DNA from: Planctomycetaceae bacterium
GTDB lineage: Bacteria > Planctomycetota > Planctomycetia > Pirellulales > Lacipirellulaceae
Length of the DNA stretch: 64,000 bases
Direction of reading: 5' to 3'
Assembly: GCA_003233055.1 (NCBI GenBank)
Contig: QIKP01000011.1
Span: forward strand, 1-64,000
Below, piece after piece: positions 1 to 64,000 of this stretch (positions are counted from its first letter, which is position 1; each line of letters begins with the position of its first letter). A program made the position numbers and the translations under genes. The notes under the pieces were generated by a model. It did not search any database. It saw only the letters and a program-made list of their open reading frames with translations, and had not been told where the DNA came from.

Positions 1-552
1 GCCGATCACATAAAGGGCGATTCCAATCGCTGGTTCGACTCGACCATCGATCCAATCGCAACTCCCCCCCCCATTGTGAGCCGCGAGACTCATGCCAAGC
101 AAGACGTTCAAGCCTCGGCAGCCTCCCATCACGAGCGGCCCCAAGAAGGTTTTTTTAAGCCCCGTATCGTAGGCGACCACCGCTCCTCCGAGGAGCATCG
201 TGACGAATCCCGGAGCGAGAGTCGGCCCTGTTAGCGCGGTGCCCCATCCCGCGATCAGCCCAAGAGCCAACAGGCCCCAACCGAGCCTCCGTGCAGCTCG
301 CAGCGACACTCGCCCGCTGGGGATCGGTCGCGTGGGACGCTCGACCAGGTCGATCTTGTGATCGAAGACATCGTTCAGCACCATGCCGGCAAGGTACAAA
401 AAAACCGAGGTCGCCGTGATGCCGACGGCCGACCAGCCAGGCAAACCGCCCGTGACAAGGATCATTCCCATCCAGACGTTCGAGATCGCGGTGAAGACGT
501 TCGCCACGCGCAGCAGCTCGGCATAATCACGCAGCTTGACGAACATGGGCAT
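1..552 (-). CDS. UbiA-family prenyltransferase, EboC-like (3' part beyond window)
   Basis: Reading the minus strand from ATG at 552 (a second ATG lies at 546) gives an open frame running off the left edge, about 184 codons. It is hydrophobic with several membrane segments. It carries the UbiA signature LNDVFDHKID followed by RPTRPIPSGRVS, where the Asp residues bind Mg-diphosphate, and a second-site stretch AYDTGLKKTF. These enzymes transfer prenyl groups onto acceptors at the membrane. The gene lies 15 bp after the TIM-barrel gene ending at 568, so the two are probably cotranscribed. UbiA-like and xylose-isomerase-like proteins are EboC and EboE of the ebo metabolite-transport cluster, which suggests that role. 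The substrate is unknown. Confidence 0.85.
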   Translation of the reverse strand, partial: MPMFVKLRDYAELLRVANVFTAISNVWMGMILVTGGLPGWSAVGITATSVFLYLAGMVLNDVFDHKIDLVERPTRPIPSGRVSLRAARRLGWGLLALGLIAGWGTALTGPTLAPGFVTMLLGGAVVAYDTGLKKTFLGPLVMGGCRGLNVLLGMSLAAHNGGGSCDWIDGRVEPAIGIALYVIG

Positions 553-567
553 TCCGTAGCAGGGTGG

Positions 568-1404
568 CTACATTTGGGGAGTGAGGAACTCGATCGCCTC
601 GCGTGCGGCAGTATCGGGGGCATCGCCATAAGGATAGAGTTCCACGGTGAGCCAACCGTCGTACTTCGTCCGCTTGATCGCGGCGATCGTTGCGGCGAAG
701 TCGATCGCGCCGCGGCCAGGAACCAGGTGCTGGTGGACGCGCGTCGCGGCGATATCCTCGAAGTGATAGTGGACCGTATGCTCCGCCATTTTCTCTACCC
801 AATCTTGCGGGTCTTCACCGACGCAGTAAGCGTGGCCAATGTCAAAATTGAGTCCGACCATTGGCGAGTCGAGTCGGTCGACGAATTCCAAATACTGATC
901 CAGCCGTTCGATCAACAACTCTGGCTCCGGCTCGATGAGTAGCGGGACGTTGAGTTCTGCCGCCAGATCAAGGCAAGGCATCAACTCTTCATAAAACGTA
1001 TCGCTTGCCTCTTGGCGAGTCTGCCCCGCAGCAAGTGGCCCGCCCGGCTCGGTGGTCACGTGGGGCGCACCGATCTCCTTGGCCAGTTTTAGCGATCGCT
1101 TCGTGTGTTCGCGACGAATAGCGCGGTAGTGGGGGTCGGGATCGATCCAACTCGGGTGCCAGTAAGGCTGCCGAGGATCGGCCACGGCGTTCATCATGAA
1201 GGCGTTGACGTTCGAGATTTCGAGGCGATGGTCGTCGAGCGCCCGGCGAAGGGAGTCGACCCGCTCCGGCAGCAGTCCCGCCGGCCAGGCGTGCGGCACA
1301 TCCGCAAGGATTTCGATGCCGGCATAACCGATCTGGGCCACGCGGCGGATCGTCTCCTCGACCGAAAAGTGCAGGTAAGCATTGGAACTAAAAGCGAGTT
1401 TCAT
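568..1404 (-). CDS. Xylose-isomerase-like TIM-barrel protein (sugar phosphate isomerase/epimerase family), EboE-like
   Basis: A 278-residue protein that opens with MKLAFSSNAYLHFSVEET, typical of AP-endonuclease-2/xylose-isomerase-like TIM barrels. Candidate metal ligands are visible: E in LLIEPEPELL (near 160), D and H in NFDIGHAY (near 190), H in VHYHFEDI (near 213) and E in LTVELYPYG (near 255). The family covers isomerases, epimerases and endonuclease-like enzymes, so the reaction cannot be named. It is followed at 15 bp by the UbiA-like gene, matching the EboE/EboC pairing of ebo clusters. The rest of such a cluster would lie left of the window. Function by context only. Confidence 0.85.
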   Translation of the reverse strand: MKLAFSSNAYLHFSVEETIRRVAQIGYAGIEILADVPHAWPAGLLPERVDSLRRALDDHRLEISNVNAFMMNAVADPRQPYWHPSWIDPDPHYRAIRREHTKRSLKLAKEIGAPHVTTEPGGPLAAGQTRQEASDTFYEELMPCLDLAAELNVPLLIEPEPELLIERLDQYLEFVDRLDSPMVGLNFDIGHAYCVGEDPQDWVEKMAEHTVHYHFEDIAATRVHQHLVPGRGAIDFAATIAAIKRTKYDGWLTVELYPYGDAPDTAAREAIEFLTPQM

Positions 1405-1437
1405 GAAAGCTGGTTCTTAGAGGGTTGACTCCCCTAA

Positions 1438-1470
1438 CCGGCCCGCCACGCGGTCCGCGTGACGGGCCGG
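1438..1470. repeat. 33-bp palindrome, GGACCGC hairpin family
   Basis: Two 16-nt arms beginning CCGGCCCG and ending CGGGCCGG pair around a single T with one mismatch. It lies between the THUMP-like methyltransferase gene (ends 1486) and the TIM-barrel gene (starts 1404), both on the minus strand. The core CCACGCGGTCCGCGTG resembles the hairpins at 40521-40616, so it may be a dispersed repeat as well as a terminator. Confidence 0.6.
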
Positions 1471-1485
1471 CTGGGGGAGGGTTCA

Positions 1486-2736
1486 TTATTCGAGGGGAAT
1501 TCTTTGGGCGACGATCGCGATTCGCTTCTCACCAACACGGGTCACCAGGAGCGTTGCCGACTGATCGCCCGATAGTTTGAGCTCGCGTCGTAATCGGTCG
1601 GGCGACAACTCGACGGCGCGGTGCTTGATTTCTAGGCGGCCGATTCTGCGTTCTTTCAGGTAACTCGCTACCCGCTTTATTTTCATCGGCATGACTTCGT
1701 CGACAGCAAACCGCTGGCAAGCAGGCTCGTCGACCAGTTTGCTTCCGGTAAGGTAGCCGATCGTGCTCGCAAAAGTCGCCCAACCCTGCTCGCGTGCAAG
1801 GCAGCCCGCCAATTCGCTGGCGAGTATCGCCGGGTCCGGTTCGTAGACATACTGTTCCACCTGCTCGCCATAGTCGGGCGTCGTGGCAGGATCTCCTACG
1901 AGGGTTCGTACGACGACCGGCGCATCGCCCTCGGCTGCGACGACGGTCGCCCGCCGCTGGCCTGGCGATTGGGCCAAATTGCCGAGCCAAGCAACCAGCT
2001 GCCGGCATTCGCCACCACGGCTGATCCATTCTAGTTCGCCGGTGGCCTCCCATCGAGCGGGGGGCTCGCAGGCGGGGGCCAGTTTAATCGCGGCATGAGG
2101 GTTTTTTTCGAGTAGCCGCTCGAGGACTTCCTCCGAAGGTTCGTGCTGGGCGACCTCCACCGTCCGGCGGCCTCGGGGACGACGATCGGGATCGATGTGC
2201 CAGGCGCAGAAATTGGCAAGATCAAGCGACTCGACATCGCCCGTGACGAATTCCACGCGCTGGGCTGCCTCGCCAATCATCGCTTGGAGATTGTGCGTCG
2301 CATAGGCAACCGCTTGGCCGGAGCGATCGCAGGCGACCAACTTCTTTCCAACTTGGGCGAGCGCGGCGGTGTCGCCTCCCATCCCGCAGCAGAGATCGGC
2401 TGCCGATTCGTAGCCCGAGAAACGAATCGCCTTGTAGCGAGCGATCCATCGGTCGGTCGCCTGCTCGAATCCCTGCCGCGTGAACAACATTGTATCGGCG
2501 GCAACGAATTTTGCACGAGCACGCCGGCGCAAGTCGGCCAACTCCAACACCTGATGCGTTTGTTCGGCGGAGAGTTCCTTCCGAAGGCGAGCGGTCAGTC
2601 GGTGAACAGGTTCCGCCGATTCGCGAACCTCGGCAAGCCAGCGTGTGGCAACCGGTCCGAGGAGCCAATAGTTGCCATCCAGTTCGGCAGGCGCGGCAAA
2701 GTTTACCAAGTCGGAGCAATCGTCAGGGCATGTCAT
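1486..2736 (-). CDS. Class I SAM-dependent methyltransferase with THUMP-like domain
   Basis: About 416 residues from ATG 2736. An upstream in-frame extension to 2880 would overlap the divergent gene at 2874 and lacks conserved character, so I prefer MTCPDDCSDL as the start. The motif ADLCCGMGGDTAAL (about residues 120-133) is the SAM-binding loop I, and VACDRSGQAV is motif II. The C-terminal half (from about 290) ends in a compact basic domain like the THUMP-like domain seen in planctomycete and actinobacterial methyltransferases, which suggests an RNA substrate. No substrate is identified directly. A 138-bp divergent promoter region separates it from the plus-strand gene. Confidence 0.8.
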   Translation of the reverse strand: MTCPDDCSDLVNFAAPAELDGNYWLLGPVATRWLAEVRESAEPVHRLTARLRKELSAEQTHQVLELADLRRRARAKFVAADTMLFTRQGFEQATDRWIARYKAIRFSGYESAADLCCGMGGDTAALAQVGKKLVACDRSGQAVAYATHNLQAMIGEAAQRVEFVTGDVESLDLANFCAWHIDPDRRPRGRRTVEVAQHEPSEEVLERLLEKNPHAAIKLAPACEPPARWEATGELEWISRGGECRQLVAWLGNLAQSPGQRRATVVAAEGDAPVVVRTLVGDPATTPDYGEQVEQYVYEPDPAILASELAGCLAREQGWATFASTIGYLTGSKLVDEPACQRFAVDEVMPMKIKRVASYLKERRIGRLEIKHRAVELSPDRLRRELKLSGDQSATLLVTRVGEKRIAIVAQRIPLE

Positions 2737-2873
2737 TCGGCAGAGTTCGGCTCGTGTGCGTTGCGCGGGCAAATCGCGGCAAAGGCAAGTGATGGGTGCT
2801 GGTTGGTCGATCTGAAAATAGAAGACGCTTTCCACGTGCTGCTTAGCTACCCCCACATCACTCCCCATCGACC

Positions 2874-3773
2874 ATGCCACGTCCCCTCATATTAGCCGGT
2901 TTACTTGGTGCTGCGGTAGGCGCTCCGTATGCCATGGACCAAGCGGGCGACTGGCCCACAGGTTGGCCTGGGCAGACCGCGCCAGCCACCAACGGAGAAA
3001 AGGGGGCGATCGCAGGGCAGCCCTTCGCGATCGTGCGTCCCGAGATCTCCTCGCCCGAGGGGCCTGGGTCGCATCTCTACCGCAGTCTCGCCCCGATTGA
3101 GGGGATCCCCACCTATTCGCTGGCGGAAGTGCTGCGGATGGATGTGACCAAAGAATGGATCTATCGCCGGTGGGCCCGCAAGTCGACCGGGCTCGCTGAA
3201 CCGGAACTCTTCGGCGTTCGCGTCCCTTTGGTGAGCGGCACGCGGATGACCGACGTGGCCGGCTCGCTCACCTACTATTTTAACGTCGCGGGTCAAATCG
3301 ACCGGATTACCCTAACGGGCCAAACTGCCGACACTTCCGAACTGGTGAACCTGTTAATCCGACAATATGGTTTCGAGCCACAAACCCCGCAACTCGCTGG
3401 CGAGCAACTCTTTCAAGTGAAACACAAAGGCCGCGTGGCGAGCGAGCTACGGACGCGGCCCCAATCGGTGCTTTGGGCAACTTCGCCGCACAGCAGTTTT
3501 TCCCTGGAGCTAGAGATCAACCGCCCCGGTTCCGACCGCTTCGTCGAGCGACCGCTACCGAAGCTCGAAGGGATTGCCCAACCGAAACCTCCCGACACGT
3601 TGTTCGGGGCCAAGCCGCCTCCCGGTAAGCCAATTTTTCCGGTCGAGCAAGTCGTTCCGACGTCGGAGGGCCGCCTCTCGGCAGAGCAAGCCTCTGTCAG
3701 GGTAGCGCCGGAGGACGAAAAAAACCGACGCCTGAGAAGAGTGGCGCCTCCCGTGCTGCGCTGGCCTTACTGA
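2874..3773 (+). CDS. Exported protein of unknown function (planctomycete DUF6690-like)
   Basis: A 299-residue protein with a short hydrophobic start, MPRPLILAGLLGAAVGAPYA, that looks like a signal anchor or weak signal peptide. A central region (about 70-150) holds TKEWIYRRWARKSTGL and SLTYYFNVAGQIDRITLTG. The remainder is Pro-rich and low complexity (about 225-299). I believe it belongs to a planctomycete-restricted family, possibly DUF6690, but cannot confirm this without a search. It begins the plus-strand run leading to the GNAT gene 32 bp downstream. Function unknown. Confidence 0.75.
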   Translation: MPRPLILAGLLGAAVGAPYAMDQAGDWPTGWPGQTAPATNGEKGAIAGQPFAIVRPEISSPEGPGSHLYRSLAPIEGIPTYSLAEVLRMDVTKEWIYRRWARKSTGLAEPELFGVRVPLVSGTRMTDVAGSLTYYFNVAGQIDRITLTGQTADTSELVNLLIRQYGFEPQTPQLAGEQLFQVKHKGRVASELRTRPQSVLWATSPHSSFSLELEINRPGSDRFVERPLPKLEGIAQPKPPDTLFGAKPPPGKPIFPVEQVVPTSEGRLSAEQASVRVAPEDEKNRRLRRVAPPVLRWPY

Positions 3774-3805
3774 CACCACGTAGCGCTCTGGGGTAGGCTT
3801 GGTTT

Positions 3806-4795
3806 ATGAGCGATACCAAAATCTCCCTTTGCCGGCCAGAAGACCAGCGAGCGGCACTGGAGCTAGTCCTTTCCTCCGTGCCGGTCGGACAGCGTAGCCC
3901 CCTCGTCGAGGGACTCCGCCCGCTCGCCGAGGAGGGCGTCGATGTCTTCTCCGCCTTGGTCGCCGCGAAAGCAGGCGGCAAAGTCGTCGGTGCCGCATGG
4001 CTCCAGCCCCAGGTGGGACGGACCGCCACGCTCTGGCCTTCCCAGCTCTCACACGGCGAGGCCCCACTTCAGCGGGCCGAGAGCGTCGAGAGTACCGGGA
4101 ACGCCCCAACGAACCGGAATACCCCCAGTTCGCTGACACGAGACCTCGCCAACGCGGCACTTCGAGCGGCAGGGGGGCTTCCTGTCGATCTGGTGCAGAC
4201 CACCTTGGAGTCTGCGGACGATCCGTTTGCTGCCGACCTACTCGCGATCGGATTTACCCATCTGGCGGACCTGTTGTATTTGGTGCTCGACGTGCCAAGG
4301 GAGGCCCATGGCACCAAGGTCGACCCTCGGCTGAGGCTCTCCTCTCCCGCCACGGGCGATCTCGATCTTCTGGAGCATCTCCTCGTTGGCAGCTACGAAC
4401 AGACGCAAGATTGCCCCGCACTGAAGGGGCTCCGCCAGTTTTCCGACACCATTGCCAGTTACCAGTCAGCCTGGAGCTACGACGAGTCGCTTTGGTTTGT
4501 CGCCCTCTGGGAAGATCGGCCAGCAGGCCTTGCACTACTGACTCCCTATCCCGACTCCTGCCAGTGGGAATTGGCCTACATGGGGGTGATCCCTCCGTTT
4601 CGGGGGCACGGTATCGGGCGGCAAATTCTTGCAGACGTGCAGCGGCGTGCAGCGGAGGAGGGGGTTGCGCAAATCGTTCTGGCGGTCGACACAGCCAACC
4701 AGCCTGCCAGGAAAATTTACGCTGCCGCAGGCTACTTCGAATGGTGCCGGCGCACCGCGTGGATGAAATCGCTGTTGGAAAACTGCGAGGGATGA
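3806..4795 (+). CDS. GNAT-family N-acetyltransferase
   Basis: A 329-residue protein beginning MSDTKISLCRPEDQ. The C-terminal third is a clear GNAT domain: YMGVIPPFRGHGIGRQI holds the acetyl-CoA pyrophosphate loop R-G-H-G-I-G (about residues 258-274), followed by ANQPARKIYAAAGY, the usual alpha-4/beta-7 end. The N-terminal half (about 1-170) could be a second, degenerate GNAT-like domain, giving a double-GNAT layout like mycothiol synthase, but the motif is not visible there. It acetylates an amine substrate that cannot be named from the sequence. Confidence 0.85.
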   Translation: MSDTKISLCRPEDQRAALELVLSSVPVGQRSPLVEGLRPLAEEGVDVFSALVAAKAGGKVVGAAWLQPQVGRTATLWPSQLSHGEAPLQRAESVESTGNAPTNRNTPSSLTRDLANAALRAAGGLPVDLVQTTLESADDPFAADLLAIGFTHLADLLYLVLDVPREAHGTKVDPRLRLSSPATGDLDLLEHLLVGSYEQTQDCPALKGLRQFSDTIASYQSAWSYDESLWFVALWEDRPAGLALLTPYPDSCQWELAYMGVIPPFRGHGIGRQILADVQRRAAEEGVAQIVLAVDTANQPARKIYAAAGYFEWCRRTAWMKSLLENCEG

Positions 4796-5282
4796 ATCGG
4801 CTGCGCAATGGCATGCAGACAAAAAGTCCGCTGTTTTCCGTTGCTTCCTTCGGAAAATGTTATGGATGAAAAAATTTGGGGCCCTTCAGAAAAAACAGGG
4901 GCTTCTCCGACGCTTTCGTGAAAAACTTTTTCGGCTACCGCGCGAAGACACGTTTTCCACCTCCCGGATCCTGGTTCCCAAAAAAAATCTTCGCCCCAAC
5001 CTCCGCCGCGAGACCAGTATTTCTCGATGAATTCGAGGCTATTCCAACCACCATCGAAAGGTTCCCTTTGGCTCGCGATGTCAACCCTTTGACTTGCGTG
5101 CTAGCACGCGTAAAATCATCGACTTGGGTATTGGAATTACAGACGCGACCCGCCTCCTTTCAGGACAATCTTCTCTGGGATCGGGCCGCAGGAATCTATA
5201 GCGCATCGTTACTTCCCTCGCATGGCTAGCTTCGGCTGGCCGGGGCGTTTTCCAAGATGGAAACGTCGTTTGCGGGAGGGAT
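4796..5282. other. Intergenic region upstream of dnaA, candidate origin region
   Basis: A 487-bp gap that is AT-richer than the genes around it. It holds an inverted pair TTTTCCG (4834-4840) and CGGAAAA (4851-4857), a weak DnaA-box-like TTTTCCACC at 4953-4961, and the promoter described separately at 5089-5116. The open frame at 4876-5229 has no coding character. dnaA loci are often near oriC, but I do not see a convincing cluster of DnaA boxes, and dnaN is absent, so an origin is only a possibility. Confidence 0.3.
5089..5116 (+). promoter_or_regulatory. Candidate promoter of dnaA with palindromic spacer
   Basis: TTGACT (5089-5094) and TAAAAT (5111-5116) are spaced by 16 bp, close to the housekeeping sigma consensus. 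The spacer contains a perfect 14-bp palindrome GCGTGCTAGCACGC (5096-5109), which would place a dimeric regulator between the -35 and -10 boxes. It lies about 165 bp upstream of the dnaA start. Confidence 0.5.
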
Positions 5283-6731
5283 ATGCGCGAACGGAGAATG
5301 CAGGAAGTGTTCAAGGACGAAAGCGGCATGGGGGATGCTCTCTGCGAGCAGTTGGCCGACGCGATTGGGCGCGATCGATACGATCTGTGGTTGTCGCACG
5401 ACGTGGAGTTGCGGTCCTGCATCGACACCCCCTCAGGTACCCGACGGGTGGAATTCTATTTCGCGACGGGGTTCCTGTGCGACCACGCCCGACAGACCCT
5501 GGGTAAGGAACTCTCGCTAGCGGTGAAGCAGATCTTTGGCGACGAGGCAAGCCTTGCCTTTTGTGTCGCCGAGACGACAGTCTCCTCCTCCAACTCCTCC
5601 TCCTCAAAAAAGTCGCCGACAGCCTCCCCCAAGGAACCGGTGTCCCTAACGCGGCTCTCCACGCCACGGGCAGCTGCCCCAGCACCGGAGATCGACCGGA
5701 CGGCGCGGGGATTTGATTCGCTGGTTGTAGGAAAGTCGAATGAACTGGCGGTGCGGGCGGCAGAGCGACTCGCTGCGGGGAAGCATGTGGGGGGGCCCTT
5801 GGTCCTTTGCGGGCCGGCCGGCTGTGGGAAGACGCATTTGCTGGCGGCCATTCGCCAAAGCTTTCGACAGCGGTTTCACCGGGCACGTATCCTCTCGATC
5901 ACTTCCGAGCAATTCGTGGGGCATTACGTTGCCGCCTATCGGGGGGGCGGGTTGCCCAGCTTCCGCCAGAAGTACCGCGGAGCCAATCTGCTGCTGCTCG
6001 ACGATCTCCATTTCATGGCTAAAAAGCGAGCGACGCTCGAAGAGCTGCACCACACGATCGACCGCATCACCACCGCTGGTGGCCAAGTCGTGATTGCCAG
6101 TTGTGGCGAACCGGCCCAAATCGAACATTTGAGCGAGGAACTCCTTTCCCGACTTCGGGCGGGGCTCCAATGCGAAATGGCCTCGGCCGATTTTGCGACA
6201 CGCCTCGAAATGGCCCGTCGTCGCTGCGACGACGCAGACCTACCCATCGAAGAGAACGCCTTGCGTCTTCTCGCGGCTGGTGTTTCGTCGGGAGCAAGAG
6301 AACTGCTCGGCGCGATCGAGCGGTTGCGAGCCCGACACGAACTCTTAGGCGAGGCAATCACGCCGCAGCTCATCGATCAAACGATTGGCCGAATCAATCA
6401 GCAGACGATCCGTCCCGTGGCGATTGACGAAATCCAAAAGGTAGTTTGCGATTACTTTGGCGTCGAAGGCAAAGCACTTCGCTCGGCGAGTCGCACCAAA
6501 TCGGTGACGCAGCCTCGCATGCTCGCGATGTGGCTCGCCCGAAAGTACACGCAGTCGGGCTGGCGAGAGATCGGCGACGCATTCGGCGGGCGGAGCCACA
6601 GCACCGTGATCTCCGCTCACCGGCGTATCGAAGAACAGATGGCGAGCGAATCGACGATCGACCGCGGTCGCGAGGCATGCCGCCTGGAAGAAGCCATCGT
6701 GCAGATCGAAACAGCACTCCGCACCGCGTAA
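5283..6731 (+). CDS. dnaA: Chromosomal replication initiator DnaA (divergent)
   Basis: A 482-residue protein. Domain I is about residues 1-90 (QLADAIGRDRYDLWLSHDVE), followed by a Ser-rich linker (about 95-135). The AAA+ domain (about 145-365) has Walker A GPAGCGKTH and Walker B LLLLDDLHFM. Domain IV at the C-terminus carries REIGDAFGGRSHSTV, the DnaA-box-binding signature region. It initiates replication by oligomerising at the origin. GGGAGGG lies directly before ATG 5283; a second ATG at 5298 is possible. Divergence from proteobacterial DnaA is clear, as expected for planctomycetes. dnaN and gyrB are not next to it; ccsBA follows convergently. Confidence 0.93.
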   Translation: MRERRMQEVFKDESGMGDALCEQLADAIGRDRYDLWLSHDVELRSCIDTPSGTRRVEFYFATGFLCDHARQTLGKELSLAVKQIFGDEASLAFCVAETTVSSSNSSSSKKSPTASPKEPVSLTRLSTPRAAAPAPEIDRTARGFDSLVVGKSNELAVRAAERLAAGKHVGGPLVLCGPAGCGKTHLLAAIRQSFRQRFHRARILSITSEQFVGHYVAAYRGGGLPSFRQKYRGANLLLLDDLHFMAKKRATLEELHHTIDRITTAGGQVVIASCGEPAQIEHLSEELLSRLRAGLQCEMASADFATRLEMARRRCDDADLPIEENALRLLAAGVSSGARELLGAIERLRARHELLGEAITPQLIDQTIGRINQQTIRPVAIDEIQKVVCDYFGVEGKALRSASRTKSVTQPRMLAMWLARKYTQSGWREIGDAFGGRSHSTVISAHRRIEEQMASESTIDRGREACRLEEAIVQIETALRTA

Positions 6732-6746
6732 GTCGCGCCCTGGCGA

Positions 6747-6762
6747 GGCCGCTTCAGCGGCC
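6747..6762. repeat. GGCCGCT/AGCGGCC palindrome (copy 1)
   Basis: Arms GGCCGCT and AGCGGCC flank TC, 16 bp. It lies between the convergent dnaA and ccsBA genes, and the ccsBA stop codon (6754-6756) falls inside it. The same 16 bp recurs at 14742-14757 after the hisN-like gene. It may serve as a bidirectional terminator stem. Confidence 0.6.
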
Positions 6763-9700
6763 TGGGCCTGGGCCGCTTCGCCCCAGGAGGGAACCCCACG
6801 GGAGGAGCCCGATCACCAAGATGGCGACTTGGCTTAGTACGAACAGGCCGAGTAGGGTTGCCAGTTCGTCGTCGAAACCGTAGTTGTGCAAGCCTTGGCC
6901 CAATTGATTGACGCCAAACCAACTCCAAGCGGTGATGATATTGCCAAAGACGACGAGCATTGCCAGCCCATGCGTGCCGATCATCTTTCCCCAACGCGCG
7001 TGCAATGCCAGGGCATTCCATAAGACGATCATCAGGGCCCCATTCTCCTTCGGGTCCCAGCCCCAGAATCGTCCCCACGAATCGTCCGCCCACAAACCCC
7101 CTAGGACCGTTCCAACCAAGCTGAGCAGCGTGGCGAAACAGAGCGTGCCATAAATCATTCGCGCGAGCGAGGGTTGCTTACTTTCCATGCCGAGCAAATG
7201 GACGATCACGAGGTAGGCAATACCAAGGGTTCCGGCTAGGACGGTGGTGGCGTATCCGAGATTGATCGAGATGACGTGGGTCGTCAGCCAGAACTGGGTA
7301 TCGAGAACCGCTTGCAAGACCGTAAAGGTATCCCCATCGGCTCGGGCATGCGCGATCATAAGCGTTGTCAATCCAAGCGTAGCCGCAACAAAATTGCCGA
7401 TCCCCAATTTAAAGACCGCTTCGAGAACCAGCATCAAGACCACGGCAGCCCAACCGTTGAAGACCAGCGTGTCGTACAAGTTGGTAATCGGGGGGCGGCC
7501 CGAAATGTACATGCGTGCAAAGATCGAGAGGGTGTGGACTATCAAGGCGATCCATAGAACCGTGGTTGCGGAACGCCCCAGCGATAGGGGCCAAGCTAGC
7601 CAAGCGGCGGCGGCCAGCAACATCGCCAAGAGATACAGCAGCGAAGCATAGAAAACGGGGCTCGCCGCATTGTACCGTTGCTCGAACCGCACACGGTCAA
7701 GATCGAGGCGTTCCGCCGGTTTGAGGTGTTGGGTGGCAATCGCGTTGGCCGGGGCCTCCAACGCCTCCTGGTATTCAACCAGGGCAGCCTTGTAGCTGGC
7801 AACTGACTTACCAAATGCTTGGCTATCGCCACCACCATACGCTTCGAGCATCGCAGCGAGCGCGACATACGCTTCGTTGGGTCGTTGGTCTCCCAAACGC
7901 TGGATGACTTCTCCGACGACTGGCGGGGTCGCGGAGAGTTCGTTTTTTAGCAGCAACTGCAGTTCGGCGCAGTGGTGTCGAATATCGGACTCGTACAGAC
8001 TAAGCCACTCGCCATCGACAGTCGCTGGAACGACTCCCCTGGCTGCTTCCTTCGCACGAAGGTCGGCCTGCTGCCCATACGCCGTGACAAAGTCTTCGAC
8101 GACGGTTTCTTTACCATGAAACTGCGCCATGCCAAAGGAATTGGCGAGCGTCACGTAGAGGCTTCGCTTTAGTAAGAGCTCCCGGACATGCTGCTGAAAG
8201 AGAGTGTACTGTTTCTCGTCCACCCCTTGGAGCAACCGGGCCTGCTTCTGAAGCTCTTCACGCCGTTCTTCGATCTCTTCCAGGCTGTACTTAAAAAACC
8301 CTGGCCGGCGCGGCAAGTCAAGCGATTCGAGCAGTTCCAGATCCGTTATCCGGAAAACGTAGTATTCGGGTGCCTTGGGTCGACCCGACAAGAGATCCAG
8401 TAGCCACTCGGCTGCCGGTTTTTTTTCTTTTCGATCGAGCGTCACGGGCGCTTCTTGGCGCTCACAGAGAAACTGCAAGAGATTGCGGGCCAGGGTATCG
8501 TAGGGCTTGATTCGCCCCGCATCGGCTACCGGGAGCGCCGCGAATTCGTGCACTGGCATGGCGTCGACGATCATTTCCGGGGCGCGAATCTTCGACGAGA
8601 TGTACCCGACCGCAATCAATCCAAAAAACACCGGAACCAAGACCTGCCACATTGTGGAGCGGGCCGTCTCGGTTGGATCGCGCTCGGCCACACGCCGCCT
8701 TAAAAACCGCACGAGGATCAGCGAAAAATGAACCGCCATTCCGATGCCCACCAGCGCGCACGCAACGTACGGCATCATCCAGCTTTCATTTTTCACGACC
8801 TGGAGTATGGTCCCCGCCTCGGTCTCATGATGCCAGTCGGCTTGATAGAGCGTTTCGCCACGATAGCGTAAGGGGTTATTCATCCAGATTTTGTATCGAA
8901 TGTCGGCACCATTCTCGTGATCCCTAAGCCGAACCTGTGAAGAATAGTCTTTCGCTTTGTTCGTGCCGATGTATTTGTTGAATTGAAAGTCAATCAACTC
9001 GATCGAATAAGGCTTGTAGTCTCGCCGAAACCGCATTCCGAGGGTCAGGGAATGCCCCTCTCCCTCGACAGACTGCTCGCCATACTTGGCAATCATGGCC
9101 CCCCTCGAAACGGACGCATCAAAGTGGCTTGACAAGAGATAGATACCAAGGCTTTTTTCGGTACCTTTCTGAAATAACTCGACGTAGACGGAGGGTACGT
9201 CGACTCCCCCGCCAAGGCCCGAGACGTCGGCAATTTCTCGGCCGGCGATCGTGAGGCCGGCTCCTTGGGTGGCTCGGAGCGGGTCGCCCCTGTCGACCGA
9301 CTGGAGGGCTGAGTTGCGGTAGTAGGCGAGCAGCCGGAGGTCGACCGGCAATTTCTCGTGCTCAATTCGGCGCTCGGGCGAACCGGCCGGGGACTTGGCC
9401 ACCTTACGGAGTAGCGAGTCGGGAATCGCCACGACCCGATCTTGCGTGTTGCCTGAGTGGTCCATCAGCACTAGTTCGCTCTCACGAATGTCATAACTGT
9501 ATTGGACGGTTTCCCCCTCGGCGATCGACATTTGCGACTCTTCGGCAGTGACGGCCGTGTAGAGTTCGTGGGCCATGAGCACCGCAATCCCCGCGTGCAG
9601 CAAGACGATTCCAGCTCGTTTTTTGAACAAGAACCAGCAGCTCGCCAGGAGCATTCCCCCGGCAACCATCGACTGGGACATTTGCCAAACGATCCGCATT

Positions 9701-10374
9701 CCCGCTTCGTTGATCTGCCACTCGGGGTGGAGCAGTAGCCATGCGGCGATGGCGATCGCGATCGCATTGAGCAGGGCCAAGACAAACCACTCGACTCGAC
9801 GGATACGACCCCAAGCAAGTGTGAGAAGGTAGGCCGCCGTGAGCGCCGCTCCGGCTAACCCACCTCGCAACCAATGCCAGAGCCGGTCGGCGGACTCTGG
9901 GGAAATCGAGGCGTCATGCTTCGCGTCGAACGCCTGCAAGACCACATACGATGTGGCCGCGATGCTAATCGCTAGAAGGAATAGCCCTCCGAGGAGTCGG
10001 CCCCCTCGCGCCGAGACCCGGAACCGCATCCCATGGGCCGCGAGGAGGTTGATCGCCATCGCCGTGCCGATCAGGTATCCACCAGGAAACAGACACCAGC
10101 CACCTAGCTGGTAGTCGTTCGGGTGGAAGACACTCATCAGCGCCGGTAGCGTTTGGAACTCAAGCCGCGCGATCCAGACGCGGAAATAACCTTCGCGGAC
10201 CACGTACCAGACATCGTGGTTCTTTTGCGCTAAAGTACCGACGAAAACAAGAAAGGTGAGCAGTCCGAGGAGGAATACTGTCAGCCGCAGCGAGGCGAGG
10301 GGGGCCAGTAGCGAACGCCACCAACTTGGCTGCTTGCGCAGGGGTCCTGCTCCGGAAAACTCCTCCGTCGACAT
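6754..10374 (-). CDS. ccsBA: Fused ResB-CcsA cytochrome c biogenesis protein (system II haem lyase)
   Basis: About 1206 residues from ATG 10374 (GTG 10377 is also in frame). The N-terminal ResB/CcsB part has four membrane segments and a large periplasmic domain to about residue 560. A hydrophilic insert follows (about 640-900). The C-terminal CcsA part (about 910-1195) has the WWD haem-binding domain DSWGRFWGWDPKEN, with conserved His in THVISINLGY and in GQGLHNYGF. System II moves haem across the membrane and attaches it to apocytochrome c. The start overlaps the upstream lipoprotein stop (TGATG), so the genes are translationally coupled. It is longer than classical CcsBA because of the insert. 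Confidence 0.93.
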   Translation of the reverse strand: MSTEEFSGAGPLRKQPSWWRSLLAPLASLRLTVFLLGLLTFLVFVGTLAQKNHDVWYVVREGYFRVWIARLEFQTLPALMSVFHPNDYQLGGWCLFPGGYLIGTAMAINLLAAHGMRFRVSARGGRLLGGLFLLAISIAATSYVVLQAFDAKHDASISPESADRLWHWLRGGLAGAALTAAYLLTLAWGRIRRVEWFVLALLNAIAIAIAAWLLLHPEWQINEAGMRIVWQMSQSMVAGGMLLASCWFLFKKRAGIVLLHAGIAVLMAHELYTAVTAEESQMSIAEGETVQYSYDIRESELVLMDHSGNTQDRVVAIPDSLLRKVAKSPAGSPERRIEHEKLPVDLRLLAYYRNSALQSVDRGDPLRATQGAGLTIAGREIADVSGLGGGVDVPSVYVELFQKGTEKSLGIYLLSSHFDASVSRGAMIAKYGEQSVEGEGHSLTLGMRFRRDYKPYSIELIDFQFNKYIGTNKAKDYSSQVRLRDHENGADIRYKIWMNNPLRYRGETLYQADWHHETEAGTILQVVKNESWMMPYVACALVGIGMAVHFSLILVRFLRRRVAERDPTETARSTMWQVLVPVFFGLIAVGYISSKIRAPEMIVDAMPVHEFAALPVADAGRIKPYDTLARNLLQFLCERQEAPVTLDRKEKKPAAEWLLDLLSGRPKAPEYYVFRITDLELLESLDLPRRPGFFKYSLEEIEERREELQKQARLLQGVDEKQYTLFQQHVRELLLKRSLYVTLANSFGMAQFHGKETVVEDFVTAYGQQADLRAKEAARGVVPATVDGEWLSLYESDIRHHCAELQLLLKNELSATPPVVGEVIQRLGDQRPNEAYVALAAMLEAYGGGDSQAFGKSVASYKAALVEYQEALEAPANAIATQHLKPAERLDLDRVRFEQRYNAASPVFYASLLYLLAMLLAAAAWLAWPLSLGRSATTVLWIALIVHTLSIFARMYISGRPPITNLYDTLVFNGWAAVVLMLVLEAVFKLGIGNFVAATLGLTTLMIAHARADGDTFTVLQAVLDTQFWLTTHVISINLGYATTVLAGTLGIAYLVIVHLLGMESKQPSLARMIYGTLCFATLLSLVGTVLGGLWADDSWGRFWGWDPKENGALMIVLWNALALHARWGKMIGTHGLAMLVVFGNIITAWSWFGVNQLGQGLHNYGFDDELATLLGLFVLSQVAILVIGLLPWGSLLGRSGPGPGR

Positions 10375-11525
10375 CACTCTTCTCCTTCGCTGGCGTCCGT
10401 GAGCCGCACGCTATCGATCCAAGTCACGAAAGCGTCGCGATGCGAATCGACACCTGCTTTTGTACCGGTCATCTTGAAGAACCAAACACGTCCCTGCGCT
10501 TCGACCATGGCGGCGACGGTCGCTTTTGAGCCATCGTCGGCCGCCATGTCCACAAGCGTTCCTTCGACACCGTCCATGTCGATCGCTTCGGTCTGGTCCG
10601 CCAATTCGTCTTGCACGAGGTTGGCAAGACCGACTTCCTTACGCCAACGGTTGATGTTGGAGAGTCGATCGGCCATCGCACGGATGGGGGGGAAATCGTA
10701 AGCCTTGATCGCTACCGCCAGGTCTCCTTCCCCAGTTGCAAATCCTCGGCTGCCCATCGAGCCACGCGGCAAGGGGGTCCAGTGGTCGGGGACGTCGAAA
10801 TGGATCACCGATTGGCGTTCCGGCTCGGAAGTGATCGGCGGCGTTGGTGGGCGATTACGGGCAGCACCGGCAAAGGGTGGCATCGGCCCCATGCCACCAG
10901 GCAATCGAGTGCCGACCGCGTCAAAGAGCCAAGCCTCGCCACCTTCCAAAGGGAGTTTTTCGACTCCGGCATCGGCGTCCAGTTGTTCGACCTTCGGCAA
11001 GCCAATCTGGTCCCGCCAGCGTTGGATGTTGGCCATCAGAAAAGGCTGATCGTTCCCCCCGAAGTGGAGCGTGGAAATGGCGATCTCCAGCCGCTTGCCT
11101 GTGTCTGTGTCTGGCAAAAGGAGCGTCGCTTTTCGCATCGGGCGGTCAGGGCCCTCCGTCCACCTCTCGGGGACGTCCCAAGTAAGACGACTTGGTTCCT
11201 TCTCCGGTAGTTGAAGGGAGCCAAGAAACGCACGTACTTCCTTTGCGACCTCGTCCACCGCAGGCTTTTCACCCGAGAGTTTGAAGAACCATGCCTCCCC
11301 CTCTCGGAGAACAATCGCTGCGATCATCCGGCTAGGAACGGCTTCCGCTGCCGAGGCCATGGGGGAAGTTGCCTCGGCGCGGGGACTCGACTTTTTGGGG
11401 GTCTCGTAGCTACGGATTTCCAAGTTCTCCCCGCACCCACTCGCCACGCTCCCAAGTAGGAGGGCAAGCCAAAGCGGAAGAAGCGAACGTTGGCCGAGCT
11501 CAAGGCGACCCAGAGAAAGGAACAT
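10374..11525 (-). CDS. Lipoprotein with internally duplicated domain
   Basis: About 383 residues from ATG 11525, chosen because it gives a normal signal peptide ending in lipobox LLLGSVASGC; the frame is open to 11582. The mature protein appears to contain two related units. VLREGEAWFFKLSGEKPAV (about 75) resembles MVEAQGRVWFFKMTGTKAGV (near the C-terminus), and NIQRWRDQIGLPKVEQL resembles NINRWRKEVGLANLVQDE. It probably sits on the outer face of the cytoplasmic membrane or in the outer membrane. Coupling to ccsBA suggests a part in cytochrome or redox biogenesis, but nothing in the sequence proves that. Confidence 0.75.
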   Translation of the reverse strand: MFLSLGRLELGQRSLLPLWLALLLGSVASGCGENLEIRSYETPKKSSPRAEATSPMASAAEAVPSRMIAAIVLREGEAWFFKLSGEKPAVDEVAKEVRAFLGSLQLPEKEPSRLTWDVPERWTEGPDRPMRKATLLLPDTDTGKRLEIAISTLHFGGNDQPFLMANIQRWRDQIGLPKVEQLDADAGVEKLPLEGGEAWLFDAVGTRLPGGMGPMPPFAGAARNRPPTPPITSEPERQSVIHFDVPDHWTPLPRGSMGSRGFATGEGDLAVAIKAYDFPPIRAMADRLSNINRWRKEVGLANLVQDELADQTEAIDMDGVEGTLVDMAADDGSKATVAAMVEAQGRVWFFKMTGTKAGVDSHRDAFVTWIDSVRLTDASEGEE

Positions 11526-11744
11526 TCGATTGTCCAGACGGGAGATTTTGGTGGGAATGACAGCAAACCTATTGAGCTGCACTTGGTCCTCGCATTATAG
11601 CGAGAACCGCCCCCCTCCGCCTAGACGACCAATCGCGGGCGACAGATGTTGAATCGATCGTCGCTCAACGAGGGAGCTTGCCCCCGTTCGATCCTGTCTG
11701 ACAAGAAGGAATCTTCCCTCTGTCCTTCTCAAAATCGGGCCTTC

Positions 11745-13256
11745 TCAAAAGAAGAGGCCCGAGATCGCTTCGATGATGGAGCTATTGACTTGGTACGGTT
11801 CGTTCCAACTCCACATACTGCGAACCACATCAATAATCATCATGCCACAAAGGCTCAGCAGTAGAGTGCAGAGAACTAAAAAGGAGACAAGCCAACCGGA
11901 GAATTGCGCCTCGACCTGGGGCATCATGGTGGTGGCAGCAAATCCGGCAGCGGCCGGTGTCGCTAGGGCCACAGCCCCGGAAACATCCTCGCTACCTAAC
12001 AACTCGTCGGCTTCTTGCTCTTCCTCGAAGGCATCTAAGGCGATGACCTGGGAACTATCCTCTCCCTCGTCCGTGGCGGTCGGGGTGAGCTCAAATTCCT
12101 CGTCGGCAGGTGCGTCGACCAGCAGACCGGAAGCCTCTCCGACCGCTTCGCCAAAGTCGAGCCCGCTCGCCACTGCCGCGCCGGTCAGCTCTAGCGCTGC
12201 GTCGTCCAGCGCCAACCCACTATCGGCCGGAGAAAGATTAATACCGCTGTCGGCCGAAGAAAGTGTCAGATCACTGCCATCCCCCAGCACGAAGTCATCA
12301 TCGTCATCGTCATCATCCAGTTCCAAGGCTGAAAGGCCGGTGAGCCCTGGATCGCTACTCCCTGCTGATTCTCCGCCAAGATGAATATCGGAAACCGAGA
12401 CCTCCGATGGCGAGTCACTCCCCAATTGAGAAAGCCCGGAGAGCCCCACGTCGCTGGTCGGTGCCAATTTCAATTCGTCTTCCAATTTCAGATCGCTGGT
12501 TTCTGCTGGCGCAGCCTGTTGTTGCTCGCTTCTCGCTTTTTGGGCGGCGGCCACATCGTCCGGACTGAGGATCCGGCTCGACTCGGCTTCGAGATCCAGT
12601 TCCATTTCCTCGATGTCGTCAAAAGTGGTCGAAGAGCTGGCAGGAGCGGCCGGCATCTCGCCCGTATCGCTGGTCCCCAATTCAGGATCGGCGACGTCCG
12701 CGAGCATCACGTCGCTGAAGCCACTCTCCACGGGCAGAATCTCGCCACCCAAGAGCGTTGAATCTCCTACTAAGTCAAGGTCGGAAGCCGCATCCGACTC
12801 CGCCTGACCGATGATCGTGCTCGGAGGCTTCGTCACCGATTCGCCCAGTTCTTCTTCGCTCAGCAAAATCGATTCAGGGCCATCGTCTGCCTCGATATCG
12901 TCCAGGTCCAGGTCGCTTTGCACGTCGGGAATGGATTCCAGCTCCGCATCCAAATCGATCGAGAGCTCCGCGGAACTACCAGGCACCAGGTCCAACCCTC
13001 CGTCGTCGGAATCGTCCAGCGACATCGCCTTGCCAAGGGAGAGGTCGTCCTCTTCCAAGCTCAGCCCGCTTATGTCGCTCGGAGGGCTAGGAATCCCCTC
13101 CTCGACCATCTTCTCGATCTCGTCGGTGCGAAATTTCCAACTCGCGCCATCCCGATACGCGCGCAGTTGGTTGTCTTCGCGTAGTTCATTCAGCCGCTCC
13201 GTGCTGATCTTCAACAACTGGGCGGCATCTTCTAACTTAATAAACTTTGGATCCAT
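11745..13256 (-). CDS. Membrane-tethered acidic protein with N-terminal excisionase/MerR-type HTH
   Basis: A 503-residue protein. Residues 1-55 (MDPKFIKLEDAAQLLKIS, then LRAYRDGASWKFRTDEIEKM) form an excisionase-type helix-turn-helix. Residues about 60-430 are very acidic and low complexity (long runs of D, E, S, L, including DDDDDDDDFVLGDG). Near the C-terminus is a single membrane segment, VSFLVLCTLLLSLCGMMIID. The layout suggests a DNA- or protein-binding head attached to the membrane by a long negatively charged tether. The 115-residue gene upstream is on the same strand, 45 bp away. I do not recognise a named function. Confidence 0.75.
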   Translation of the reverse strand: MDPKFIKLEDAAQLLKISTERLNELREDNQLRAYRDGASWKFRTDEIEKMVEEGIPSPPSDISGLSLEEDDLSLGKAMSLDDSDDGGLDLVPGSSAELSIDLDAELESIPDVQSDLDLDDIEADDGPESILLSEEELGESVTKPPSTIIGQAESDAASDLDLVGDSTLLGGEILPVESGFSDVMLADVADPELGTSDTGEMPAAPASSSTTFDDIEEMELDLEAESSRILSPDDVAAAQKARSEQQQAAPAETSDLKLEDELKLAPTSDVGLSGLSQLGSDSPSEVSVSDIHLGGESAGSSDPGLTGLSALELDDDDDDDDFVLGDGSDLTLSSADSGINLSPADSGLALDDAALELTGAAVASGLDFGEAVGEASGLLVDAPADEEFELTPTATDEGEDSSQVIALDAFEEEQEADELLGSEDVSGAVALATPAAAGFAATTMMPQVEAQFSGWLVSFLVLCTLLLSLCGMMIIDVVRSMWSWNEPYQVNSSIIEAISGLFF

Positions 13257-13301
13257 AGCGATTCTCGAAAGGATTTTTTCGTGAGCACGTTTGACGGACG
13301 A

Positions 13302-13649
13302 CTAGCGAGGGACGAGTCCGTTTCGTATGGCTTCGGGCAACGGTTCCTTCCCGTTGTAATGTTGCATCCGCAAATCCCATTCGATTTGCCGGATACTCTT
13401 TAACTCGATTTCTCCAGTGGCGCGGTCGACATGATAAACACCGAGCACTCGCTGGTTGGCGTCGTAGACAATGGCGGTGATCGGTCCGCCTGCATCCGAA
13501 ACGACCTGTAAACAACCAGGGGGTAATTTTTGTTGTTGAGGGGGTAAGTCCGTTTCCGATTGCGGTTGTCCCAAGGCATGGGTCCACCAGGCCACGAGCA
13601 GTCCGAAGACCGTCACGACGACCCAACGCCATCGTCCATCGTTTCGCAT
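13302..13649 (-). CDS. Small exported protein of unknown function
   Basis: 115 residues starting at ATG 13649, chosen because AAGGAGG lies six bases upstream; the ATG at 13652 and the TTG at 13655 are too close to it. An N-terminal membrane segment (WRWVVVTVFGLLVAWWTHAL) acts as signal peptide or anchor. The soluble part holds LQVVSDAGGPITAIVYDANQ and ends with Arg. It lies 45 bp upstream of the tethered HTH protein and is probably cotranscribed. No recognised domain. Confidence 0.65.
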   Translation of the reverse strand: MRNDGRWRWVVVTVFGLLVAWWTHALGQPQSETDLPPQQQKLPPGCLQVVSDAGGPITAIVYDANQRVLGVYHVDRATGEIELKSIRQIEWDLRMQHYNGKEPLPEAIRNGLVPR

Positions 13650-13898
13650 CATCAACCTCCTTGTCTACAGGCGACCTTGTCTGGCGACCTAAAAAAACCG
13701 ATGCGTCCCGGCAAGCCAAGCCGCATAGCGAGTGTCGAGTCGATAGGTACTCTTCTATTCTAAACAGCGGTTCGTTTCAATCAAGCAAATTCAGGCCCCT
13801 TCCAGGATGGAGGAGGAGTCCCTCTAATCGGAAATACCGCTCCAAGAGGCTCTGCTGGACTACTCACGACTGGTCTCTACTGCTCCCTTCGAGGCAAC

Positions 13899-14735
13899 AT
13901 GCCCCCCCCACATGCCGATTCGTTGCTCGCCGAGCGACTCGCCTGGGCCACCAAAATCGCCCGCGATGCGGGGGAGATCACCCTCCAGTATTTTCGCTCT
14001 CCCCGGCTGGAGGTGGAGCAAAAAGAAGATCACTCCCCCGTGACCATCGCCGACAGGGAAGCCGAAAAATTCCTCCGCCAGCAGATTTCCGAGCGATTTC
14101 CGGGCGATGGCATCGTTGGCGAAGAATTGGGTGAAACGCTCGGCGACTCCGGGTTCACCTGGATTCTCGATCCCATCGACGGCACCAAGTCCTTCATCCA
14201 CGGCATCCCTCTCTACACGACTCTGGTCGCCGTGCTGGAAACGCCAGACGGAAACCCACGAAAGGGAATCCCTCGAATCGGGGTGATCCGAGCGCCAGCG
14301 CTCGACGAAATGGTTTTTGCCCGCACCGGTCACGGAGCTTGGCACCAACGGGGCGAAGCCGAACCGACGCCCGCACGGGTTGGCACGACGAGCCGACTGG
14401 CCGAGGCGCTGCTTGTCACCAGCGAGGTTGCCAGTTTTCGTAAGCACCGCACGCCTGACGCAACCGATGTCTTTCTCGCGTTGCAGCACGAGGCAAAGCT
14501 CGCGCGCACCTGGGGCGATGGCTATGGTTACCTGATGGTCGCTACCGGTCGCGCCGACGTGATGATCGACCCGGCAATGAACCTCTGGGACGCCGCTGCC
14601 CTGGAGCCGATCCTTACCGAGGCGGGGGGGACCTTTAGCGACTGGCAAGGCAACCCAACCGTTCACTCGGGCGAAGCGATCGCCACGAACCGGACGCTGA
14701 TCGACCAAATCCTAACCCACACCCAAAACCGCTAG
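13899..14735 (+). CDS. hisN: Inositol monophosphatase-family phosphatase, probable histidinol-phosphatase
   Basis: A 278-residue protein with the full Mg-dependent phosphatase signature: EELGE (about 72-76), WILDPIDGTKSFIHG (about 88-102, D-P-I-D-G-T binds metal) and NLWDAAALEPILTEAGG (about 228-244). Members hydrolyse inositol phosphate, histidinol phosphate or PAP. The phrase IDGTKSFIHGIPLYT and the overall length fit the HisN branch best, but substrate assignment by eye is uncertain. It stands alone, followed within 10 bp by a palindrome that may terminate it. Confidence 0.85.
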   Translation: MPPPHADSLLAERLAWATKIARDAGEITLQYFRSPRLEVEQKEDHSPVTIADREAEKFLRQQISERFPGDGIVGEELGETLGDSGFTWILDPIDGTKSFIHGIPLYTTLVAVLETPDGNPRKGIPRIGVIRAPALDEMVFARTGHGAWHQRGEAEPTPARVGTTSRLAEALLVTSEVASFRKHRTPDATDVFLALQHEAKLARTWGDGYGYLMVATGRADVMIDPAMNLWDAAALEPILTEAGGTFSDWQGNPTVHSGEAIATNRTLIDQILTHTQNR

Positions 14736-14741
14736 TGGCAA

Positions 14742-14757
14742 GGCCGCTTCAGCGGCC
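14742..14757. repeat. GGCCGCT/AGCGGCC palindrome (copy 2)
   Basis: Identical over 16 bp to the palindrome at 6747-6762, placed 6 bp after the hisN-like stop codon and between convergent genes (hisN and fabI). A degenerate relative of the 22-bp GACGAG repeat (AGGCGTAGCTCACCGG) follows at about 14785-14800. Confidence 0.55.
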
Positions 14758-14836
14758 GGGTGCCTGGTGGAAACGCCCCCAGGGAGGCGTAGCTCACCGG
14801 CTATCGAGGTGGGGCTCGAATTTTTCGGCGGTCGGG

Positions 14837-15655
14837 TTACTTGCCCAACTCGATCCCGTCGAGCAGGTGACCAGGCGTCCCCATGATGTTGTAGCCACCG
14901 TCGAGGTGGAGCGTTTCGCCCGTAACGCCACTCGCCATGTCGGAGAGCAGGAACGTGCCGCATCGGCCCACTTCTTCATGCGTAATGTTCCGGCCGAGAG
15001 GAGCCATCGCTTGATACAGCTTCAACATCCCGTCGACACCCGCACCACGTCCCGAGATGGTTTGCAGCGGTCCGGCGCTCAGTGCGTTGACTCGGACGCT
15101 ATCGGGTCCCAGGTCGTAGGCGAGGTACTTGACGATCGAATCGAGTGCCGCTTTGCAGACACCCATGATGTTGTACCCCGGCACTGCCTTCTCACCGCCG
15201 AAGTAGGTGAGGGTCAGGATACTCGCATTTGGATTGAGCAAAGGCCGGGCCGCGCGGGCGAGGGCCAGCAGGCTGTAGGCGCTGATCTCCATCGCCAGCT
15301 TGAATCCCGCGCGACTCGAATCGATCGTGTCCCCTTTGAGATCGTCGGGCAGCGCGAAGGCAATGGAGTGCAAGAGGAAGTCCATTTTCCCCAACTTCTC
15401 TTCGCAGCAGGTCATCAGCTGGCCAATGTCGTCGTCGTTGGTAACGTCCATCGGCTGGAGAAACGCCACCTGGGGATTTCCCTCGGTCAGCTTGGTAATG
15501 CGGTTGAGATTCTTCTTCCGATGGTCTTCCGGCTTGTCGGGCATGTAGGAAAACCCGCATTTTCCCCCATGGGCCATGACTTGGTCCGCAATCGCCCAGG
15601 CGATCGACTGCTTGTTAAACACACCTGTAATCAGGCCACATTTTCCTTCAAACAT
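14837..15655 (-). CDS. fabI: Enoyl-[acyl-carrier-protein] reductase (NADH), FabI
   Basis: 272 residues from ATG 15655 (MFEGKCGLITGV); the frame extends five codons further but FabI proteins start here. SDR fold: the nucleotide loop is GLITGVFNKQSIAWAIA and LLHSIAFA follows in the centre. The catalytic region TYFGGEKAVPGYNIMG plus VCKAAL matches the FabI Tyr-x6-Tyr-x6-Lys arrangement. The C-terminus has GETLHLDGGYNIMG. It catalyses the last reduction of each fatty-acid elongation cycle in the cytoplasm. It is divergent from the sigma-54 activator and has a strong hairpin in its leader (15706-15734). Confidence 0.95.
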   Translation of the reverse strand: MFEGKCGLITGVFNKQSIAWAIADQVMAHGGKCGFSYMPDKPEDHRKKNLNRITKLTEGNPQVAFLQPMDVTNDDDIGQLMTCCEEKLGKMDFLLHSIAFALPDDLKGDTIDSSRAGFKLAMEISAYSLLALARAARPLLNPNASILTLTYFGGEKAVPGYNIMGVCKAALDSIVKYLAYDLGPDSVRVNALSAGPLQTISGRGAGVDGMLKLYQAMAPLGRNITHEEVGRCGTFLLSDMASGVTGETLHLDGGYNIMGTPGHLLDGIELGK

Positions 15656-15705
15656 GCGTGAGGACTCCAAGTATCAAGGCTGAGGCAGGGTCGTGCTCGG
15701 CTCTC

Positions 15706-15734
15706 GGCGATTCGTCGCCTGGCGACGATTCGCC
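15706..15734 (-). promoter_or_regulatory. Hairpin in the fabI leader
   Basis: Arms GGCGATTCGTCGCC (15706-15719) and GGCGACGATTCGCC (15721-15734) are complementary except at one position, with a one-base centre. It lies about 50-80 bp upstream of the fabI start in the region shared with the divergent sigma-54 activator, so it could be a leader hairpin or an operator for either gene. Confidence 0.4.
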
Positions 15735-15941
15735 AAGCCATTGGTGAGCGAGGTGACCAAGTAGCCTAGCAGCGGAGGTAGCCGATCGTAAAGCCCATGC
15801 CGACAGCACTATTTCCACTGGGGTGTCGCGAATCTGCGGCGCTAGGGTGTTGCGATTGGGCGTCTTACGGTTAGGCTATTCGGCATTCCCCTGTTTCCCG
15901 GATGGCGTTTCCCGATTTCTCCTTCGGTCCCTTGTTGCCCT

Positions 15942-17825
15942 ATGCCTGATTCTATTGCCTGGCCGGCGATCCTGGCCGACCTGCTCGCTGCCGAAAGTGA
16001 GATCGCCTTTCACGAGACGTTCGTCACGCATCTCGCCGCCCTGAGCCAAGTCGACGGCGCGGCAGTCGTTCGATCCGAGCCGCCGCGATCGGTGGTCACC
16101 GCCAGCGCCGGGCTTGCCGCTAGTATCGCGCCGATGGAGTTGGCCAGCGATGCCCTGGACGGTTTGCAGATAAAGCAGGCAGGAGGTTGGACCGCGGTGC
16201 CACTGCGGGTTGCCAGCGATGCGTCGCTTCCTCCCACGGTCTTGATGATTCGAGGGACCGCGCCGGTCGATTGGTCTTGCGAAGCGACCGGCCTCGCCGC
16301 GGCCTGCTTGCTTGCCCGACGGAGTCGGCGCGATCGCCACCATGCCGAGCGCCTTTCCACTTTGCTCGAAATCACTCAGGAATGGGCACAGACCGACAAC
16401 CTCGAAACGCTCCTCCATCGGATGGCAGAAAAGGCGATTCGATTATTCGATGCCGACCGGGCGACGATCTTTCTTTGGGATCGAGCGTCGAAAACACTCG
16501 TCGGTCGCCCGGCGCTCGGGATGGAAAATAACGAACTGACCGTGCCCGACGATGCGGGAGTCGTCGGGCGGGTCGTGCAGTCAGGCGAACCGGAACGAGT
16601 CGACAAGACCGATGACCGGACCGCGATCCATTCCGATGTCGACAAACAAACAGGCTACCAGACCGAGACGATTCTTTGCGTGCCGCTGATTGGTCCCGAC
16701 GGAAAAAGGCTGGGGGCCTTCGAGCTTCTCAACAAACGAACAGGGCGATTTACCCTCGAGGACGAGACAGGCCTCATGGAACTGGCAACCTACGCAGCAG
16801 TGGCACTCGCGAGTACCCAACAATGGGAGGAGCTGTTGCAACGCCAACAGCGGTTGTTGCGAGAGGTGACCGGAAATGTCCCCATGATTGGGGCTTGCCC
16901 GTCAATGGAAGCGCTTCGATCGACCTTGGCCAAGGTGGCCGATACCGATCTGGCAGTCCTGATTCTCGGCGAGAACGGCACCGGCAAGGAAGTGGTTGCC
17001 CAGTCGCTGCACTTCAATAGCCGCCGATCTGCCGAACCTTTGGTGGCGGTCAACTGCGCCGCCCTCACCGAGACGTTGCTCGAAAGCGAACTCTTTGGAC
17101 ACGAAAAAGGATCGTTTACCGGGGCGAATGAAACAAGAGCAGGCAAGTTTGAACTCGCCTCGGGCGGCACGATCTTCCTCGATGAAATCGGCGACATGAG
17201 CCTAGGGGGACAGGCCAAACTGCTACGGGTCTTGGAGCAAAAGACCATCGTGCGGGTAGGTGGCAGCGAGACGATTACGACCGATGTTCGAGTGGTGGCC
17301 GCCACGAACCAAGATTTGGTCGCCCTCGTTCGGGAGAGGAAATTCCGCGAAGACCTTTACTTCCGTCTTAACGTCATGACGCTCGAACTACCTCCGCTCC
17401 GCGAGCGAGGGGACGACATCCTCACGCTGGCGGAACATTTCTTGCGAGACATGTGCCTCAAGCAAGGACGCAAGCCCCCGACGATAACTGCGGCCGCCAA
17501 GAAACGACTCGTCGCACACTGTTGGCCTGGCAATGTTCGAGAACTCCGGAACCTCATGGAGCGGGTCGCCTACCTTGTCTCCGGCCAAAAGATCGACGCC
17601 GACGACCTGGCTTTCACCCTCTCGCCTGGGACAACCAAGGGTTCCTCCTTGGATGCAGAGCTGCCATTGCAGCAAGCGACACAAGATTTCCAAGTCGAAT
17701 ACATTCAGAAGACCATCGAACAGGTTCGCGGCAACGTCACCGAAGCAGCCAAGCTTCTCGGCATGCATCGCTCCAATCTGTACCGCAAGATGCGTTCGTT
17801 GGGAATGGAAAGCAACGAACAGTAG
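15942..17825 (+). CDS. Sigma-54-dependent transcriptional activator with GAF sensor
   Basis: A 627-residue protein. An N-terminal region (about 1-135) of unassigned fold precedes a GAF domain (about 140-285; ITQEWAQTDNLETLLHRMAE, later AFELLNKRTG). The AAA+ domain spans about 310-535, with Walker A GENGTGKE, the sigma-54 contact loop as GSFTGA (canonical GAFTGA with Ser) and EIGDMSLGGQAKLLRVLEQ. The C-terminal Fis-type HTH ends NVTEAAKLLGMHRSNLYRKM. It would open sigma-54 promoters in response to a ligand or redox signal sensed by GAF. No target or partner kinase lies beside it; the signal is unknown. Confidence 0.92.
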   Translation: MPDSIAWPAILADLLAAESEIAFHETFVTHLAALSQVDGAAVVRSEPPRSVVTASAGLAASIAPMELASDALDGLQIKQAGGWTAVPLRVASDASLPPTVLMIRGTAPVDWSCEATGLAAACLLARRSRRDRHHAERLSTLLEITQEWAQTDNLETLLHRMAEKAIRLFDADRATIFLWDRASKTLVGRPALGMENNELTVPDDAGVVGRVVQSGEPERVDKTDDRTAIHSDVDKQTGYQTETILCVPLIGPDGKRLGAFELLNKRTGRFTLEDETGLMELATYAAVALASTQQWEELLQRQQRLLREVTGNVPMIGACPSMEALRSTLAKVADTDLAVLILGENGTGKEVVAQSLHFNSRRSAEPLVAVNCAALTETLLESELFGHEKGSFTGANETRAGKFELASGGTIFLDEIGDMSLGGQAKLLRVLEQKTIVRVGGSETITTDVRVVAATNQDLVALVRERKFREDLYFRLNVMTLELPPLRERGDDILTLAEHFLRDMCLKQGRKPPTITAAAKKRLVAHCWPGNVRELRNLMERVAYLVSGQKIDADDLAFTLSPGTTKGSSLDAELPLQQATQDFQVEYIQKTIEQVRGNVTEAAKLLGMHRSNLYRKMRSLGMESNEQ

Positions 17826-17859
17826 GGGAAACCAAGCACTTCACTGCTGGAGAGACACT

Positions 17860-19188
17860 TCACCGCTGGAGAGATTCGACGCCAACGGTCATCGCATCCA
17901 TCAGAATGTCGATTTCGGTAAGCGTGATCGACAGTGGCGGCAACGCGTACGTCATGTCGTTGCGAGCGCGGAGCCAGACGCCCCGCTCCAGTGCGGCGTG
18001 AGCCACTCGTCGCCCGACGCGGGCCTCTTTGGAAAAAGGCTCGCCAGTCTGTTGGTTGGCGACCAGATCGACCGCAACGATCATGCCACATTGTCGCGGA
18101 TGGGCCACATGTGGGGACTCGGCCAATTCCGCGAGGCGTTCGCCGAGCCGTTCGATTTTTGGCGCGAGGTTTGCAATCGTCTTTTCCTCTTCAAACAGGT
18201 TCAAAGAAGCAAGTCCCGCCGCTGCTGCAAGAGGATTGCCACTGTAGGTATGGCCATGGTAGAGGGCACGTCCGGAAGCGGCATCGCCTAGGAACGCCTT
18301 CCAAATCCGAGGCGTGGTCAGCGTTGCCGACATCGGCAAATAGCCACCCGTGATCCCTTTGCCCAGGCAGAGAAAATCGGGCAAGACTTGTTCCCGCTGG
18401 CAAGCAAACAGGGCTCCAGTCCGGCCGAAGCCGGTGGCGACTTCGTCGAGGATGAGCAGCACATCGTACCTGTCCGCTAGCTCGCGAAGACCTTTCACAA
18501 ATCCTGCCGGCTGCATGACCATCCCTGCCGCGCCTTGAACGAGTGGCTCGATCACCATCGCAGCGATTTGCTTGCTCTGCTGCTGAAGAATCTTTTCCAC
18601 CGCTTCGAGATAAAAAGCGGCATCGTTGGTTCGACCATTGGGCTGCGGAGCCTGGAGAACGTCCAAGAGCAGCGGAGCGAAGAGCCCACGAAACTCAGCG
18701 ATTCCTCCGACGCTTGCCGCACCGAGCGTATCGCCATGATACGCTTGTCCGAACGCCAGAAACTTTGTCTTGGCCGGTTGTGGCGTATCGCATTGCGTCC
18801 AATACTGAAACGCCGCCTTGAGCGCGACTTCGATGGCCGACGAACCATCGCTCGAAAAAAATACGTGTTCCAAACCGTCAGGAGTGATGTCAACCAGTCG
18901 CTTGGCGAATTGGATCGTCGTGTCACAGCTCATGCCGAGCGACGTGGCGTGGGCTACCTTGCCAAGTTGCTCGCTGATCGCGGCGTTGATCTTCGGATGG
19001 TTGTGGCCATGCACGTTGCACCACATGCTACTCGCACCATCCAGCAGTTTCCGGCCCTTCGTGTCGAAAAGCCAGACGCCATCAGCACGCTCGATCACGA
19101 GCGGCTCGTACTCGGCCATCTGGGTAAACGAGTGCCAGTAGTGCGTGCGATCCCACTCGTGGAGCGATTGGGGAGAAATATCGTTCAT
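17860..19188 (-). CDS. bioA: Adenosylmethionine-8-amino-7-oxononanoate aminotransferase, BioA
   Basis: About 442 residues from ATG 19188 (MNDISPQSLHEWDRTHYWHS), the usual BioA start. The open frame continues to 19458, but that part is an IS630 transposase relic read in frame. PLP enzyme: SSMWCNVHGHNHPKINA, GDTLGAASVGG, LLILDEVATGFGRTG (Asp holding the pyridine N) and CLGKGITGGYLPMSATL with the Schiff-base Lys. It makes DAPA in biotin synthesis using SAM as amino donor. No other bio genes are in the window. The mobile-element boundary lies only about 110 bp upstream of the start, so its promoter may have been altered. Confidence 0.94.
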   Translation of the reverse strand: MNDISPQSLHEWDRTHYWHSFTQMAEYEPLVIERADGVWLFDTKGRKLLDGASSMWCNVHGHNHPKINAAISEQLGKVAHATSLGMSCDTTIQFAKRLVDITPDGLEHVFFSSDGSSAIEVALKAAFQYWTQCDTPQPAKTKFLAFGQAYHGDTLGAASVGGIAEFRGLFAPLLLDVLQAPQPNGRTNDAAFYLEAVEKILQQQSKQIAAMVIEPLVQGAAGMVMQPAGFVKGLRELADRYDVLLILDEVATGFGRTGALFACQREQVLPDFLCLGKGITGGYLPMSATLTTPRIWKAFLGDAASGRALYHGHTYSGNPLAAAAGLASLNLFEEEKTIANLAPKIERLGERLAELAESPHVAHPRQCGMIVAVDLVANQQTGEPFSKEARVGRRVAHAALERGVWLRARNDMTYALPPLSITLTEIDILMDAMTVGVESLQR

Positions 19189-19296
19189 GATTCGGTGCAT
19201 CGCCGCTCGGGCTTCTGGCAAGAAAAACTCAAAGTGTGCATCAACCGGCCAACATGGGTCGAGTGATAAACTTCTCCAAACTCCCGTTCGATTTAA

Positions 19297-19609
19297 TTGG
19301 GCCACACGCCTCGTGGTCCAGAGATCACTGTCGAAACCCGCCTTGCGTGGCCCTGCTCTCAGGCATCGAACGAGCTTATTGCGGGCGGTCTTCGATAATC
19401 GACATGTGGATCGACACTGGGGGATGTGCTGCGGCTTGGCCTTCAAGGCCCGGGCCACGTTTGCCCGCGAGTCGCTTCCACTTGCTCACCGACTGTTGGC
19501 TTACGCCAAGCGACTCCGCCACATCTTTCAGCAGCCAGCCTTCCCCAATTAACTTCACGGCCCGGCGCTGACGGGATTCCAATACTGCGGCGGTTCCTCG
19601 AATTCTCAC
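19297..19609 (-). pseudogene. IS630-type transposase relic (left, inverted copy)
   Basis: Read on the minus strand from GTG 19609, the frame gives RIRGTAAVLESRQRRAVKLI and DVAESLGVSQQSVSKWKRLA, the N-terminal HTH of IS630 transposases, then stops at RPQ (19376). In another frame it continues with ARNKLVRCLRAGPRKAGF and DLWTTRRVAQL, the second winged-helix part, ending abruptly at 19297. The DDE catalytic domain is missing. It is a frameshifted 5' fragment, and its tail is fused in frame to the region upstream of bioA. An inverted partner is at 22436-22630. Confidence 0.75.
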
Positions 19610-19696
19610 GCAACAGAGTAGAACCCGGGACCGCGATGACGTAAACCTCCTGATGCATTGTTCAATAGTGCAATCGCAAAAAAAGATAAGGCGCAC

Positions 19697-19843
19697 ATGG
19701 TACAAATCGCCCAAACGTTTTTACGAAAACTTTTCGAGAATTCGCTTGCAATCTGCGGGGGGGGGGGGGGATCGACGGCTGCGATGGGTCTCACGGGTGG
19801 AACTTTGGCTCGTATTCCTAATCCTTCACAAGTCCTCGAATGA
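19697..19843 (+). CDS. Possible small Gly-rich peptide across a run of 14 G
   Basis: A 48-residue frame (MVQIAQTFLRKLFENSLAIC, then GGGGGSTAAMGLTGG) starting at ATG 19697 with AAGG nearby. The run of 14 G ending at base 19770 codes for the five-Gly stretch. It lies 68 bp before the DUF1573-like gene on the same strand. I have no homology for it. A change of one G would shift the frame, so if real it could be phase-variable; if not, the run may be only a sequencing-prone tract. Weak call. Confidence 0.3.
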   Translation: MVQIAQTFLRKLFENSLAICGGGGGSTAAMGLTGGTLARIPNPSQVLE

Positions 19844-19911
19844 AAGGGTGTTTAGACGCAAATGTCTTGCACCAAGGCTTGTAGTAGCTATCGGTAGCAA
19901 TCATTAACGCC

Positions 19912-20382
19912 ATGCGATTCAAATTGCCACTAATCGATCGGGTAGACTCAATGCTGTTGCGTCTACCTTCTTGGTCAGTTTTTGGAACGGCTCTTATTGC
20001 CATTGTATGGGGGCTTGCATCCTTGGTCGTGAGTCAACAGGAAAGCACGAGCAGTGCCCAGTTAGTTGCGGAATCGCTTGTTATTAACGCGATTAACGGA
20101 AAGGGGCAGGTGCAACTCAAGAATTCTGGCCGTGAAGAAATTCGTATTGTTGGAGCTGAGGTGTCTTGCGCGTGCATCTCACTGCAAAGTATCCTCCCAA
20201 TTTGTATTGCTCCGAACAAGAGCACTGTCTTACAACTTGCAGTCGATTCAAAACGTAAGAAAGAAATGAGTTCTTTTTATGGAACTGTGCTCATATACAC
20301 CCAGCCGTCGACTCATCCAGTCCGTCTGATCGTGCGAGAAGGAGGCGAGCTAACTAAGAGCCTGTCCCAAAACCGAACGTAA
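19912..20382 (+). CDS. Membrane-anchored DUF1573-like protein, C-terminus altered by IS insertion
   Basis: 156 residues as it stands. One membrane segment (about 21-41: SWSVFGTALIAIVWGLASLV) is followed by an extracytoplasmic beta-sandwich-like domain with GREEIRIVGAEVSCACISL and FYGTVLIYTQPSTHPVRLIV, which resembles DUF1573 (the VxxSCGC motif type). The last eight codons and the stop (TAA 20380) come from the IS5-type element starting at 20358. Excising the IS and one TAA repeat continues the frame for 16 other residues (from GGELT to NTSEFKLAGSLIEDRT) and stops at TGA 21021-21023, giving 164 residues. AT-rich relative to flanks. Role unknown; cassette with the downstream peptide. Confidence 0.7.
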   Translation: MRFKLPLIDRVDSMLLRLPSWSVFGTALIAIVWGLASLVVSQQESTSSAQLVAESLVINAINGKGQVQLKNSGREEIRIVGAEVSCACISLQSILPICIAPNKSTVLQLAVDSKRKKEMSSFYGTVLIYTQPSTHPVRLIVREGGELTKSLSQNRT

Positions 20383-20971
20383 TGACACCCCGTTTCCGTA
20401 CCGAGCGTAACTTTTCACTCACTTTGTGCCAGCACGGAGGTGTTTCTCATGGCAAAAAAACGGAAGAAGCGGCGTTCTTGGAGTCTCCCGGATGCGATGT
20501 GGCAACGTATGGAACCGTTGTTGCCTCACTATCGAAAAATTCCTCAAGGGGGTCGCCCCCGTTGTAATCTGCGAAAGATCGCCAACGGCATTTTTTATGT
20601 TTTGCGCACTGGCTGTCAATGGAAGGCGTCGCCTCAAGAGTATGGTTCGGGGAGTAGCCTGCACCGTTACTTCCAAGAGTGGGAAACGGCGGGTGTTTTC
20701 CGCAAGCTGTGGAAGGAGGCACTGCTTGAGTACGACGAGCTCAAGGGGATCCAGTGGAATTGGCAAAGCGTGGGCAGGAAGAATCGCAGCGCAAAAAAAA
20801 ATCCACGATTCAAAGCACGACGATGGGTGGTGGAGAGAACGCATTCTTGGATCAATCGCTTTCGGCGGTTACTTGTTCGCTGGGAAAAGAAAACCGACAA
20901 TTATCTTGCCATGTTGCATCTCTCATTCGCCTGGAACACGCTCAGCTCTGCGAGGGTTCTAGGGTAGGCTC
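20358..20971 (+). mobile_element. IS5-type element, 614 bp, internally deleted
   Basis: Ends GAGCCTGTCCCAAAACC (left) and GAGCCTACCCTAGAACC (right, reverse complement) match at 13 of 17 positions. A TAA repeat flanks it (20355-20357 and 20972-20974). It contains one transposase frame lacking the central DDE region. The insertion lies in the 3' end of the DUF1573-like gene; joining the flanks restores that reading frame, which fixes both ends and the duplication. Confidence 0.85.
20449..20967 (+). CDS. IS5-family transposase with in-frame internal deletion
   Basis: 172 residues from ATG 20449 with GGAGG eight bases upstream. The N-terminal part (WSLPDAMWQRMEPLLPHYRK, then GCQWKASPQEYGSGSSLHRY) is the IS4/IS5-type DNA-binding region. 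It passes directly from KGIQWNWQSVG to KNPRFKARRWVVERTHSWIN, the C-terminal catalytic Glu region. About 90-100 residues holding the first two catalytic Asp of the DDE triad appear to be missing without loss of frame (full IS5 transposases of this group are roughly 270 residues). It cannot catalyse transposition alone but could still bind the ends, acting as a repressor or being mobilised in trans. Confidence 0.8.
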   Translation: MAKKRKKRRSWSLPDAMWQRMEPLLPHYRKIPQGGRPRCNLRKIANGIFYVLRTGCQWKASPQEYGSGSSLHRYFQEWETAGVFRKLWKEALLEYDELKGIQWNWQSVGRKNRSAKKNPRFKARRWVVERTHSWINRFRRLLVRWEKKTDNYLAMLHLSFAWNTLSSARVLG

Positions 20972-21040
20972 TAATACTAGCGAATTCAAATTAGCTGGAA
21001 GTTTGATCGAGGATCGAACATGATTTCTTCCCATTTGTTT

Positions 21041-21047
21041 AGGAGGT
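21041..21047 (+). promoter_or_regulatory. Strong Shine-Dalgarno for the Cys-rich peptide
   Basis: AGGAGGT lies about nine bases upstream of ATG 21057, one of the few near-perfect ribosome binding sites in the window. It supports the small peptide as a real and well-translated gene. Confidence 0.6.
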
Positions 21048-21056
21048 TAGTGTGAC

Positions 21057-21248
21057 ATGAAAACCGTCATGAAAATTACCGCTTGCGTTCTCGCTCTACA
21101 CGGATTTGTCTTGCTTGGTGTCGGAAGCACAGGTGATGTACGGGCGGACGCTGAATTCTTCGCTGATGATTGTGAAAACGCTTGTGTCCGCAACCGTGAC
21201 TGTGAGGATGTGCCCAATTGTGACTGTCCCGGCGAGAAGTGTGATTGA
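21057..21248 (+). CDS. Secreted small acidic Cys-rich peptide
   Basis: A 63-residue precursor. Residues 1-30 are a classical signal peptide (MKTVMKITACVLALHGFVLL, cleavage probably after VRA). The mature part of about 33 residues has six Cys in the order C-x3-C-x5-C-x5-C-x-C-x4-C, 11 acidic and 3 basic residues, and no aromatic residues except a Phe pair near its start. Six Cys with a C-x-C step suggest three disulfides, like knottin, EGF or defensin-type folds, though no family is recognised. It is preceded by a near-ideal ribosome binding site and followed by a stem-loop. It lies between the DUF1573-like and 344-residue genes. Function unknown: bacteriocin, signal or structural peptide are all possible. 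Confidence 0.65.
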   Translation: MKTVMKITACVLALHGFVLLGVGSTGDVRADAEFFADDCENACVRNRDCEDVPNCDCPGEKCD

Positions 21249-21270
21249 TATCGCATCCTATTGATGGGAT

Positions 21271-21300
21271 GATGCGCTGCGTATTTTGGCGCAGCACATC
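21271..21300 (+). terminator. Stem-loop after the Cys-rich peptide gene (terminator or attenuator)
   Basis: GATGCGCTGCG (21271-21281) pairs with CGCAGCACATC (21290-21300) over 11 positions with one mismatch and an eight-base loop. A T-rich stretch (CTTGCTTGTTTTT) follows after a few bases. Partial termination here would favour the peptide message over the downstream 344-residue gene. Confidence 0.45.
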
Positions 21301-21384
21301 GCCTCTTGCTTGTTTTTGCACGCCCATAACGGTAGTCGATCGGAGTGGGTGGCATGCGTGCCAGCTAGCTAAATGCAGTAATCC

Positions 21385-22419
21385 ATGAATTTGCAATCAA
21401 TACAGATACTACCAACAAAGCGTACGCTGTTAAAATTGGGCGTTATTTTTGCGTTTTTTGCATTTCGACACTACGAGGCGGCTGGTGACGAATTTTTTGC
21501 AAGAAGCGTTGGCCTTGACCACGACCTGCTTAACCGCGTTCGTGGTGAAGCAACTGATGCATGGCACACCCTACAGCAAGAACTTGCTGGATTTGAAGCT
21601 AATGTAATACATTCGACTAAGTATCCAGCAGAGGATACTGGAAGCAATAAAATCCGTGAATCGAAGTTCGTTGTATTTCCTGGCAGGCAGCTGATGCTTG
21701 CTTATTCAGAAAGACCAACGGAAGTAGATGCCTCCAATGAACACAACGCGTTTTCGCTTAGGAAGTCTTCGGTGGGTGATTTTTATATTAAACGATTCAC
21801 CCGAGCTACCGATAGCAAGTACCCCACAAAACGGTTGCTCTATAACATGTCCGTATTAGAAGCGGCGTATAGCATATGGGGCATTCCATTGGAAGAGTTT
21901 TTTGTAAGCGAAACGTTTAAGCCTGTGGGTGCCGAATTACGACAAGAAAGTGGCCGTGATGTTGTTACTATTGCTTTCGAATGCTTGGAATCGAAAAACA
22001 CGAGTCCCAAAAAGCAGCCTGGTGGCATATACTGGGCCGTGCTGCTTCCGGAAAGTAAGTGGGAGGTAATTCGATCGGGAGTTGAAAATGTGCAAGACAT
22101 GAGAGGTAACGAATTCTTTGTCCGTGAAAAAAATACATACAAACCGTGGAATGGGATAGACGTCTTTCCAGTTGAGACACGCAGGGAATTTATAGAAAAA
22201 GAGAAAGTCACTGAAATTGTTATTGCTAAATTGCAAGAGTTGAGAAGTATTACACACACCGAAGAAGAGTGCTATCTTCCATACTATGGGCTGGGTGATA
22301 CTCTAATGGATTCTGGGCGTGCATCATCTTCACATAAAATATCGATTGTGATAACAGGTGTTATATGCCTAGTGCTTGCTATTCTTGTATGGAGAAAATC
22401 ACGGCTTATGGGGCCGTAG
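21385..22419 (+). CDS. Exported protein with C-terminal membrane anchor, unknown family
   Basis: 344 residues. An N-terminal hydrophobic segment (KRTLLKLGVIFAFFAFRHYE) acts as signal peptide. A long soluble region (about 35-305) has no motif I recognise. Near the end are ECYLPYYGLGDTLMDSGR and a single membrane helix (ISIVITGVICLVLAILVW) with a short basic tail (RKSR). The layout is that of an extracytoplasmic protein held at the membrane by its C-terminus. No ribosome binding site stands out at ATG 21385. The line 22201-22260 has 21 G/C of 60, much lower than flanking genes, which points to transfer. Probable partner of the upstream peptide and DUF1573-like protein. Confidence 0.7.
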   Translation: MNLQSIQILPTKRTLLKLGVIFAFFAFRHYEAAGDEFFARSVGLDHDLLNRVRGEATDAWHTLQQELAGFEANVIHSTKYPAEDTGSNKIRESKFVVFPGRQLMLAYSERPTEVDASNEHNAFSLRKSSVGDFYIKRFTRATDSKYPTKRLLYNMSVLEAAYSIWGIPLEEFFVSETFKPVGAELRQESGRDVVTIAFECLESKNTSPKKQPGGIYWAVLLPESKWEVIRSGVENVQDMRGNEFFVREKNTYKPWNGIDVFPVETRREFIEKEKVTEIVIAKLQELRSITHTEEECYLPYYGLGDTLMDSGRASSSHKISIVITGVICLVLAILVWRKSRLMGP

Positions 22420-22435
22420 TAGGCTAGATAAAGCA

Positions 22436-22630
22436 ACGCTTCGCGGGCAAATGTGCCCCCCCCCGAGGCCCGGGCCTCGAAGGCCAAGCCGCAGCACATC
22501 CCCCCAGTGTCGATTATCGAAGACGGCCCGCAATAAGCTCGTTCGATGCCTGAGAGCAGAGCCACGCAAGGCGGGTTTCAACAGGGATCTCTGCCACGGG
22601 GATCTCTGGGTCACGAGGCGTGTGGCCCAA
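22436..22630 (+). pseudogene. IS630-type transposase relic (right, inverted copy)
   Basis: The plus strand here matches the minus strand of 19297-19470: shared words include GCCAAGCCGCAGCACATCCC, GCAATAAGCTCGTTCGATGC and CACGAGGCGTGTGGCCCAA. In one frame it reads ARNKLVRCLRAEPRKAGF and LWVTRRVAQ. It lacks the N-terminal HTH start and the whole catalytic domain. Homology between the two copies stops at the same outer sequence, GGCCCAA. Confidence 0.7.
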
Positions 22631-22653
22631 AAATTGGGGGCCACTTCAAAAGC

Positions 22654-23430
22654 CTACCATTCCACCGTCACCTTCTCACCAACGTCGATGTCGAGCCTCT
22701 GCTTGGCCGACTCGTTGACGATCGCCAACTCCAACTTGTCACCAGAACCAATCAGGGCGATCAACGTCATGGTGGGCTGGTCCGCGTAGGTCTCGCAAAG
22801 GCCGGTCGTCTCGCGCCCGCCGCACCGCACACGAACCCTCTCCCCTCGTGGTACCCCTTCGAGCAAGTCGGTCGAGATATTCGTGAGGAGATTGCCAAAC
22901 GTGTCAATCTCCACGACCTGGCCGTCGATTCGTTGCTCCACTTTCGTTGCGCTAGGCAGCGGGAGCCTTACGAAGTCGTGGGTCTCTGGGCCAAGTTGGG
23001 TCCGATCGAGCCCCAACGACAAACGGGCCGCCACGGGGGCCATGATATCGCGGCCATGGAACGTCCTGGAGACCTTCGCCAGCCAGTGCTCCTCGTTTTG
23101 GATCACCCTTATCGTAGCGGGTTGGATTCGATCCGCCAAGTAAGTCAACAGTCCATTGTCAGGAACAACGTATTGCTGCGAACCAATTTCCGCATAGAGA
23201 ATGCGTCGGTCGGTTCCCACCCCCGGATCGACAACGGCCACATGGAGCGTTCCTTCAGGGAACCACGGCGTCGTCTCCGCCAGCAAAAATGCTGCGGCTC
23301 GCACGTCTTGGGGTTCGATCGAATGACTGATGTCGATGATGGAGAGCGCCGGATGAATCGACAGCAGGACCCCTTTCATCGCCGCTACATAACGGCTCCC
23401 TTCGCCAAAATCGGTAGTAAGCGTGACGAT
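22654..23430 (-). CDS. SAM hydroxide adenosyltransferase family protein (DUF62)
   Basis: The first ATG is at 23379, but the frame upstream encodes IVTLTTDFGEGSRYVAAM, the conserved DUF62 N-terminus whose Asp contacts SAM. No ATG, GTG or TTG exists between the preceding in-frame stop and that motif. AGGGGG lies seven bases before an ATC at 23430-23428, so I place the start there (about 258 residues). Other motifs: VVDPGVGTDRR, FVVPDNGLLT-like YVVPDNGLLTYLAD, HGRDIMAPVAA and DTFGNLLTNI. The family hydrolyses SAM to adenosine and methionine and includes the halide-using fluorinase/chlorinase; the loop and residues here fit the hydroxide type. It starts one base after the gatB stop. Confidence 0.88.
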   Translation of the reverse strand: MVTLTTDFGEGSRYVAAMKGVLLSIHPALSIIDISHSIEPQDVRAAAFLLAETTPWFPEGTLHVAVVDPGVGTDRRILYAEIGSQQYVVPDNGLLTYLADRIQPATIRVIQNEEHWLAKVSRTFHGRDIMAPVAARLSLGLDRTQLGPETHDFVRLPLPSATKVEQRIDGQVVEIDTFGNLLTNISTDLLEGVPRGERVRVRCGGRETTGLCETYADQPTMTLIALIGSGDKLELAIVNESAKQRLDIDVGEKVTVEW

Positions 23431-23431
23431 G

Positions 23432-24919
23432 TCAAAGCCCCCTGCCGATCAACTCCAAACAAATCCCTCGGACGCGGCCTGGATCCGCGTTGGGGTTTTT
23501 CTTCTTGGCTTGGCCAATGAGGGCTCCGACCGCTTGCTGCTTACCTCCTTGCACGTCGGCCACGACCTGCGGGTTGGCTTCAAGCAATTCACGACAGAGG
23601 TTCTCCAGTGCCGAGTCGTCGACTTCTTCGATCCCAAGCTTTTGCATCGCCTGATCGGCGGACTGGTTCTTGGAGTGCATCGCGTCGAAGACTTCTCGAC
23701 TGCGCGAGCTTGGCAGTTGGCCCGACTCTAACTTCGCGATGAAATCGACCAACTGGCCCGCAGAGATGGGAAAGGCATCGATCCCAAGTTCCCGTTCTTT
23801 GAGTACTCGCAAGACCTCCTGCGAAACCCAATTGCAGACCGCTTTTGCCGGAGCCCCCTGCCCTACTGCGGCGAAGAAGTAATCGACCAACTCGCGGCCC
23901 TGGTTGACGAGAACTCCGGCGTCATAAAGCGACAGGCCAAACTCCGATTGCAAACGGGCTCGCAAAGCGGCAGGGAGTTCGCCTAGTCCGTTACGAGATT
24001 TTTCGATTTCTTCGGACGAAAACCGAACCGGTGCCAGGTCGGGATCCGGAAAGTAGCGGTAGTCGCTCGATTCTTCTTTGCTTCGCTGCCCACGAGTCAT
24101 GCCCGCCGCGTCGTCCCAACCTCGGGTCTGTTTAGGGACGTCCCCAATCTTTTGACGTGACTCCTGCCAGAGGGTGTATTGCCGGATCGCTTCGTAGTCG
24201 ATCGCCCGTTCGACGGCGCGAAAACTATTCATGTTTTTGATCTCGACGATCGGCGTTGCGATTCTCTCTCCCGATTCGTCGAGATGCAGATTGACGTTGG
24301 CGTCGACTCGCAGGCTCCCTTCTTGCATGTTGCAATCGGAAACACCGAGGTACGTTAGAAGCAGTTTGAGTTCGTCGAGATACGCCCTCGCCTCCAGTGC
24401 CCCACGCATGTCAGGTTCGCTGACGATTTCGAGAAGTGGAGTGCCTGTCCGGTTGAGATCGATCAGGCTATCGCCCCTCGCTGCACTTTCGTCATGAGAG
24501 CTTTTGCCCGCATCCTCTTCCAGATGCGCCCGTAGGATTCTAATCCGTTTCGTTTCAAAGCGATCCTTGGCGTCGGAAATTTCCAGGTAGCCATGTTCCG
24601 ACATCGGCATATCGAACTGCGATATTTGGTATCCCTTGGGAAGGTCGGGGTAGTAGTACTGTTTGCGATCCCACTTCGTCAGGGGCGGAATCTCACACCC
24701 GATCGCCAAGGCGGTCCGGAGCGAAAGCCGGAGTGCCTCGCGGTTCATCACCGGAAGCGATCCAGGCAAGCCGATACAGACCGGGCATGTTTGCGTGTTG
24801 GGTGCCGCACCAAACTGCGTACTGCACCGGCAAAACAACTTGCTTTGCGTGGCAAGCTGCACGTGCACTTCGAGGCCGACGATGGTGGTGTATTTTGACA
24901 CGGTGTTGTTTACCCGCAA
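23432..24919 (-). CDS. gatB: Asp/Glu-tRNA amidotransferase subunit B
   Basis: Up to 495 residues; the start is TTG 24919 or, more like homologues, GTG 24901 ([19 protein letters not shown]). The N-terminal kinase-like catalytic domain has [17 protein letters not shown] and [11 protein letters not shown] with zinc-ligand-type Cys residues. It continues with [13 protein letters not shown], and a C-terminal YqeY-like tail domain ends [10 protein letters not shown]. With GatA and GatC it amidates misacylated Glu-tRNA(Gln) and/or Asp-tRNA(Asn). It begins directly at the gatA stop codon, so the two are coupled. Confidence 0.96.
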
Positions 24920-26458
24920 TTAAAGCGGTGGTGCTTCCGTTTGCCAGTCGGTGGCTTGCTCATACATTCGCGCGGCGCGAAGCAGACGCTCTTCTTCCAG
25001 GGGCGGGGCCTGAAGCTGGAGGCCAATCGGGAGGCCCGCAGTGGTCCGACCACACGGCAAGCTCAAAGCGGGAATGCCTGTTAGGTTGGCACTCACGGTG
25101 AACAAGTCGACTAAGTACATGGCCAACGGGTCGTCTTTCATGGAGCCGATCTTCAAGGCGGGTGACGAGGTAACGGGCCCAGCGAGAACATCGACTTGGT
25201 CAAACACCTGGTCGAAGTCTTGGCGTAAGAGCCGGCGGACCTTCAGTGCCTTGAGGTAGTAGGCTTCGTAGTAGCCGGAGCTAAGGGCGTAGGTGCCGAG
25301 CATGATTCGCCGCTTCACCTCAGGCCCCAAGGCCTCGGACCGGGACTTGCAATACAATCGCACGAGGGGGGTGTCGAGATTCTCGGCAGCGTGTCGGTCT
25401 CCCGCTGCTTCGAGCGATTTTTTTTTCGCAGCCAGCTCGGCGACCAGCTTCGTTTGATCGGCGCGGTATCCGTAATGAATACCGTCGTAACGAGCCAAAT
25501 TGCTGGAGGCCTCGCATGGCGCGATGACGTAGTAGGTGGCGACCGCGTATCGGCTATGAGGGAGCGACACCTCCACCAACTTCGCGCCCAAGGATTCGTA
25601 CTGAGCCAGCGCCTGCTGAACGGCTGACGCGACTTCGGAATCGAGCCCCTCGGCAAAATGCTCCTTCGCGTACCCGACTCGGAGCCCCTCCAGTGGTTGG
25701 TGGAGTTTCGCCCCGACCGGGAGGACTTCGTTTGGTAAGCAAGTGGAATCGCGAGAATCGGGGCCAGCAATCGCTTCGTAGAGCAGTGCCACGTCTTCGA
25801 CCGACCTCGCCAAAGGGCCCACTTGATCGAGACTACTCGCGAACGCGATGAGCCCATACCGGCTCACGCGTCCGTAGGTCGGTTTCATTCCGACTACACC
25901 ACACATTCCGGCTGGCTGGCGGATCGAACCACCGGTGTCGGTGCCGATCGAAAGGGGGGCCATCCCCGCCGCAACGGCTGCGGCCGCACCCCCACTCGAT
26001 CCACCCGGCGAACGCGAGAGATCCCATGGATTGCGAGTCGGTTGGAACGCGGAATTTTCGGTCGCGCCCCCCATCGCGAATTCGTCCATGTTCGTTCGGC
26101 CGAGGAGCACCGCATCGGCCGCTTTTAACCGAGCCACCACCGTCGAGTCGTACGGCGCACGGAACTCTTCGAGCATCCGCGACGCGCAGGTCGTCCGCTC
26201 GCCGCGCTCTGCCAGGATATCCTTGACCGCTACCGGAACCCCTGCCAAGCAGCCGAGCGACTCACCAGCCGTACGGCGTTCGTCGATTTTGCGGGCGGCG
26301 GCGATGGCTCGCTCTGGATCGATTCGCAGGAACGCGCCGACCTTGCCATCGTGCGAGGCGATTTGGTCGAGATAAGCTTGCGTTAACTCGACAGACGAAG
26401 CCTCCCCCGCTCGGAGCAATGCAATCTGTCGGGCGGCGGAAAGCGAGGTGAGTTGCAT
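24920..26458 (-). CDS. gatA: Asp/Glu-tRNA amidotransferase subunit A
   Basis: About 512 residues from ATG 26458 (MQLTSLSAARQIALLRAGEA); the frame is open to 26476. Amidase-signature fold: catalytic Lys in VPVAVKDILAERG (about 78), cis-Ser and nucleophile Ser in GGSSGGAAAAVAAG and SIGTDTGGSIRQPAG (about 155-185). It releases ammonia from glutamine for GatB. It abuts gatB with no spacing. Between it and gatC lies a small antitoxin-like gene, which is unusual for this operon. Confidence 0.96.
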   Translation of the reverse strand: MQLTSLSAARQIALLRAGEASSVELTQAYLDQIASHDGKVGAFLRIDPERAIAAARKIDERRTAGESLGCLAGVPVAVKDILAERGERTTCASRMLEEFRAPYDSTVVARLKAADAVLLGRTNMDEFAMGGATENSAFQPTRNPWDLSRSPGGSSGGAAAAVAAGMAPLSIGTDTGGSIRQPAGMCGVVGMKPTYGRVSRYGLIAFASSLDQVGPLARSVEDVALLYEAIAGPDSRDSTCLPNEVLPVGAKLHQPLEGLRVGYAKEHFAEGLDSEVASAVQQALAQYESLGAKLVEVSLPHSRYAVATYYVIAPCEASSNLARYDGIHYGYRADQTKLVAELAAKKKSLEAAGDRHAAENLDTPLVRLYCKSRSEALGPEVKRRIMLGTYALSSGYYEAYYLKALKVRRLLRQDFDQVFDQVDVLAGPVTSSPALKIGSMKDDPLAMYLVDLFTVSANLTGIPALSLPCGRTTAGLPIGLQLQAPPLEEERLLRAARMYEQATDWQTEAPPL

Positions 26459-26551
26459 AGAAACGGAGGCAGCCAAAGCTAAGAACTAACAACTGGGGGA
26501 GTGCGTTGGCCGGCCAGCTTGCTTGACGGGATAAATGGAAAGCAAATAGAG

Positions 26552-26785
26552 CTACCAATGAAGTCGTTCAAGACCTTTGACCTGCTCACATCCTTGCTCG
26601 ATCGCAGCTTGCATCGCAACAATATCCGTTTGAGAGATGGCACCCGCCAAACTTGCTAGCCCCGTCTGGGGTTTTCTAGCGTCGCTTTTTCTCACTGAAC
26701 GGACGAATTCCAGCACGCGCTGCTGCGCACTCGGACCAAGGGCAAGGACCTCGGTTCGAATCTGTTCTTCAAAATTGGCGCTCAT
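26552..26785 (-). CDS. Small antitoxin-like protein of unknown partner
   Basis: 77 residues from ATG 26785, chosen because GGAGG lies nine bases upstream. MSANFEEQIRTEVLALGPS, then RVLEFVRSVRKS and an end AISQTDIVAMQAAIEQGCEQV resemble small antitoxins found before PIN-type toxins, whose C-termini often read AIEEGCEQVD. No toxin gene lies beside it; gatA follows downstream and gatC lies upstream on the same strand. It may be an orphan antitoxin or an unrelated small regulator. Confidence 0.55.
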   Translation of the reverse strand: MSANFEEQIRTEVLALGPSAQQRVLEFVRSVRKSDARKPQTGLASLAGAISQTDIVAMQAAIEQGCEQVKGLERLHW

Positions 26786-26880
26786 GAAATATTTCCTCCG
26801 GAGTCCCATAACCTCGGATATTCCATTCTACCCCGAATTCAACGACCGGAGTAATCTCGCAAATTCCCCTTTCCGGCGAA

Positions 26881-27171
26881 TCAATCCCCCAAGACGGCGG
26901 GGACTAAGTAGCCTTCGCCGTTCTGCTTGGGGGCATTGGCGAGCGCCTCTTCACGCGTAAGGCTGGACCTGGTTTGGTCGTCCTGGGTTACGTTGAGCAG
27001 CTCGATTGCATGGGCCATCGGCTCGACGCCTGTCGTGTCGACTTCGCCGAGCAGGTCGACGTAGCCGACGATCTTCCCGAGTTCGGCAGTGAGCGACGCG
27101 AGCTCCTGCGGCGTGAACTGGAGCCTCGACAGGAGTGCCACTTTTTCGACTTCTTCGGTCGTGAGAGCCAT
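26881..27171 (-). CDS. gatC: Asp/Glu-tRNA amidotransferase subunit C
   Basis: 96 residues from ATG 27171 (MALTTEEVEKVALLSRLQFT). It shows the standard GatC pattern: an N-terminal helix, GKIVGYVDLLGEVDTTGVEP, then AHAIELLNVTQDD and a C-terminal QNGEGYLVPAVLGD. It wraps around GatA and stabilises the GatAB complex. It is 21 bp downstream of rpmB on the same strand and probably shares its promoter. Confidence 0.93.
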   Translation of the reverse strand: MALTTEEVEKVALLSRLQFTPQELASLTAELGKIVGYVDLLGEVDTTGVEPMAHAIELLNVTQDDQTRSSLTREEALANAPKQNGEGYLVPAVLGD

Positions 27172-27192
27172 CAAGTCGCTCGCGGAGTGGCG

Positions 27193-27462
27193 TTACTTGG
27201 CCGCCTTAGGCAGCGCGAAGGGGGCCTGACGGACCACCTTTTTTATGGCTCCGCTTCGGATGCACTGGGTGCAGACCCATTGCGACTTGTTTTCGCCGGA
27301 AGCCAACGCCACACGAATTTTCTGCAAATTCGGCTTGAACTGCCGTCGTGTGATACCGGTGATTTTCGTGCCGACGCCGCCAAGGTACTTTTTCTTACCA
27401 CGGGTCGTTACCTGATTTCCCATTTGGGGCCTCTTGCCACAAACTTCGCATTCTTTCGCCAT
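27193..27462 (-). CDS. rpmB: 50S ribosomal protein L28
   Basis: 89 residues from ATG 27462 (MAKECEVCGKRPQMGNQVTT). The Cys pairs CEVCG and CTQC make this the zinc-binding (C+) form. The basic middle (ITRRQFKPNLQKIRVAL) and C-terminal SGAIKKVVRQAP are typical of L28. An extended frame upstream to 27522 has no L28 character. It has a good promoter at 27524-27551 and leads the gat genes. Confidence 0.95.
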   Translation of the reverse strand: MAKECEVCGKRPQMGNQVTTRGKKKYLGGVGTKITGITRRQFKPNLQKIRVALASGENKSQWVCTQCIRSGAIKKVVRQAPFALPKAAK

Positions 27463-27523
27463 GATCGAATCTCGCTCGAATCGCTTGAGGTCGTGTATGG
27501 ACGGCTGTTGCCGGAAGCCCATA

Positions 27524-27551
27524 AGTATACAGGAGCCCAGCAGTTATGCAA
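27524..27551 (-). promoter_or_regulatory. Promoter of rpmB-gat operon
   Basis: On the minus strand TTGCAT (27551-27546) and TATACT (27529-27524) are spaced by 16 bp, close to the sigma-70-type consensus. The -10 box lies about 60 bp upstream of the rpmB ATG. Confidence 0.6.
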
Positions 27552-28016
27552 TGCGGGGTCGTTCGGTTGCCAGGACGATTGTCTTGCCGCGGGCAGGCTC
27601 GGTTTTGTCGAGGTGCGGAGTGGACGAAAGTGACAAAACGGGGGCCTTTCTACCTTTAAAACGGCCTTTTCCTCCGCAATTTTGTCGCGAAACCGAGCCA
27701 ATCGCGACCGACCGGCCAAAAGTTGCCTTACCTCTTTCATTGAAATGGAGAAAAACTGCTGAAATCATAACTCTGGCGACTTGCTGCTCGTGCCCATCAC
27801 TCCGCTCTTTTTGTCCGTAGGGCGTCCTATTAGTTCCATCTCTCCGCCCGCATTGCCAGCCGGTTGAAATTCGTCGGAATTGTCGGCCGGAACGAGTTCC
27901 GGCAAGGCTGGCTCGCCGGCGAGTATCGGTAGGCTGGCATCCGTTCCATTGGAGCAGATGGGCGGGGGAATTCCAGGCCTTTTTTTGGGCCAATTTTCCC
28001 TCTCACGGCCAACTCG
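27552..28016. other. Intergenic region with no gene seen
   Basis: 465 bp between the rpmB promoter and the DUF488 gene end. The open frame at 27544-27993 (minus) has no recognisable domain and a composition unlike neighbouring proteins. I see no RNA gene and no strong repeat. Confidence 0.4.
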
Positions 28017-28616
28017 CTAGTGCTCGTCGGACGGACGATAGGCGATCTGTGCGGCGCGCTTTTCGTAGGCTTGTTGCACCAACTCGTCGCGGGTCAACGT
28101 CGGCTGGAACAAAGTCCGTTCGATCTCCATTCTCCGTACGAGTCGTTCCTCGGTCGTGGCGTGGGGTTCGATCGCGCCGTTCGCAAGCACGTGCCGGATC
28201 TCCCAACCGTTGGCGACCAGGTGGCGACAGATCAAGATCGAACGATGGCAATCGAGCGGTTCCTTCTCGGCACACATCAGGGCGATCCGGTACCGCTTAG
28301 CCCCACGTTCGAGCCGCTCGATTCCTTTGCGAAAAGCTGGGAGTGAGGTGATTCGATCGTACCTTGCTTGGCCATCGACGTAACACTCCGGTTCGTCCCG
28401 GCGCGCCCCCAATTCCTGGCCGAGAAAGACATACTCGATTCGGGTGTTCTTCAAGTGCCTTTCCAAGGCGGGCCGGCAGAAGTGCGCCAGCCTGCTGACC
28501 GGATGCGAACGGACGTCGGCAACAGCGGTAATCGCATGTTGGTGAAGGAGGGCAATCAGCGTCTCTAGTTCGTGTGTGGAGTAGCCGATGGTGTGGAGGA
28601 TTCGAGATTCGTTCAT
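28017..28616 (-). CDS. DUF488 family protein
   Basis: 199 residues from ATG 28616 (MNESRILHTIGYSTHELETL), the usual DUF488 opening ('TIGHS/YST'). Further family signatures: VADVRSHPVSRLAHFC, YVFLGQELGARRDEP and LMCAEKEPLDCHRSIL with conserved Cys and His. The biochemical role of DUF488 is not settled. It lies 82 bp downstream of tag on the same strand, and DUF488 proteins are sometimes next to DNA-repair genes. Confidence 0.88.
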   Translation of the reverse strand: MNESRILHTIGYSTHELETLIALLHQHAITAVADVRSHPVSRLAHFCRPALERHLKNTRIEYVFLGQELGARRDEPECYVDGQARYDRITSLPAFRKGIERLERGAKRYRIALMCAEKEPLDCHRSILICRHLVANGWEIRHVLANGAIEPHATTEERLVRRMEIERTLFQPTLTRDELVQQAYEKRAAQIAYRPSDEH

Positions 28617-28698
28617 TCCGCCACCCATCAGGACCCTAAGGAAGACGTGGCAGAAGCGATTCGCGTGGCCTCGTCGTAGCACGATGTTTCGCGTGGAG

Positions 28699-29280
28699 CT
28701 ACGTCATGCACTCTTCGTATCGAAAGCAGCTGACGAGGTGGTCGTTCACCATGCCGACCGCTTGCATGTGCGCGTAAACGATCGTGCTGCCGACGAACTT
28801 AAAGCCTCGCCCCTTGAGGTCTTTGCTCAGCGCGTCCGACTCGGGCGATGTCGCGGGGACTTGCTTGATCGTGCGCCAGCGGTTTTGGATCGGCTCCCCG
28901 TCGACAAAACCCCAGAGATATTCGTCGAAGGTGCCAAACTCTTCTTGCACCTGGAGGAACGCCTGGGCGTTCGTCACGGCCGCCTTGACCTTCAGTCGGT
29001 TGCGGACAATCGCCGGGTTCTCCAGCAGTTTTTCGATTCGCTTATCGGTAAATCGGGCGACCTTCTCCGCATCGAACTGAGCAAACGCTTTGCGGTAGCC
29101 TTCTCGTTTGTTGAGCACCACCGCCCAGCTCAGCCCCGCCTGCGCGCTCTCGAGCATCAAGAACTCAAACTGCACTCGATCGTCATGCACCGCGACGCCC
29201 CACTCCTCGTCATGGTAGCGCACGTAGAGTTCGTTACCGGCATCGGCCCAGGGACAGCGTTTTTTTGGTTTGTTTTTCAT
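28699..29280 (-). CDS. tag: DNA-3-methyladenine glycosylase I
   Basis: 193 residues. The N-terminal KKRCPWADAGNELYVRYHDE with EEWGV, then QAGLSWAVVLNKREGYRKAF, and the C-terminal VNDHLVSCFRYEEC match Tag; Cys near the N-terminus and His/Cys near the C-terminus are the zinc ligands. It excises 3-methyladenine from alkylated DNA in the base-excision pathway. ATG 29280 gives the expected length for the family. Confidence 0.94.
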   Translation of the reverse strand: MKNKPKKRCPWADAGNELYVRYHDEEWGVAVHDDRVQFEFLMLESAQAGLSWAVVLNKREGYRKAFAQFDAEKVARFTDKRIEKLLENPAIVRNRLKVKAAVTNAQAFLQVQEEFGTFDEYLWGFVDGEPIQNRWRTIKQVPATSPESDALSKDLKGRGFKFVGSTIVYAHMQAVGMVNDHLVSCFRYEECMT

Positions 29281-29421
29281 GGTCGATGGATAGGGGGCGT
29301 GGTCCCGAACTCCTGGAGATAGGGTGTGCCACAGAGCATCGGTAGCTTAGGCGACGCCGCCCCATTGTCCCAGCCCGGGACTCGATGAGTCTGGGAGCCG
29401 GAAACTGACGAAGCGAGAACT

Positions 29422-29504
29422 GGCGAGCCGGGAGCGTTAGCGACCGGAGTGAAGTGGCGAAAACTCCGGGCGAAAACTCCGGGCGCTGACGCTTCCGGCT
29501 CGCC
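29422..29504. repeat. REP/BIME-like hairpin, left of RAYT
   Basis: A 28-nt arm beginning GGCGAGCCGGGAGCG and ending ACCGGAG pairs with an arm running CTCCGGGCGCTGACG to GGCTCGCC, with three mismatches. The loop holds TGAAGTGGCGAAAA plus a short internal duplication. Near-identical to 30147-30216, and the similarity extends about 25 bp further left in both copies. Confidence 0.8.
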
Positions 29505-29554
29505 TGGTCGGGGGGAGGGGCGCAACTCGATGCGGCGAGAGATAGAATTACGTT

Positions 29555-30106
29555 ATGCGATACTGGCTCCTTACAAGCACCACGTATGGCACGTGGTTGC
29601 CGGGCGATCCAAGGGGGAGCGTCACTTCGGTGCGCGACTACCGGCCGACCGATTCGCCAACCACCTCTCGTGTCGAGCATGATCGCCCCGAGGAACCTTG
29701 GGAACCGTCGTTGCCAGAGCTCTACGAAAGCGCCCGGTTGCAAATGAAAGGCCCGCCGGTCTTTCTGACACGGGAGCATGCCCCGGTGTTGCTGACGCAG
29801 TTTTGCGAGACGGCCACGTATCGCCAATGGACGCTGCTGGCCGCGTCGATCATGGCCAATCACTTTCATTTGGTGTTGGCCGTTGCCGACGACCCCGAGC
29901 CGCGCAAGATGCTGGCCGATCTCAAAGCGTACGGAAGTCGGGCACTCAACCGATGTTGCGGTAAGCCAAGGTCGGGCAGATGGTGGACCTCGGGAGGCTC
30001 GAAGAGGAAGCTACCCGACGAGCGCGCGGTTCGAGCGGCAATCTACTACGTACTACACAAACAACCCCATCCGCTGATGACTTGGTCTCCGGAATCGACC
30101 GACTAG
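29555..30106 (+). CDS. REP-associated tyrosine transposase (RAYT)
   Basis: 183 residues. The Y1 HUH nuclease core is visible: LTSTTYGTWLPGDPRG near the N-terminus, the HUH motif in IMANHFHLVLAV (about 95-106) and candidate catalytic Tyr in AIYYVLHKQPHP (about 160-171). RAYTs cut single-stranded hairpins and are domesticated relatives of IS200/IS605 transposases. Two near-identical REP-like hairpins lie within about 50 bp on either side, which strongly supports the RAYT assignment. No accessory transposase gene is present. Confidence 0.88.
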   Translation: MRYWLLTSTTYGTWLPGDPRGSVTSVRDYRPTDSPTTSRVEHDRPEEPWEPSLPELYESARLQMKGPPVFLTREHAPVLLTQFCETATYRQWTLLAASIMANHFHLVLAVADDPEPRKMLADLKAYGSRALNRCCGKPRSGRWWTSGGSKRKLPDERAVRAAIYYVLHKQPHPLMTWSPESTD

Positions 30107-30146
30107 TTTCTCCTCGCCAGCGCCGAAAACTGTCGAAGCGGAAAAT

Positions 30147-30216
30147 GGCGAGCCGGGAGCGTTAGCGACCGGAGTGAAGTGGCGAAAACTCCGGGCGCTG
30201 ACGCTTCCGGCTCGCC
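30147..30216. repeat. REP/BIME-like hairpin, right of RAYT
   Basis: Same 28-nt imperfect inverted arms as 29422-29504 with loop TGAAGTGGCGAAAA but without the internal duplication. Direct orientation relative to the left copy. Confidence 0.8.
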
Positions 30217-30230
30217 GGGTGCTTGCCGTA

Positions 30231-31703
30231 TTATCCCAGTGACACGGTTACTGTTTTGCTCTCGGTGTAGGCGGCGAGGCCCGCTTCGCCCAGTTCTCTT
30301 CCTAGGCCGCTTTCTTTGAAGCCGCCGAAAGGGGCAGCGGCGTCGAAGACGTCGTAGCAGTTGACCCAGATGGTGCCGGCGCGGACTTTTGCCGCGAAGC
30401 GGTGGGCTTTGGCGATGTCGCGCGTCCAGACGGCGGCGGCTAATCCAAAGTTGGTGTTGTTGGCGCGCTCGATCAATTCATCGACCTCGCTAAACTTGAG
30501 CACACTCAAGACGGGGCCGAAAATTTCTTCGCGGGCGATTCGCATCTCGTCGGTCACGCCGGTGAAGAGGGTTGGCTCGATGAAGTAGCCTTGGTCGCCG
30601 ATGCGGTTGCCACCGCTGACGCACTGCGCGCCATCTTGCTTCCCATAATCGACGTACTCCATGATCTTTTCGAACTGGGCCTGGTCGACTTGCGGGCCTT
30701 GCTTGGTAGCGGGGTCGAAGGGGTCGCCGACCGGGAACTGCCGGTTTCGTTGAGCGATCCGTTCCACGACCTCGTCATGCACGTCGTCTTCGACGAACAG
30801 CCGGCTCCCGGCGCAGCAGCACTGGCCCTGGTTGAAGTAGAGGGCGAAGTGGGCTCCTTCGACGGCGGCGTCGAGATCGGCATCGGCAAAGATGACGTTG
30901 GGGCTTTTGCCACCGAGCTCAAACGTGACACGCTTCATCGTCTCGAGCGCCGAACGCTGGATGATCTTGGCCGTCGTTCCTTCGCCGGTGAATGCGATCT
31001 TGTTGACGTCGGGATGCTCGACCAGCGCGGCACCGGCGGTCGGGCCGTAGCCGGGGACGACGTTGATCACGCCATCGGGGATGCCCGCCTTTTGAGCGAG
31101 GCGTGCCATCCGGAGGCAGGTGAGCGGGGTTTGCTCGGCTGGTTTCATGACGATCGTGCAGCCGGCGGCCAGTGCGGGGCCCCACTTCCAGGCTGCCATG
31201 AGGGCGGGGAAGTTCCACGGGATGATCTGTCCGACCACGCCAACCGGCTCGCGACGGGTGTAGCAAAGGAAGTCGCCGCGGATCGGGATCGTGCTCCCTT
31301 CGATTTTGTCGGCCCAGCCGGCGTAGTAACGGAGGCAGTCGATCACCAGCGGGATGTCGGCAGCGCGGGAGTCGCTAATCGGTTTGCCATTGTCCCAGGT
31401 CTCGAGCGCGGCGAGTTCGTCGGCCTCGGCTTCGATCAGATCGGCCAGTTTGTACATCAGCCGGCCTCGATCGCGAGCATCCATGGTTGCCCAGGGGCCG
31501 TTGTGGAACGCTTCGCTTGCAGCGGCGACCGCCCGCGCGATGTCGGCTTTGTCGCCCTCGGCCACTTCGCAAATCACTTCCTCGGTTGCCGGGTGAATCG
31601 TCTCAAACATTTTGCCGCTGACTGCCGGGACCCATTCGCCACCGATGAAGCAGGTCGTTTGGCGAACTTGCGGACGGGCGACGGGAGTTGCGACGGCTGC
31701 CAT
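30231..31703 (-). CDS. NAD(P)-dependent aldehyde dehydrogenase
   Basis: About 490 residues from ATG 31703 ([20 protein letters not shown]); the frame is open to 31757. Standard ALDH motifs: [31 protein letters not shown], the general-base Glu in [10 protein letters not shown] (about 268) and the nucleophile Cys in [11 protein letters not shown] (about 302), then [13 protein letters not shown]. It oxidises an aldehyde to the acid. The sequence resembles the aldehyde/betaine/phenylacetaldehyde branch, but the substrate cannot be set by eye. Single gene. Confidence 0.93.
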
Positions 31704-31804
31704 GGGGTTACTCCAGAAGAAAGGGAGTTCGATTTTCGACTCTTTGCGTAACGCCATTTTACCACAGTGCTAGCGGCCTTGGACAGCGGGGCAGCGTCTC
31801 GACC

Positions 31805-32085
31805 AGGAGAACTGCCAAGTCATTTTTGAACCGCCAAGATCGCCAAGGCGCCAAGAAACAAGGACGCCAAGAAAAATGTCGACCGAAACAGAGAAACCAC
31901 GAACCTAAAGAAATAGAAGGGGTGTCCTTTTGCCGCTATTCGTATCGATTCGCACGAATTCGTGGTTTCCCCTGCCTCCGATGCGGTGAACGGTTGCCTC
32001 TATCCTCTAACTCTTCCCTCCAACTCTTCTTGGCGTACTTGGCGCCTTGGCGGTTTTTTTATTCGGCGACTTTGCAATCGTCCTG
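31805..32085. repeat. MITE-like CGCCAAGG element, copy A
   Basis: About 280 bp. A 29-nt arm beginning AACCGCCAAG (31829-31857) is inverted at 32027-32055 (ends TTGGCGGTT). Between them lie GAAAAATGTCG, an ACGAATTCGTGGTTT palindrome and CTTCCCTCCAACTCTTC. It is closely matched by copy B at 55835-56108, including short outer parts (AGGAGAACTG and CGTCCT). No coding capacity. It fills most of the gap between the ALDH gene and the metalloprotein. Confidence 0.8.
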
Positions 32086-32222
32086 AGTCTCGACGAGCCT
32101 TGATGTCCGGAAAAATCGGTCTGGCTGGCAAACGGTCCGGCATGGTAGTCTCTGCCAGTCGAGAAGGACCTCGACCGGTGCTTGCACCGCCCCACTTCCC
32201 TCCCCGCCCTGAGGAGTGCAGC

Positions 32223-33146
32223 ATGGAAGCTCACTCGTTTCGTGCGAGTCATCGCCGGTTCGGTTGTTTTGCGCTCGTTGCCCTCGCGCTGGCTATCCCG
32301 CAGGCGGCCCATTCGGCTCAATTCCGAACGACCAACTTCGTGATCCACGCGCCGACACCGGCCCTGGCACGCGAGGTCGGAGAAGTTGCCGAACGGTGGC
32401 GAAAAAAACTCTCGACCGAGTGGCTGGGAAAAGAAATGCCGGCTTGGTCGCGGCCTTGCCCGATTCGGGCCGACATCGCGCCGCACTTGGGCGCCGGGGG
32501 CGTGACGACGTTCGTCTTTGACCGGGGCGAAGTTTTCGACTGGAACATGCAGGTGACCGGATCGCGTGAGCGGGTCCTTGATTCCGTCCTACCGCATGAA
32601 ATTACGCATACCATCTTCGCCTGTCACTTCCGCCAGCCGCTGCCGCGATGGGCCGACGAAGGGGCCTGCACGACGGTCGAACATGCGAGCGAAATCGCCA
32701 AGCAGGAGCACTTGCTCATTCGTTTTCTCAAAACGGGTAAGGGGATTCCGTTTGGCAAACTCTTCGCGATGAAGGAATACCCACCAGAAGTCTTGCCGCT
32801 CTACGCACAGGGGCATTCGCTGACTCGGTTTTTGATCGGGCAGCATGGACAGGCGGCGTTCTTGGATTTCCTCGGCGACGGGATGCGTGACGAAAACTGG
32901 CGGCGCGCGGTGCGGGAACATTACGGACACGAGAGCCTTTTCTCCCTGCAAAACAGTTGGCTCGACTGGGTCAAAGAGGGTCGACCGGTGCTGGCGGGAG
33001 AAAAACAGCCCGGTGTGGTACTGGCGAGTGCGGAGCTGCCCGCCGCTCCGATCACGGTTCGGGGGCAAAGCCCAGCAGAGAACACGAATTACGAGTCGGC
33101 CTATTCGAGGGCCAATCGATCTCGCGGGGGAGTGATTCGTCGCTGA
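32223..33146 (+). CDS. Secreted HExxH metalloprotein (gluzincin-like peptidase)
   Basis: 307 residues from ATG 32223 with GAGGAG upstream; the frame open from 31962 is repeat DNA. Signal peptide: FGCFALVALALAIPQAAHSA. The zinc motif HEITHTIF (about 133-140) and a downstream Glu in RWADEGACTTVEH (about 150-160) give the HExxH...E pattern of gluzincins. YAQGHSLTRFLIGQHG follows. It would act in the periplasm or outside; the substrate is unknown. It lies convergent to cdsA with a 17-bp tandem repeat between. Confidence 0.82.
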   Translation: MEAHSFRASHRRFGCFALVALALAIPQAAHSAQFRTTNFVIHAPTPALAREVGEVAERWRKKLSTEWLGKEMPAWSRPCPIRADIAPHLGAGGVTTFVFDRGEVFDWNMQVTGSRERVLDSVLPHEITHTIFACHFRQPLPRWADEGACTTVEHASEIAKQEHLLIRFLKTGKGIPFGKLFAMKEYPPEVLPLYAQGHSLTRFLIGQHGQAAFLDFLGDGMRDENWRRAVREHYGHESLFSLQNSWLDWVKEGRPVLAGEKQPGVVLASAELPAAPITVRGQSPAENTNYESAYSRANRSRGGVIRR

Positions 33147-33181
33147 GTGGCGAAGGCGTGGCCCGAGGTCGGGGACGACTC

Positions 33182-33232
33182 GGCTCGCTAACTGGGTCGG
33201 CTCGCTAACTGGGTCGGCTTGCTAACTGGGTC
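33182..33232. repeat. Tandem repeat, 3 x 17 bp
   Basis: Three units of GGCTCGCTAACTGGGTC at 33182, 33199 and 33216; the third has T for C at position 5. It lies between the convergent metalloprotein and cdsA genes; partial copies flank it. Confidence 0.85.
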
Positions 33233-33249
33233 GGGGACGACCAGGCTCG

Positions 33250-34200
33250 CTAGGCCATCAAGAGTTGGCGGGCGACGTGGTAGAAGACGGGTGCGGCAAA
33301 ACAAATCGTATCAATGCGATCGAGCACGCCGCCGTGGCCTTCGACCAGCGTGCCGAAGTCTTTGACGCCACGGTCGCGTTTGATGGCGGACATCGTCATG
33401 GCGCCGGCAAATCCCATCACCGCAATCAGGAGCGAGACGAGCGCCGTGTGCCAGTATTCGTGGAACGGGTGGAAGAAGAGGTGGTAGGTCAGCCCGACGA
33501 GGGCGGCACTCGCCGAACCACCGAGCATCCCTTCCCAGGTCCGCGTGCCATTGATGCTCTCCGAGATGACGTTGCGCCCGTAGAGCCGGTCCCAGATAAA
33601 CTGCAAGGCCTCGCTGACGAGCGACATGACGATGAGAAAGAACAAAAGTCTCGACCGCTGGGCGTATTCACCGATGTCGAGATAGAGAATGGCTGGCGCA
33701 AAGCCGAGGCAGTAGACGCAGACCAGTAGACCCGACTGGATTTTTGCCACTCGTTCCAGAAACCGCTTGGTATCGCCCGCGATGGCAATGCGGAGCGGTA
33801 TGAACAAAAACGCGTAGACGGGGATCAAGATACTGTAGAGTTCGTACTGGTCGAAGTAGATGAGCAAATAGTGCAAAGGCGTGAAGAAAAAAAAGACCCA
33901 AAAAAGCGCCCGATGGTCACCCGCCCTCGTCGGGGTGAGCGTGATGAATTCGCGAAGCGCCCAAAAACTAATGAGCCCGAACAGGATAATCGTCAGTTCG
34001 CGACTCAAAAAGGCGATCGCTAGTAAGCAGCAGATGACCCACCAGGCGCGAAGCCGAGCGTTGAAGGCTTTGACAGCGTGGGGATTGATCCCAAGCCGGG
34101 GCTTTCGCGAGAGGATTTGTCCGACGCCCGTTGCCATGCTGAGAAGCACGACAACCGTACCGGCAAGAGCCCAGTTGAGTTGAACGGGAGTCAAATTCAT
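33250..34200 (-). CDS. cdsA: Phosphatidate cytidylyltransferase
   Basis: 316 residues with about eight membrane segments. The C-terminal signature is intact: SAIKRDRGVKDFGTLVEGHG and GGVLDRIDTICFA, where the two Asp and Lys bind Mg and CTP. SINGTRTWEGMLGG is also typical. It makes CDP-diacylglycerol from phosphatidic acid in the cytoplasmic membrane. The upstream plsC-like gene on the same strand (68 bp away) would supply the phosphatidic acid. Confidence 0.94.
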   Translation of the reverse strand: MNLTPVQLNWALAGTVVVLLSMATGVGQILSRKPRLGINPHAVKAFNARLRAWWVICCLLAIAFLSRELTIILFGLISFWALREFITLTPTRAGDHRALFWVFFFFTPLHYLLIYFDQYELYSILIPVYAFLFIPLRIAIAGDTKRFLERVAKIQSGLLVCVYCLGFAPAILYLDIGEYAQRSRLLFFLIVMSLVSEALQFIWDRLYGRNVISESINGTRTWEGMLGGSASAALVGLTYHLFFHPFHEYWHTALVSLLIAVMGFAGAMTMSAIKRDRGVKDFGTLVEGHGGVLDRIDTICFAAPVFYHVARQLLMA

Positions 34201-34268
34201 AAGTGAGGCGCGTGGCGAATTCAGGGTAGGGGGCGATCGCGGATTATCGCAGTGGGACGGGAGCTTGG

Positions 34269-34880
34269 CTAGTCTCGTTGGGTTTCTTGGAGTTGGAGGA
34301 GTGCGGTGCGAGCTCGGGGCAGGAACTCGTTCTTCGTTTCGCCCGCTTCAAGCCAAAGGGGGGGGCCAAACGTGATGCAGGAAAGAAGCGGCACCGGCAA
34401 GAACTCGCCTCGAGGGAGGATGCGGTTCATGTTGTCGATGTAAACCGGGATCAATTCCAGATCGGGACGCTTCTTGCTCAGGTAGAAGAGCCCGCTCTTG
34501 AAATCGCCCACCGACTCGCCTGACGACCGCCCCCCTTCGGGAAACAGTATCATCGAATGGGTGTTCCCCAACTCTCGGAGCATGATGTCGATCGGGCTCT
34601 TATGGACCTTGATCTCCTTCCGATCGACGAGCATGGCGTTAAAAGTCTTCGCGATGTGGCGACGAACCCACCCTCCGTTCCAATAGTCTTTAGCAGCGAC
34701 GGGGCGCGTCAGTTTCCGGACGTTGGAGGGGAGCGCCGACCAAACCAAGATCGCATCGAGGTGACTCGTGTGGTTGGCGAAGTAGATCCGCTGGCACGTA
34801 TCGGGCTGGCTGTCGATCCACCGCACGCTCGCCCCGCTCAGAAGCCGCGCAAGGGTTGTTAGCAAGGCTTCGGTAAACAT
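34269..34880 (-). CDS. 1-acylglycerol-3-phosphate acyltransferase-like protein
   Basis: 203 residues. The PlsC motif I NHTSHLD (HX4D, about 36-42) and motif III LFPEGGRS (about 113-120) are present. It would acylate lysophosphatidic acid at the membrane. It is short but within the range of PlsC proteins. It lies just upstream of cdsA, giving a two-step phospholipid unit. An alternative acyl acceptor is possible. Confidence 0.88.
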   Translation of the reverse strand: MFTEALLTTLARLLSGASVRWIDSQPDTCQRIYFANHTSHLDAILVWSALPSNVRKLTRPVAAKDYWNGGWVRRHIAKTFNAMLVDRKEIKVHKSPIDIMLRELGNTHSMILFPEGGRSSGESVGDFKSGLFYLSKKRPDLELIPVYIDNMNRILPRGEFLPVPLLSCITFGPPLWLEAGETKNEFLPRARTALLQLQETQRD

Positions 34881-35041
34881 AGGGGGGAACTAGCGGGGAG
34901 GGAACCGGACGGGCGGGGATCAGACGGAGCCCTGCCAGTATGATTGCGCCACTGCCTTAGGGCGAGTGGCAAAAAGGGGAGTCGGGCCGTCCCTTCGGTG
35001 GTCGTGCCAAAAAATGGCGGACCAAAACGTCCGCGCACGAC

Positions 35042-36235
35042 CTACGAGATGCCGTTCGGCGCCCCCACGGACGCCCCCACCGGCTCACGTGCGGGGCTCC
35101 CCCTACGGGCTCCGGTTTTCTCTTCAAAGAGCCGCGTGAGGAGCGATTCGTAGCCCGAAACCATCTGCTCCAGGCTCCAGCGGGTGGCAACCAATTGCCG
35201 GGCGGAGTCGCCGAGCGCCTGTCGCTGCAGCGGCATCGCCAGGAGTGAAACGACATGGGCGGCGAGTGCGGGGGCGTCGCCTGCCGGGGCGAGATAGCCC
35301 GTTTTTCCCTGGACAACACTCTCGGCGACGGAGCCGACCTGCGTGGCAACGGTCGGCGTCGCTGTGCTCATCGCTTCTAGAATCGAAACGGGGTTGGCCT
35401 CGACATGGGACGTTAGCACGTTGACATCGAACAAATTCAGTAGTTCCGGGATATCGCTCCGCGTCCCCAGAAACCGCACGGACTCCGCAATGCCAAGTTG
35501 GCTGGCCTGATGCTCGAGCGTCTCACGCTGGGGGCCATTCCCAACGATCAAGAAGACCGTATCGCTTATTTTTTGTAGAACAAGCTGCGCTACTTCAAGA
35601 AACAGCTCATGGTTTTTCTCGGGACGGAGTGCGGCAACGATGCCGGCAACCGGCGAGGTTTCGGCGATTCCTAGTTCGCGTCGCAGGTGACTGGTGTCGG
35701 CGATCGGAGAAAATCGGTCGGTATCGACACCGTTGGGGATCACGACGACCTTCTCCGGCGGGAATCCGACTTGCTCGACCAGGTATTTCCCGTGTGGCGC
35801 GGCGACTCCGATCACCGCATCGGTTATCGGAGTGAGCAGTCGATTGAGACGCCCCACGCCATCGGGCCAGCCGGTGCTGTGGAGTGCGGAGCAAATGACC
35901 GGCACGCCGGCCCATTTTGCTGCGAGGCGTCCCCAAAACATTTTGTCCCCCGCACCGACGGTGACAATCGCATCGATTTGCCGTTCTTGCAACAACCGGC
36001 GCAAGCGAGGCAACACGCACAGGTCGGCTTTGTGACGAATGAACTCGGAATGGACCGGAATCTCTTCGGCCAGTTCCTCCCCCAAGGGCCCACGTTCTTT
36101 GAGGCAGCAAAGTTCTGGCGAGAAGTGATTTGGGTCAAGCCGGCGAATAAGGTTCACCAACAGTGTCTCCGCTCCGCCGACCGGCATCGACGTGGTGAAG
36201 AACAAGACGCGGAGGGATGGGGATTGAGGGGTCAT
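35042..36235 (-). CDS. Glycosyltransferase family 4
   Basis: 397 residues. GT-B fold: an N-terminal LFFTTSMPVGGAETLLVNLI, then VVIPNGVDTDRFSP, GIVAALRPEKNHELFLEVAQ and the GT4 donor-site part VEANPVSILEAMSTATPTVA with the EX7E-type Glu. It would add a sugar from a nucleotide-activated donor to a lipid-linked or exported glycan. Its ATG (36235) overlaps the flippase stop by four bases (ATGA). The last 30 residues are Gly/Ala/Pro-rich. Confidence 0.92.
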   Translation of the reverse strand: MTPQSPSLRVLFFTTSMPVGGAETLLVNLIRRLDPNHFSPELCCLKERGPLGEELAEEIPVHSEFIRHKADLCVLPRLRRLLQERQIDAIVTVGAGDKMFWGRLAAKWAGVPVICSALHSTGWPDGVGRLNRLLTPITDAVIGVAAPHGKYLVEQVGFPPEKVVVIPNGVDTDRFSPIADTSHLRRELGIAETSPVAGIVAALRPEKNHELFLEVAQLVLQKISDTVFLIVGNGPQRETLEHQASQLGIAESVRFLGTRSDIPELLNLFDVNVLTSHVEANPVSILEAMSTATPTVATQVGSVAESVVQGKTGYLAPAGDAPALAAHVVSLLAMPLQRQALGDSARQLVATRWSLEQMVSGYESLLTRLFEEKTGARRGSPAREPVGASVGAPNGIS

Positions 36236-37752
36236 GGGGTGGTCTTTGTTCTCGGGCCACGGGACAGGATTTTGGATACGCGGCTGACGAAGAATTCAGT
36301 GATCTCCTCCCGTTCGCCCTGTTCGAACCCCCAAGGCGTCATCAGAAGGACAAACAGCAACAAGCTGCCGCTCGCTAGGGCGGTTGGTGCGCCCAGCACA
36401 AGCCCCAATGGCGCGAGGCAGGCGAGCAGCATGCCGATCGGTAGCCGCATTCCCAATTGACGATTTACCAGGAGTTGCATCAGGAGCGTAAGGAATGTGG
36501 CCAGGGCGGTGGCGATGACGGCCCCTTGGAGTCCCAGCCTCGGCAGGAGCAGTAGGTTGAGTAGCACATTGCTGACGAGCCCCACAGCCAAGGGGATCGC
36601 CGCCCGGCGAGTTTTCTCGGCACACCAGACATAGGTCTGCGCAACGAGCAAGAGCCCGAGCCAAACCGATGCGGCAAGTGCCCAGGGCAGGACGAAAAGC
36701 CCGTCGTCGTATTTTCCTCCAAAGGCGTAGTGAAAGAGCAAAGGCGTCAAGAGCAACACCCCCACACCGGCTGCAAACATGAAGAACGAGGCGAGCTTGA
36801 ACGTTAACTGGAGCCTGGCCGCCACCCTCTCCTGCTTCCCCGCCTCCCAGTCATGGCTCAGATGCGGGGTGATTGCAGCAGCCAAACAGTTGGCTACCGA
36901 CACCAAGAGCATCGGAACCAACATGCTGGTATGGTAGTAGCCGACAAGCGTCAGCGATTCGGCCGCAGGCAATCCGCTCCAATGCACGATCATGTAGCGA
37001 TCCACTACCGCAAAAAGATTCGACAGGACATTGGCAACCCAAACCCACGCAGCGAACCGAAGCAGCGGCGGCCAAAACTCTCGATGCGTCACGGCTGCCA
37101 CGTCACAGGCCGGGCCGTGAGCGAGGCGTCGCGACCAAATCAGCATGCCGACCGACGACAAGCCACAAGCGGCACCGTAGCCCGCCACGATGCTCCAGGC
37201 GTCCGCACGCCAAAAGGCGAGCAGCGTGAGTGAAATGGTAGCGAAGAGCATGCTTTGAACAAACTGCATGAACGACACGACGCGAAAAATACGCAATCCG
37301 GCGAAGACCGCTTCAAGAAAGTGGTGCAAGACAACCATCGCCAGCGCCGCAGCGACAAGTACCAGTAGCGGAGATTCTTCCGGATCGCCAAACACCAAGC
37401 CCGCCATCGTGTCGCGAAACAGAACAAGTATTCCTGCCGCGGTCAGCGTCAGAGTGGCGGTCCAAACCGAGGTCCGGACCAAAAACGTGCGCAACTGGCC
37501 TTGCCCGCGGTAGCGTTCTAAGTAACGACCAAAACATCCTGGCAACCCAAGCACGGCAACCGGAGCGGCCAGGAGCAAAAACCCGTACGCCATGTCCCAT
37601 TGTCCGAGCGATTCCGGATCGAGCCAGCGGCAAAAGAGGACCCCCCGCCCAAACCCTATCGATCGCTGCACGAGATTCACCACGAGCAGCACCGCAACGC
37701 TTGCGAGCAAGGTGTCGGGTCGGATACCGGAGCCCTTCGTTTCGCTTTTCAT
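36232..37752 (-). CDS. Polysaccharide/oligosaccharide flippase (Wzx/MATE-like)
   Basis: About 506 residues from ATG 37752 (MKSETKGSGIRPDTLLASVA), chosen because it overlaps the deacetylase stop as ATGA; the frame is open to 37953. It has about 14 hydrophobic segments and a segment FGRGVLFCRWLDPESLGQWD typical of the polysaccharide exporter family. It would flip lipid-linked repeat units across the cytoplasmic membrane. Central gene of the minus-strand arm of the exopolysaccharide locus. Confidence 0.88.
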   Translation of the reverse strand: MKSETKGSGIRPDTLLASVAVLLVVNLVQRSIGFGRGVLFCRWLDPESLGQWDMAYGFLLLAAPVAVLGLPGCFGRYLERYRGQGQLRTFLVRTSVWTATLTLTAAGILVLFRDTMAGLVFGDPEESPLLVLVAAALAMVVLHHFLEAVFAGLRIFRVVSFMQFVQSMLFATISLTLLAFWRADAWSIVAGYGAACGLSSVGMLIWSRRLAHGPACDVAAVTHREFWPPLLRFAAWVWVANVLSNLFAVVDRYMIVHWSGLPAAESLTLVGYYHTSMLVPMLLVSVANCLAAAITPHLSHDWEAGKQERVAARLQLTFKLASFFMFAAGVGVLLLTPLLFHYAFGGKYDDGLFVLPWALAASVWLGLLLVAQTYVWCAEKTRRAAIPLAVGLVSNVLLNLLLLPRLGLQGAVIATALATFLTLLMQLLVNRQLGMRLPIGMLLACLAPLGLVLGAPTALASGSLLLFVLLMTPWGFEQGEREEITEFFVSRVSKILSRGPRTKTTP

Positions 37753-38630
37753 CCCAACGCTCCTTCCTGGACGAATCTCTCGCCGGTCCCATCGCTGGCG
37801 ATTTCGCAAGTCTCGAACGCCTGGATGTCGCGAAGCTTGCGACGATCCACCGTCAGCCAGTTTTTCAGACGGAGGATCTCCGGGTCGGCATGAAACCGTT
37901 GTAAGTGAAAGGGGTCGTCGCCAGGGAAATTGTACCCTCCGTAGGCAGAGCAAACACCCTCGAAACCTGCATCGCGCGCGATGCGGAACCCGGCTGGGGT
38001 CATGTTGGCATGCTGCCCGAAGGGAAAAGCGAAGTAGCGAACGGGCGCTCCGATGATCCGTTCGAGTTCCTCCTTCGAGCCGGCGATTTCGTCTTCGATT
38101 TTCCCTTCGGAGGCGACTCCCAAATCGGCGTGAGTGCGCGTGTGGGCACCCACCTCGACACCCGATGCCGCCAGAGCAGCGATCTGCTCGGGCGTATTCG
38201 GTGCCAGTGGAGTGCCGCGGTCCTGGTCGTGGGGAAAGGGGGTCTGGTCCAGCACGTTGCCGGTGGTGACGAAGTAGGTGAAGGGAATCTCTCGCTGAAG
38301 CAGCAACGGAATCGCGAAGTCACCGTTCTCGGCATAGCCATCGTCAAACGTGATCGCGACCGCTGGCCGGTCATTGACGCCACTCCGCATTCGGCGCTGT
38401 GCTTCGGCGAACGACACGAAGTCGTATCGCGATGCGATCCAATCGATCTGCCGGGTGAAGGAGCGGCGGTTCATCGTCCAGGGATTCGGATGAACGTCTG
38501 CAATCCGATGATAGAAAACCATCCGCACCGGCTCGGTACCCCGCGCGCATCGCCGCCGCTGCTCCGCCCGTCGTTGGGGGAGGGAGGCAAGGTAATAGGC
38601 GTGGAGGAGAAGTTGCTTGGATAAGTTCAT
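37749..38630 (-). CDS. Polysaccharide deacetylase (NodB-type, CE4)
   Basis: 293 residues from ATG 38630. NodB motifs: VAITFDDGYAENG (about 91-103, Asp base and metal Asp), EVGAHTRTHADLG (about 158-170, metal His residues) and YFAFPFGQHANMT. It removes N-acetyl groups from a polysaccharide such as an exported glycan. It heads the minus-strand arm of the exopolysaccharide locus. A hydrophobic start is weak (LLLHAYYLASL), so it may be cytoplasmic or exported without cleavage. Confidence 0.9.
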   Translation of the reverse strand: MNLSKQLLLHAYYLASLPQRRAEQRRRCARGTEPVRMVFYHRIADVHPNPWTMNRRSFTRQIDWIASRYDFVSFAEAQRRMRSGVNDRPAVAITFDDGYAENGDFAIPLLLQREIPFTYFVTTGNVLDQTPFPHDQDRGTPLAPNTPEQIAALAASGVEVGAHTRTHADLGVASEGKIEDEIAGSKEELERIIGAPVRYFAFPFGQHANMTPAGFRIARDAGFEGVCSAYGGYNFPGDDPFHLQRFHADPEILRLKNWLTVDRRKLRDIQAFETCEIASDGTGERFVQEGALG

Positions 38631-39002
38631 CAAGTCGGTATCGCGTGATGGAGCCGGAGCGAACAGGAATCGTCTCCTAACTCTGCCCCGCAGTGGGGGA
38701 ATTTCAAATCGCGAATCGCGGGTTTCGGAATGCGCCGTTTACGCCGCCGCGGGGGATGTGGCCCCCACGCAACACGTTGCCTTTTCGCCACGCTCGATCG
38801 CCTTCGTAGGCCGGGCGACCCGGGTTCCCGAAACGCCGCCGCGACCGCGACAGAGAGTGGGATCGGCCTTTTCAGCGGCCTTTTTAGTGGCCTTTCGGCG
38901 TCCCTGGTGATTGCGAGGCAACTTCCGGCATAGCAATTGCCTTTGATTGCCTTCCCGAACGGATTATCCTTTCCCGATTCCACGCTTTTCGAGGCCCTCC
39001 CC
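38631..39002. other. Divergent intergenic region of the exopolysaccharide locus
   Basis: About 370 bp between the deacetylase and the Wzz-like gene. It must hold promoters for both arms. I see short palindromes (for example GCGGCC around 38876) but no box pair I would defend, and no gene. Confidence 0.4.
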
Positions 39003-40496
39003 ATGCCAAGCTCTGTCAGTTCTCCTGGTTCCAACGATGGCGTCACGCCGCAAGTCTTGTTTCAACTCCTGTCGGAGCATCGTCGGCTCTGGATCGCACC
39101 GATGGTTGCCGGTGTGGTACTCGCAGCCGTGGTGGCGTTACTGGTGCCCAAACAGTGGAAGGCAACTCAGGGCCTTTTAATTCGCCCCGAGGCGGCCGGA
39201 CTGGCGAACGATCGCCTTGGCAAGTTTGACGACCTGTCTCAGATGAAAACCATTCAGGAGACGCTGCTCGAACTGGCACGGAGTAAGAAGGTCGTTACCA
39301 CGGCCCTCGAGTCGGTCGGTCGCCGCCAAACTTGGTTTGCCTCCGATGCGCCGCCAACTGCCGAGGAGGTTGAGAGCTTTCGCGATGCGATGGTCATGAC
39401 CCCTCCCGGAGGCGCGGAGTTTGGGAAAACGGAAGTTTTCTACCTGGGGGTGAAAGATACCGATTCTCAGCGAGCCGCGGCCCTCGTCACCGCCCTGAGT
39501 GAATCGCTCGAAACGCGTACGCAACAGATTCGCGAACATCAAGCCACCAGCATGATCGACGAACTCAGGAAAGGGGCCGAAGGGGCTGAGGCGGTTCTGG
39601 ATCGAAAGATATCGCAACTTTCGTCGTTCGAGGAAGAGGTGGGGGCTGATCTGAGTGACATGCGTAGTTTGGTTAATCCGCTCGGGGGCAGCAACGCGAC
39701 GTCCCAAGACATCCTGGCCATCCGGAGTGAACTTCGCCAGAACGACGCGAGTCGCCAGCAAAACCAAAAACTGCTTGAAGTGCTAAAAAAGTCGCAAGAC
39801 AACCCTCACCAGTTCATCGCCACCCCCTCCACGTTGCTCACGTCGCAACCCGCGCTTGCCCGGCTCAAGCAGGGCCTCGTCGAGGCGCAACTTCGGTCGG
39901 CCAGGTTGCTTGGCCAATTTTCCGACAAGCATCCGCTGGTCTTGGCTGCCCGCGAATCGGAATCGCAAGTCCGCAAGGAACTCTACCGCGAACTGGCCAT
40001 TGCCAACGAAGGCGTGCAGATCGAACTGGCCCTTAGCCAAGGCCACCAAAAGAGACTCCAAGAAAACCTCGCCAAAAAACAAAGCAGTCAGCGAAACCTG
40101 GCGACCCATCGGGCCGCCTATTCCCGACTCGTCGCGAGCGTTGACAATCAAACGCAGCTCGTCGATGCTGCCCGAAGCCGACTCGCCGATGCCCAAGTCC
40201 ATCAGGCAGGGGCTCAATCGGCCAGCTTGCTCACGCGAATCGACGAGGTCGAGTCTGGCTTACGCCCTGTCGGCCCGAGCCGATCGAGCATCGTCGCTGC
40301 GGGAGGGATGCTCGGCGGAATCATTGGTCTGGGACTGGTCTTCTTCCTGCATGGGCCCGCACCTGTTGGAGGAGAGAAGAAGAACGACCAGGCGAGCGAA
40401 GTCTATTCGCATCCGCCCACCTGTGAACCGTTCGGATTCCCTACGACCCAGCCTCTGGTCGAGGAGAAGATGCCATACGCCGCCTACCGCCAATAA
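39003..40496 (+). CDS. Wzz-like polysaccharide chain-length / export protein
   Basis: About 497 residues from ATG 39003 (MPSSVSSPGSNDGVTPQVLF). An N-terminal membrane segment (APMVAGVVLAAVVALLV, about 35-51) and a C-terminal one (SIVAAGGMLGGIIGLGLVFF, about 440-459) flank a long periplasmic region rich in helix and coiled coil (about 175-430). This is the layout of Wzz/GumC-type co-polymerases. It lacks a Walker-type kinase domain. It would control chain length in the polysaccharide pathway encoded around it. Confidence 0.85.
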   Translation: MPSSVSSPGSNDGVTPQVLFQLLSEHRRLWIAPMVAGVVLAAVVALLVPKQWKATQGLLIRPEAAGLANDRLGKFDDLSQMKTIQETLLELARSKKVVTTALESVGRRQTWFASDAPPTAEEVESFRDAMVMTPPGGAEFGKTEVFYLGVKDTDSQRAAALVTALSESLETRTQQIREHQATSMIDELRKGAEGAEAVLDRKISQLSSFEEEVGADLSDMRSLVNPLGGSNATSQDILAIRSELRQNDASRQQNQKLLEVLKKSQDNPHQFIATPSTLLTSQPALARLKQGLVEAQLRSARLLGQFSDKHPLVLAARESESQVRKELYRELAIANEGVQIELALSQGHQKRLQENLAKKQSSQRNLATHRAAYSRLVASVDNQTQLVDAARSRLADAQVHQAGAQSASLLTRIDEVESGLRPVGPSRSSIVAAGGMLGGIIGLGLVFFLHGPAPVGGEKKNDQASEVYSHPPTCEPFGFPTTQPLVEEKMPYAAYRQ

Positions 40497-40520
40497 CCGT
40501 GATTTCCCCCTCTTCTCTCG

Positions 40521-40616
40521 CCTCAGCCGGACCGCCGTGCGGTCTGGTTGAGGGGCGTAAGCTAGACTTGTTTTTCCGCCGATTTTCCACCGAATCACGG
40601 ACCGCGTGGCGGTCCG
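40521..40616. repeat. Two GGACCGC hairpins before the ligase-like gene
   Basis: First hairpin: CCTCAGCCGGACCGC (40521-40535) pairs with GCGGTCTGGTTGAGG (40539-40553) with two positions that would be G-U in RNA. Second: CGGACCGC (40598-40605) and GCGGTCCG (40609-40616) pair perfectly around GTG. Related in core to the palindrome at 1438-1470. They could terminate or attenuate between the Wzz-like and ligase-like genes. Confidence 0.65.
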
Positions 40617-40645
40617 GCTAGCTAGGCCTTAACGACCCGTTGCTC

Positions 40646-42055
40646 ATGCACCTTTTACTCATCCTGCTGCTCCTGGCGCTGGTCGTCGGTCTCGCGGTCG
40701 CGACCAAGCGATCATCGCTGCTCACCGTTGCAACGGGAGTGGTCCTTGTGGGGTACGTCTTTGGCCACGCCTTTTGGAAGGGGCACCTGGGGCCCGTTCC
40801 GGTGACGGTCGACCGGCTACTCCTCGGGATGGTGTTGCTGGTCGGCATCGTTCGTTACTGGAAGGGCGAAATTTGCTGGCCTCGGCCGGCGCTGCTTGAC
40901 TGGGCCTTGGCCGCCTTGCTGGTCTGGCTTTCGCTCAGCGCGGCGATCTTCAATTGGGGAGGCGACGCCAAGCTGCCGGTATCGCCCATGTTTCGCTTGC
41001 TCTTTAGTTTTTGGATCCCGGCCTTCCTCTACTTTGCCATTCGCTGCTCGCACCTTACGGAGCGGGCGGTCACGGCGCTGCTGACGGTGCTGTCACTGCT
41101 CGGGGTCTACCTAGCGCTGACCGCCTGTGCCGAAGTCACGCAACAATGGTGGGCGGTTTTCCCGAGGTACATCGCCGATCCTGAACTGGGCACCCACTTC
41201 GGCCGTGCCCGTGGGCCAGCGCTCAATTCGGTGAGCCTTGGTATTTACCTCAGCATCACCCTTTGGTCGGCGTGGCTACTCCGGCCCCGTCTGTCCCGAG
41301 GCTGGCAACTCGCACTGCTGGGTGGCATGGCCCTGATGGTTCTTGCTCTCTTTTTCACCTACACGCGAAGCGTTTGGCTTGGACTCGTTTTGAGTGGGCT
41401 GGTGATGCTCATCGCCCAAACGCCCGCCAAGTTTCGTTGGCCTGTCGCAGCCGGTGCCTTCGTACTCGGCATGGCCGTTGCTGCCCTTGGCTGGACCTTT
41501 GTCCTGAATCTTCAGCGAGAAGATTCGGGACAAGTCTCCGGCCACTCGGTCCAGCAGCGGACCGCCTTTGCGTACGTCAGTTGGCAAATGTTCAAGGACG
41601 AGCCGGTCTGGGGTGTTGGCTTCGGCCGGTTTTATGACAAGAAGCTCCCCTACTTGTCGGACCGTTCGCAGCCGTTCGAGCTCGAATCGCTTCGGGGCCT
41701 CCACCACCACAACACGTTCCTCAGCCTGCTTGTCGAAACCGGCATGGTCGGCCTTGCACTCTATCTTGTGCTGCTCGGCGGATGGATTCGCGCCGGCTGG
41801 CGGCTGGCCATCTCGGAGAAGGGATCGGTCGTGTCCCGCCAAATCGGATTGTTGCTCCTTGCGTCGGTCGCCGTTTACTTGCCATCGGCGATGTTCCACG
41901 ACATGAGTCATATTTTTCAAGACCAGTGGCTCCTTTTCCTGGTTGCTGGGACCTGCATCGCTACGGCCGAGCAGTCCGTCGCTGGCCGCTTCGCGCCGGG
42001 ACGTACCAGCACCGTTCACTTTTCACCTTTCCAGCGGACTAGGGGAACAGCATGA
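40646..42055 (+). CDS. O-antigen ligase/polymerase-like membrane protein
   Basis: About 469 residues from ATG 40646. It has some 11-12 membrane segments and a periplasmic loop (about 285-365) containing VSWQMFKDEPVWGVGFGRFY and LHHHNTFLSLLVETG, the H-N-x-F/Y loop characteristic of Wzy/WaaL (O-antigen ligase, PF04932). It polymerises or ligates glycan units on the periplasmic side. Its stop overlaps the next start as ATGA, so the WecG-like gene is coupled. Confidence 0.88.
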   Translation: MHLLLILLLLALVVGLAVATKRSSLLTVATGVVLVGYVFGHAFWKGHLGPVPVTVDRLLLGMVLLVGIVRYWKGEICWPRPALLDWALAALLVWLSLSAAIFNWGGDAKLPVSPMFRLLFSFWIPAFLYFAIRCSHLTERAVTALLTVLSLLGVYLALTACAEVTQQWWAVFPRYIADPELGTHFGRARGPALNSVSLGIYLSITLWSAWLLRPRLSRGWQLALLGGMALMVLALFFTYTRSVWLGLVLSGLVMLIAQTPAKFRWPVAAGAFVLGMAVAALGWTFVLNLQREDSGQVSGHSVQQRTAFAYVSWQMFKDEPVWGVGFGRFYDKKLPYLSDRSQPFELESLRGLHHHNTFLSLLVETGMVGLALYLVLLGGWIRAGWRLAISEKGSVVSRQIGLLLLASVAVYLPSAMFHDMSHIFQDQWLLFLVAGTCIATAEQSVAGRFAPGRTSTVHFSPFQRTRGTA

Positions 42056-42843
42056 GCGACATCGAATCGTCGACCGACCACATCGGGCTCTTCGGAATGC
42101 AAATCGACCGCGTCGACCTCACCCAGGCAACCGATCGACTGCTCGACTGGGCCCGCTCGCCGCAGCCATCCGCCTGTCGCTACGTGGTGACCCCCAACGT
42201 CGACCATGCCGTTCTACTCACCCATCACGAGGGACTGCGAGCCTCCTACGCCGGCGCGTCGATGGTGCTCGCCGACGGCGCGCCGATCGTCGCGGCCGCC
42301 AAGCTGCTCGGTCGGGCTCTGCCGGGACGGGTTGCGGGGAGCGATTTGGTGCCTCGGCTCTTTCAAGCGGCGGGCGAGCAGGACCAGCCGATTCGTGTTT
42401 TTCTCCTCGGGGCGGCACCTGGCGTCGGCGACCGCGCGGCAACGAACATCCGCCAGCAATTCCCAGGTGTCGAGATTGTCGGCACCCACTGCCCTCCCCT
42501 CGGTTTCGAACACGACGCCAACGCCAATCAAGCGATCCTCGACGCGGTCGCTGCGGCGACGCCCGATGTGGTGGTCGTCGGACTCGGCGCGCCGAAGCAA
42601 GAACTCTGGGTCCACCAGCACGCCGAGCAACTCGAAGCCAAGGTGGCGCTCTGCGCTGGGGCGACGATCGACTTCCTGGCCGGCGAAAAACGCCGATCCC
42701 CTGTCTGGATGCAATCGATGGGCCTCGAATGGCTCCACCGCCTCGCCACGGAACCTCGCCGGCTCGCCGGTCGCTACTTCCGCGATGCGGTGCAGTTTCC
42801 CCCACTCGTTTGGCGCGAATGGCGAGGAAATCCAAGCTTTTAG
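42052..42843 (+). CDS. WecG/TagA/CpsF family glycosyltransferase (GT26)
   Basis: 263 residues. Family motifs are clear: YVVTPNVDHAVLL (about 44-56), ADGAPIVAAAKLLGRALPGR (about 75-95), RVFLLGAAPGVGD and VGLGAPKQELWV, then CAGATIDFLAGEKRRSPVWM. These enzymes transfer ManNAc-type sugars to undecaprenyl-linked intermediates on the cytoplasmic side. It completes the plus arm of the exopolysaccharide locus; a 22-bp palindrome follows 39 bp after its stop. Confidence 0.93.
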   Translation: MSDIESSTDHIGLFGMQIDRVDLTQATDRLLDWARSPQPSACRYVVTPNVDHAVLLTHHEGLRASYAGASMVLADGAPIVAAAKLLGRALPGRVAGSDLVPRLFQAAGEQDQPIRVFLLGAAPGVGDRAATNIRQQFPGVEIVGTHCPPLGFEHDANANQAILDAVAAATPDVVVVGLGAPKQELWVHQHAEQLEAKVALCAGATIDFLAGEKRRSPVWMQSMGLEWLHRLATEPRRLAGRYFRDAVQFPPLVWREWRGNPSF

Positions 42844-42882
42844 TCAACTTCGCTGTGCAGGAGTCCATTGTCAGCTCCCTAG

Positions 42883-42904
42883 CCGACGAGCTACGCCTCG
42901 TCGG
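42883..42904. repeat. 22-bp GACGAG palindrome, copy 1
   Basis: Arms CCGACGAG and CTCGTCGG flank CTACGC. It lies 40 bp after the WecG-like gene. The same sequence recurs at 44669, and in reverse orientation at 48820 and 58734. Confidence 0.85.
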
Positions 42905-42962
42905 AGGGCGCTCCCACTTGCAGCCTTTAAAAGATCACTAAAGGCTTGCTATACTCACTCGA

Positions 42963-44126
42963 ATGCAAAGCCCTTCGTTCGTAGTCCTGATGATCGATGG
43001 CTTCCGAGGCCGCGCTTTGGGAGCGTATGGCAATACCTGCTCCCCGACCCCCGCGCTCGACCGATTCGCGAGTGAGTCGCTCCTCTTCGACCGATGCCTC
43101 ACCGAGTCGACGCAACTCGAAGCGATTTACCGTTCGATTTGGACTGGCCAGCACGCGATGCCATCCGGCATGGCAAGCCAGCACGCCCCTCTTATCGAAC
43201 GCCTATCGGACGAAGGCTATTCGTGTCACCTGGTCACCGATGAGCAGGCCTTGATCACCAACCCGTTGGCGGAACGGTTTGACGAAAAGGTGTTGATCGA
43301 CACCGGGGCGACCGAATTCGCCGTCGACCTGGCCGATTCGAGCTTCGGAAAGATGTTCGCCGCGGTGGCCGAGGTGGCCGGCGAGTGGGCGTCGGAATAC
43401 GAACAACCTCGCTGCCTCTGGGCGCACCTACGCGGCTTTCATGCCCCCTGGGACGCCCCGATCGAATTGGCGGCCACGCTGCTGGAGGACGACGACCCCG
43501 AGCTGCTGCCCTCGGTTGCCGTGCCTCGGCAAATCGTTACCGATGCGGACGAATCGGCCGACGAAATTTTTCATGCCACCTGCCGGTACGCGGGTCAAGT
43601 CATCGCGCTCGACGAATGCTTCGGAGCCTTGCAGAAGTTGTTTGCGAATATTTTCCCCGACGAACCTCCGGTAGTGATACTCGCCGGTACACGCGGTTTT
43701 CCACTTGGCGAACATGGCGCGATCGGCGACGCTGGCGTGAGTCTCCCCTATGGTGAAGAGTTTCACGTCCCGCTGATCATCCATTCGCCCTACTTCGACC
43801 GCAGCCTGCAGCGGCATTGGCCTCTGGTGCAGATTTCTGATTTGTACGAGATGATTCTTCGTGCCGCTCAGGGCAACGACCCACTTCCTGTTGCCAGAAA
43901 AATCGCACGAGGCTCGACGGCGGCGGGGGACGTTTTCTTGCAGGACGACGAGTGGCACTTTGTCCGTCGCGCAGACGATACCCTCGCTCGCGAACTCTAC
44001 GTCAAACCGGACGACCTCTGGGAAGCCAACGATGTCGCCATACGCTGCCCCGAGATCGTCGAGGAGTGGCTCCGGCAATGTTCATCCGATCCGGGGCAAC
44101 TTCATCGCTCGACGCCACCCACTTAG
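42963..44126 (+). CDS. Sulfatase/alkaline-phosphatase-fold protein, catalytic residues lost
   Basis: 387 residues without signal peptide. The fold is recognisable from MIDGFRGRALGAYGNTCSPT at the N-terminus and from PLGEHGAIGDAG and FHVPLIIHSPYF near residue 240-280. In active sulfatases the segment after the first strand reads C/S-x-P-S-R; here the aligned stretch is TESTQLEAIYRSIWTG, with Leu at the formylglycine Cys and Tyr at the Arg. The later SDHG metal site reads AGTRG. It is therefore probably not an active sulfatase; a binding or structural role is an inference. It lies 119 bp downstream of the exopolysaccharide locus. Its 3' end overlaps the convergent DinB gene by 45 bp. Confidence 0.8.
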   Translation: MQSPSFVVLMIDGFRGRALGAYGNTCSPTPALDRFASESLLFDRCLTESTQLEAIYRSIWTGQHAMPSGMASQHAPLIERLSDEGYSCHLVTDEQALITNPLAERFDEKVLIDTGATEFAVDLADSSFGKMFAAVAEVAGEWASEYEQPRCLWAHLRGFHAPWDAPIELAATLLEDDDPELLPSVAVPRQIVTDADESADEIFHATCRYAGQVIALDECFGALQKLFANIFPDEPPVVILAGTRGFPLGEHGAIGDAGVSLPYGEEFHVPLIIHSPYFDRSLQRHWPLVQISDLYEMILRAAQGNDPLPVARKIARGSTAAGDVFLQDDEWHFVRRADDTLARELYVKPDDLWEANDVAIRCPEIVEEWLRQCSSDPGQLHRSTPPT

Positions 44127-44570
44127 TTGACCCAGGTGGAGAGCGAGGTGCGTCGTTGCGAGGAACGTGACGGCCGGGGCGACGGTCGCGAACTGCTTGC
44201 CCCAGGTCGGATGCTCCAGCGGTGCCGACCAGGCCCCGGACGAGGCATCGCCGAACGCGGCGACGGCGGAGGCGAACCCTTCGTCGAATCGGCCGACAAT
44301 GGCTTCCTTCGAGGCGTAGTCCGAGCGGGCTCCGGTCGGATGGGTCGTCTTGCCACAGGGGGCGTCCCAAGGATTGTCGAACGGCTTGCCAAGGAGCAGG
44401 CTCGCGATCACTTCGTTGTAAATCGAAACATGCCCCAGAAGCCATGCCGGGTGGTTGATCGTGGCGATCGGTTGCTCGGTGAACTGTTCGTCGGCCACAT
44501 CGGCGACGAGCCCCCGAAAAGTCTCCGCCCCCCAGCGGTAAGAAAAGAGCAGGTCATCAGGGGTGATCAT
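44082..44570 (-). CDS. DinB-family protein
   Basis: 162 residues from ATG 44570 (MITPDDLLFSYRWGAETFRG). It fits the DinB four-helix bundle with putative metal His in INHPAWLLGHVSIYN (about 39-53) and THLALHLGQLSGWRRA (about 138-153). Family members include thiol-dependent S-transferases and damage-induced proteins of unknown role. Its 3' end overlaps that of the convergent sulfatase-like gene by 45 bp. Confidence 0.85.
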   Translation of the reverse strand: MITPDDLLFSYRWGAETFRGLVADVADEQFTEQPIATINHPAWLLGHVSIYNEVIASLLLGKPFDNPWDAPCGKTTHPTGARSDYASKEAIVGRFDEGFASAVAAFGDASSGAWSAPLEHPTWGKQFATVAPAVTFLATTHLALHLGQLSGWRRAMKLPRIG

Positions 44571-44668
44571 CGGTTCTATCTCCGAATGGCAAGGCAAACG
44601 GTGCATTCTACCGGCTTGTCACGTTAGCGGCCAAGAGACCTTCCTCGGCCGTCGGCAGTGGTTGCTCG

Positions 44669-44690
44669 CCGACGAGCTACGCCTCGTCGG
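44669..44690. repeat. 22-bp GACGAG palindrome, copy 2
   Basis: Same arms and CTACGC loop as at 42883, in the intergenic stretch between DinB and the 1290-residue protein. Confidence 0.85.
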
Positions 44691-44703
44691 AGCCTTGTCC
44701 CCG

Positions 44704-44782
44704 ATGCGCTGAAGCTGACGCTGACGCCGCCGCGCTGACGCTGACACTGACGCTGACACTGACGCGCCGCCGCTGAAGCGGC
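44704..44782. repeat. Irregular CTGACG hexamer repeat with GCCGCT palindrome
   Basis: The stretch has repeated GCTGAC/ACTGAC units interrupted by a GCCGCC patch, then a GCCGCTGAAGCGGC palindrome at 44769-44782 (third copy of that palindrome type). It is non-coding and directly upstream of the large exported protein. Confidence 0.7.
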
Positions 44783-44929
44783 ATCGCCAACGGACAAGCA
44801 TCAATGGCTTGACCTAAATTGCCTATCCTTCCGGATTTGCTGGTTTCCGGTATGGCCTCGGCGATCACGAATCGGTAGAATTCGCCGCCAGTCTTGATAG
44901 CTTTTCCACTCCTCGGACAAGGACGTCCG

Positions 44930-47900
44930 GTGAAGTCTGACTTTCCATCCATTACCCGATCGCCCCAACTTTGGGCCGCGACGCTCCTAGCCTGTCTTCT
45001 CTTCGGAGGGCTCGCTGCGGCCGCTCCGGAGTCGATGCGGCTGCGCGTCGCTTGGGGGGGGGAAGCTCCCGGTCGCTGGGCCGGCCATGTTTCGCTTTCG
45101 GAGGGGGACCTCACCAGGCTGGAATTCTTGGGCCGCGAGCGAGACACCCCAGGCTCGATTTGGCTCGACCAGGGAGAAGTCCATTTCTCGCAGCCGAGTC
45201 CTCGATCCTTTGATGGCTTCGACATTACCGCCCGCGCGCCCCCCTCCGCTTTGCTTCGCGTCGAGTTCCGCCGCGCCGGAGATCCGTCGCCGGTCATTGT
45301 CGAGACCACGCTTGCCGACTTGATGACCCATCCGCTGCGCTCCTCGCTGGACGAACAAGGGAACCAATTGCTGGTCCATCGTGCGCAGGACGATGCGCTG
45401 CGACTCCAAGTAGCTCGCGATCATCTGATTTTCTCTCCCGGCGAGCCGTTCGCCTTTACTCTCCTGCCAGCGATCGCGGCACTCGAGCCGGGGGCGTCGT
45501 TCGACCTTGCCTTAGAACTGATAGAGGGTCGCGAAGGGACTTCGGTCTGGTCCAACACGGAGCGGGTGACGCTCTCCGCTCGCGGTTCTGCGGAGATTCC
45601 CCTAGAGATTCCGCTACCCGATCGCGAAGGCGTTTATACCGTACAGTTAATCGCGAGAACGCCTCCCGGCAATCGGGCCCGATTTTGGGAGGGGATCAAG
45701 GGAAGCGAACCACTCGCGAGCCGACGTTTTCAGGTGGTGGTACTCGGAAACGAGCCGCGTGCCAGCCGAGCGCTTCCCGACTGGCAAACGGTGCTGGAAA
45801 TCGACCCTGCCAATCCACACTGGCACACTCGGGTCCCTGAGTGGGTACGGCTCGATCCATGGTCAGGCGGCGGCAAAGGGCTGACCGGCAGCGCACCGGT
45901 GGCAACCACCGAGTGGCAAGGGAAGAGGCTGGCAAAATTGACCTCGAACGGAGACACCCCCCCTTCCTGGCATGCCTATCCGCTCCATGGAGCGAAGCCT
46001 GGCGTGCCCCATGTCGTGGAAATCGATCTTCCCAAGGGTGTCGAACAACAACTGGTCCTTCGTATTTTTGAGCCCGATGCGACCGGCAAGCTGGTTCCCA
46101 GCGGTCCAGGGCATGGCGCGGCAAGCCGCGCTCGGCATCTGCCTCTCAGCTCGTCCACGGACGACGAAACGATGGCCAAGTTTCGCACCCTTTTTTGGCC
46201 GAAGACCAGCGCGCCGGTGCTGGTGGTGCAGAACATCGACTCCTCCGCAGTTCTCTACGGTGCAATTCGGCTTCAGGTGGCGAGCGACGGGCCCTTACCG
46301 AGCCCTCTTTCCGATGCGACCAAAGAACGGGCGGTCGTCGCTTACTTTTCCTGGGAGGGGTTGGTCGATCGCATGGGAGCAAGTCGACTCGACGCGCACG
46401 ATCGACTAGCCACCGACGATCGGCTCACTTTTTTCCAAACAGCCAAGCGGCTTGCCGACTACTTGGAGATGTCGGGCTACAACGGCGCCGTGGTGAATGT
46501 CTTTGCCGATGGCGGAGCGGCCTGCCGGTGCGCCCCCTACCCTGTCACGCCAAGGCTCCATTCCTGCCGGCTCACCTCGGGTATGGACGACCTGCCTCGC
46601 GCGGATCCTTTGGAACTCCTCCTGCGCATCTTTGATCGGCGAGGGCTTCGGCTCACCCCGACACTCCGTTTTACGTCGTCTTTACCAGGCGTCGAAGAAA
46701 GCCTTCGCGAAGACCGACGCCCCGGCGAGGAGTCGCCTCTTTGGACCGATAGGGCTGGTCGGCCCCGTAGAAGCGTGGCACCTGACCGAGCAGCCGGCCC
46801 TCCCCACTACAAGATTTCGCACGAGAAAGTAAGGCAAGAGGTGCGGGCGCTGATCGACTCGGTCGTCGATCGCTACGGGTCGCATCGTGCGTTTGCAGGC
46901 CTCGGAATGGAACTCACCGCAGAGAGCTACCTGCCACTCCCTCCCTCGACTTATGGCTTATCGCGGACTCGGCTCGTGCAACTTGCGAAGGAGACCCGCA
47001 CCACGAAGGGCCAACTCGCGCGTTGGCTCCACAACCCACGCCTGGCCCTTCAGGACCCCGCCGTTCGTCGCCACTGGAATGCGCAAAGGGCGGTCCCTCT
47101 TACGGAATTCTTTCGCGCCGTCGCTACGGACCTGCGAAAAAAACGCCCCGACGCATCGCTGCTTCTCCTCACCGACGAATTGCTTGCAAGCCGGGAGTAC
47201 GATGCGGCGATCCAACCCCGGTTGGACCGTCGACTTCGGCCCGAAGAGATCTATCTCGAACGAGGAATCGCCGTCAAGGATTTACGTCGTTCGCCTGGCA
47301 TTCTGCTGCCGAACGTCCACCATTCGGTCGTAGCGACTCCCCTTGCGGATGCGGCGATTGCGATGGAACTCAACAAGTCGACGAGCCCCTCCTACGGTTC
47401 GAAAGAGGTTGATTCGGCTTCTTCGCTGTTGATCCAAACGCCCCAATGGTTGCCGCTGCCCGAGGTCGAGCCGGTTGCGGCGGAGTCGATACCACGGTTT
47501 TCACGGGTCTCGTTTAGTCCTGTTGGAGTCTCACGAAACGGGCCGTTGCTCGAAGCAATTCGCGACCACAAAGGGGGCCCCCTCGTGATGGGAGGGATTC
47601 TGGGGCCAAGCGATCGATCGGATTCGGATCGCCAGATACTCGAGCTCCTCCGTCGTCTCCCGGCAAGCGACGATCCGCAAAATGACAATCCACAAAGTAT
47701 CGACACGCTCTCTCAGCAGCCGGTGGTGACCCACGCCTATCGATCCGACGGCAAAACCTTTTGCATTGCCTTGAACCCCTCTCCGTGGCAAGTCGAAGCG
47801 AGCTTGACGATCGACGTAGCGGAACGCGTCGAGGGCCAGCTCTTTCGAGGCACCTCGGATTCCCCTCCATCGGCTCGCATGATCTACGCGCCGGGACAGC

Positions 47901-48802
47901 ATGCCTGGTTGGTGTCGCTTCCACCTTATGCCATCCAATTGCTAGAATTTTCTTCCGAAAAAGTCCGCCTCGCTGGTCTACGGATACAGTTATCCCCGGA
48001 GGTGGCCCAACAACTGGCGACGCGCTGCGACGAGCTGGAACGGCGCGACCTGAAACCGGACAAACTCCCCATCTACGACGAACTAGAGAATCCGTCGTTC
48101 GAAATCACCGGACCGGAGGGTCTCCCTGCGGGTTGGGTTTCCATGGCGGGTCGTGCTGAAGCGACGACGCCCAGCTACCAGGGAGAGAAGTCGCTAAGGC
48201 TCTTGGCCACGGGAGAGGCGGTCTCGATTGCCAGCCAGCCCTTTCCCGTTCCTCCCACGGGGCAAATCGCCCTCACGGTTTATGTTCGGGCAAGCGATTT
48301 GGGCGACGACGCAGAACTACGACTGATCCTGGAAGAGGTCGGCAGCAACAGGCAGCCTCGATTTATCTCGCTTTCCGCTGCCCGACTTCAGGGCGACCGA
48401 AAAGTCCGGGAATGGAATGGCTACCAGTTTGGCATCGAAGACTTGCCACTCGACTCGACCGCCCAGATGCGTGTCCGGTTTGAGTTGGTTGGCCATGGGG
48501 AAGTCAGGATCGATCAGGTCGAATTACACGAGTTGGTCTTCCCGCTCGATCTCTATCCGACCGAATCGCAGCAACAGGTCCTCGCTCTGGTGCAGCACAT
48601 GCAACAAGCCCGAACCGCGCTCGACGAACGACGGTTCAGCGATTGTGAAACGATGCTCGATTCGTACTGGTCCCGGTTTTTGCTGGCGTACCTTCCGGAG
48701 ATCGAGGAGGAGCCGGTCGCCCCGCCCTCCAAAGCGGACTCGCCGCCGGCAGCGAAGACGCCCAAACTGACCGATCGGGTGCGGGACTTGTTTCGGTTCT
48801 AA
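44930..48802 (+). CDS. Large exported protein, TIM-barrel-like with C-terminal carbohydrate-binding-like module
   Basis: About 1290 residues if GTG 44930 is the start, which gives a normal signal peptide (WAATLLACLLFGGLAAAAPE); TTG 44894 is the other option. Residues about 25-480 are beta-rich. The central part (about 480-800) holds YLEMSGYNGAVVNVFADGGA and LLRIFDRRGLRLTPTLRFTS, which resembles glycosyl-hydrolase-like (GH10-type) TIM barrels. Residues about 1060-1210 (NPSFEITGPEGLPAGWVSMA) look like a carbohydrate-binding beta-sandwich. A coiled C-terminus ends the chain. It would act outside the cytoplasmic membrane, possibly on polysaccharide. Catalytic Glu residues cannot be assigned by eye. 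Confidence 0.75.
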   Translation: MKSDFPSITRSPQLWAATLLACLLFGGLAAAAPESMRLRVAWGGEAPGRWAGHVSLSEGDLTRLEFLGRERDTPGSIWLDQGEVHFSQPSPRSFDGFDITARAPPSALLRVEFRRAGDPSPVIVETTLADLMTHPLRSSLDEQGNQLLVHRAQDDALRLQVARDHLIFSPGEPFAFTLLPAIAALEPGASFDLALELIEGREGTSVWSNTERVTLSARGSAEIPLEIPLPDREGVYTVQLIARTPPGNRARFWEGIKGSEPLASRRFQVVVLGNEPRASRALPDWQTVLEIDPANPHWHTRVPEWVRLDPWSGGGKGLTGSAPVATTEWQGKRLAKLTSNGDTPPSWHAYPLHGAKPGVPHVVEIDLPKGVEQQLVLRIFEPDATGKLVPSGPGHGAASRARHLPLSSSTDDETMAKFRTLFWPKTSAPVLVVQNIDSSAVLYGAIRLQVASDGPLPSPLSDATKERAVVAYFSWEGLVDRMGASRLDAHDRLATDDRLTFFQTAKRLADYLEMSGYNGAVVNVFADGGAACRCAPYPVTPRLHSCRLTSGMDDLPRADPLELLLRIFDRRGLRLTPTLRFTSSLPGVEESLREDRRPGEESPLWTDRAGRPRRSVAPDRAAGPPHYKISHEKVRQEVRALIDSVVDRYGSHRAFAGLGMELTAESYLPLPPSTYGLSRTRLVQLAKETRTTKGQLARWLHNPRLALQDPAVRRHWNAQRAVPLTEFFRAVATDLRKKRPDASLLLLTDELLASREYDAAIQPRLDRRLRPEEIYLERGIAVKDLRRSPGILLPNVHHSVVATPLADAAIAMELNKSTSPSYGSKEVDSASSLLIQTPQWLPLPEVEPVAAESIPRFSRVSFSPVGVSRNGPLLEAIRDHKGGPLVMGGILGPSDRSDSDRQILELLRRLPASDDPQNDNPQSIDTLSQQPVVTHAYRSDGKTFCIALNPSPWQVEASLTIDVAERVEGQLFRGTSDSPPSARMIYAPGQHAWLVSLPPYAIQLLEFSSEKVRLAGLRIQLSPEVAQQLATRCDELERRDLKPDKLPIYDELENPSFEITGPEGLPAGWVSMAGRAEATTPSYQGEKSLRLLATGEAVSIASQPFPVPPTGQIALTVYVRASDLGDDAELRLILEEVGSNRQPRFISLSAARLQGDRKVREWNGYQFGIEDLPLDSTAQMRVRFELVGHGEVRIDQVELHELVFPLDLYPTESQQQVLALVQHMQQARTALDERRFSDCETMLDSYWSRFLLAYLPEIEEEPVAPPSKADSPPAAKTPKLTDRVRDLFRF

Positions 48803-48819
48803 CGTTCGTCGCTGGCGTC

Positions 48820-48841
48820 CCGACGAGGCGTAGCTCGTCGG
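48820..48841. repeat. 22-bp GACGAG palindrome, copy 3 (reverse loop)
   Basis: Arms as at 42883 with loop GCGTAG, 18 bp after the stop of the large exported protein and between convergent genes (dus on the minus strand). Position suits a bidirectional terminator. Confidence 0.85.
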
Positions 48842-48867
48842 CTAGGGAATGGGGCGCATCCTCATTT

Positions 48868-49941
48868 TCAGTCGTGGCAAAGGACTTTTTTCCCGACCGG
48901 CTCTGGTTCGTCGACCAAGGGATGCACGCCAGGGTCGTCGGTCGCGTACCACCGCTGGAGGACTTCACGCCACGCACCAGGCTTTTTGACCGTGACAAAA
49001 TCTTGCCTCACGTCTTGGTGCCGAGGATGAAGCTGGGAGTACTTGATGGCGAATTTCCGCATCGTCGGAAGAGAGCGATCCGCACCGTAAAGTTCTTCCG
49101 CTAGTCGGTAATGCTCGGCGATGACATCCCGCTGCTCAAACAGACTCGGCGGGTCAGGGAGCGGCTTGCCTTGCGCCAGCGCACGGGCCTGGGCAAAAAC
49201 CCATGGGTTCCCAATCGCGCCGCGAGCAACGGTCACGCCGTCGACGCCCGTCTGAGCGAGCATGTCGAGACAGGCCTGGGCCGTGAAGAGGTCGCCGCTT
49301 CCGAGCACCACGCGATCGCCTGCATGGGCTTTGAGGGATCGCAAAAAATCCCATCGCGAAGGGCCGTCGTAACGCTGCAGGACGGTGCGCCCATGGACCG
49401 TGATCGCCGCGACGCCCCGTTCGTACGCGCCATCAAATATTTCGAAAAACTGGTCGTAGCTCTCGGGAGAGTCGTCCATGCCCCGACGCATTTTTACCGT
49501 CACCGGGATTTCGTCCGGCACCGCAGCCCGTACGCGTTCGATGATTTCGAGCGCAACGGCTGGTTGGCTTAAATGGAATCCACCACGACAGCGCCCCAGA
49601 ACTTTCCTCACCGGGCAACCAAAATTGATATCGATCACATCAAACCCGGCCGCCACCATCCGCGTCGCAGCGGGACCAAAATCCTCCGGGTTGGCTCCCA
49701 TGAGCTGCCCGCCCGTTGGATGTTCTTCCTCCGCAATATGCATGAAGTGACTTGTCCGTTGCCGATGCTTGAGGCTCACAATGAATTTGTCGAGCATCAC
49801 TTCACAAATCGTATACGGCGCACCAAGTCGCCTGGCGATGACCCGCATGGGCGAATCGCTGTACCCGCTCAGCGCCGCCTGCACGACCGGGAAGTCGAAC
49901 GCGAGAGGACCAATGCGAAGCGTGGGAAGTGAAGGGGGCAT
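48868..49941 (-). CDS. dus: tRNA-dihydrouridine synthase
   Basis: About 357 residues from ATG 49941; the frame is open to a TTG at 49977 inside queG. FMN-dependent TIM barrel: VQAALSGYSDSPMRVIARRL, then DVIDINFGCPVRKVLGRCRG (catalytic Cys region), ITVHGRTVLQRYDGPSRWDF and ARGAIGNPWVFAQARAL. It reduces uridine to dihydrouridine in tRNA. The start lies four bases after the queG stop, so the two tRNA-modification genes form an operon. Confidence 0.93.
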   Translation of the reverse strand: MPPSLPTLRIGPLAFDFPVVQAALSGYSDSPMRVIARRLGAPYTICEVMLDKFIVSLKHRQRTSHFMHIAEEEHPTGGQLMGANPEDFGPAATRMVAAGFDVIDINFGCPVRKVLGRCRGGFHLSQPAVALEIIERVRAAVPDEIPVTVKMRRGMDDSPESYDQFFEIFDGAYERGVAAITVHGRTVLQRYDGPSRWDFLRSLKAHAGDRVVLGSGDLFTAQACLDMLAQTGVDGVTVARGAIGNPWVFAQARALAQGKPLPDPPSLFEQRDVIAEHYRLAEELYGADRSLPTMRKFAIKYSQLHPRHQDVRQDFVTVKKPGAWREVLQRWYATDDPGVHPLVDEPEPVGKKVLCHD

Positions 49942-49945
49942 GGGG

Positions 49946-51133
49946 TTATTGTCGGGGAGCGCGCTCGGTTTGGTCAACGGTTAGAGCGGTCTGGATCTCC
50001 CCTCGCACGTCGGCCTCTTCCTCCCGCTCCAGTTGCTCCTGAAGTGCCGCCCGGGCCTGGCCGGTCGCGTCGTTTTCGAGCCGATCGTTACTCCGCAGGT
50101 AGCGACCCAGCGCCCAGGCACTGGCCCCGCGTACCAGCGGTTCGTCGTCGTTCAAGCCTAACACCAAGGCTGGCAACGCGGCCGGCGTCGGACGGTTGCC
50201 GAGCGCGATCGCCGCGTTCCGGAGCAGGCCCCGACGTTTCGGACGCCAAAGAGGGGTACGGCGGAAGCGAGCCCGGAACTCCTCGTCGGTGAGCGAGAAC
50301 AGGGCAGCCAGATCGAACGGGTTGGTGTCGGGCAGTGGCTGAAAACTAGCCTCGATCGAGGTCGGAGAACGGCGATTCCAGGGGCAGACTTCTTGGCACA
50401 AGTCGCAACCGAAGACCCAATCGCCCATGCCGACGCGAAGTTCAGGCGAGATCGCGTTCTTCTCTTCAATCGTGAGGTAACTGATGCACTTCGAGGCGTC
50501 CAGAACGTATGGCTGCGGAAAGGCATCGGTCGGACAAATATCGAGGCAAGCGGTGCAAGTGCCGCAATGGTCGGTAGCGAGGGGGGTGTCGTAGTGCAGT
50601 TCTATGTCGGTTAGAAGCGAGGCGAGGAAGAACCAACTTCCCTGCGATCGATTCAAGAGGAGCGTATGTTTGCCGATCCATCCAAGCCCGGCGAGTTGCG
50701 CGAATTCGCGCTCCATGAGCGGCGCGGTGTCGACCACGCCACGGACGCGCGCCTCGGGTGCTTGCTCGCGCAGTTCGTTGGCCAGACGCTTGAGCCGGGG
50801 GTGGATCAGGTCGTGGTAGTCGGCTTCGCCCCAAGCGTAACGCGACACGCGTCCCTGTCCTGGCTCCGTAGGCTGGGGGGACTTCGTGCGATAGTCGAGC
50901 GTGAGCATGACGATGCTACGCACGCCATCGAGCACGCTCGTCGGATCGGCATAGGCCTCCCGACGGTCCGCCAGATAGTGCATCCCGCCGGCGTAGCCCG
51001 AATCGAGCCAATCGGTCAGCCTCGGAGCCCCCGGGGGCGAGACAGCGGGGGAGATCCCGACGCTGGAAAAGCCTGCGCGAAGGGCTCGCTGTTTTAGCCA
51101 GGTGGTGATTTTCTCGGTGTTCACGAGGAACAT
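49946..51133 (-). CDS. queG: Epoxyqueuosine reductase
   Basis: 395 residues. An N-terminal cobalamin-binding domain (GFSSVGISPAVSPPGAPRLT, DYHDLIHPRLKRLANELREQ) precedes two 4Fe-4S motifs, CGTCTACLDICPTDAFPQP (about 192-210) and FGCDLCQEVCPWNRRS (about 245-260). A HEAT-like C-terminal part follows (LVLGLNDDEPLVRGASAWAL). It reduces epoxyqueuosine to queuosine at the wobble base of tRNA. First gene of the queG-dus operon. No other queuosine genes are in the window. Confidence 0.95.
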   Translation of the reverse strand: MFLVNTEKITTWLKQRALRAGFSSVGISPAVSPPGAPRLTDWLDSGYAGGMHYLADRREAYADPTSVLDGVRSIVMLTLDYRTKSPQPTEPGQGRVSRYAWGEADYHDLIHPRLKRLANELREQAPEARVRGVVDTAPLMEREFAQLAGLGWIGKHTLLLNRSQGSWFFLASLLTDIELHYDTPLATDHCGTCTACLDICPTDAFPQPYVLDASKCISYLTIEEKNAISPELRVGMGDWVFGCDLCQEVCPWNRRSPTSIEASFQPLPDTNPFDLAALFSLTDEEFRARFRRTPLWRPKRRGLLRNAAIALGNRPTPAALPALVLGLNDDEPLVRGASAWALGRYLRSNDRLENDATGQARAALQEQLEREEEADVRGEIQTALTVDQTERAPRQ

Positions 51134-51312
51134 TGTAGCCTCCCTCTCGAAGTTGCGGTGGTCGCCTCCTGGAGGTTGGTGCTGTTTTTCTGCTGATTAT
51201 CGGAGAGGTAGGGGTAAAAAGTTGCGGAGAGAGTGGATCGTGACTAGCGTGGAGTTAGGGCCTCCGTCGGCCTTTTGTCCAAAAATTGCCTCCTTTTTGC
51301 GAGACCCTTCCC

Positions 51313-51744
51313 ATGCGTCCCCAACCTGCTCTTTTCGCCCTGACGATTGCCTTGCTGGCCTCCCTGCTCAGCCCAAACGCCTCGAAAGCCTGCGATGGTG
51401 GCTTTGGCTACGGCTTCGGCATTGGCCAACTCTACAACTCGCTGGAGTACCGTGTTCCGTACTTCGCCGCCCACCCGCCCGTTTACTACAGTCATCCGGT
51501 ACCCAGGACCTACGGGCACTCGCCGTTTGCTTACCCTCCCCACTTCCGCACCCCGGAGCTGGCAAGCCCGATGCAGCCGGTGATGATCTCCAACCCTCAC
51601 GTCCGGAAGGCGATCAAGACGAAGAAGCGGGTCAAGCCAACCGAGCGAACGGTGTCGCATGGCAGTGCCTCGGAATCCGCAGGGCCGTTGGTGATCGTCA
51701 ATCCGTTTGTCGCTGAGACGAAGCTCGCAAGTGCTGCACGCTAG
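51313..51744 (+). CDS. Exported Tyr/Pro-rich protein of unknown function
   Basis: 143 residues from ATG 51313 (MRPQPALFALTIALLASLLS); a longer frame exists to 51286. Signal peptide with cleavage near SKA-CDGG. The mature protein is rich in Gly, Tyr, Pro and His (YNSLEYRVPYFAAHPPVYYS, then PRTYGHSPFAYP), followed by a Lys-rich patch. Such small Tyr/Pro-rich exported proteins are common in planctomycetes. A wall or envelope role is a guess. Confidence 0.65.
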   Translation: MRPQPALFALTIALLASLLSPNASKACDGGFGYGFGIGQLYNSLEYRVPYFAAHPPVYYSHPVPRTYGHSPFAYPPHFRTPELASPMQPVMISNPHVRKAIKTKKRVKPTERTVSHGSASESAGPLVIVNPFVAETKLASAAR

Positions 51745-51986
51745 CACCAAGGTCGTACAAAATCGGTCTGGACACGTTTCTCGCAATTCGCGACCCTCCC
51801 GTCGCGAGTAGGCATTGCTCCGCCTGCATGGCCTCGGACCGTTCGTGGCCATGCCAGGCATTAGGGTGACGGAACACCCTAGCGAGCAGCCTCTGGCATC
51901 GGCCCTATCCTCACTCATGGGGAGGGGGCGCACCTTTTCACCACGATTGCCTCTTCCAATGACCTTGGGAAGAAAGGACGCTCCCG

Positions 51987-52634
51987 ATGGCCTGGGATAT
52001 TTTCTGTCGTCGCGTTTCGCTTTGCGCATTGCTTCTCCTCGGTGCCGTTGGGTGCCAAGGTACGCAGCAGGGCGGTCTCCCCAACCCGTTTCTCACCGCC
52101 GACCGGGTGCCAGCCCCCGCGACGCGATTGCCAGCGGTGGGCGCGGCGCAGCCCTACTATCCGGGCGATGCGATTCCGTCGCTTCCGACCGTGCAGCCGC
52201 TAGGAACGCTCGGCCCTCGTCCCGAGATCACGCCGATTCGGAGCGGCGATGGAAATCTTGCGTCGACGGAGCCAGCGGTGCGGATTCCCAGCGACGATAC
52301 GACGATACGATTTGCGGCGCGCCGGCCCGCTGAAGCGAGCCCGCCACGGATTGCCATGACGCCGGTCCAGGCAGCCGGTTCCCCACGAATTCGGCTGCCC
52401 CAATCGGACACGCGATTCCAAGAGCAGGTGGTTGCTCCCGGCAGCATCCATACGATGAGCTACCAAGTCCCGCTTGGCCCCGTGGAGGTCGCCGCTCCCG
52501 TTACAGCGTCCCCTACAGCGCCCGCTCTTTTGAGGGATGGTTTTCGCGCGCGCCGCTCGGCTCGTTCGACGTGGGATCGGGAACGCGATCGAGTTTCGCC
52601 CTCCATCGCAACGCTTCGCGTAACACCGAGGTAA
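51987..52634 (+). CDS. Putative lipoprotein, Pro/Ala-rich
   Basis: 215 residues with signal peptide SLCALLLLGAVGCQG and lipobox LGAVGC (Cys about residue 23). The rest is low complexity, rich in Pro, Ala and Arg, without a recognised domain. It lies 63 bp before secA on the same strand. Function unknown; membrane-anchored by lipid if processed. Confidence 0.6.
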   Translation: MAWDIFCRRVSLCALLLLGAVGCQGTQQGGLPNPFLTADRVPAPATRLPAVGAAQPYYPGDAIPSLPTVQPLGTLGPRPEITPIRSGDGNLASTEPAVRIPSDDTTIRFAARRPAEASPPRIAMTPVQAAGSPRIRLPQSDTRFQEQVVAPGSIHTMSYQVPLGPVEVAAPVTASPTAPALLRDGFRARRSARSTWDRERDRVSPSIATLRVTPR

Positions 52635-52696
52635 TGTCGAATCGAACGCCGATGGATGCCTCTGGGTCTCCTCCTTCCTGAGCAACGTGAACCGCC

Positions 52697-54649
52697 GTGT
52701 CTACCCTTCCCAAGGGCATTGCCCGTCAACTTCAAGTCGTCGCGGGCGGTCCGACGGGGCGGCTTCTCGCAAAATGGGGCGGGTACATCCCGGCAATTTC
52801 CCAGCTGGAAGCTGGTTTGCAGGAACTGAGCGAGCACGACCTTCGCAAGGAAAGCCTTTCCCTCCGTTATCGTGCCAGGAGTGGCGAACCGCTCGACCGG
52901 CTCCTTGTCGAGGCGTTTGCCTTAGTCCGCGAGGCGGGACGGCGAAAGCTGGGGATGCGGCATTTTGATGTGCAGCTATTGGGTGGCGCGGCCGTGCACC
53001 ATCGCTCGATCGCGGAGATGCAGACCGGCGAAGGAAAAACCCTCACGGCAACGCTCCCGATCTACCTCGCCGCCCTCGAAGGCAAAGGGGCTCACCTTGC
53101 CACGGTGAACGACTACTTGGCCCAACGAGACGCCGAGTGGATGACACCGGTCTACGAAGCCCTCGGCATGACGGTCGGCATCATTCAGGGCCAACAGCCG
53201 CAAACCGAGCGGAGGGACGCTTACGCTTGTGACGTGACCTACGGTACAGCGAACGAAATGGGGTTCGACTTCCTTCGCGACCGCCTGCTTCTGCGGCGCA
53301 TCGACGAAGGGCATCGAAATCTGTTTGGCGACATGCTGGGCGACGCAACCATCTCGCACGAAAAACCGGTGCAACGCGATCTCTATTTCATGCTCGTCGA
53401 CGAGGCCGACAGCATCCTCATCGACGAAGCGCGCACCCCGCTCATCATTAGCGCGCTGCCAGGGGATGAGGAGCAGATTGCCGCGGAAGCGTATGCCTGG
53501 GCGGCGGAAGTCGCTCCTCAATTCGAGGAAGACAATCAATACGAGTACGAACACAAGGAAAAGCGAGTCGACCTCACGCTGGAAGGACGCCGACTCGTGC
53601 GAGAGATTCCCCGACCCTCGGCGACCGACAAACTCCCGCTGACAACGATCTACGAGTACGTCGAGCGAGCCATTAAAGTCGGCCGGGAGATGATCCTCGA
53701 CCGCCACTTCGTGATTCGAGATGGAGAGATCGTTATCGTCGACGAATTCACCGGACGCTTGGCGGAAGGCCGAAAGTGGCGAGCCGGAATTCACCAAGCG
53801 ATCGAGGCGAAAGAAAAAGTCGAGGTGACGTTCGAGACTTCCCAAGCGGCACGCATTACGATTCAGGACTTGTTCTTGCGCTACGAGCGGCTGTGTGGCA
53901 TGACCGGCACGGCCAGTTCGAGCTCCCGGGAATTGCGGAAAATTTATAAAGTCCACGTGGCACCGATCCCTACCAACCGCCCTCCCATACGAAAACAGCT
54001 CCCTTCGTTGGTCTATGGAACCAGCGAGCAAAAGTGGCGGGCAATCATTGACGATGTGGCCGCCGAGAACGGATTGGAACGCCCCGTATTGGTCGGCACC
54101 CGTTCGATCGACAAGAGCGAAATCGTCTCGACATTGCTTACCGAACAGGGCATCGAGCATACCGTACTCAATGCTCGGCACGTGGCGCAAGAGGCGGAGA
54201 TCGTGGCCGAAGCAGGGAAGCAAGGCCGAGTGACCGTTGCCACCAACATGGCGGGGCGTGGGACCGACATCAAGCTGGGCGATGGCGTGGCGGAACTCGG
54301 CGGACTGCATGTGATTTGCACCGAGCTGCACGAATCGCAACGGATCGATCGCCAACTCCTCGGGCGGTGTGGCCGGCAGGGCGACCCCGGCACCTACCGG
54401 CAATTTCTGGCACTCGACGACGAGATCCTCCTCATGGGATTCGGGCCAAAGAAGTACAAATCCCTGGAGGCGACCGGCAAGAAAGCGACCGGGCCTCTAA
54501 GCCGATACGAATCGCTTTTTTATCGGGCCCAGCGAAAAGTCGAACGCCGCCACTTCCGCGATCGCAAGGTGATGCTCTATTTCGAGAAGGAGCGACAAAA
54601 AATGCAGCGTCAGATGAGCCAAGACCCTTACCTCGATTCGCCCGGTTAA
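52697..54649 (+). CDS. Short SecA-like preprotein translocase ATPase
   Basis: 650 residues from GTG 52697. NBD1 has IAEMQTGEGKTLTATLPIYL (Walker A) and LVDEADSILIDEARTPLIIS (DEAD). The preprotein cross-linking domain and EFTGRLAEGRKWRAGIHQAI follow. NBD2 has TNMAGRGTDIKLGDGVAELG and RIDRQLLGRCGRQGDPGTYR. The chain ends about 67 residues later, after AQRKVERRHFRDRKVMLYFE, the first helix of the scaffold domain. The helical wing and the zinc-tail region are absent (typical SecA is 830-900 residues or more). It is probably an accessory SecA beside a full-length copy elsewhere. Confidence 0.9.
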   Translation: MSTLPKGIARQLQVVAGGPTGRLLAKWGGYIPAISQLEAGLQELSEHDLRKESLSLRYRARSGEPLDRLLVEAFALVREAGRRKLGMRHFDVQLLGGAAVHHRSIAEMQTGEGKTLTATLPIYLAALEGKGAHLATVNDYLAQRDAEWMTPVYEALGMTVGIIQGQQPQTERRDAYACDVTYGTANEMGFDFLRDRLLLRRIDEGHRNLFGDMLGDATISHEKPVQRDLYFMLVDEADSILIDEARTPLIISALPGDEEQIAAEAYAWAAEVAPQFEEDNQYEYEHKEKRVDLTLEGRRLVREIPRPSATDKLPLTTIYEYVERAIKVGREMILDRHFVIRDGEIVIVDEFTGRLAEGRKWRAGIHQAIEAKEKVEVTFETSQAARITIQDLFLRYERLCGMTGTASSSSRELRKIYKVHVAPIPTNRPPIRKQLPSLVYGTSEQKWRAIIDDVAAENGLERPVLVGTRSIDKSEIVSTLLTEQGIEHTVLNARHVAQEAEIVAEAGKQGRVTVATNMAGRGTDIKLGDGVAELGGLHVICTELHESQRIDRQLLGRCGRQGDPGTYRQFLALDDEILLMGFGPKKYKSLEATGKKATGPLSRYESLFYRAQRKVERRHFRDRKVMLYFEKERQKMQRQMSQDPYLDSPG

Positions 54650-54692
54650 GCCGTCTGAAACGGTTATCGGAGGGCCACGTCCGAGAAGACGC

Positions 54693-55787
54693 ATGGGGGC
54701 GTCCGAGCCTCCCGACCTGGAACAGGCCGCGAGCTACCTTTGGGGAGTTGGCCATTTTTCCAGAAAGTCCGCCATGCATGCTCGCTCTCTCGACGACCGA
54801 CACGACGCCATCTTCCACTGCCTGGCGATGATGTCGATGGTGCTGCTCTTAGGAACGATCGGGTTCTACATCACGGAGGACTGGACGCTCTGGAGATGCC
54901 TCTACTTTACCCTCGTCACGATTACCACCGTGGGGTACGGCGATCAAGGTGTTTCGGAGATGGGCGAGCGAGTCGCCGCGTTACTCTTGGTTTGCGGTAT
55001 CGGTATTTTTACGTATTCACTCGGTGCCTTGGTACAAGTTGCCATGGACAAAGAAGGGTCGCGGAGAAGAAAGATGAAACGAAAAATAGAAGATTGCTCG
55101 GGCCACATCATCGTCTGCGGTTACGGGAGAATGGGACAGACCATTTGTAAGCAGCTCGAAGAGGGGGGGCTTCACTGCGTCGTCGTGGAAAATAACGACC
55201 TTCACTGCCAGCTCGCCATCGACGTAGGGCATCTTGTGGTCCAGGGGACCGCCAGCGACGACGAGATACTGCTCCAAGCGGGTGTCGAGCGGGCAAGAGG
55301 CGTGGTCTGCGCCGTTGATTCCGATGCCGAAAACTTGTTCATCACGGTCACGGTCCGTGGTTTGAATTCCAACTGCCTGATCGTAGCTCGGGCGGAATCG
55401 ACCGGCAGCGCCAAAAAACTCAAACATGCCGGTGCCACGGTTACCGTGTCTCTTCACCAGATGGCCGGGGAGTCGGCGGCCGGCGCGCTTTTGCGCCCCC
55501 ACCTCACCCGCATCATGAACGGAGATGACATGGCGGGACAGTTCGAACTAGGGGAAGCGGAGGTCGCCAATCGTTCTCGGCTCGTGGGGAAATCGATTGG
55601 TGAGTTTGACGAGCAAGCCAATGACATCGTGTTTGTTGCCCTTCGGCGCGCCGAAGGCAAGGTGATTGTTCGCCCTGGCGGCGCGCAACGCTTCGAGCAA
55701 GGCGATGTCGTGATCTTTGCTAGTAGTGCCAGCGACGCTTCGCTGCTCCGGCAAGCCGCCTCCGAACCGGCGACGCTGCTCGCCTAG
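54693..55787 (+). CDS. Potassium channel with TrkA-N and TrkA-C domains
   Basis: 364 residues; start ATG 54693 or 54774. Two membrane helices (about 45-65 and 95-115) flank the pore loop with filter TTVGYGD. Then follow a TrkA-N (RCK) Rossmann domain (HIIVCGYGRMGQTICKQLEE, about 135-255) and a TrkA-C domain (about 285-355). It conducts potassium in response to nucleotide or ion binding by the RCK part. It lies 43 bp after secA and may be cotranscribed. Confidence 0.92.
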   Translation: MGASEPPDLEQAASYLWGVGHFSRKSAMHARSLDDRHDAIFHCLAMMSMVLLLGTIGFYITEDWTLWRCLYFTLVTITTVGYGDQGVSEMGERVAALLLVCGIGIFTYSLGALVQVAMDKEGSRRRKMKRKIEDCSGHIIVCGYGRMGQTICKQLEEGGLHCVVVENNDLHCQLAIDVGHLVVQGTASDDEILLQAGVERARGVVCAVDSDAENLFITVTVRGLNSNCLIVARAESTGSAKKLKHAGATVTVSLHQMAGESAAGALLRPHLTRIMNGDDMAGQFELGEAEVANRSRLVGKSIGEFDEQANDIVFVALRRAEGKVIVRPGGAQRFEQGDVVIFASSASDASLLRQAASEPATLLA

Positions 55788-55834
55788 TGCTCGTAGCCCC
55801 GACCAAGCTTGGGCGGGGCTACGGGGCTCCTCTC

Positions 55835-56108
55835 AGGAGAACTGCAAAGTCATTTTTGAACCGCCAAGTACGCCAAGGCGCCAAGAAACGAGGCCGCCAA
55901 GAAAAATGTCGGCCGAAGCAGAGAAACCCCGGATTGTTCCTCCTGTCACCGTTCACGAGTCGAAAGAAAGAAACCACGAATTCGTGGTTTTCCCTGCCTC
56001 CGATTCGGGGAACGGTTACCTCTCTCCTCCAGCTCTTCCCTCCAACTCTTCTTGGCGTACTTGGCGCCTTGGCGGTTTCTTTTATTCGGCGAATTTGAAA
56101 GCGTCCTA
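55835..56108. repeat. MITE-like CGCCAAGG element, copy B
   Basis: About 274 bp. The 29-nt arm at 55859-55887 (beginning AACCGCCAAG) is inverted at 56049-56077. The centre holds a perfect AACCACGAATTCGTGGTT palindrome. Long stretches match copy A (31805-32085), including CAACTCTTCTTGGCGTACTT. It lies between the convergent channel and feoB genes, filling that gap. Confidence 0.85.
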
Positions 56109-56152
56109 GGGCTCCTTTGCGGCGATTCGTTTTTCCGTGAAGGGTTTCTCGA

Positions 56153-58168
56153 TTACCCTCCCCAGCCAGCCGCCGAAGCCACTTGATAAGCGACCAACGC
56201 CGCGACGTAAGCGAGAACCGACATATAACCAAGCTGCAAGAGGGGCCACTTCCAGGAACCGGTCTCCCTTCGCGTGACGACCTGCGTCGGCAAACATTGC
56301 ATCGCGAGCACGAAGAAAACCAGCAAACTGAGGCAAGTCGCCGTCGTAAAGACCGGGCGGCCATCGGCGTGGGTACTGCGACGAAGGCGATCGAGGAGCA
56401 AGCCCTCGTCCTCGGCCCCCTCCTCCCCAAGACCGTACAACACGGCCATCGTCGAGACAATCACTTCGCGCGCTGCAAACGACGCCATCACCCCAACGGT
56501 CATCTTCCAATCGAAACCGAGCGGCGCGAAGACCGGTTCGATCGTACGACCAATTTGCCCCGCGAACGAATTCTCTAGCCCGACCTGCGAGATCCGTTTC
56601 TCAGCCTCGTCGGTATTGCCACTCGATTCGAGCGCCGCGATCTCCGTTTGCACCTCGGGAGGCATCTGTTCGATGGCGGTTTTCGGATAGGTCGCCAGCG
56701 CCCAGATCACAACGGAAATGACCAGGATCGTCGTGCCAGCACTCTTGACGAACGCCCACGACCGATCAAACGTCAGAAAGAGGGCATTGCGCAGCGAAGG
56801 AACCCGGTAGTTCGGCAGCTCGAGGAGGAGTGGCTCTGTTTTTCCTTGGAGCAGTGTCTTCTTAAAAACCCAGGCCATGGCGAGAGCAGCAACAATTCCC
56901 AAGGCATAGGCCCCGGCAAACAGAAGGGCCGCCTTGATCGGCTCCGTCGGAAACAGGAGCCCCATGACCATTGCATAGACAGGCAGTCGGGCAGAGCAGG
57001 TCATCAGTGGCAGTACAAGGATTGTCGCAAGTCGATCACGCCGGTCCTCGATCACGCGGGCCCCCATGATGGCGGGGATGGCGCAGGCGTGCGCGGACAA
57101 GAGCGGCACAAAGGCTTTGCCCGGGAGGCCGACGCGGTGCATGAGCCGGTCCATCACGAACGCCGCGCGGGCAAGGTAACCAGAATCTTCCAGCAGCGCG
57201 AGCATAAAAAACAGCAGGCCTATTTGCGGCAAAAAGACGAGAACGCCGCCCACCCCGCCCATCAGACCGTCGGTGAGGAGGCTATTGAGATCGCCAGCCG
57301 GTAGCCATTGGCCGACGGTCGTACTCGCTAAGCCAAACAGGCCGTCGATCCACTCCATCGGAAACTGCGCTGCCCAGAAGATGAGGAAAAAAGTCAGCAC
57401 CATGACGGTGGCGAAACAGAGCAGCCCTCCTCCCCCATGGGTCACGATGCGATCGATCGCATCGGACCGACGTCCGTGGGCCGTCGCATCGCCACGGGTA
57501 GCAGTCGCAGTGACGCTCTCGGCCCACGTGTAACGGGCGCTATACTGGCACCCACTGCACGAGCCACACCTAGCGAGGTCGTCGGGAGTGACCGGCTCCG
57601 TCTCCTGGGACACGACCGCTTCGAGTGCATCACGTAGTTCTTCCATCCCGCGACCGGTTCGTGCCGAGACCGGTACCACCTGGCAGCCAAGCCGGGAACG
57701 GAATTCCTGAACATCGATTTCCAGACGATGCTTGTCGGCCAAGTCGATCATGTTGAGCGCGACGACGGTTGGCCGATGGAGATGGAGAATCTGGCTCGTG
57801 AGGAATAGATTCCGCTCCAGGTTGGTCGCGTCGATCACGATAAGCAAGGCGTCGGGCTGCGATGCACCAGAAAGCTCTCCCGTCAGGGCATCGGCCGCCA
57901 CCCGCTCGTCCGGCGTGACGGCGTCGAGCGTATAGAGCCCCGGTAAATCGAGAAGGGTCATCGACCGCCCCCCCAGCTCGATTGGCCCTCGCCGGTGTTC
58001 GACCGTGGTTCCCGGAAAGTTGGCCGTCCGGGCACGTAACCCCGTGAGCCGATTGTAGAGCGATGTCTTTCCCGCATTGGGATTTCCAACCAGCGCAATC
58101 ACTGGGTTCCGCTCGCTACGCGATAAGACAGGCAGGCTCTTCTTGGTATCGGACAGGGCAGACCTCAC
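56153..58168 (-). CDS. feoB: Ferrous iron transport protein B
   Basis: 671 residues from GTG 58168. The N-terminal G-protein domain has G1 GNPNAGKTS, G2/G3 region TVEHRRGPIELGG and DLPGLYTLD, and G4 NMID. A CGSCSGCQY segment (about 192-200) is an unusual Cys cluster in the linker. The membrane part has the Gate motifs (PLLSAHACAIPAIMGARVIE) and about eight helices. It imports Fe(II) through the cytoplasmic membrane with GTP hydrolysis. feoA lies 93 bp upstream on the same strand. Confidence 0.95.
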   Translation of the reverse strand: MRSALSDTKKSLPVLSRSERNPVIALVGNPNAGKTSLYNRLTGLRARTANFPGTTVEHRRGPIELGGRSMTLLDLPGLYTLDAVTPDERVAADALTGELSGASQPDALLIVIDATNLERNLFLTSQILHLHRPTVVALNMIDLADKHRLEIDVQEFRSRLGCQVVPVSARTGRGMEELRDALEAVVSQETEPVTPDDLARCGSCSGCQYSARYTWAESVTATATRGDATAHGRRSDAIDRIVTHGGGGLLCFATVMVLTFFLIFWAAQFPMEWIDGLFGLASTTVGQWLPAGDLNSLLTDGLMGGVGGVLVFLPQIGLLFFMLALLEDSGYLARAAFVMDRLMHRVGLPGKAFVPLLSAHACAIPAIMGARVIEDRRDRLATILVLPLMTCSARLPVYAMVMGLLFPTEPIKAALLFAGAYALGIVAALAMAWVFKKTLLQGKTEPLLLELPNYRVPSLRNALFLTFDRSWAFVKSAGTTILVISVVIWALATYPKTAIEQMPPEVQTEIAALESSGNTDEAEKRISQVGLENSFAGQIGRTIEPVFAPLGFDWKMTVGVMASFAAREVIVSTMAVLYGLGEEGAEDEGLLLDRLRRSTHADGRPVFTTATCLSLLVFFVLAMQCLPTQVVTRRETGSWKWPLLQLGYMSVLAYVAALVAYQVASAAGWGG

Positions 58169-58261
58169 GGCGTTAGGGACCTCAGAAACAGCGGTGCCGG
58201 GTATCGGAATCGACTGGTGCCCAACGGCAGGACCGGGACTTCGCCACCCACGGGCTGCAGA

Positions 58262-58486
58262 CTAAGCAGGCTCGACCGTCACCCCGCCTGCCAGCCGCGC
58301 GGAGAGCCCGATGCGTGCCCCCGAAATACGAACGATGAGCGGATCGCCCGCCCGAAGCAACTCCACCTGCCGGCCAACGCAGAGCCCCATCGCTCGGAGG
58401 CGAGTAGCATCGTCTTTGTCGACCCGAAGGCTGGCAACCCGAGCCACCGCGCCGGAAGCGAGTTGAGATAAGGGCATGGCGGCCAT
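58262..58486 (-). CDS. feoA: Ferrous iron transport protein A
   Basis: 74 residues from ATG 58486 (ATG 58477 also possible). SH3-like FeoA: VARVASLRVDKDDATRLRAM with GLCVGRQVELLRAG, then IVRISGARIGLSARLAGGVT. It partners FeoB at its cytoplasmic face. First gene of feoAB; a palindrome 50 bp upstream may be an iron-regulator site. Confidence 0.93.
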   Translation of the reverse strand: MAAMPLSQLASGAVARVASLRVDKDDATRLRAMGLCVGRQVELLRAGDPLIVRISGARIGLSARLAGGVTVEPA

Positions 58487-58535
58487 AAAAAAAATCCCGC
58501 GAAACTAAGGGAAACCAGAACGCAAAATCGTTTCC

Positions 58536-58550
58536 TGAGATCTAATCTCA
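58536..58550 (-). promoter_or_regulatory. Palindrome upstream of feoAB, candidate Fur-type operator
   Basis: TGAGAT (58536-58541) and ATCTCA (58545-58550) flank CTA, a perfect 6-3-6 inverted repeat, read also as 7-1-7 in Fur spacing. It lies 50 bp before the feoA start. Similarity to the TGATAAT half-site is partial, so the regulator is a guess. Confidence 0.4.
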
Positions 58551-58933
58551 TCTGCGATAGGTCCAGGTTACTGGCTGGTCGCTCTCCTTGCAAGGCAGGC
58601 GTTCAGGGAAAGCCCCGTCCAGGCTGCAAAACTCTCGCCCGGTATCCATCAATAATCTTGGGCCATCGCGAGGTCTCTCGATTCGTAACCGTTCACAGCC
58701 AGTAGGTCGGGCTTCCAGTCCGACGTTTTTCCCCCGACGAGGCGTAGCTCGTCGGCTAGCTGACTGCTAATGGCCTAGAGGATCCAAAGGTCAAGAAAAG
58801 AAGCCTCACGCAAAGAGGCAAAGAGACAGACGCAAAGAAACAGACGCGGGAGGTTCACGGCTGAAAAAAGGAACCACGAATCCGACGAATCGAACGAATT
58901 GCCGTAGAGCGAAGTCTTCCGATTCGGTCGGAA
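58551..58933. other. Intergenic region with repeats
   Basis: Between feoA and the ABC permease. It holds the fourth 22-bp palindrome (58734-58755) and a stretch of ACGCAAAGA-type units with AAGAGGCAAAGAGACAGACG and then GGAACCACGAATCC (about 58795-58900), related in style to the interior of the MITE-like elements. No gene seen. Confidence 0.5.
58734..58755. repeat. 22-bp GACGAG palindrome, copy 4 (reverse loop)
   Basis: Arms CCGACGAG and CTCGTCGG with loop GCGTAG, as at 48820. Confidence 0.85.
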
Positions 58934-60745
58934 TCACTCCATCTCTAGCTGACGAAAAGCTCGAAGTCCCCAGGTTAACGGGAGGATGACGGCCACCGCG
59001 GCGATCACCATCGCGACGATGAGACCGTAAAAGAGCCAGTACCGCCACTGCTCTGGATCTAGAATCGCCCCCCCAATGGCCCCCCGACCGGCGATTAAGT
59101 AGAGATGGCACGGAAGAGCGGTGAAAGGGACGATCAGAAGAATGTAGAGCGCGCTGAGGACCAAGTTGAGCGTTCCACCGAATCCGGCTGCAATTTTGGA
59201 AGGCGACGGTTCCCGAAAGTCGGGCATCATGGCCCCCAACCCGACCGCAATCGAGGCGAGCCCCAAGCAAAGCAACAGGCAAGTTAGCTGGTGGACCACG
59301 ACGACTAGCCGGTCGATTTGCAACATGAGATCGCTCGCGAGGATCAAAAGAGAGCAAGGGATCCAAGACCCAAGGGCGGCAAACACGAACTTGCTCCACA
59401 GAATCGTCTCCCGCCGAACCGGCAGGAGGCCGAGGATCCAAAATCGCTGCCCTTCCAAGCTAATCATCGGAAAGATAAACCGAGTGGTAAACGTCGAAAG
59501 GATCAATCCCACGACGGCCAAGTTCAAGAAGCTCACCATGTTGACCCAGGTGATGCTGCTGATGTTGTTCTCTTGATTGCTAAATTGATCCATGTTGAGA
59601 AAATAGAGCCCTAGCAACCCAAAGAAGATTAAAAACTGCGACCACTGCGCCGGATCGCGTCGGAGCAACCGCCAATCTTTTATGAGGAGTAGCTTTACGG
59701 GTGTTGGAAATGCAAAAAGCGCCGCTCGAAGCCAGCGGTCGACCCTTGCCGGTTGGATCGACCGCCGCCCTCGCGGACTGCACTCTAAGCTGCTATAGCC
59801 CTTGCGCATCCATCGTTTCCCCGCATTCACGACAAGCAGATGGCCTAGCAGCGCATTGGAGATCAAGAGCGCCAGGTAGAGGCAGCTCTGGACCATCGGC
59901 ATGTCGATCCCGCCGGTCGATTCGGTAACCCCCTGCCCTGCTTCGAGTAAGCCATTGCTCAGCCAGGAGCTTGGGAGCCACTCCTGCTGGGCAAATTGAA
60001 ACCGCTGGAGCGTCTGCTGAAACCAGGTCTCGCCGAACAGATCGGCCTGGGGGTCACGGATGGTTTTCCAAACCGCTCGCGTGGCGAATAGCACCGAGGC
60101 AAGCGCCGCCGCCGCGACGATCGCCATTTTAATCTTCGGAGCCTTTCTCACCAGCAACAGGCAAGCCAACGCACCCAGGCTGCATGGGATGTAGACGAAG
60201 GCCAAGATCATCGGGAGTAGCAGCGCGTAGTAGTACCATGGCGCACTAATGACGAGTCCGTACGCCAGCATCATGGGACTCGCCAGGAGAAAGAACCCCC
60301 AGCAGCTAAATCCAACCGCTTCCTGAAATTTGTAGAGCACGATCCGCTCATCGCGCACCGGTAGCGATAGGAGCAGCTTCGTCTCGGGCGATCGAAAGAG
60401 CGATCCGTAAAGAATGATACCCGAAGAAAAAACGAGCATGACGTTGAGCGAAGCAAAGAAAAGATGGAATACCAACTTAAACGTCTCGGCATGGTAAGCG
60501 GCTCCCGCGCCTCCCACCTGTTGCTTGACGAATCGAAAAGCCTCGTAGAAGAGCAGAAAGAGACCCAGCCAAAAAACGAGGCTAAGCAGGGCTACCAACG
60601 TCGTTCGCAGCCTGGCCGACTCAAAAATTTTGCGGAGCTGCGAACGGATGATTCGACAGCGAATCCGCCAAAAAATTTGCGCCTCACGGTCCTCGGAGAC
60701 CGTATGGCTTGGCAAGTAGGCGGAGGAATCCGAAGGGAGCGACAT
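58934..60745 (-). CDS. ABC-2-type transporter permease
   Basis: 603 residues with about 12 hydrophobic segments, including VALLSLVFWLGLFLLFYEAF near the start and a C-terminal FYGLIVAMVIAAVAVILPLT. It lacks an ATPase and resembles large ABC-2 permeases (two fused six-helix halves). GLLPVRRETILWSKF in the second half resembles LLSLPVRDERIVLYKF in the first, consistent with internal duplication. The ATPase gene is upstream on the same strand, 134 bp away. Substrate unknown. Confidence 0.82.
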   Translation of the reverse strand: MSLPSDSSAYLPSHTVSEDREAQIFWRIRCRIIRSQLRKIFESARLRTTLVALLSLVFWLGLFLLFYEAFRFVKQQVGGAGAAYHAETFKLVFHLFFASLNVMLVFSSGIILYGSLFRSPETKLLLSLPVRDERIVLYKFQEAVGFSCWGFFLLASPMMLAYGLVISAPWYYYALLLPMILAFVYIPCSLGALACLLLVRKAPKIKMAIVAAAALASVLFATRAVWKTIRDPQADLFGETWFQQTLQRFQFAQQEWLPSSWLSNGLLEAGQGVTESTGGIDMPMVQSCLYLALLISNALLGHLLVVNAGKRWMRKGYSSLECSPRGRRSIQPARVDRWLRAALFAFPTPVKLLLIKDWRLLRRDPAQWSQFLIFFGLLGLYFLNMDQFSNQENNISSITWVNMVSFLNLAVVGLILSTFTTRFIFPMISLEGQRFWILGLLPVRRETILWSKFVFAALGSWIPCSLLILASDLMLQIDRLVVVVHQLTCLLLCLGLASIAVGLGAMMPDFREPSPSKIAAGFGGTLNLVLSALYILLIVPFTALPCHLYLIAGRGAIGGAILDPEQWRYWLFYGLIVAMVIAAVAVILPLTWGLRAFRQLEME

Positions 60746-60879
60746 GGAGAAAAATTTTACCTACGCAAAATGAAAAGGAGGGCAACCACGACTCGTACGA
60801 ATCCTAGTAACCAGGGGCTCTGCCCGCCCCTTTCGTTCCGTGCGATCCACCGACGCATGTTCCGGCGTTCGAATCGATT

Positions 60880-61614
60880 TCACGTGGAGTTCGTTAGCTT
60901 CAGGTAGAGCGATTCTAGCGATTGGTCCTCGCCAGCGTGTGACTTTCTTAACTCGTCGACCGACCCCACGTAGAGCAACTGACCCTTCCGCATCACCCCG
61001 ATTCGGTCGGCAATTTCCTCGGCTGCGGTGAGCGTATGGGTCGACATGAAGACGCAGAGCCCCTTGTCGACCTCCTCACGCAACAGATCTTTCACAATCC
61101 TTATACTCTGTGGATCGAGCCCGACCATTGGCTCGTCGATGACCAGCAAGCGTGGGTTGTGCAGCATGGCCGCAGCAAAAACAGTCCGCTGCTTCATCCC
61201 ATGCGAGTAGCTTTCGCAAAGGTCATGAACGAACTCAGCCAATCCAAAGCGGTCGATCTCGCGGCCGATCAGTTCTTTAATCACCTTGGCGTCAAAGCCA
61301 TAGATTTCTGCAATGAACTCCAGGAATTCATAGCCCGAGAGTTTGTCGTACAGATAGGGTTGGTCGGGCACGTACCCCAGGAGGCTCACGGCTTCTCGCG
61401 TGGACTCCACAACGTCGTATCCACCGATCCGAATCGACCCGGTTCCTGGCTGCAACAGGCCAACCAGCATTTTGACGGCGGTTGTTTTCCCCGCTCCGTT
61501 ATGCCCCAAGAGGGCAAAGAGTTCCCCCTCATGCAACTGAAGATCGATCGCATCCACAGCGGTTTTGGAACCGTAATCGCGGCCTACGGATGAAAATTCG
61601 ACAATCGGGGGCAT
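60880..61614 (-). CDS. ABC transporter ATP-binding protein
   Basis: 244 residues from ATG 61614 (MPPIVEFSSVGRDYGSKTAV); a TTG at 61635 is in frame. Walker A ALLGHNGAGKTT, signature SYSHGMKQRTVFA, Walker B LLVIDEPMVGLDP and the H-loop FMSTHTLTAAEE are intact. It would energise the ABC-2 permease downstream. The type resembles exporters of the CcmA/NatA group. Confidence 0.94.
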   Translation of the reverse strand: MPPIVEFSSVGRDYGSKTAVDAIDLQLHEGELFALLGHNGAGKTTAVKMLVGLLQPGTGSIRIGGYDVVESTREAVSLLGYVPDQPYLYDKLSGYEFLEFIAEIYGFDAKVIKELIGREIDRFGLAEFVHDLCESYSHGMKQRTVFAAAMLHNPRLLVIDEPMVGLDPQSIRIVKDLLREEVDKGLCVFMSTHTLTAAEEIADRIGVMRKGQLLYVGSVDELRKSHAGEDQSLESLYLKLTNST

Positions 61615-61672
61615 GGCAGTTGGTACGCGGGGCAAGGGTAATTTGCGAGTGCTTTGTCATGACTAAAAATTA

Positions 61673-61725
61673 GGGTGCGTGGCGTCAGAACGACTTATCT
61701 AGGAAACGACTGACGCCACGCACCC
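61673..61725. terminator. Long hairpin between ABC ATPase and anchored-protein genes
   Basis: GGGTGCGTGGCGTCAG (61673-61688) and CTGACGCCACGCACCC (61710-61725) are perfectly complementary over 16 bp around a 21-base loop. It lies after the gene ending at 61749 on the minus strand and before the ABC ATPase start. No T-run follows; it may be a terminator or a dispersed repeat. Confidence 0.5.
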
Positions 61726-61748
61726 CCATTCTAAAAGTTGTTAAAGCA

Positions 61749-62663
61749 CTAGGGCTGCGCCTTCAGGCGGTCGGATGCCGAAAGCGTGGCGAAGCGATCC
61801 AGCTCCAGCAGAGCCTCCGCGTCGGCGAGCAAATCTTCCTCCAAGGTTCGATCGAATCGCAAGGAGACGTCCATCAGACGAATCTCTTCTCGCAAGAGGG
61901 TGCCATCTTCGGCTACCCAAAGATTGGCTCGATGGCGATTGCTCGGGGAGATACCTGCGGAACCAATGGATCGATATTCGATTCGTTTCGTGAGGACCCT
62001 TTGGCCGTTCACGAGGAGAGCTGTTTCCTCCATGACCTCCGCCTCGACCAATTCGATGGCCCCTTTGGGTCCCCCCAATGGATTGTAGATCTCCTTCTTC
62101 CACTTACGTCCCTTGTAGACTTGCAAGATCCTCGCCTCTGGATTGAGCTCGCTTCCCATCGATTTATTTTCGTGCCAAGGATACTCGACACGGTGAACGA
62201 CATCGCCATATTGCAGTCGGAGGTGGATCATCCCTTCGCCAACTCGTCCTCTCATGCGCACTACGGAGGGAAGTTCGTTGATGCAAACGGTTGCGTCGAA
62301 CAAAGAAAGATGGCCGAGCGAATCGAGAACCGTCCTGGTCCGCATGTCGATCCGAAGCCGATCGAATCCGTAGAGGAGCGTGGCCATCCAGCGCGGGGCT
62401 AAGCGATCGAAGGGAATATCCTCGAGCAGAACCCGACTGTGAAGCTCCGTCGTCGAATCGACACCAGCCACGGCTTGACTAACCGCCCAACCGATCGGCT
62501 TGCCATCCATGCTTACCTTCCAGCAAACCGTTTCATTCTTTTGGACCACCGTAGGAGGTGGGTCGCCGCGAAGAACCGTCGGCAGGATTTTGGCGCACAC
62601 CAGCCAGGTCATCATGGAGCACCAGAGGAGCAGAACGACGCCGGTAAAGACTCGATTTCCCAT
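61749..62663 (-). CDS. Membrane-anchored protein of unknown function
   Basis: About 304 residues from ATG 62663 (MGNRVFTGVVLLLWCSMMTW); the frame is open to 62819, but the upstream part lacks character. One N-terminal membrane segment, then an extracytoplasmic region with ETVCWKVSMDGKPIGWAVSQ and repeated beta-strand-like stretches (LLVNGQRVLTKRIEYRSIGS). No domain recognised. It precedes the ABC ATPase on the same strand, with a strong hairpin between. Confidence 0.7.
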   Translation of the reverse strand: MGNRVFTGVVLLLWCSMMTWLVCAKILPTVLRGDPPPTVVQKNETVCWKVSMDGKPIGWAVSQAVAGVDSTTELHSRVLLEDIPFDRLAPRWMATLLYGFDRLRIDMRTRTVLDSLGHLSLFDATVCINELPSVVRMRGRVGEGMIHLRLQYGDVVHRVEYPWHENKSMGSELNPEARILQVYKGRKWKKEIYNPLGGPKGAIELVEAEVMEETALLVNGQRVLTKRIEYRSIGSAGISPSNRHRANLWVAEDGTLLREEIRLMDVSLRFDRTLEEDLLADAEALLELDRFATLSASDRLKAQP

Positions 62664-63045
62664 GCGATGGCCTTTGGCGGTGACTTTGGTGCGTCTGGAT
62701 CGCTCGCTAAATTCTCGCTTTCCCCATTCTAGCCGAAAACCACATTCAAATCGAGCGAGAGAGATTCCCGCCCCGTCGGTTTCGGCGTTGATTTCAGCGT
62801 CGGGCGGGCGGGGCTCCATGAGCGTTCCGGGCGATCCTTCCGAACCGGCTGTCGAGATTTCCGGTCCCTATCGATTCGGATATTTGGAAGATGGCCGATG
62901 AACCCTGACAACTCCTGGCAAGGTCTCGCCCGAGTGTCCATGATAGCATTGCCTTGGGCGAGCAAGAATGCGGTAACCCATTCCACTGAAACAAGTTGCA
63001 ATGCGTCTCAATTGCCTTTTGCCGATCCCGTCTCCGGCCATTGGG
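62664..63045. other. Divergent intergenic region, no gene seen
   Basis: About 380 bp between the anchored protein and the promoter of the zinc-ribbon gene. Short open frames are present but none has a ribosome binding site or domain. Confidence 0.4.
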
Positions 63046-63074
63046 TTGCATTTCGGTCGTCCGCAGTGTAGGAT
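63046..63074 (+). promoter_or_regulatory. Promoter of the zinc-ribbon protein gene
   Basis: TTGCAT (63046-63051) and TAGGAT (63069-63074) with a 17-bp spacer. The gene start is about 60 bp downstream with AGGAGGT at 63121-63127. Confidence 0.55.
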
Positions 63075-63132
63075 GCCGTCTCTGGTTTGCTGAATTGAAT
63101 GGCTTCTCGATCTGCTTCACAGGAGGTATCGC

Positions 63133-63390
63133 ATGCCTAGCTCAACTTATTTCGTGCAAGAATGCTCGACTTGTGGTCGCAATCTGCAAGTGCGCGTGGA
63201 ATACCTTGGCAAATCGGTCGTCTGCCAGCATTGTGGTGCCAACTTCGAGGCCCGCGATCCTTGCTGCGATGACGTCTTGGAGGCGGATACGAGCCTGTCG
63301 ATGCTGGAAAGGGCCGATGAGCTCATCCGGCAAAGCGGCATCAACCTCCAACAAGCAGCCTCCCGCGAACGGTCCTCCGGCGTCGTTTAA
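63133..63390 (+). CDS. Small zinc-ribbon protein
   Basis: 85 residues. AGGAGGT five bases upstream of ATG 63133 is a near-ideal ribosome binding site. CSTCGRNLQVRVEYLGKSVV with CQHCG (about 11-35) forms a Cys4 zinc ribbon (C-x2-C...C-x2-C). The C-terminal part is a predicted helix (LSMLERADELIRQSGINLQQ). Planctomycetes encode many small zinc-ribbon proteins of unknown role. It lies convergent to aroA. Confidence 0.8.
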   Translation: MPSSTYFVQECSTCGRNLQVRVEYLGKSVVCQHCGANFEARDPCCDDVLEADTSLSMLERADELIRQSGINLQQAASRERSSGVV

Positions 63391-63461
63391 TCGCGAGTGG
63401 AAAGAGCGTAGTGGAAATTTGCCGTCCATTCAGACCGCACCCTTAAGGCAAGTCGCTGCCT

Positions 63462-64000
63462 CTATTCGTTTGCCCCGCCGTCGTTTGCCCCGACCACCGT
63501 GGCCAGGTCTTGGAAGAAATCGGGATACGTCTTGGCCGTGCAGCCTGGGTCGAGGATTTGGACGCCTGGGATCTTGAGACCCGCAAGGGTTAGGCTCATC
63601 GCCATGCGGTGGTCGTCGTAAGTCTCGATGAGGGCTCGCCTCGGTGATCCTGGAACGATTCGCGGCCCCGGAATGATTCGGAGTCCCGCCTCTCGCTCTT
63701 CGACCACGGCCCCCAGCTTGCGGAGCTCGGTCGCCAGCGCGGTGATTCGGTCCGTTTCCTTATGGCGATTGTGTGCGACGCCGGTGATCTCGGTCGGCCC
63801 CTCCGCAAAGAGCGCCACGACCGCAATCGTTTGAACCATGTCACTCATCGCATTCATGTCGACACAAATCCCCCGAAGAGGCCGGCCACTCACCGTAATG
63901 GCGTTCTCCTTTCGATCGACCTGGCACCCCATTCGCTCGAGCAGGTCGACGATGGCCACGTCCCCTTGCAAGCTCTTGGTGTTGAGTCGGTCGACCGTTA
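63462..64000 (-). CDS. aroA: 3-phosphoshikimate 1-carboxyvinyltransferase, C-terminal part (5' beyond window)
   Basis: The frame is open to the right window edge (reading TVDRLNTKSLQGDVAIVDLL at its start). It matches the second half of EPSP synthase: VDMNAMSDMVQTIAVVALFA, AHNRHKETDRITALATELRK, and YDDHRMAMSLTLAGLKIPGV followed by CTAKTYPDFF. It carries active-site Arg and Glu in NRHKETDR and Asp/His/Arg in DDHRM. It joins PEP to shikimate-3-phosphate in aromatic amino acid synthesis. The 5' half lies outside the window. Confidence 0.93.
   Translation of the reverse strand, partial: TVDRLNTKSLQGDVAIVDLLERMGCQVDRKENAITVSGRPLRGICVDMNAMSDMVQTIAVVALFAEGPTEITGVAHNRHKETDRITALATELRKLGAVVEEREAGLRIIPGPRIVPGSPRRALIETYDDHRMAMSLTLAGLKIPGVQILDPGCTAKTYPDFFQDLATVVGANDGGANE

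What the first reader, a model, noticed from the sequence alone, without database searches (positions are those of the whole stretch)
19297..22630. AT-richer island bracketed by inverted IS630 relics, carrying a possible secreted-peptide cassette
Two decayed IS630-type transposase fragments in opposite orientation enclose 3.3 kb, and their homology ends at the same outer sequence (GGCCCAA). A sampled line inside has 21 G/C of 60 against 36 in one bioA line. Between them lie a short ORF over a G14 tract, a membrane-anchored DUF1573-like protein, a six-Cys secreted peptide and a 344-residue protein anchored at its C-terminus. Same strand, close spacing and shared composition suggest one transferred unit with an undescribed function at the cell surface.
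Basis: partly seen in the sequence, partly recalled or inferred. Interest (0 to 1): 0.78.

Follow-up and report, generated by a model that had tools for sequence, protein, structure and literature searches.

The report
Mobile-looking Cys-rich secreted peptide cassette
A foreign-looking 3.3-kb insert in a planctomycete genome carries a previously unnamed three-gene set, conserved in about 20 other planctomycete genomes, that makes a small secreted peptide very probably held together by disulfide bonds, together with a membrane redox-type partner and a membrane-tethered LolA-like carrier or receptor.

Summary
Two inverted IS630 orfA fragments (19297-19714 and 22441-22630) bracket the lowest-GC stretch of the window (0.478 against 0.591). 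In 26 relatives the flanking genes bioA and the SAM hydroxide adenosyltransferase lie 0-723 bp apart (median 90); here they are 3,465 bp apart, so the insertion is real. The ORF over the G14 tract has no support. The cassette DUF1573 -> Cys-rich secreted peptide -> C-terminally anchored protein recurs in this order in about 27 loci across a dozen planctomycete families, with a second copy in this genome. The anchored protein has a predicted LolA fold. The peptides match no Pfam or NCBIfam family; 26 of 27 have an even number of mature cysteines (p = 2e-7), and 24 of 27 end in CxC. Several cassettes add MauE. Most likely this is an oxidative-maturation and presentation unit for a disulfide-rich secreted peptide. 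The final purpose (signal, toxin, binding protein) is open. The IS630 fragments cannot move anything today.

The parts
19297..19714 (-). Left IS630 relic: N-terminal (orfA) transposase fragment; the arm shared with the right relic is 19297-19470
   Evidence: HTH_23 E 5e-6; inverted repeats I1-I3, I8; arms aligned
22441..22630 (+). Right IS630 relic, inverted copy of the left arm, ending at the same GGCCCAA
   Evidence: protein hit at 22449-22508
19912..20382 (+). Membrane-anchored DUF1573 protein with motif SCAC; its last residues are encoded by the IS5-family relic. Without the relic the frame ends at 21023 (164 aa)
   Evidence: PF07610 27.4 bits, over cut-off 26.1; joined flanks; motif survey
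20358..20971 (+). IS5-family relic, internally deleted transposase ORF 20440-20967, TAA duplication; a secondary insertion, not part of the original cassette
   Evidence: DUF4096 E 8e-27, DDE_Tnp_1_2 E 1e-8; ends and duplication
21057..21248 (+). Cys-rich secreted peptide: Sec-type signal followed by a short mature part with six Cys and a CxC near the end
   Evidence: ORF; the only such candidate in the 64-kb window; family alignment
21385..22419 (+). 344-aa LolA-like protein with signal/TM at the N-terminus and a C-terminal membrane anchor
   Evidence: AlphaFold2 pLDDT 78.5, pTM 0.71; Foldseek 3buu E 3.8e-9; no Pfam family
17860..19188 (-). bioA, flanking gene (start codon at 19188)
   Evidence: Aminotran_3 E 1.6e-98; synteny
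22654..23379 (-). SAM hydroxide adenosyltransferase gene, flanking gene; next to bioA in relatives
   Evidence: SAM_HAT_N E 1.9e-43; synteny

Best explanation
The island is a horizontally acquired copy of a conserved planctomycete cassette that makes and handles one disulfide-rich secreted peptide. The peptide leaves by a Sec signal. Its cysteines are paired outside the membrane with help from the anchored DUF1573 protein, a CxC thiol domain, which in many loci works with MauE, a membrane redox protein with a CGCFG motif. The LolA-like protein, tethered by its C-terminus, binds the folded peptide or a lipid ligand and holds or hands it on at the cell surface. Shown from sequence: conserved order, insertion, foreign composition, Cys parity, C-terminal CxC, LolA fold (predicted), gene fusion of the LolA-like and DUF1573 parts. 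Inferred: disulfide catalysis by DUF1573/MauE, peptide binding by the LolA-like protein, and whether the window copy still works after the IS5-family insertion.
For: Gene order DUF1573-peptide-LolA-like recurs in 27 loci by one fixed rule; 38 of 118 LolA-like ORFs have a Cys peptide directly upstream on the same strand, against 2 downstream and 0 on the opposite strand. Chance rate of the peptide scan: 2 in 106 kb of control loci. Even Cys number in 26 of 27 (p = 2e-7) and CxC within the last ten residues in 24 of 27; 14 of 17 first-set peptides have CxC in the last eight residues, reached by 0 of 20,000 shuffles. MauE above its Pfam cut-off fused to or just upstream of DUF1573 in G047, G044, G052 and G696. 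35 of 43 DUF1573 ORFs carry CxC, and DUF1573 is a listed selenoprotein family with motif UGC (PMC9312934), which points to a redox thiol. LolA-like and DUF1573 are fused in G276, G332 and G443. Fold: LolA superfamily, TM-score 0.60 to 3buu. Insertion.
Against: The window genome has no MauE match, so this copy lacks the best redox candidate. Its DUF1573 C-terminus was replaced by IS5-family sequence. 8 of 43 DUF1573 ORFs lack CxC, including the paralogue in the same genome, which has SCRGC. Many LolA-like genes stand without a peptide, in tandem arrays or alone, so the LolA-like protein is not strictly tied to the peptide. No transporter, protease or activity gene recurs.
Confidence: 0.5

Rival explanations
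1. A secreted peptide toxin (bacteriocin-like) with the anchored LolA-like protein as its immunity or delivery partner; the DUF1573 protein folds the toxin.
For: Peptides are small, disulfide-rich and very variable between loci while the partner genes stay; cassettes are patchy and AT-rich in two places of one genome; tandem LolA-like copies.
Against: No PADLOC match, no recurrent exporter or peptidase, no plasmid or phage match to the LolA-like protein; I know of no immunity protein with a LolA fold.
Confidence: 0.2
2. An extracellular electron-transfer or metal-binding peptide (metallothionein-like) loaded by the redox partner and stored on the LolA-like protein.
For: High Cys content and CxC motifs; MauE and DUF1573 are redox-linked families.
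Against: Strict even Cys number is expected for disulfides, not for metal thiolates; no metal genes were recognised in the neighbourhoods read.
Confidence: 0.13
3. A RiPP: the peptide is a precursor carrying further modifications and MauE/DUF1573 are tailoring genes, as proposed for MauE-linked Cys-rich precursors in Streptomyces.
For: PMC7794033 reports three candidate families with mauE and precursors of at least 8 Cys.
Against: Sec-type signal instead of a RiPP leader in the window peptide; no other tailoring enzyme, protease or ABC transporter was seen to recur.
Confidence: 0.1
4. An IS630-bounded decaying island with no function in this strain; the genes are remnants. (This concerns the window copy and is compatible with the main reading of the system elsewhere.)
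For: Decayed IS630 arms, IS5-family relic cutting DUF1573, foreign codon use, no MauE.
Against: All three reading frames are open, signal, anchor and six Cys are kept, and the cassette is conserved elsewhere.
Confidence: 0.3

Closest known systems
MauE/MauD maturation of the methylamine dehydrogenase beta-subunit (van der Palen 1997, cited in PMC7794033)
   Same: MauE-type membrane protein needed for an exported disulfide-rich polypeptide; proposed role in disulfide formation
   Different: No methylamine dehydrogenase genes seen; partner is DUF1573 in place of MauD; substrate is a 30-60 residue peptide; a LolA-like protein is added; MauE is absent from the window genome
MauE-linked Cys-rich precursor candidates of Streptomyces (decRiPPter, PMC7794033)
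   Same: MauE homologue with a small precursor of at least 8 Cys
   Different: Only predicted; other phylum; no DUF1573 or LolA-like partner is mentioned in the passages read; the window peptide has six mature Cys and a Sec-type signal
LolA superfamily (NE2245, 3buu)
   Same: Predicted fold over about 255 alignment columns
   Different: No Pfam LolA match; C-terminal membrane anchor; about 10% identity
DUF1573 (PF07610)
   Same: Domain match above cut-off with the CxC motif
   Different: Function of the family is unknown; here N-terminally anchored and paired with a peptide
IS630 composite transposon
   Same: Two inverted IS630-derived arms around foreign genes
   Different: Arms are truncated internal fragments without the DDE part or IS ends, and no TA duplication

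Membership tests
IS630 composite transposon | Two IS630 copies, at least one with an intact transposase | tested here: not met
   Only N-terminal fragments with frame breaks
IS630 composite transposon | TA target duplication at the outer ends | tested here: not met
   No TA on both sides of the GGCCCAA ends
IS630 composite transposon | Empty site in relatives | tested here: met
   bioA to SAM_HAT gap 0-723 bp in 26 relatives, 3,465 bp here
MauE/MauD-type maturation system | MauE gene beside the substrate gene | tested here: inconclusive
   Present in G047, G044, G052 and G696 cassettes; absent from the window genome
MauE/MauD-type maturation system | Exported substrate with paired cysteines | tested here: inconclusive
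   Even Cys in 26 of 27 cassettes fits pairing; the pairing itself is not measured
LolA superfamily | LolA fold | tested here: met
   Predicted model; Foldseek E 3.8e-9
LolA superfamily | Pfam or NCBIfam LolA profile match | tested here: not met
   No family at E up to 1 in Pfam; only chance-level hits in NCBIfam
LolA superfamily | Binds lipoprotein or lipid | not testable with these tools
   -
NVEALA peptides of Bacteroidetes (recalled analogue) | Match to a curated profile of that family | tested here: not met
   30 cassette peptides match no Pfam or NCBIfam model at E up to 0.01
RiPP cluster | Recurrent tailoring enzyme, protease and transporter around the precursor | tested here: inconclusive
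   None was seen to recur in 12 extended neighbourhoods, but flanking ORFs were read by eye and not all scanned with profiles
DUF1573 | PF07610 above gathering score | tested here: met
   27.4 against 26.1 bits

The most novel reading that the evidence does not exclude
A previously undescribed planctomycete system in which hypervariable disulfide-rich secreted peptides, each paired with its own membrane-tethered LolA-like receptor and a dedicated MauE/DUF1573 thiol relay, act in cell-cell signalling or competition, and which spreads between genomes as a cassette.
Probability: 0.35. Interest if true: 0.85.

Novelty: new variant of a known kind. Interest (0 to 1): 0.62.

Why it matters
It gives two protein families without a name (the Cys-rich peptides and the anchored LolA-like protein) a conserved genetic context, and gives DUF1573, a widespread domain of unknown function, a testable role as a thiol partner of a defined substrate. 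The parity of cysteines is a simple, strong prediction that mass spectrometry can settle. No paper in the held library mentions DUF1573 together with planctomycetes or a cysteine-rich peptide in Pirellulales; the library is open-access only, so this is not proof that none exists.

Tried and rejected
ORF over the G14 tract: no family, partly antisense to the IS630 relic, no counterpart seen in other cassettes; rejected as a gene. AlphaFold2 of the peptide (pLDDT 65, pTM 0.24): uninformative. PDB sequence search with the peptide profile gave only Evasin-3, a tick peptide that I recall as a cystine-knot protein, at E 0.07; too weak to use. PADLOC: nothing. Plasmid and phage collections: no match to the LolA-like protein. 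The first profile (4 rows) found only 2 of 392 genomes across the phylum; the 10-row profile found 60 of 397 in the order and 15 of 392 in a phylum sample, so the low first count was a matter of sensitivity. A first bioA translation was in the wrong frame and was redone. The idea that the second cassette in the genome is a recent duplicate was rejected: on the tree the two sit in different groups.

Full report
Observation. They encode the helix-turn-helix part of an IS630 transposase. Compared with a longer IS630 orfA in relative G019 they stop inside orfA just after DLWT..RVA, so both arms are the same internal fragment and neither is an IS end. No TA duplication is visible. The stretch between them has GC 0.478 against 0.591 for the window and is its lowest 3-kb stretch; codon scores of the LolA-like, DUF1573 and peptide genes lie 6.8, 4.5 and 4.4 standard deviations below the 32 long ORFs used as native genes.

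Insertion. In the family the order gatB - SAM hydroxide adenosyltransferase - bioA is kept. In 26 relatives the last two are 0-723 bp apart, median 90; in the window they are 3,465 bp apart. The island is therefore an insertion in this lineage.

A 614-bp IS5-family relic (20358-20971; DUF4096 and DDE domains, inverted ends GAGCCT, TAA duplication) sits in the 3' end of the DUF1573 gene. With the flanks joined, the DUF1573 frame has 164 codons and stops at 21023, about 30 bp before the peptide gene, so the original cassette was compact. The ORF over the G14 tract is not supported.

Conservation. The 344-aa protein had homologues in only a few genomes at first. Reading those loci showed the same order: an anchored DUF1573 protein, a small Cys-rich secreted ORF, then the C-anchored protein (the peptide of G005). 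A profile of ten such proteins hit 60 of 397 genomes of the order and 15 of 392 across the phylum, including other families of the class. By one fixed rule, 38 of 118 LolA-like ORFs have a Cys-rich signal-bearing ORF within 450 bp upstream on the same strand, and 27 of these have DUF1573 just upstream of it; controls give 2 downstream and 0 on the opposite strand. One locus is counted twice in the 27 (L067 and L094), and in one (the first of L093) the rule picked an overlapping ORF instead of the more convincing peptide. The window itself fails the DUF1573 distance only because of the IS5-family insertion. A chance scan of 106 kb of unrelated loci gives 2 candidates. The window genome holds a second cassette on contig C25.

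The peptides. Counted by a rule fixed before the second sample was read (after the hydrophobic core), mature cysteines are even in all 17 of the first set, in 14 of 15 of the convincing peptides of the second set (the choice of convincing ones rests on position and was mine) and in all 3 of the third. Over the full cassettes of the fixed rule the count is 26 of 27 (p = 2e-7). The one odd case (G753) would be even if the signal is cut slightly earlier. Some peptides are related copies, so the p-value overstates the strength somewhat. 24 of 27 carry CxC within the last ten residues. An alignment of 30 shows a common Cys framework; no Pfam or NCBIfam model matches.

The partners. DUF1573 ORFs carry CxC in 35 of 43 cases, and the family is listed as a selenoprotein family with motif UGC (PMC9312934); both point to a redox thiol. 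MauE is fused to or directly upstream of DUF1573 in several cassettes, and CxCFG motifs like that of the MauE part of G047 occur in further fused proteins. MauE has been proposed to form disulfides in methylamine dehydrogenase, and in Streptomyces it accompanies Cys-rich precursor candidates (PMC7794033). The anchored protein is predicted as a LolA fold, and in three genomes it is fused to DUF1573, which supports joint action.

Mechanism. Sec export of the peptide, disulfide formation or isomerisation by DUF1573 with or without MauE, and binding by the tethered LolA-like protein is the most economical reading. Export signal, conservation and Cys parity are shown from sequence; catalysis and binding are inferred. 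The window genome lacks MauE, and the IS5-family insertion changed the end of DUF1573, so whether this copy works is uncertain.

IS630 link. In the whole 2.78-Mb assembly the IS630 helix-turn-helix is found at two places only: the window arms, and contig C25 within 0.6 kb of the second cassette. A random second site would rarely fall so close, but this was noticed after the fact. The two cassettes are not recent copies of each other.

Noticed in passing
L153, L158, L160 (G276, G332, G443): LolA-like protein and DUF1573 domain fused in one ORF.
   Followed up: partly
L011:11569-12870: In G005 DUF1573 is fused to the C-terminus of a family-2 glycosyltransferase directly upstream of the peptide and LolA-like genes.
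   Followed up: no
L065, L066, L119, L135: Several f17-family genomes carry tandem or repeated LolA-like genes without a detectable Cys peptide.
   Followed up: partly
L021:6864-7471: A second DUF1573 ORF behind the C25 cassette, whose C-terminal end runs antisense through an IS630 helix-turn-helix relic.
   Followed up: partly
G000:C29:29927-30067: A further fragment of the IS5-family relic, 82% identical, in the same genome.
   Followed up: no
window:22620-22645: Imperfect palindrome GTGTGGCCCAAAAATTGGGGGCCAC at the right outer end of the IS630 arm.
   Followed up: no
whole assembly G000: The assembly has 2.78 Mb (90% complete), against 4.6-7.8 Mb in three genomes of the same genus.
   Followed up: no
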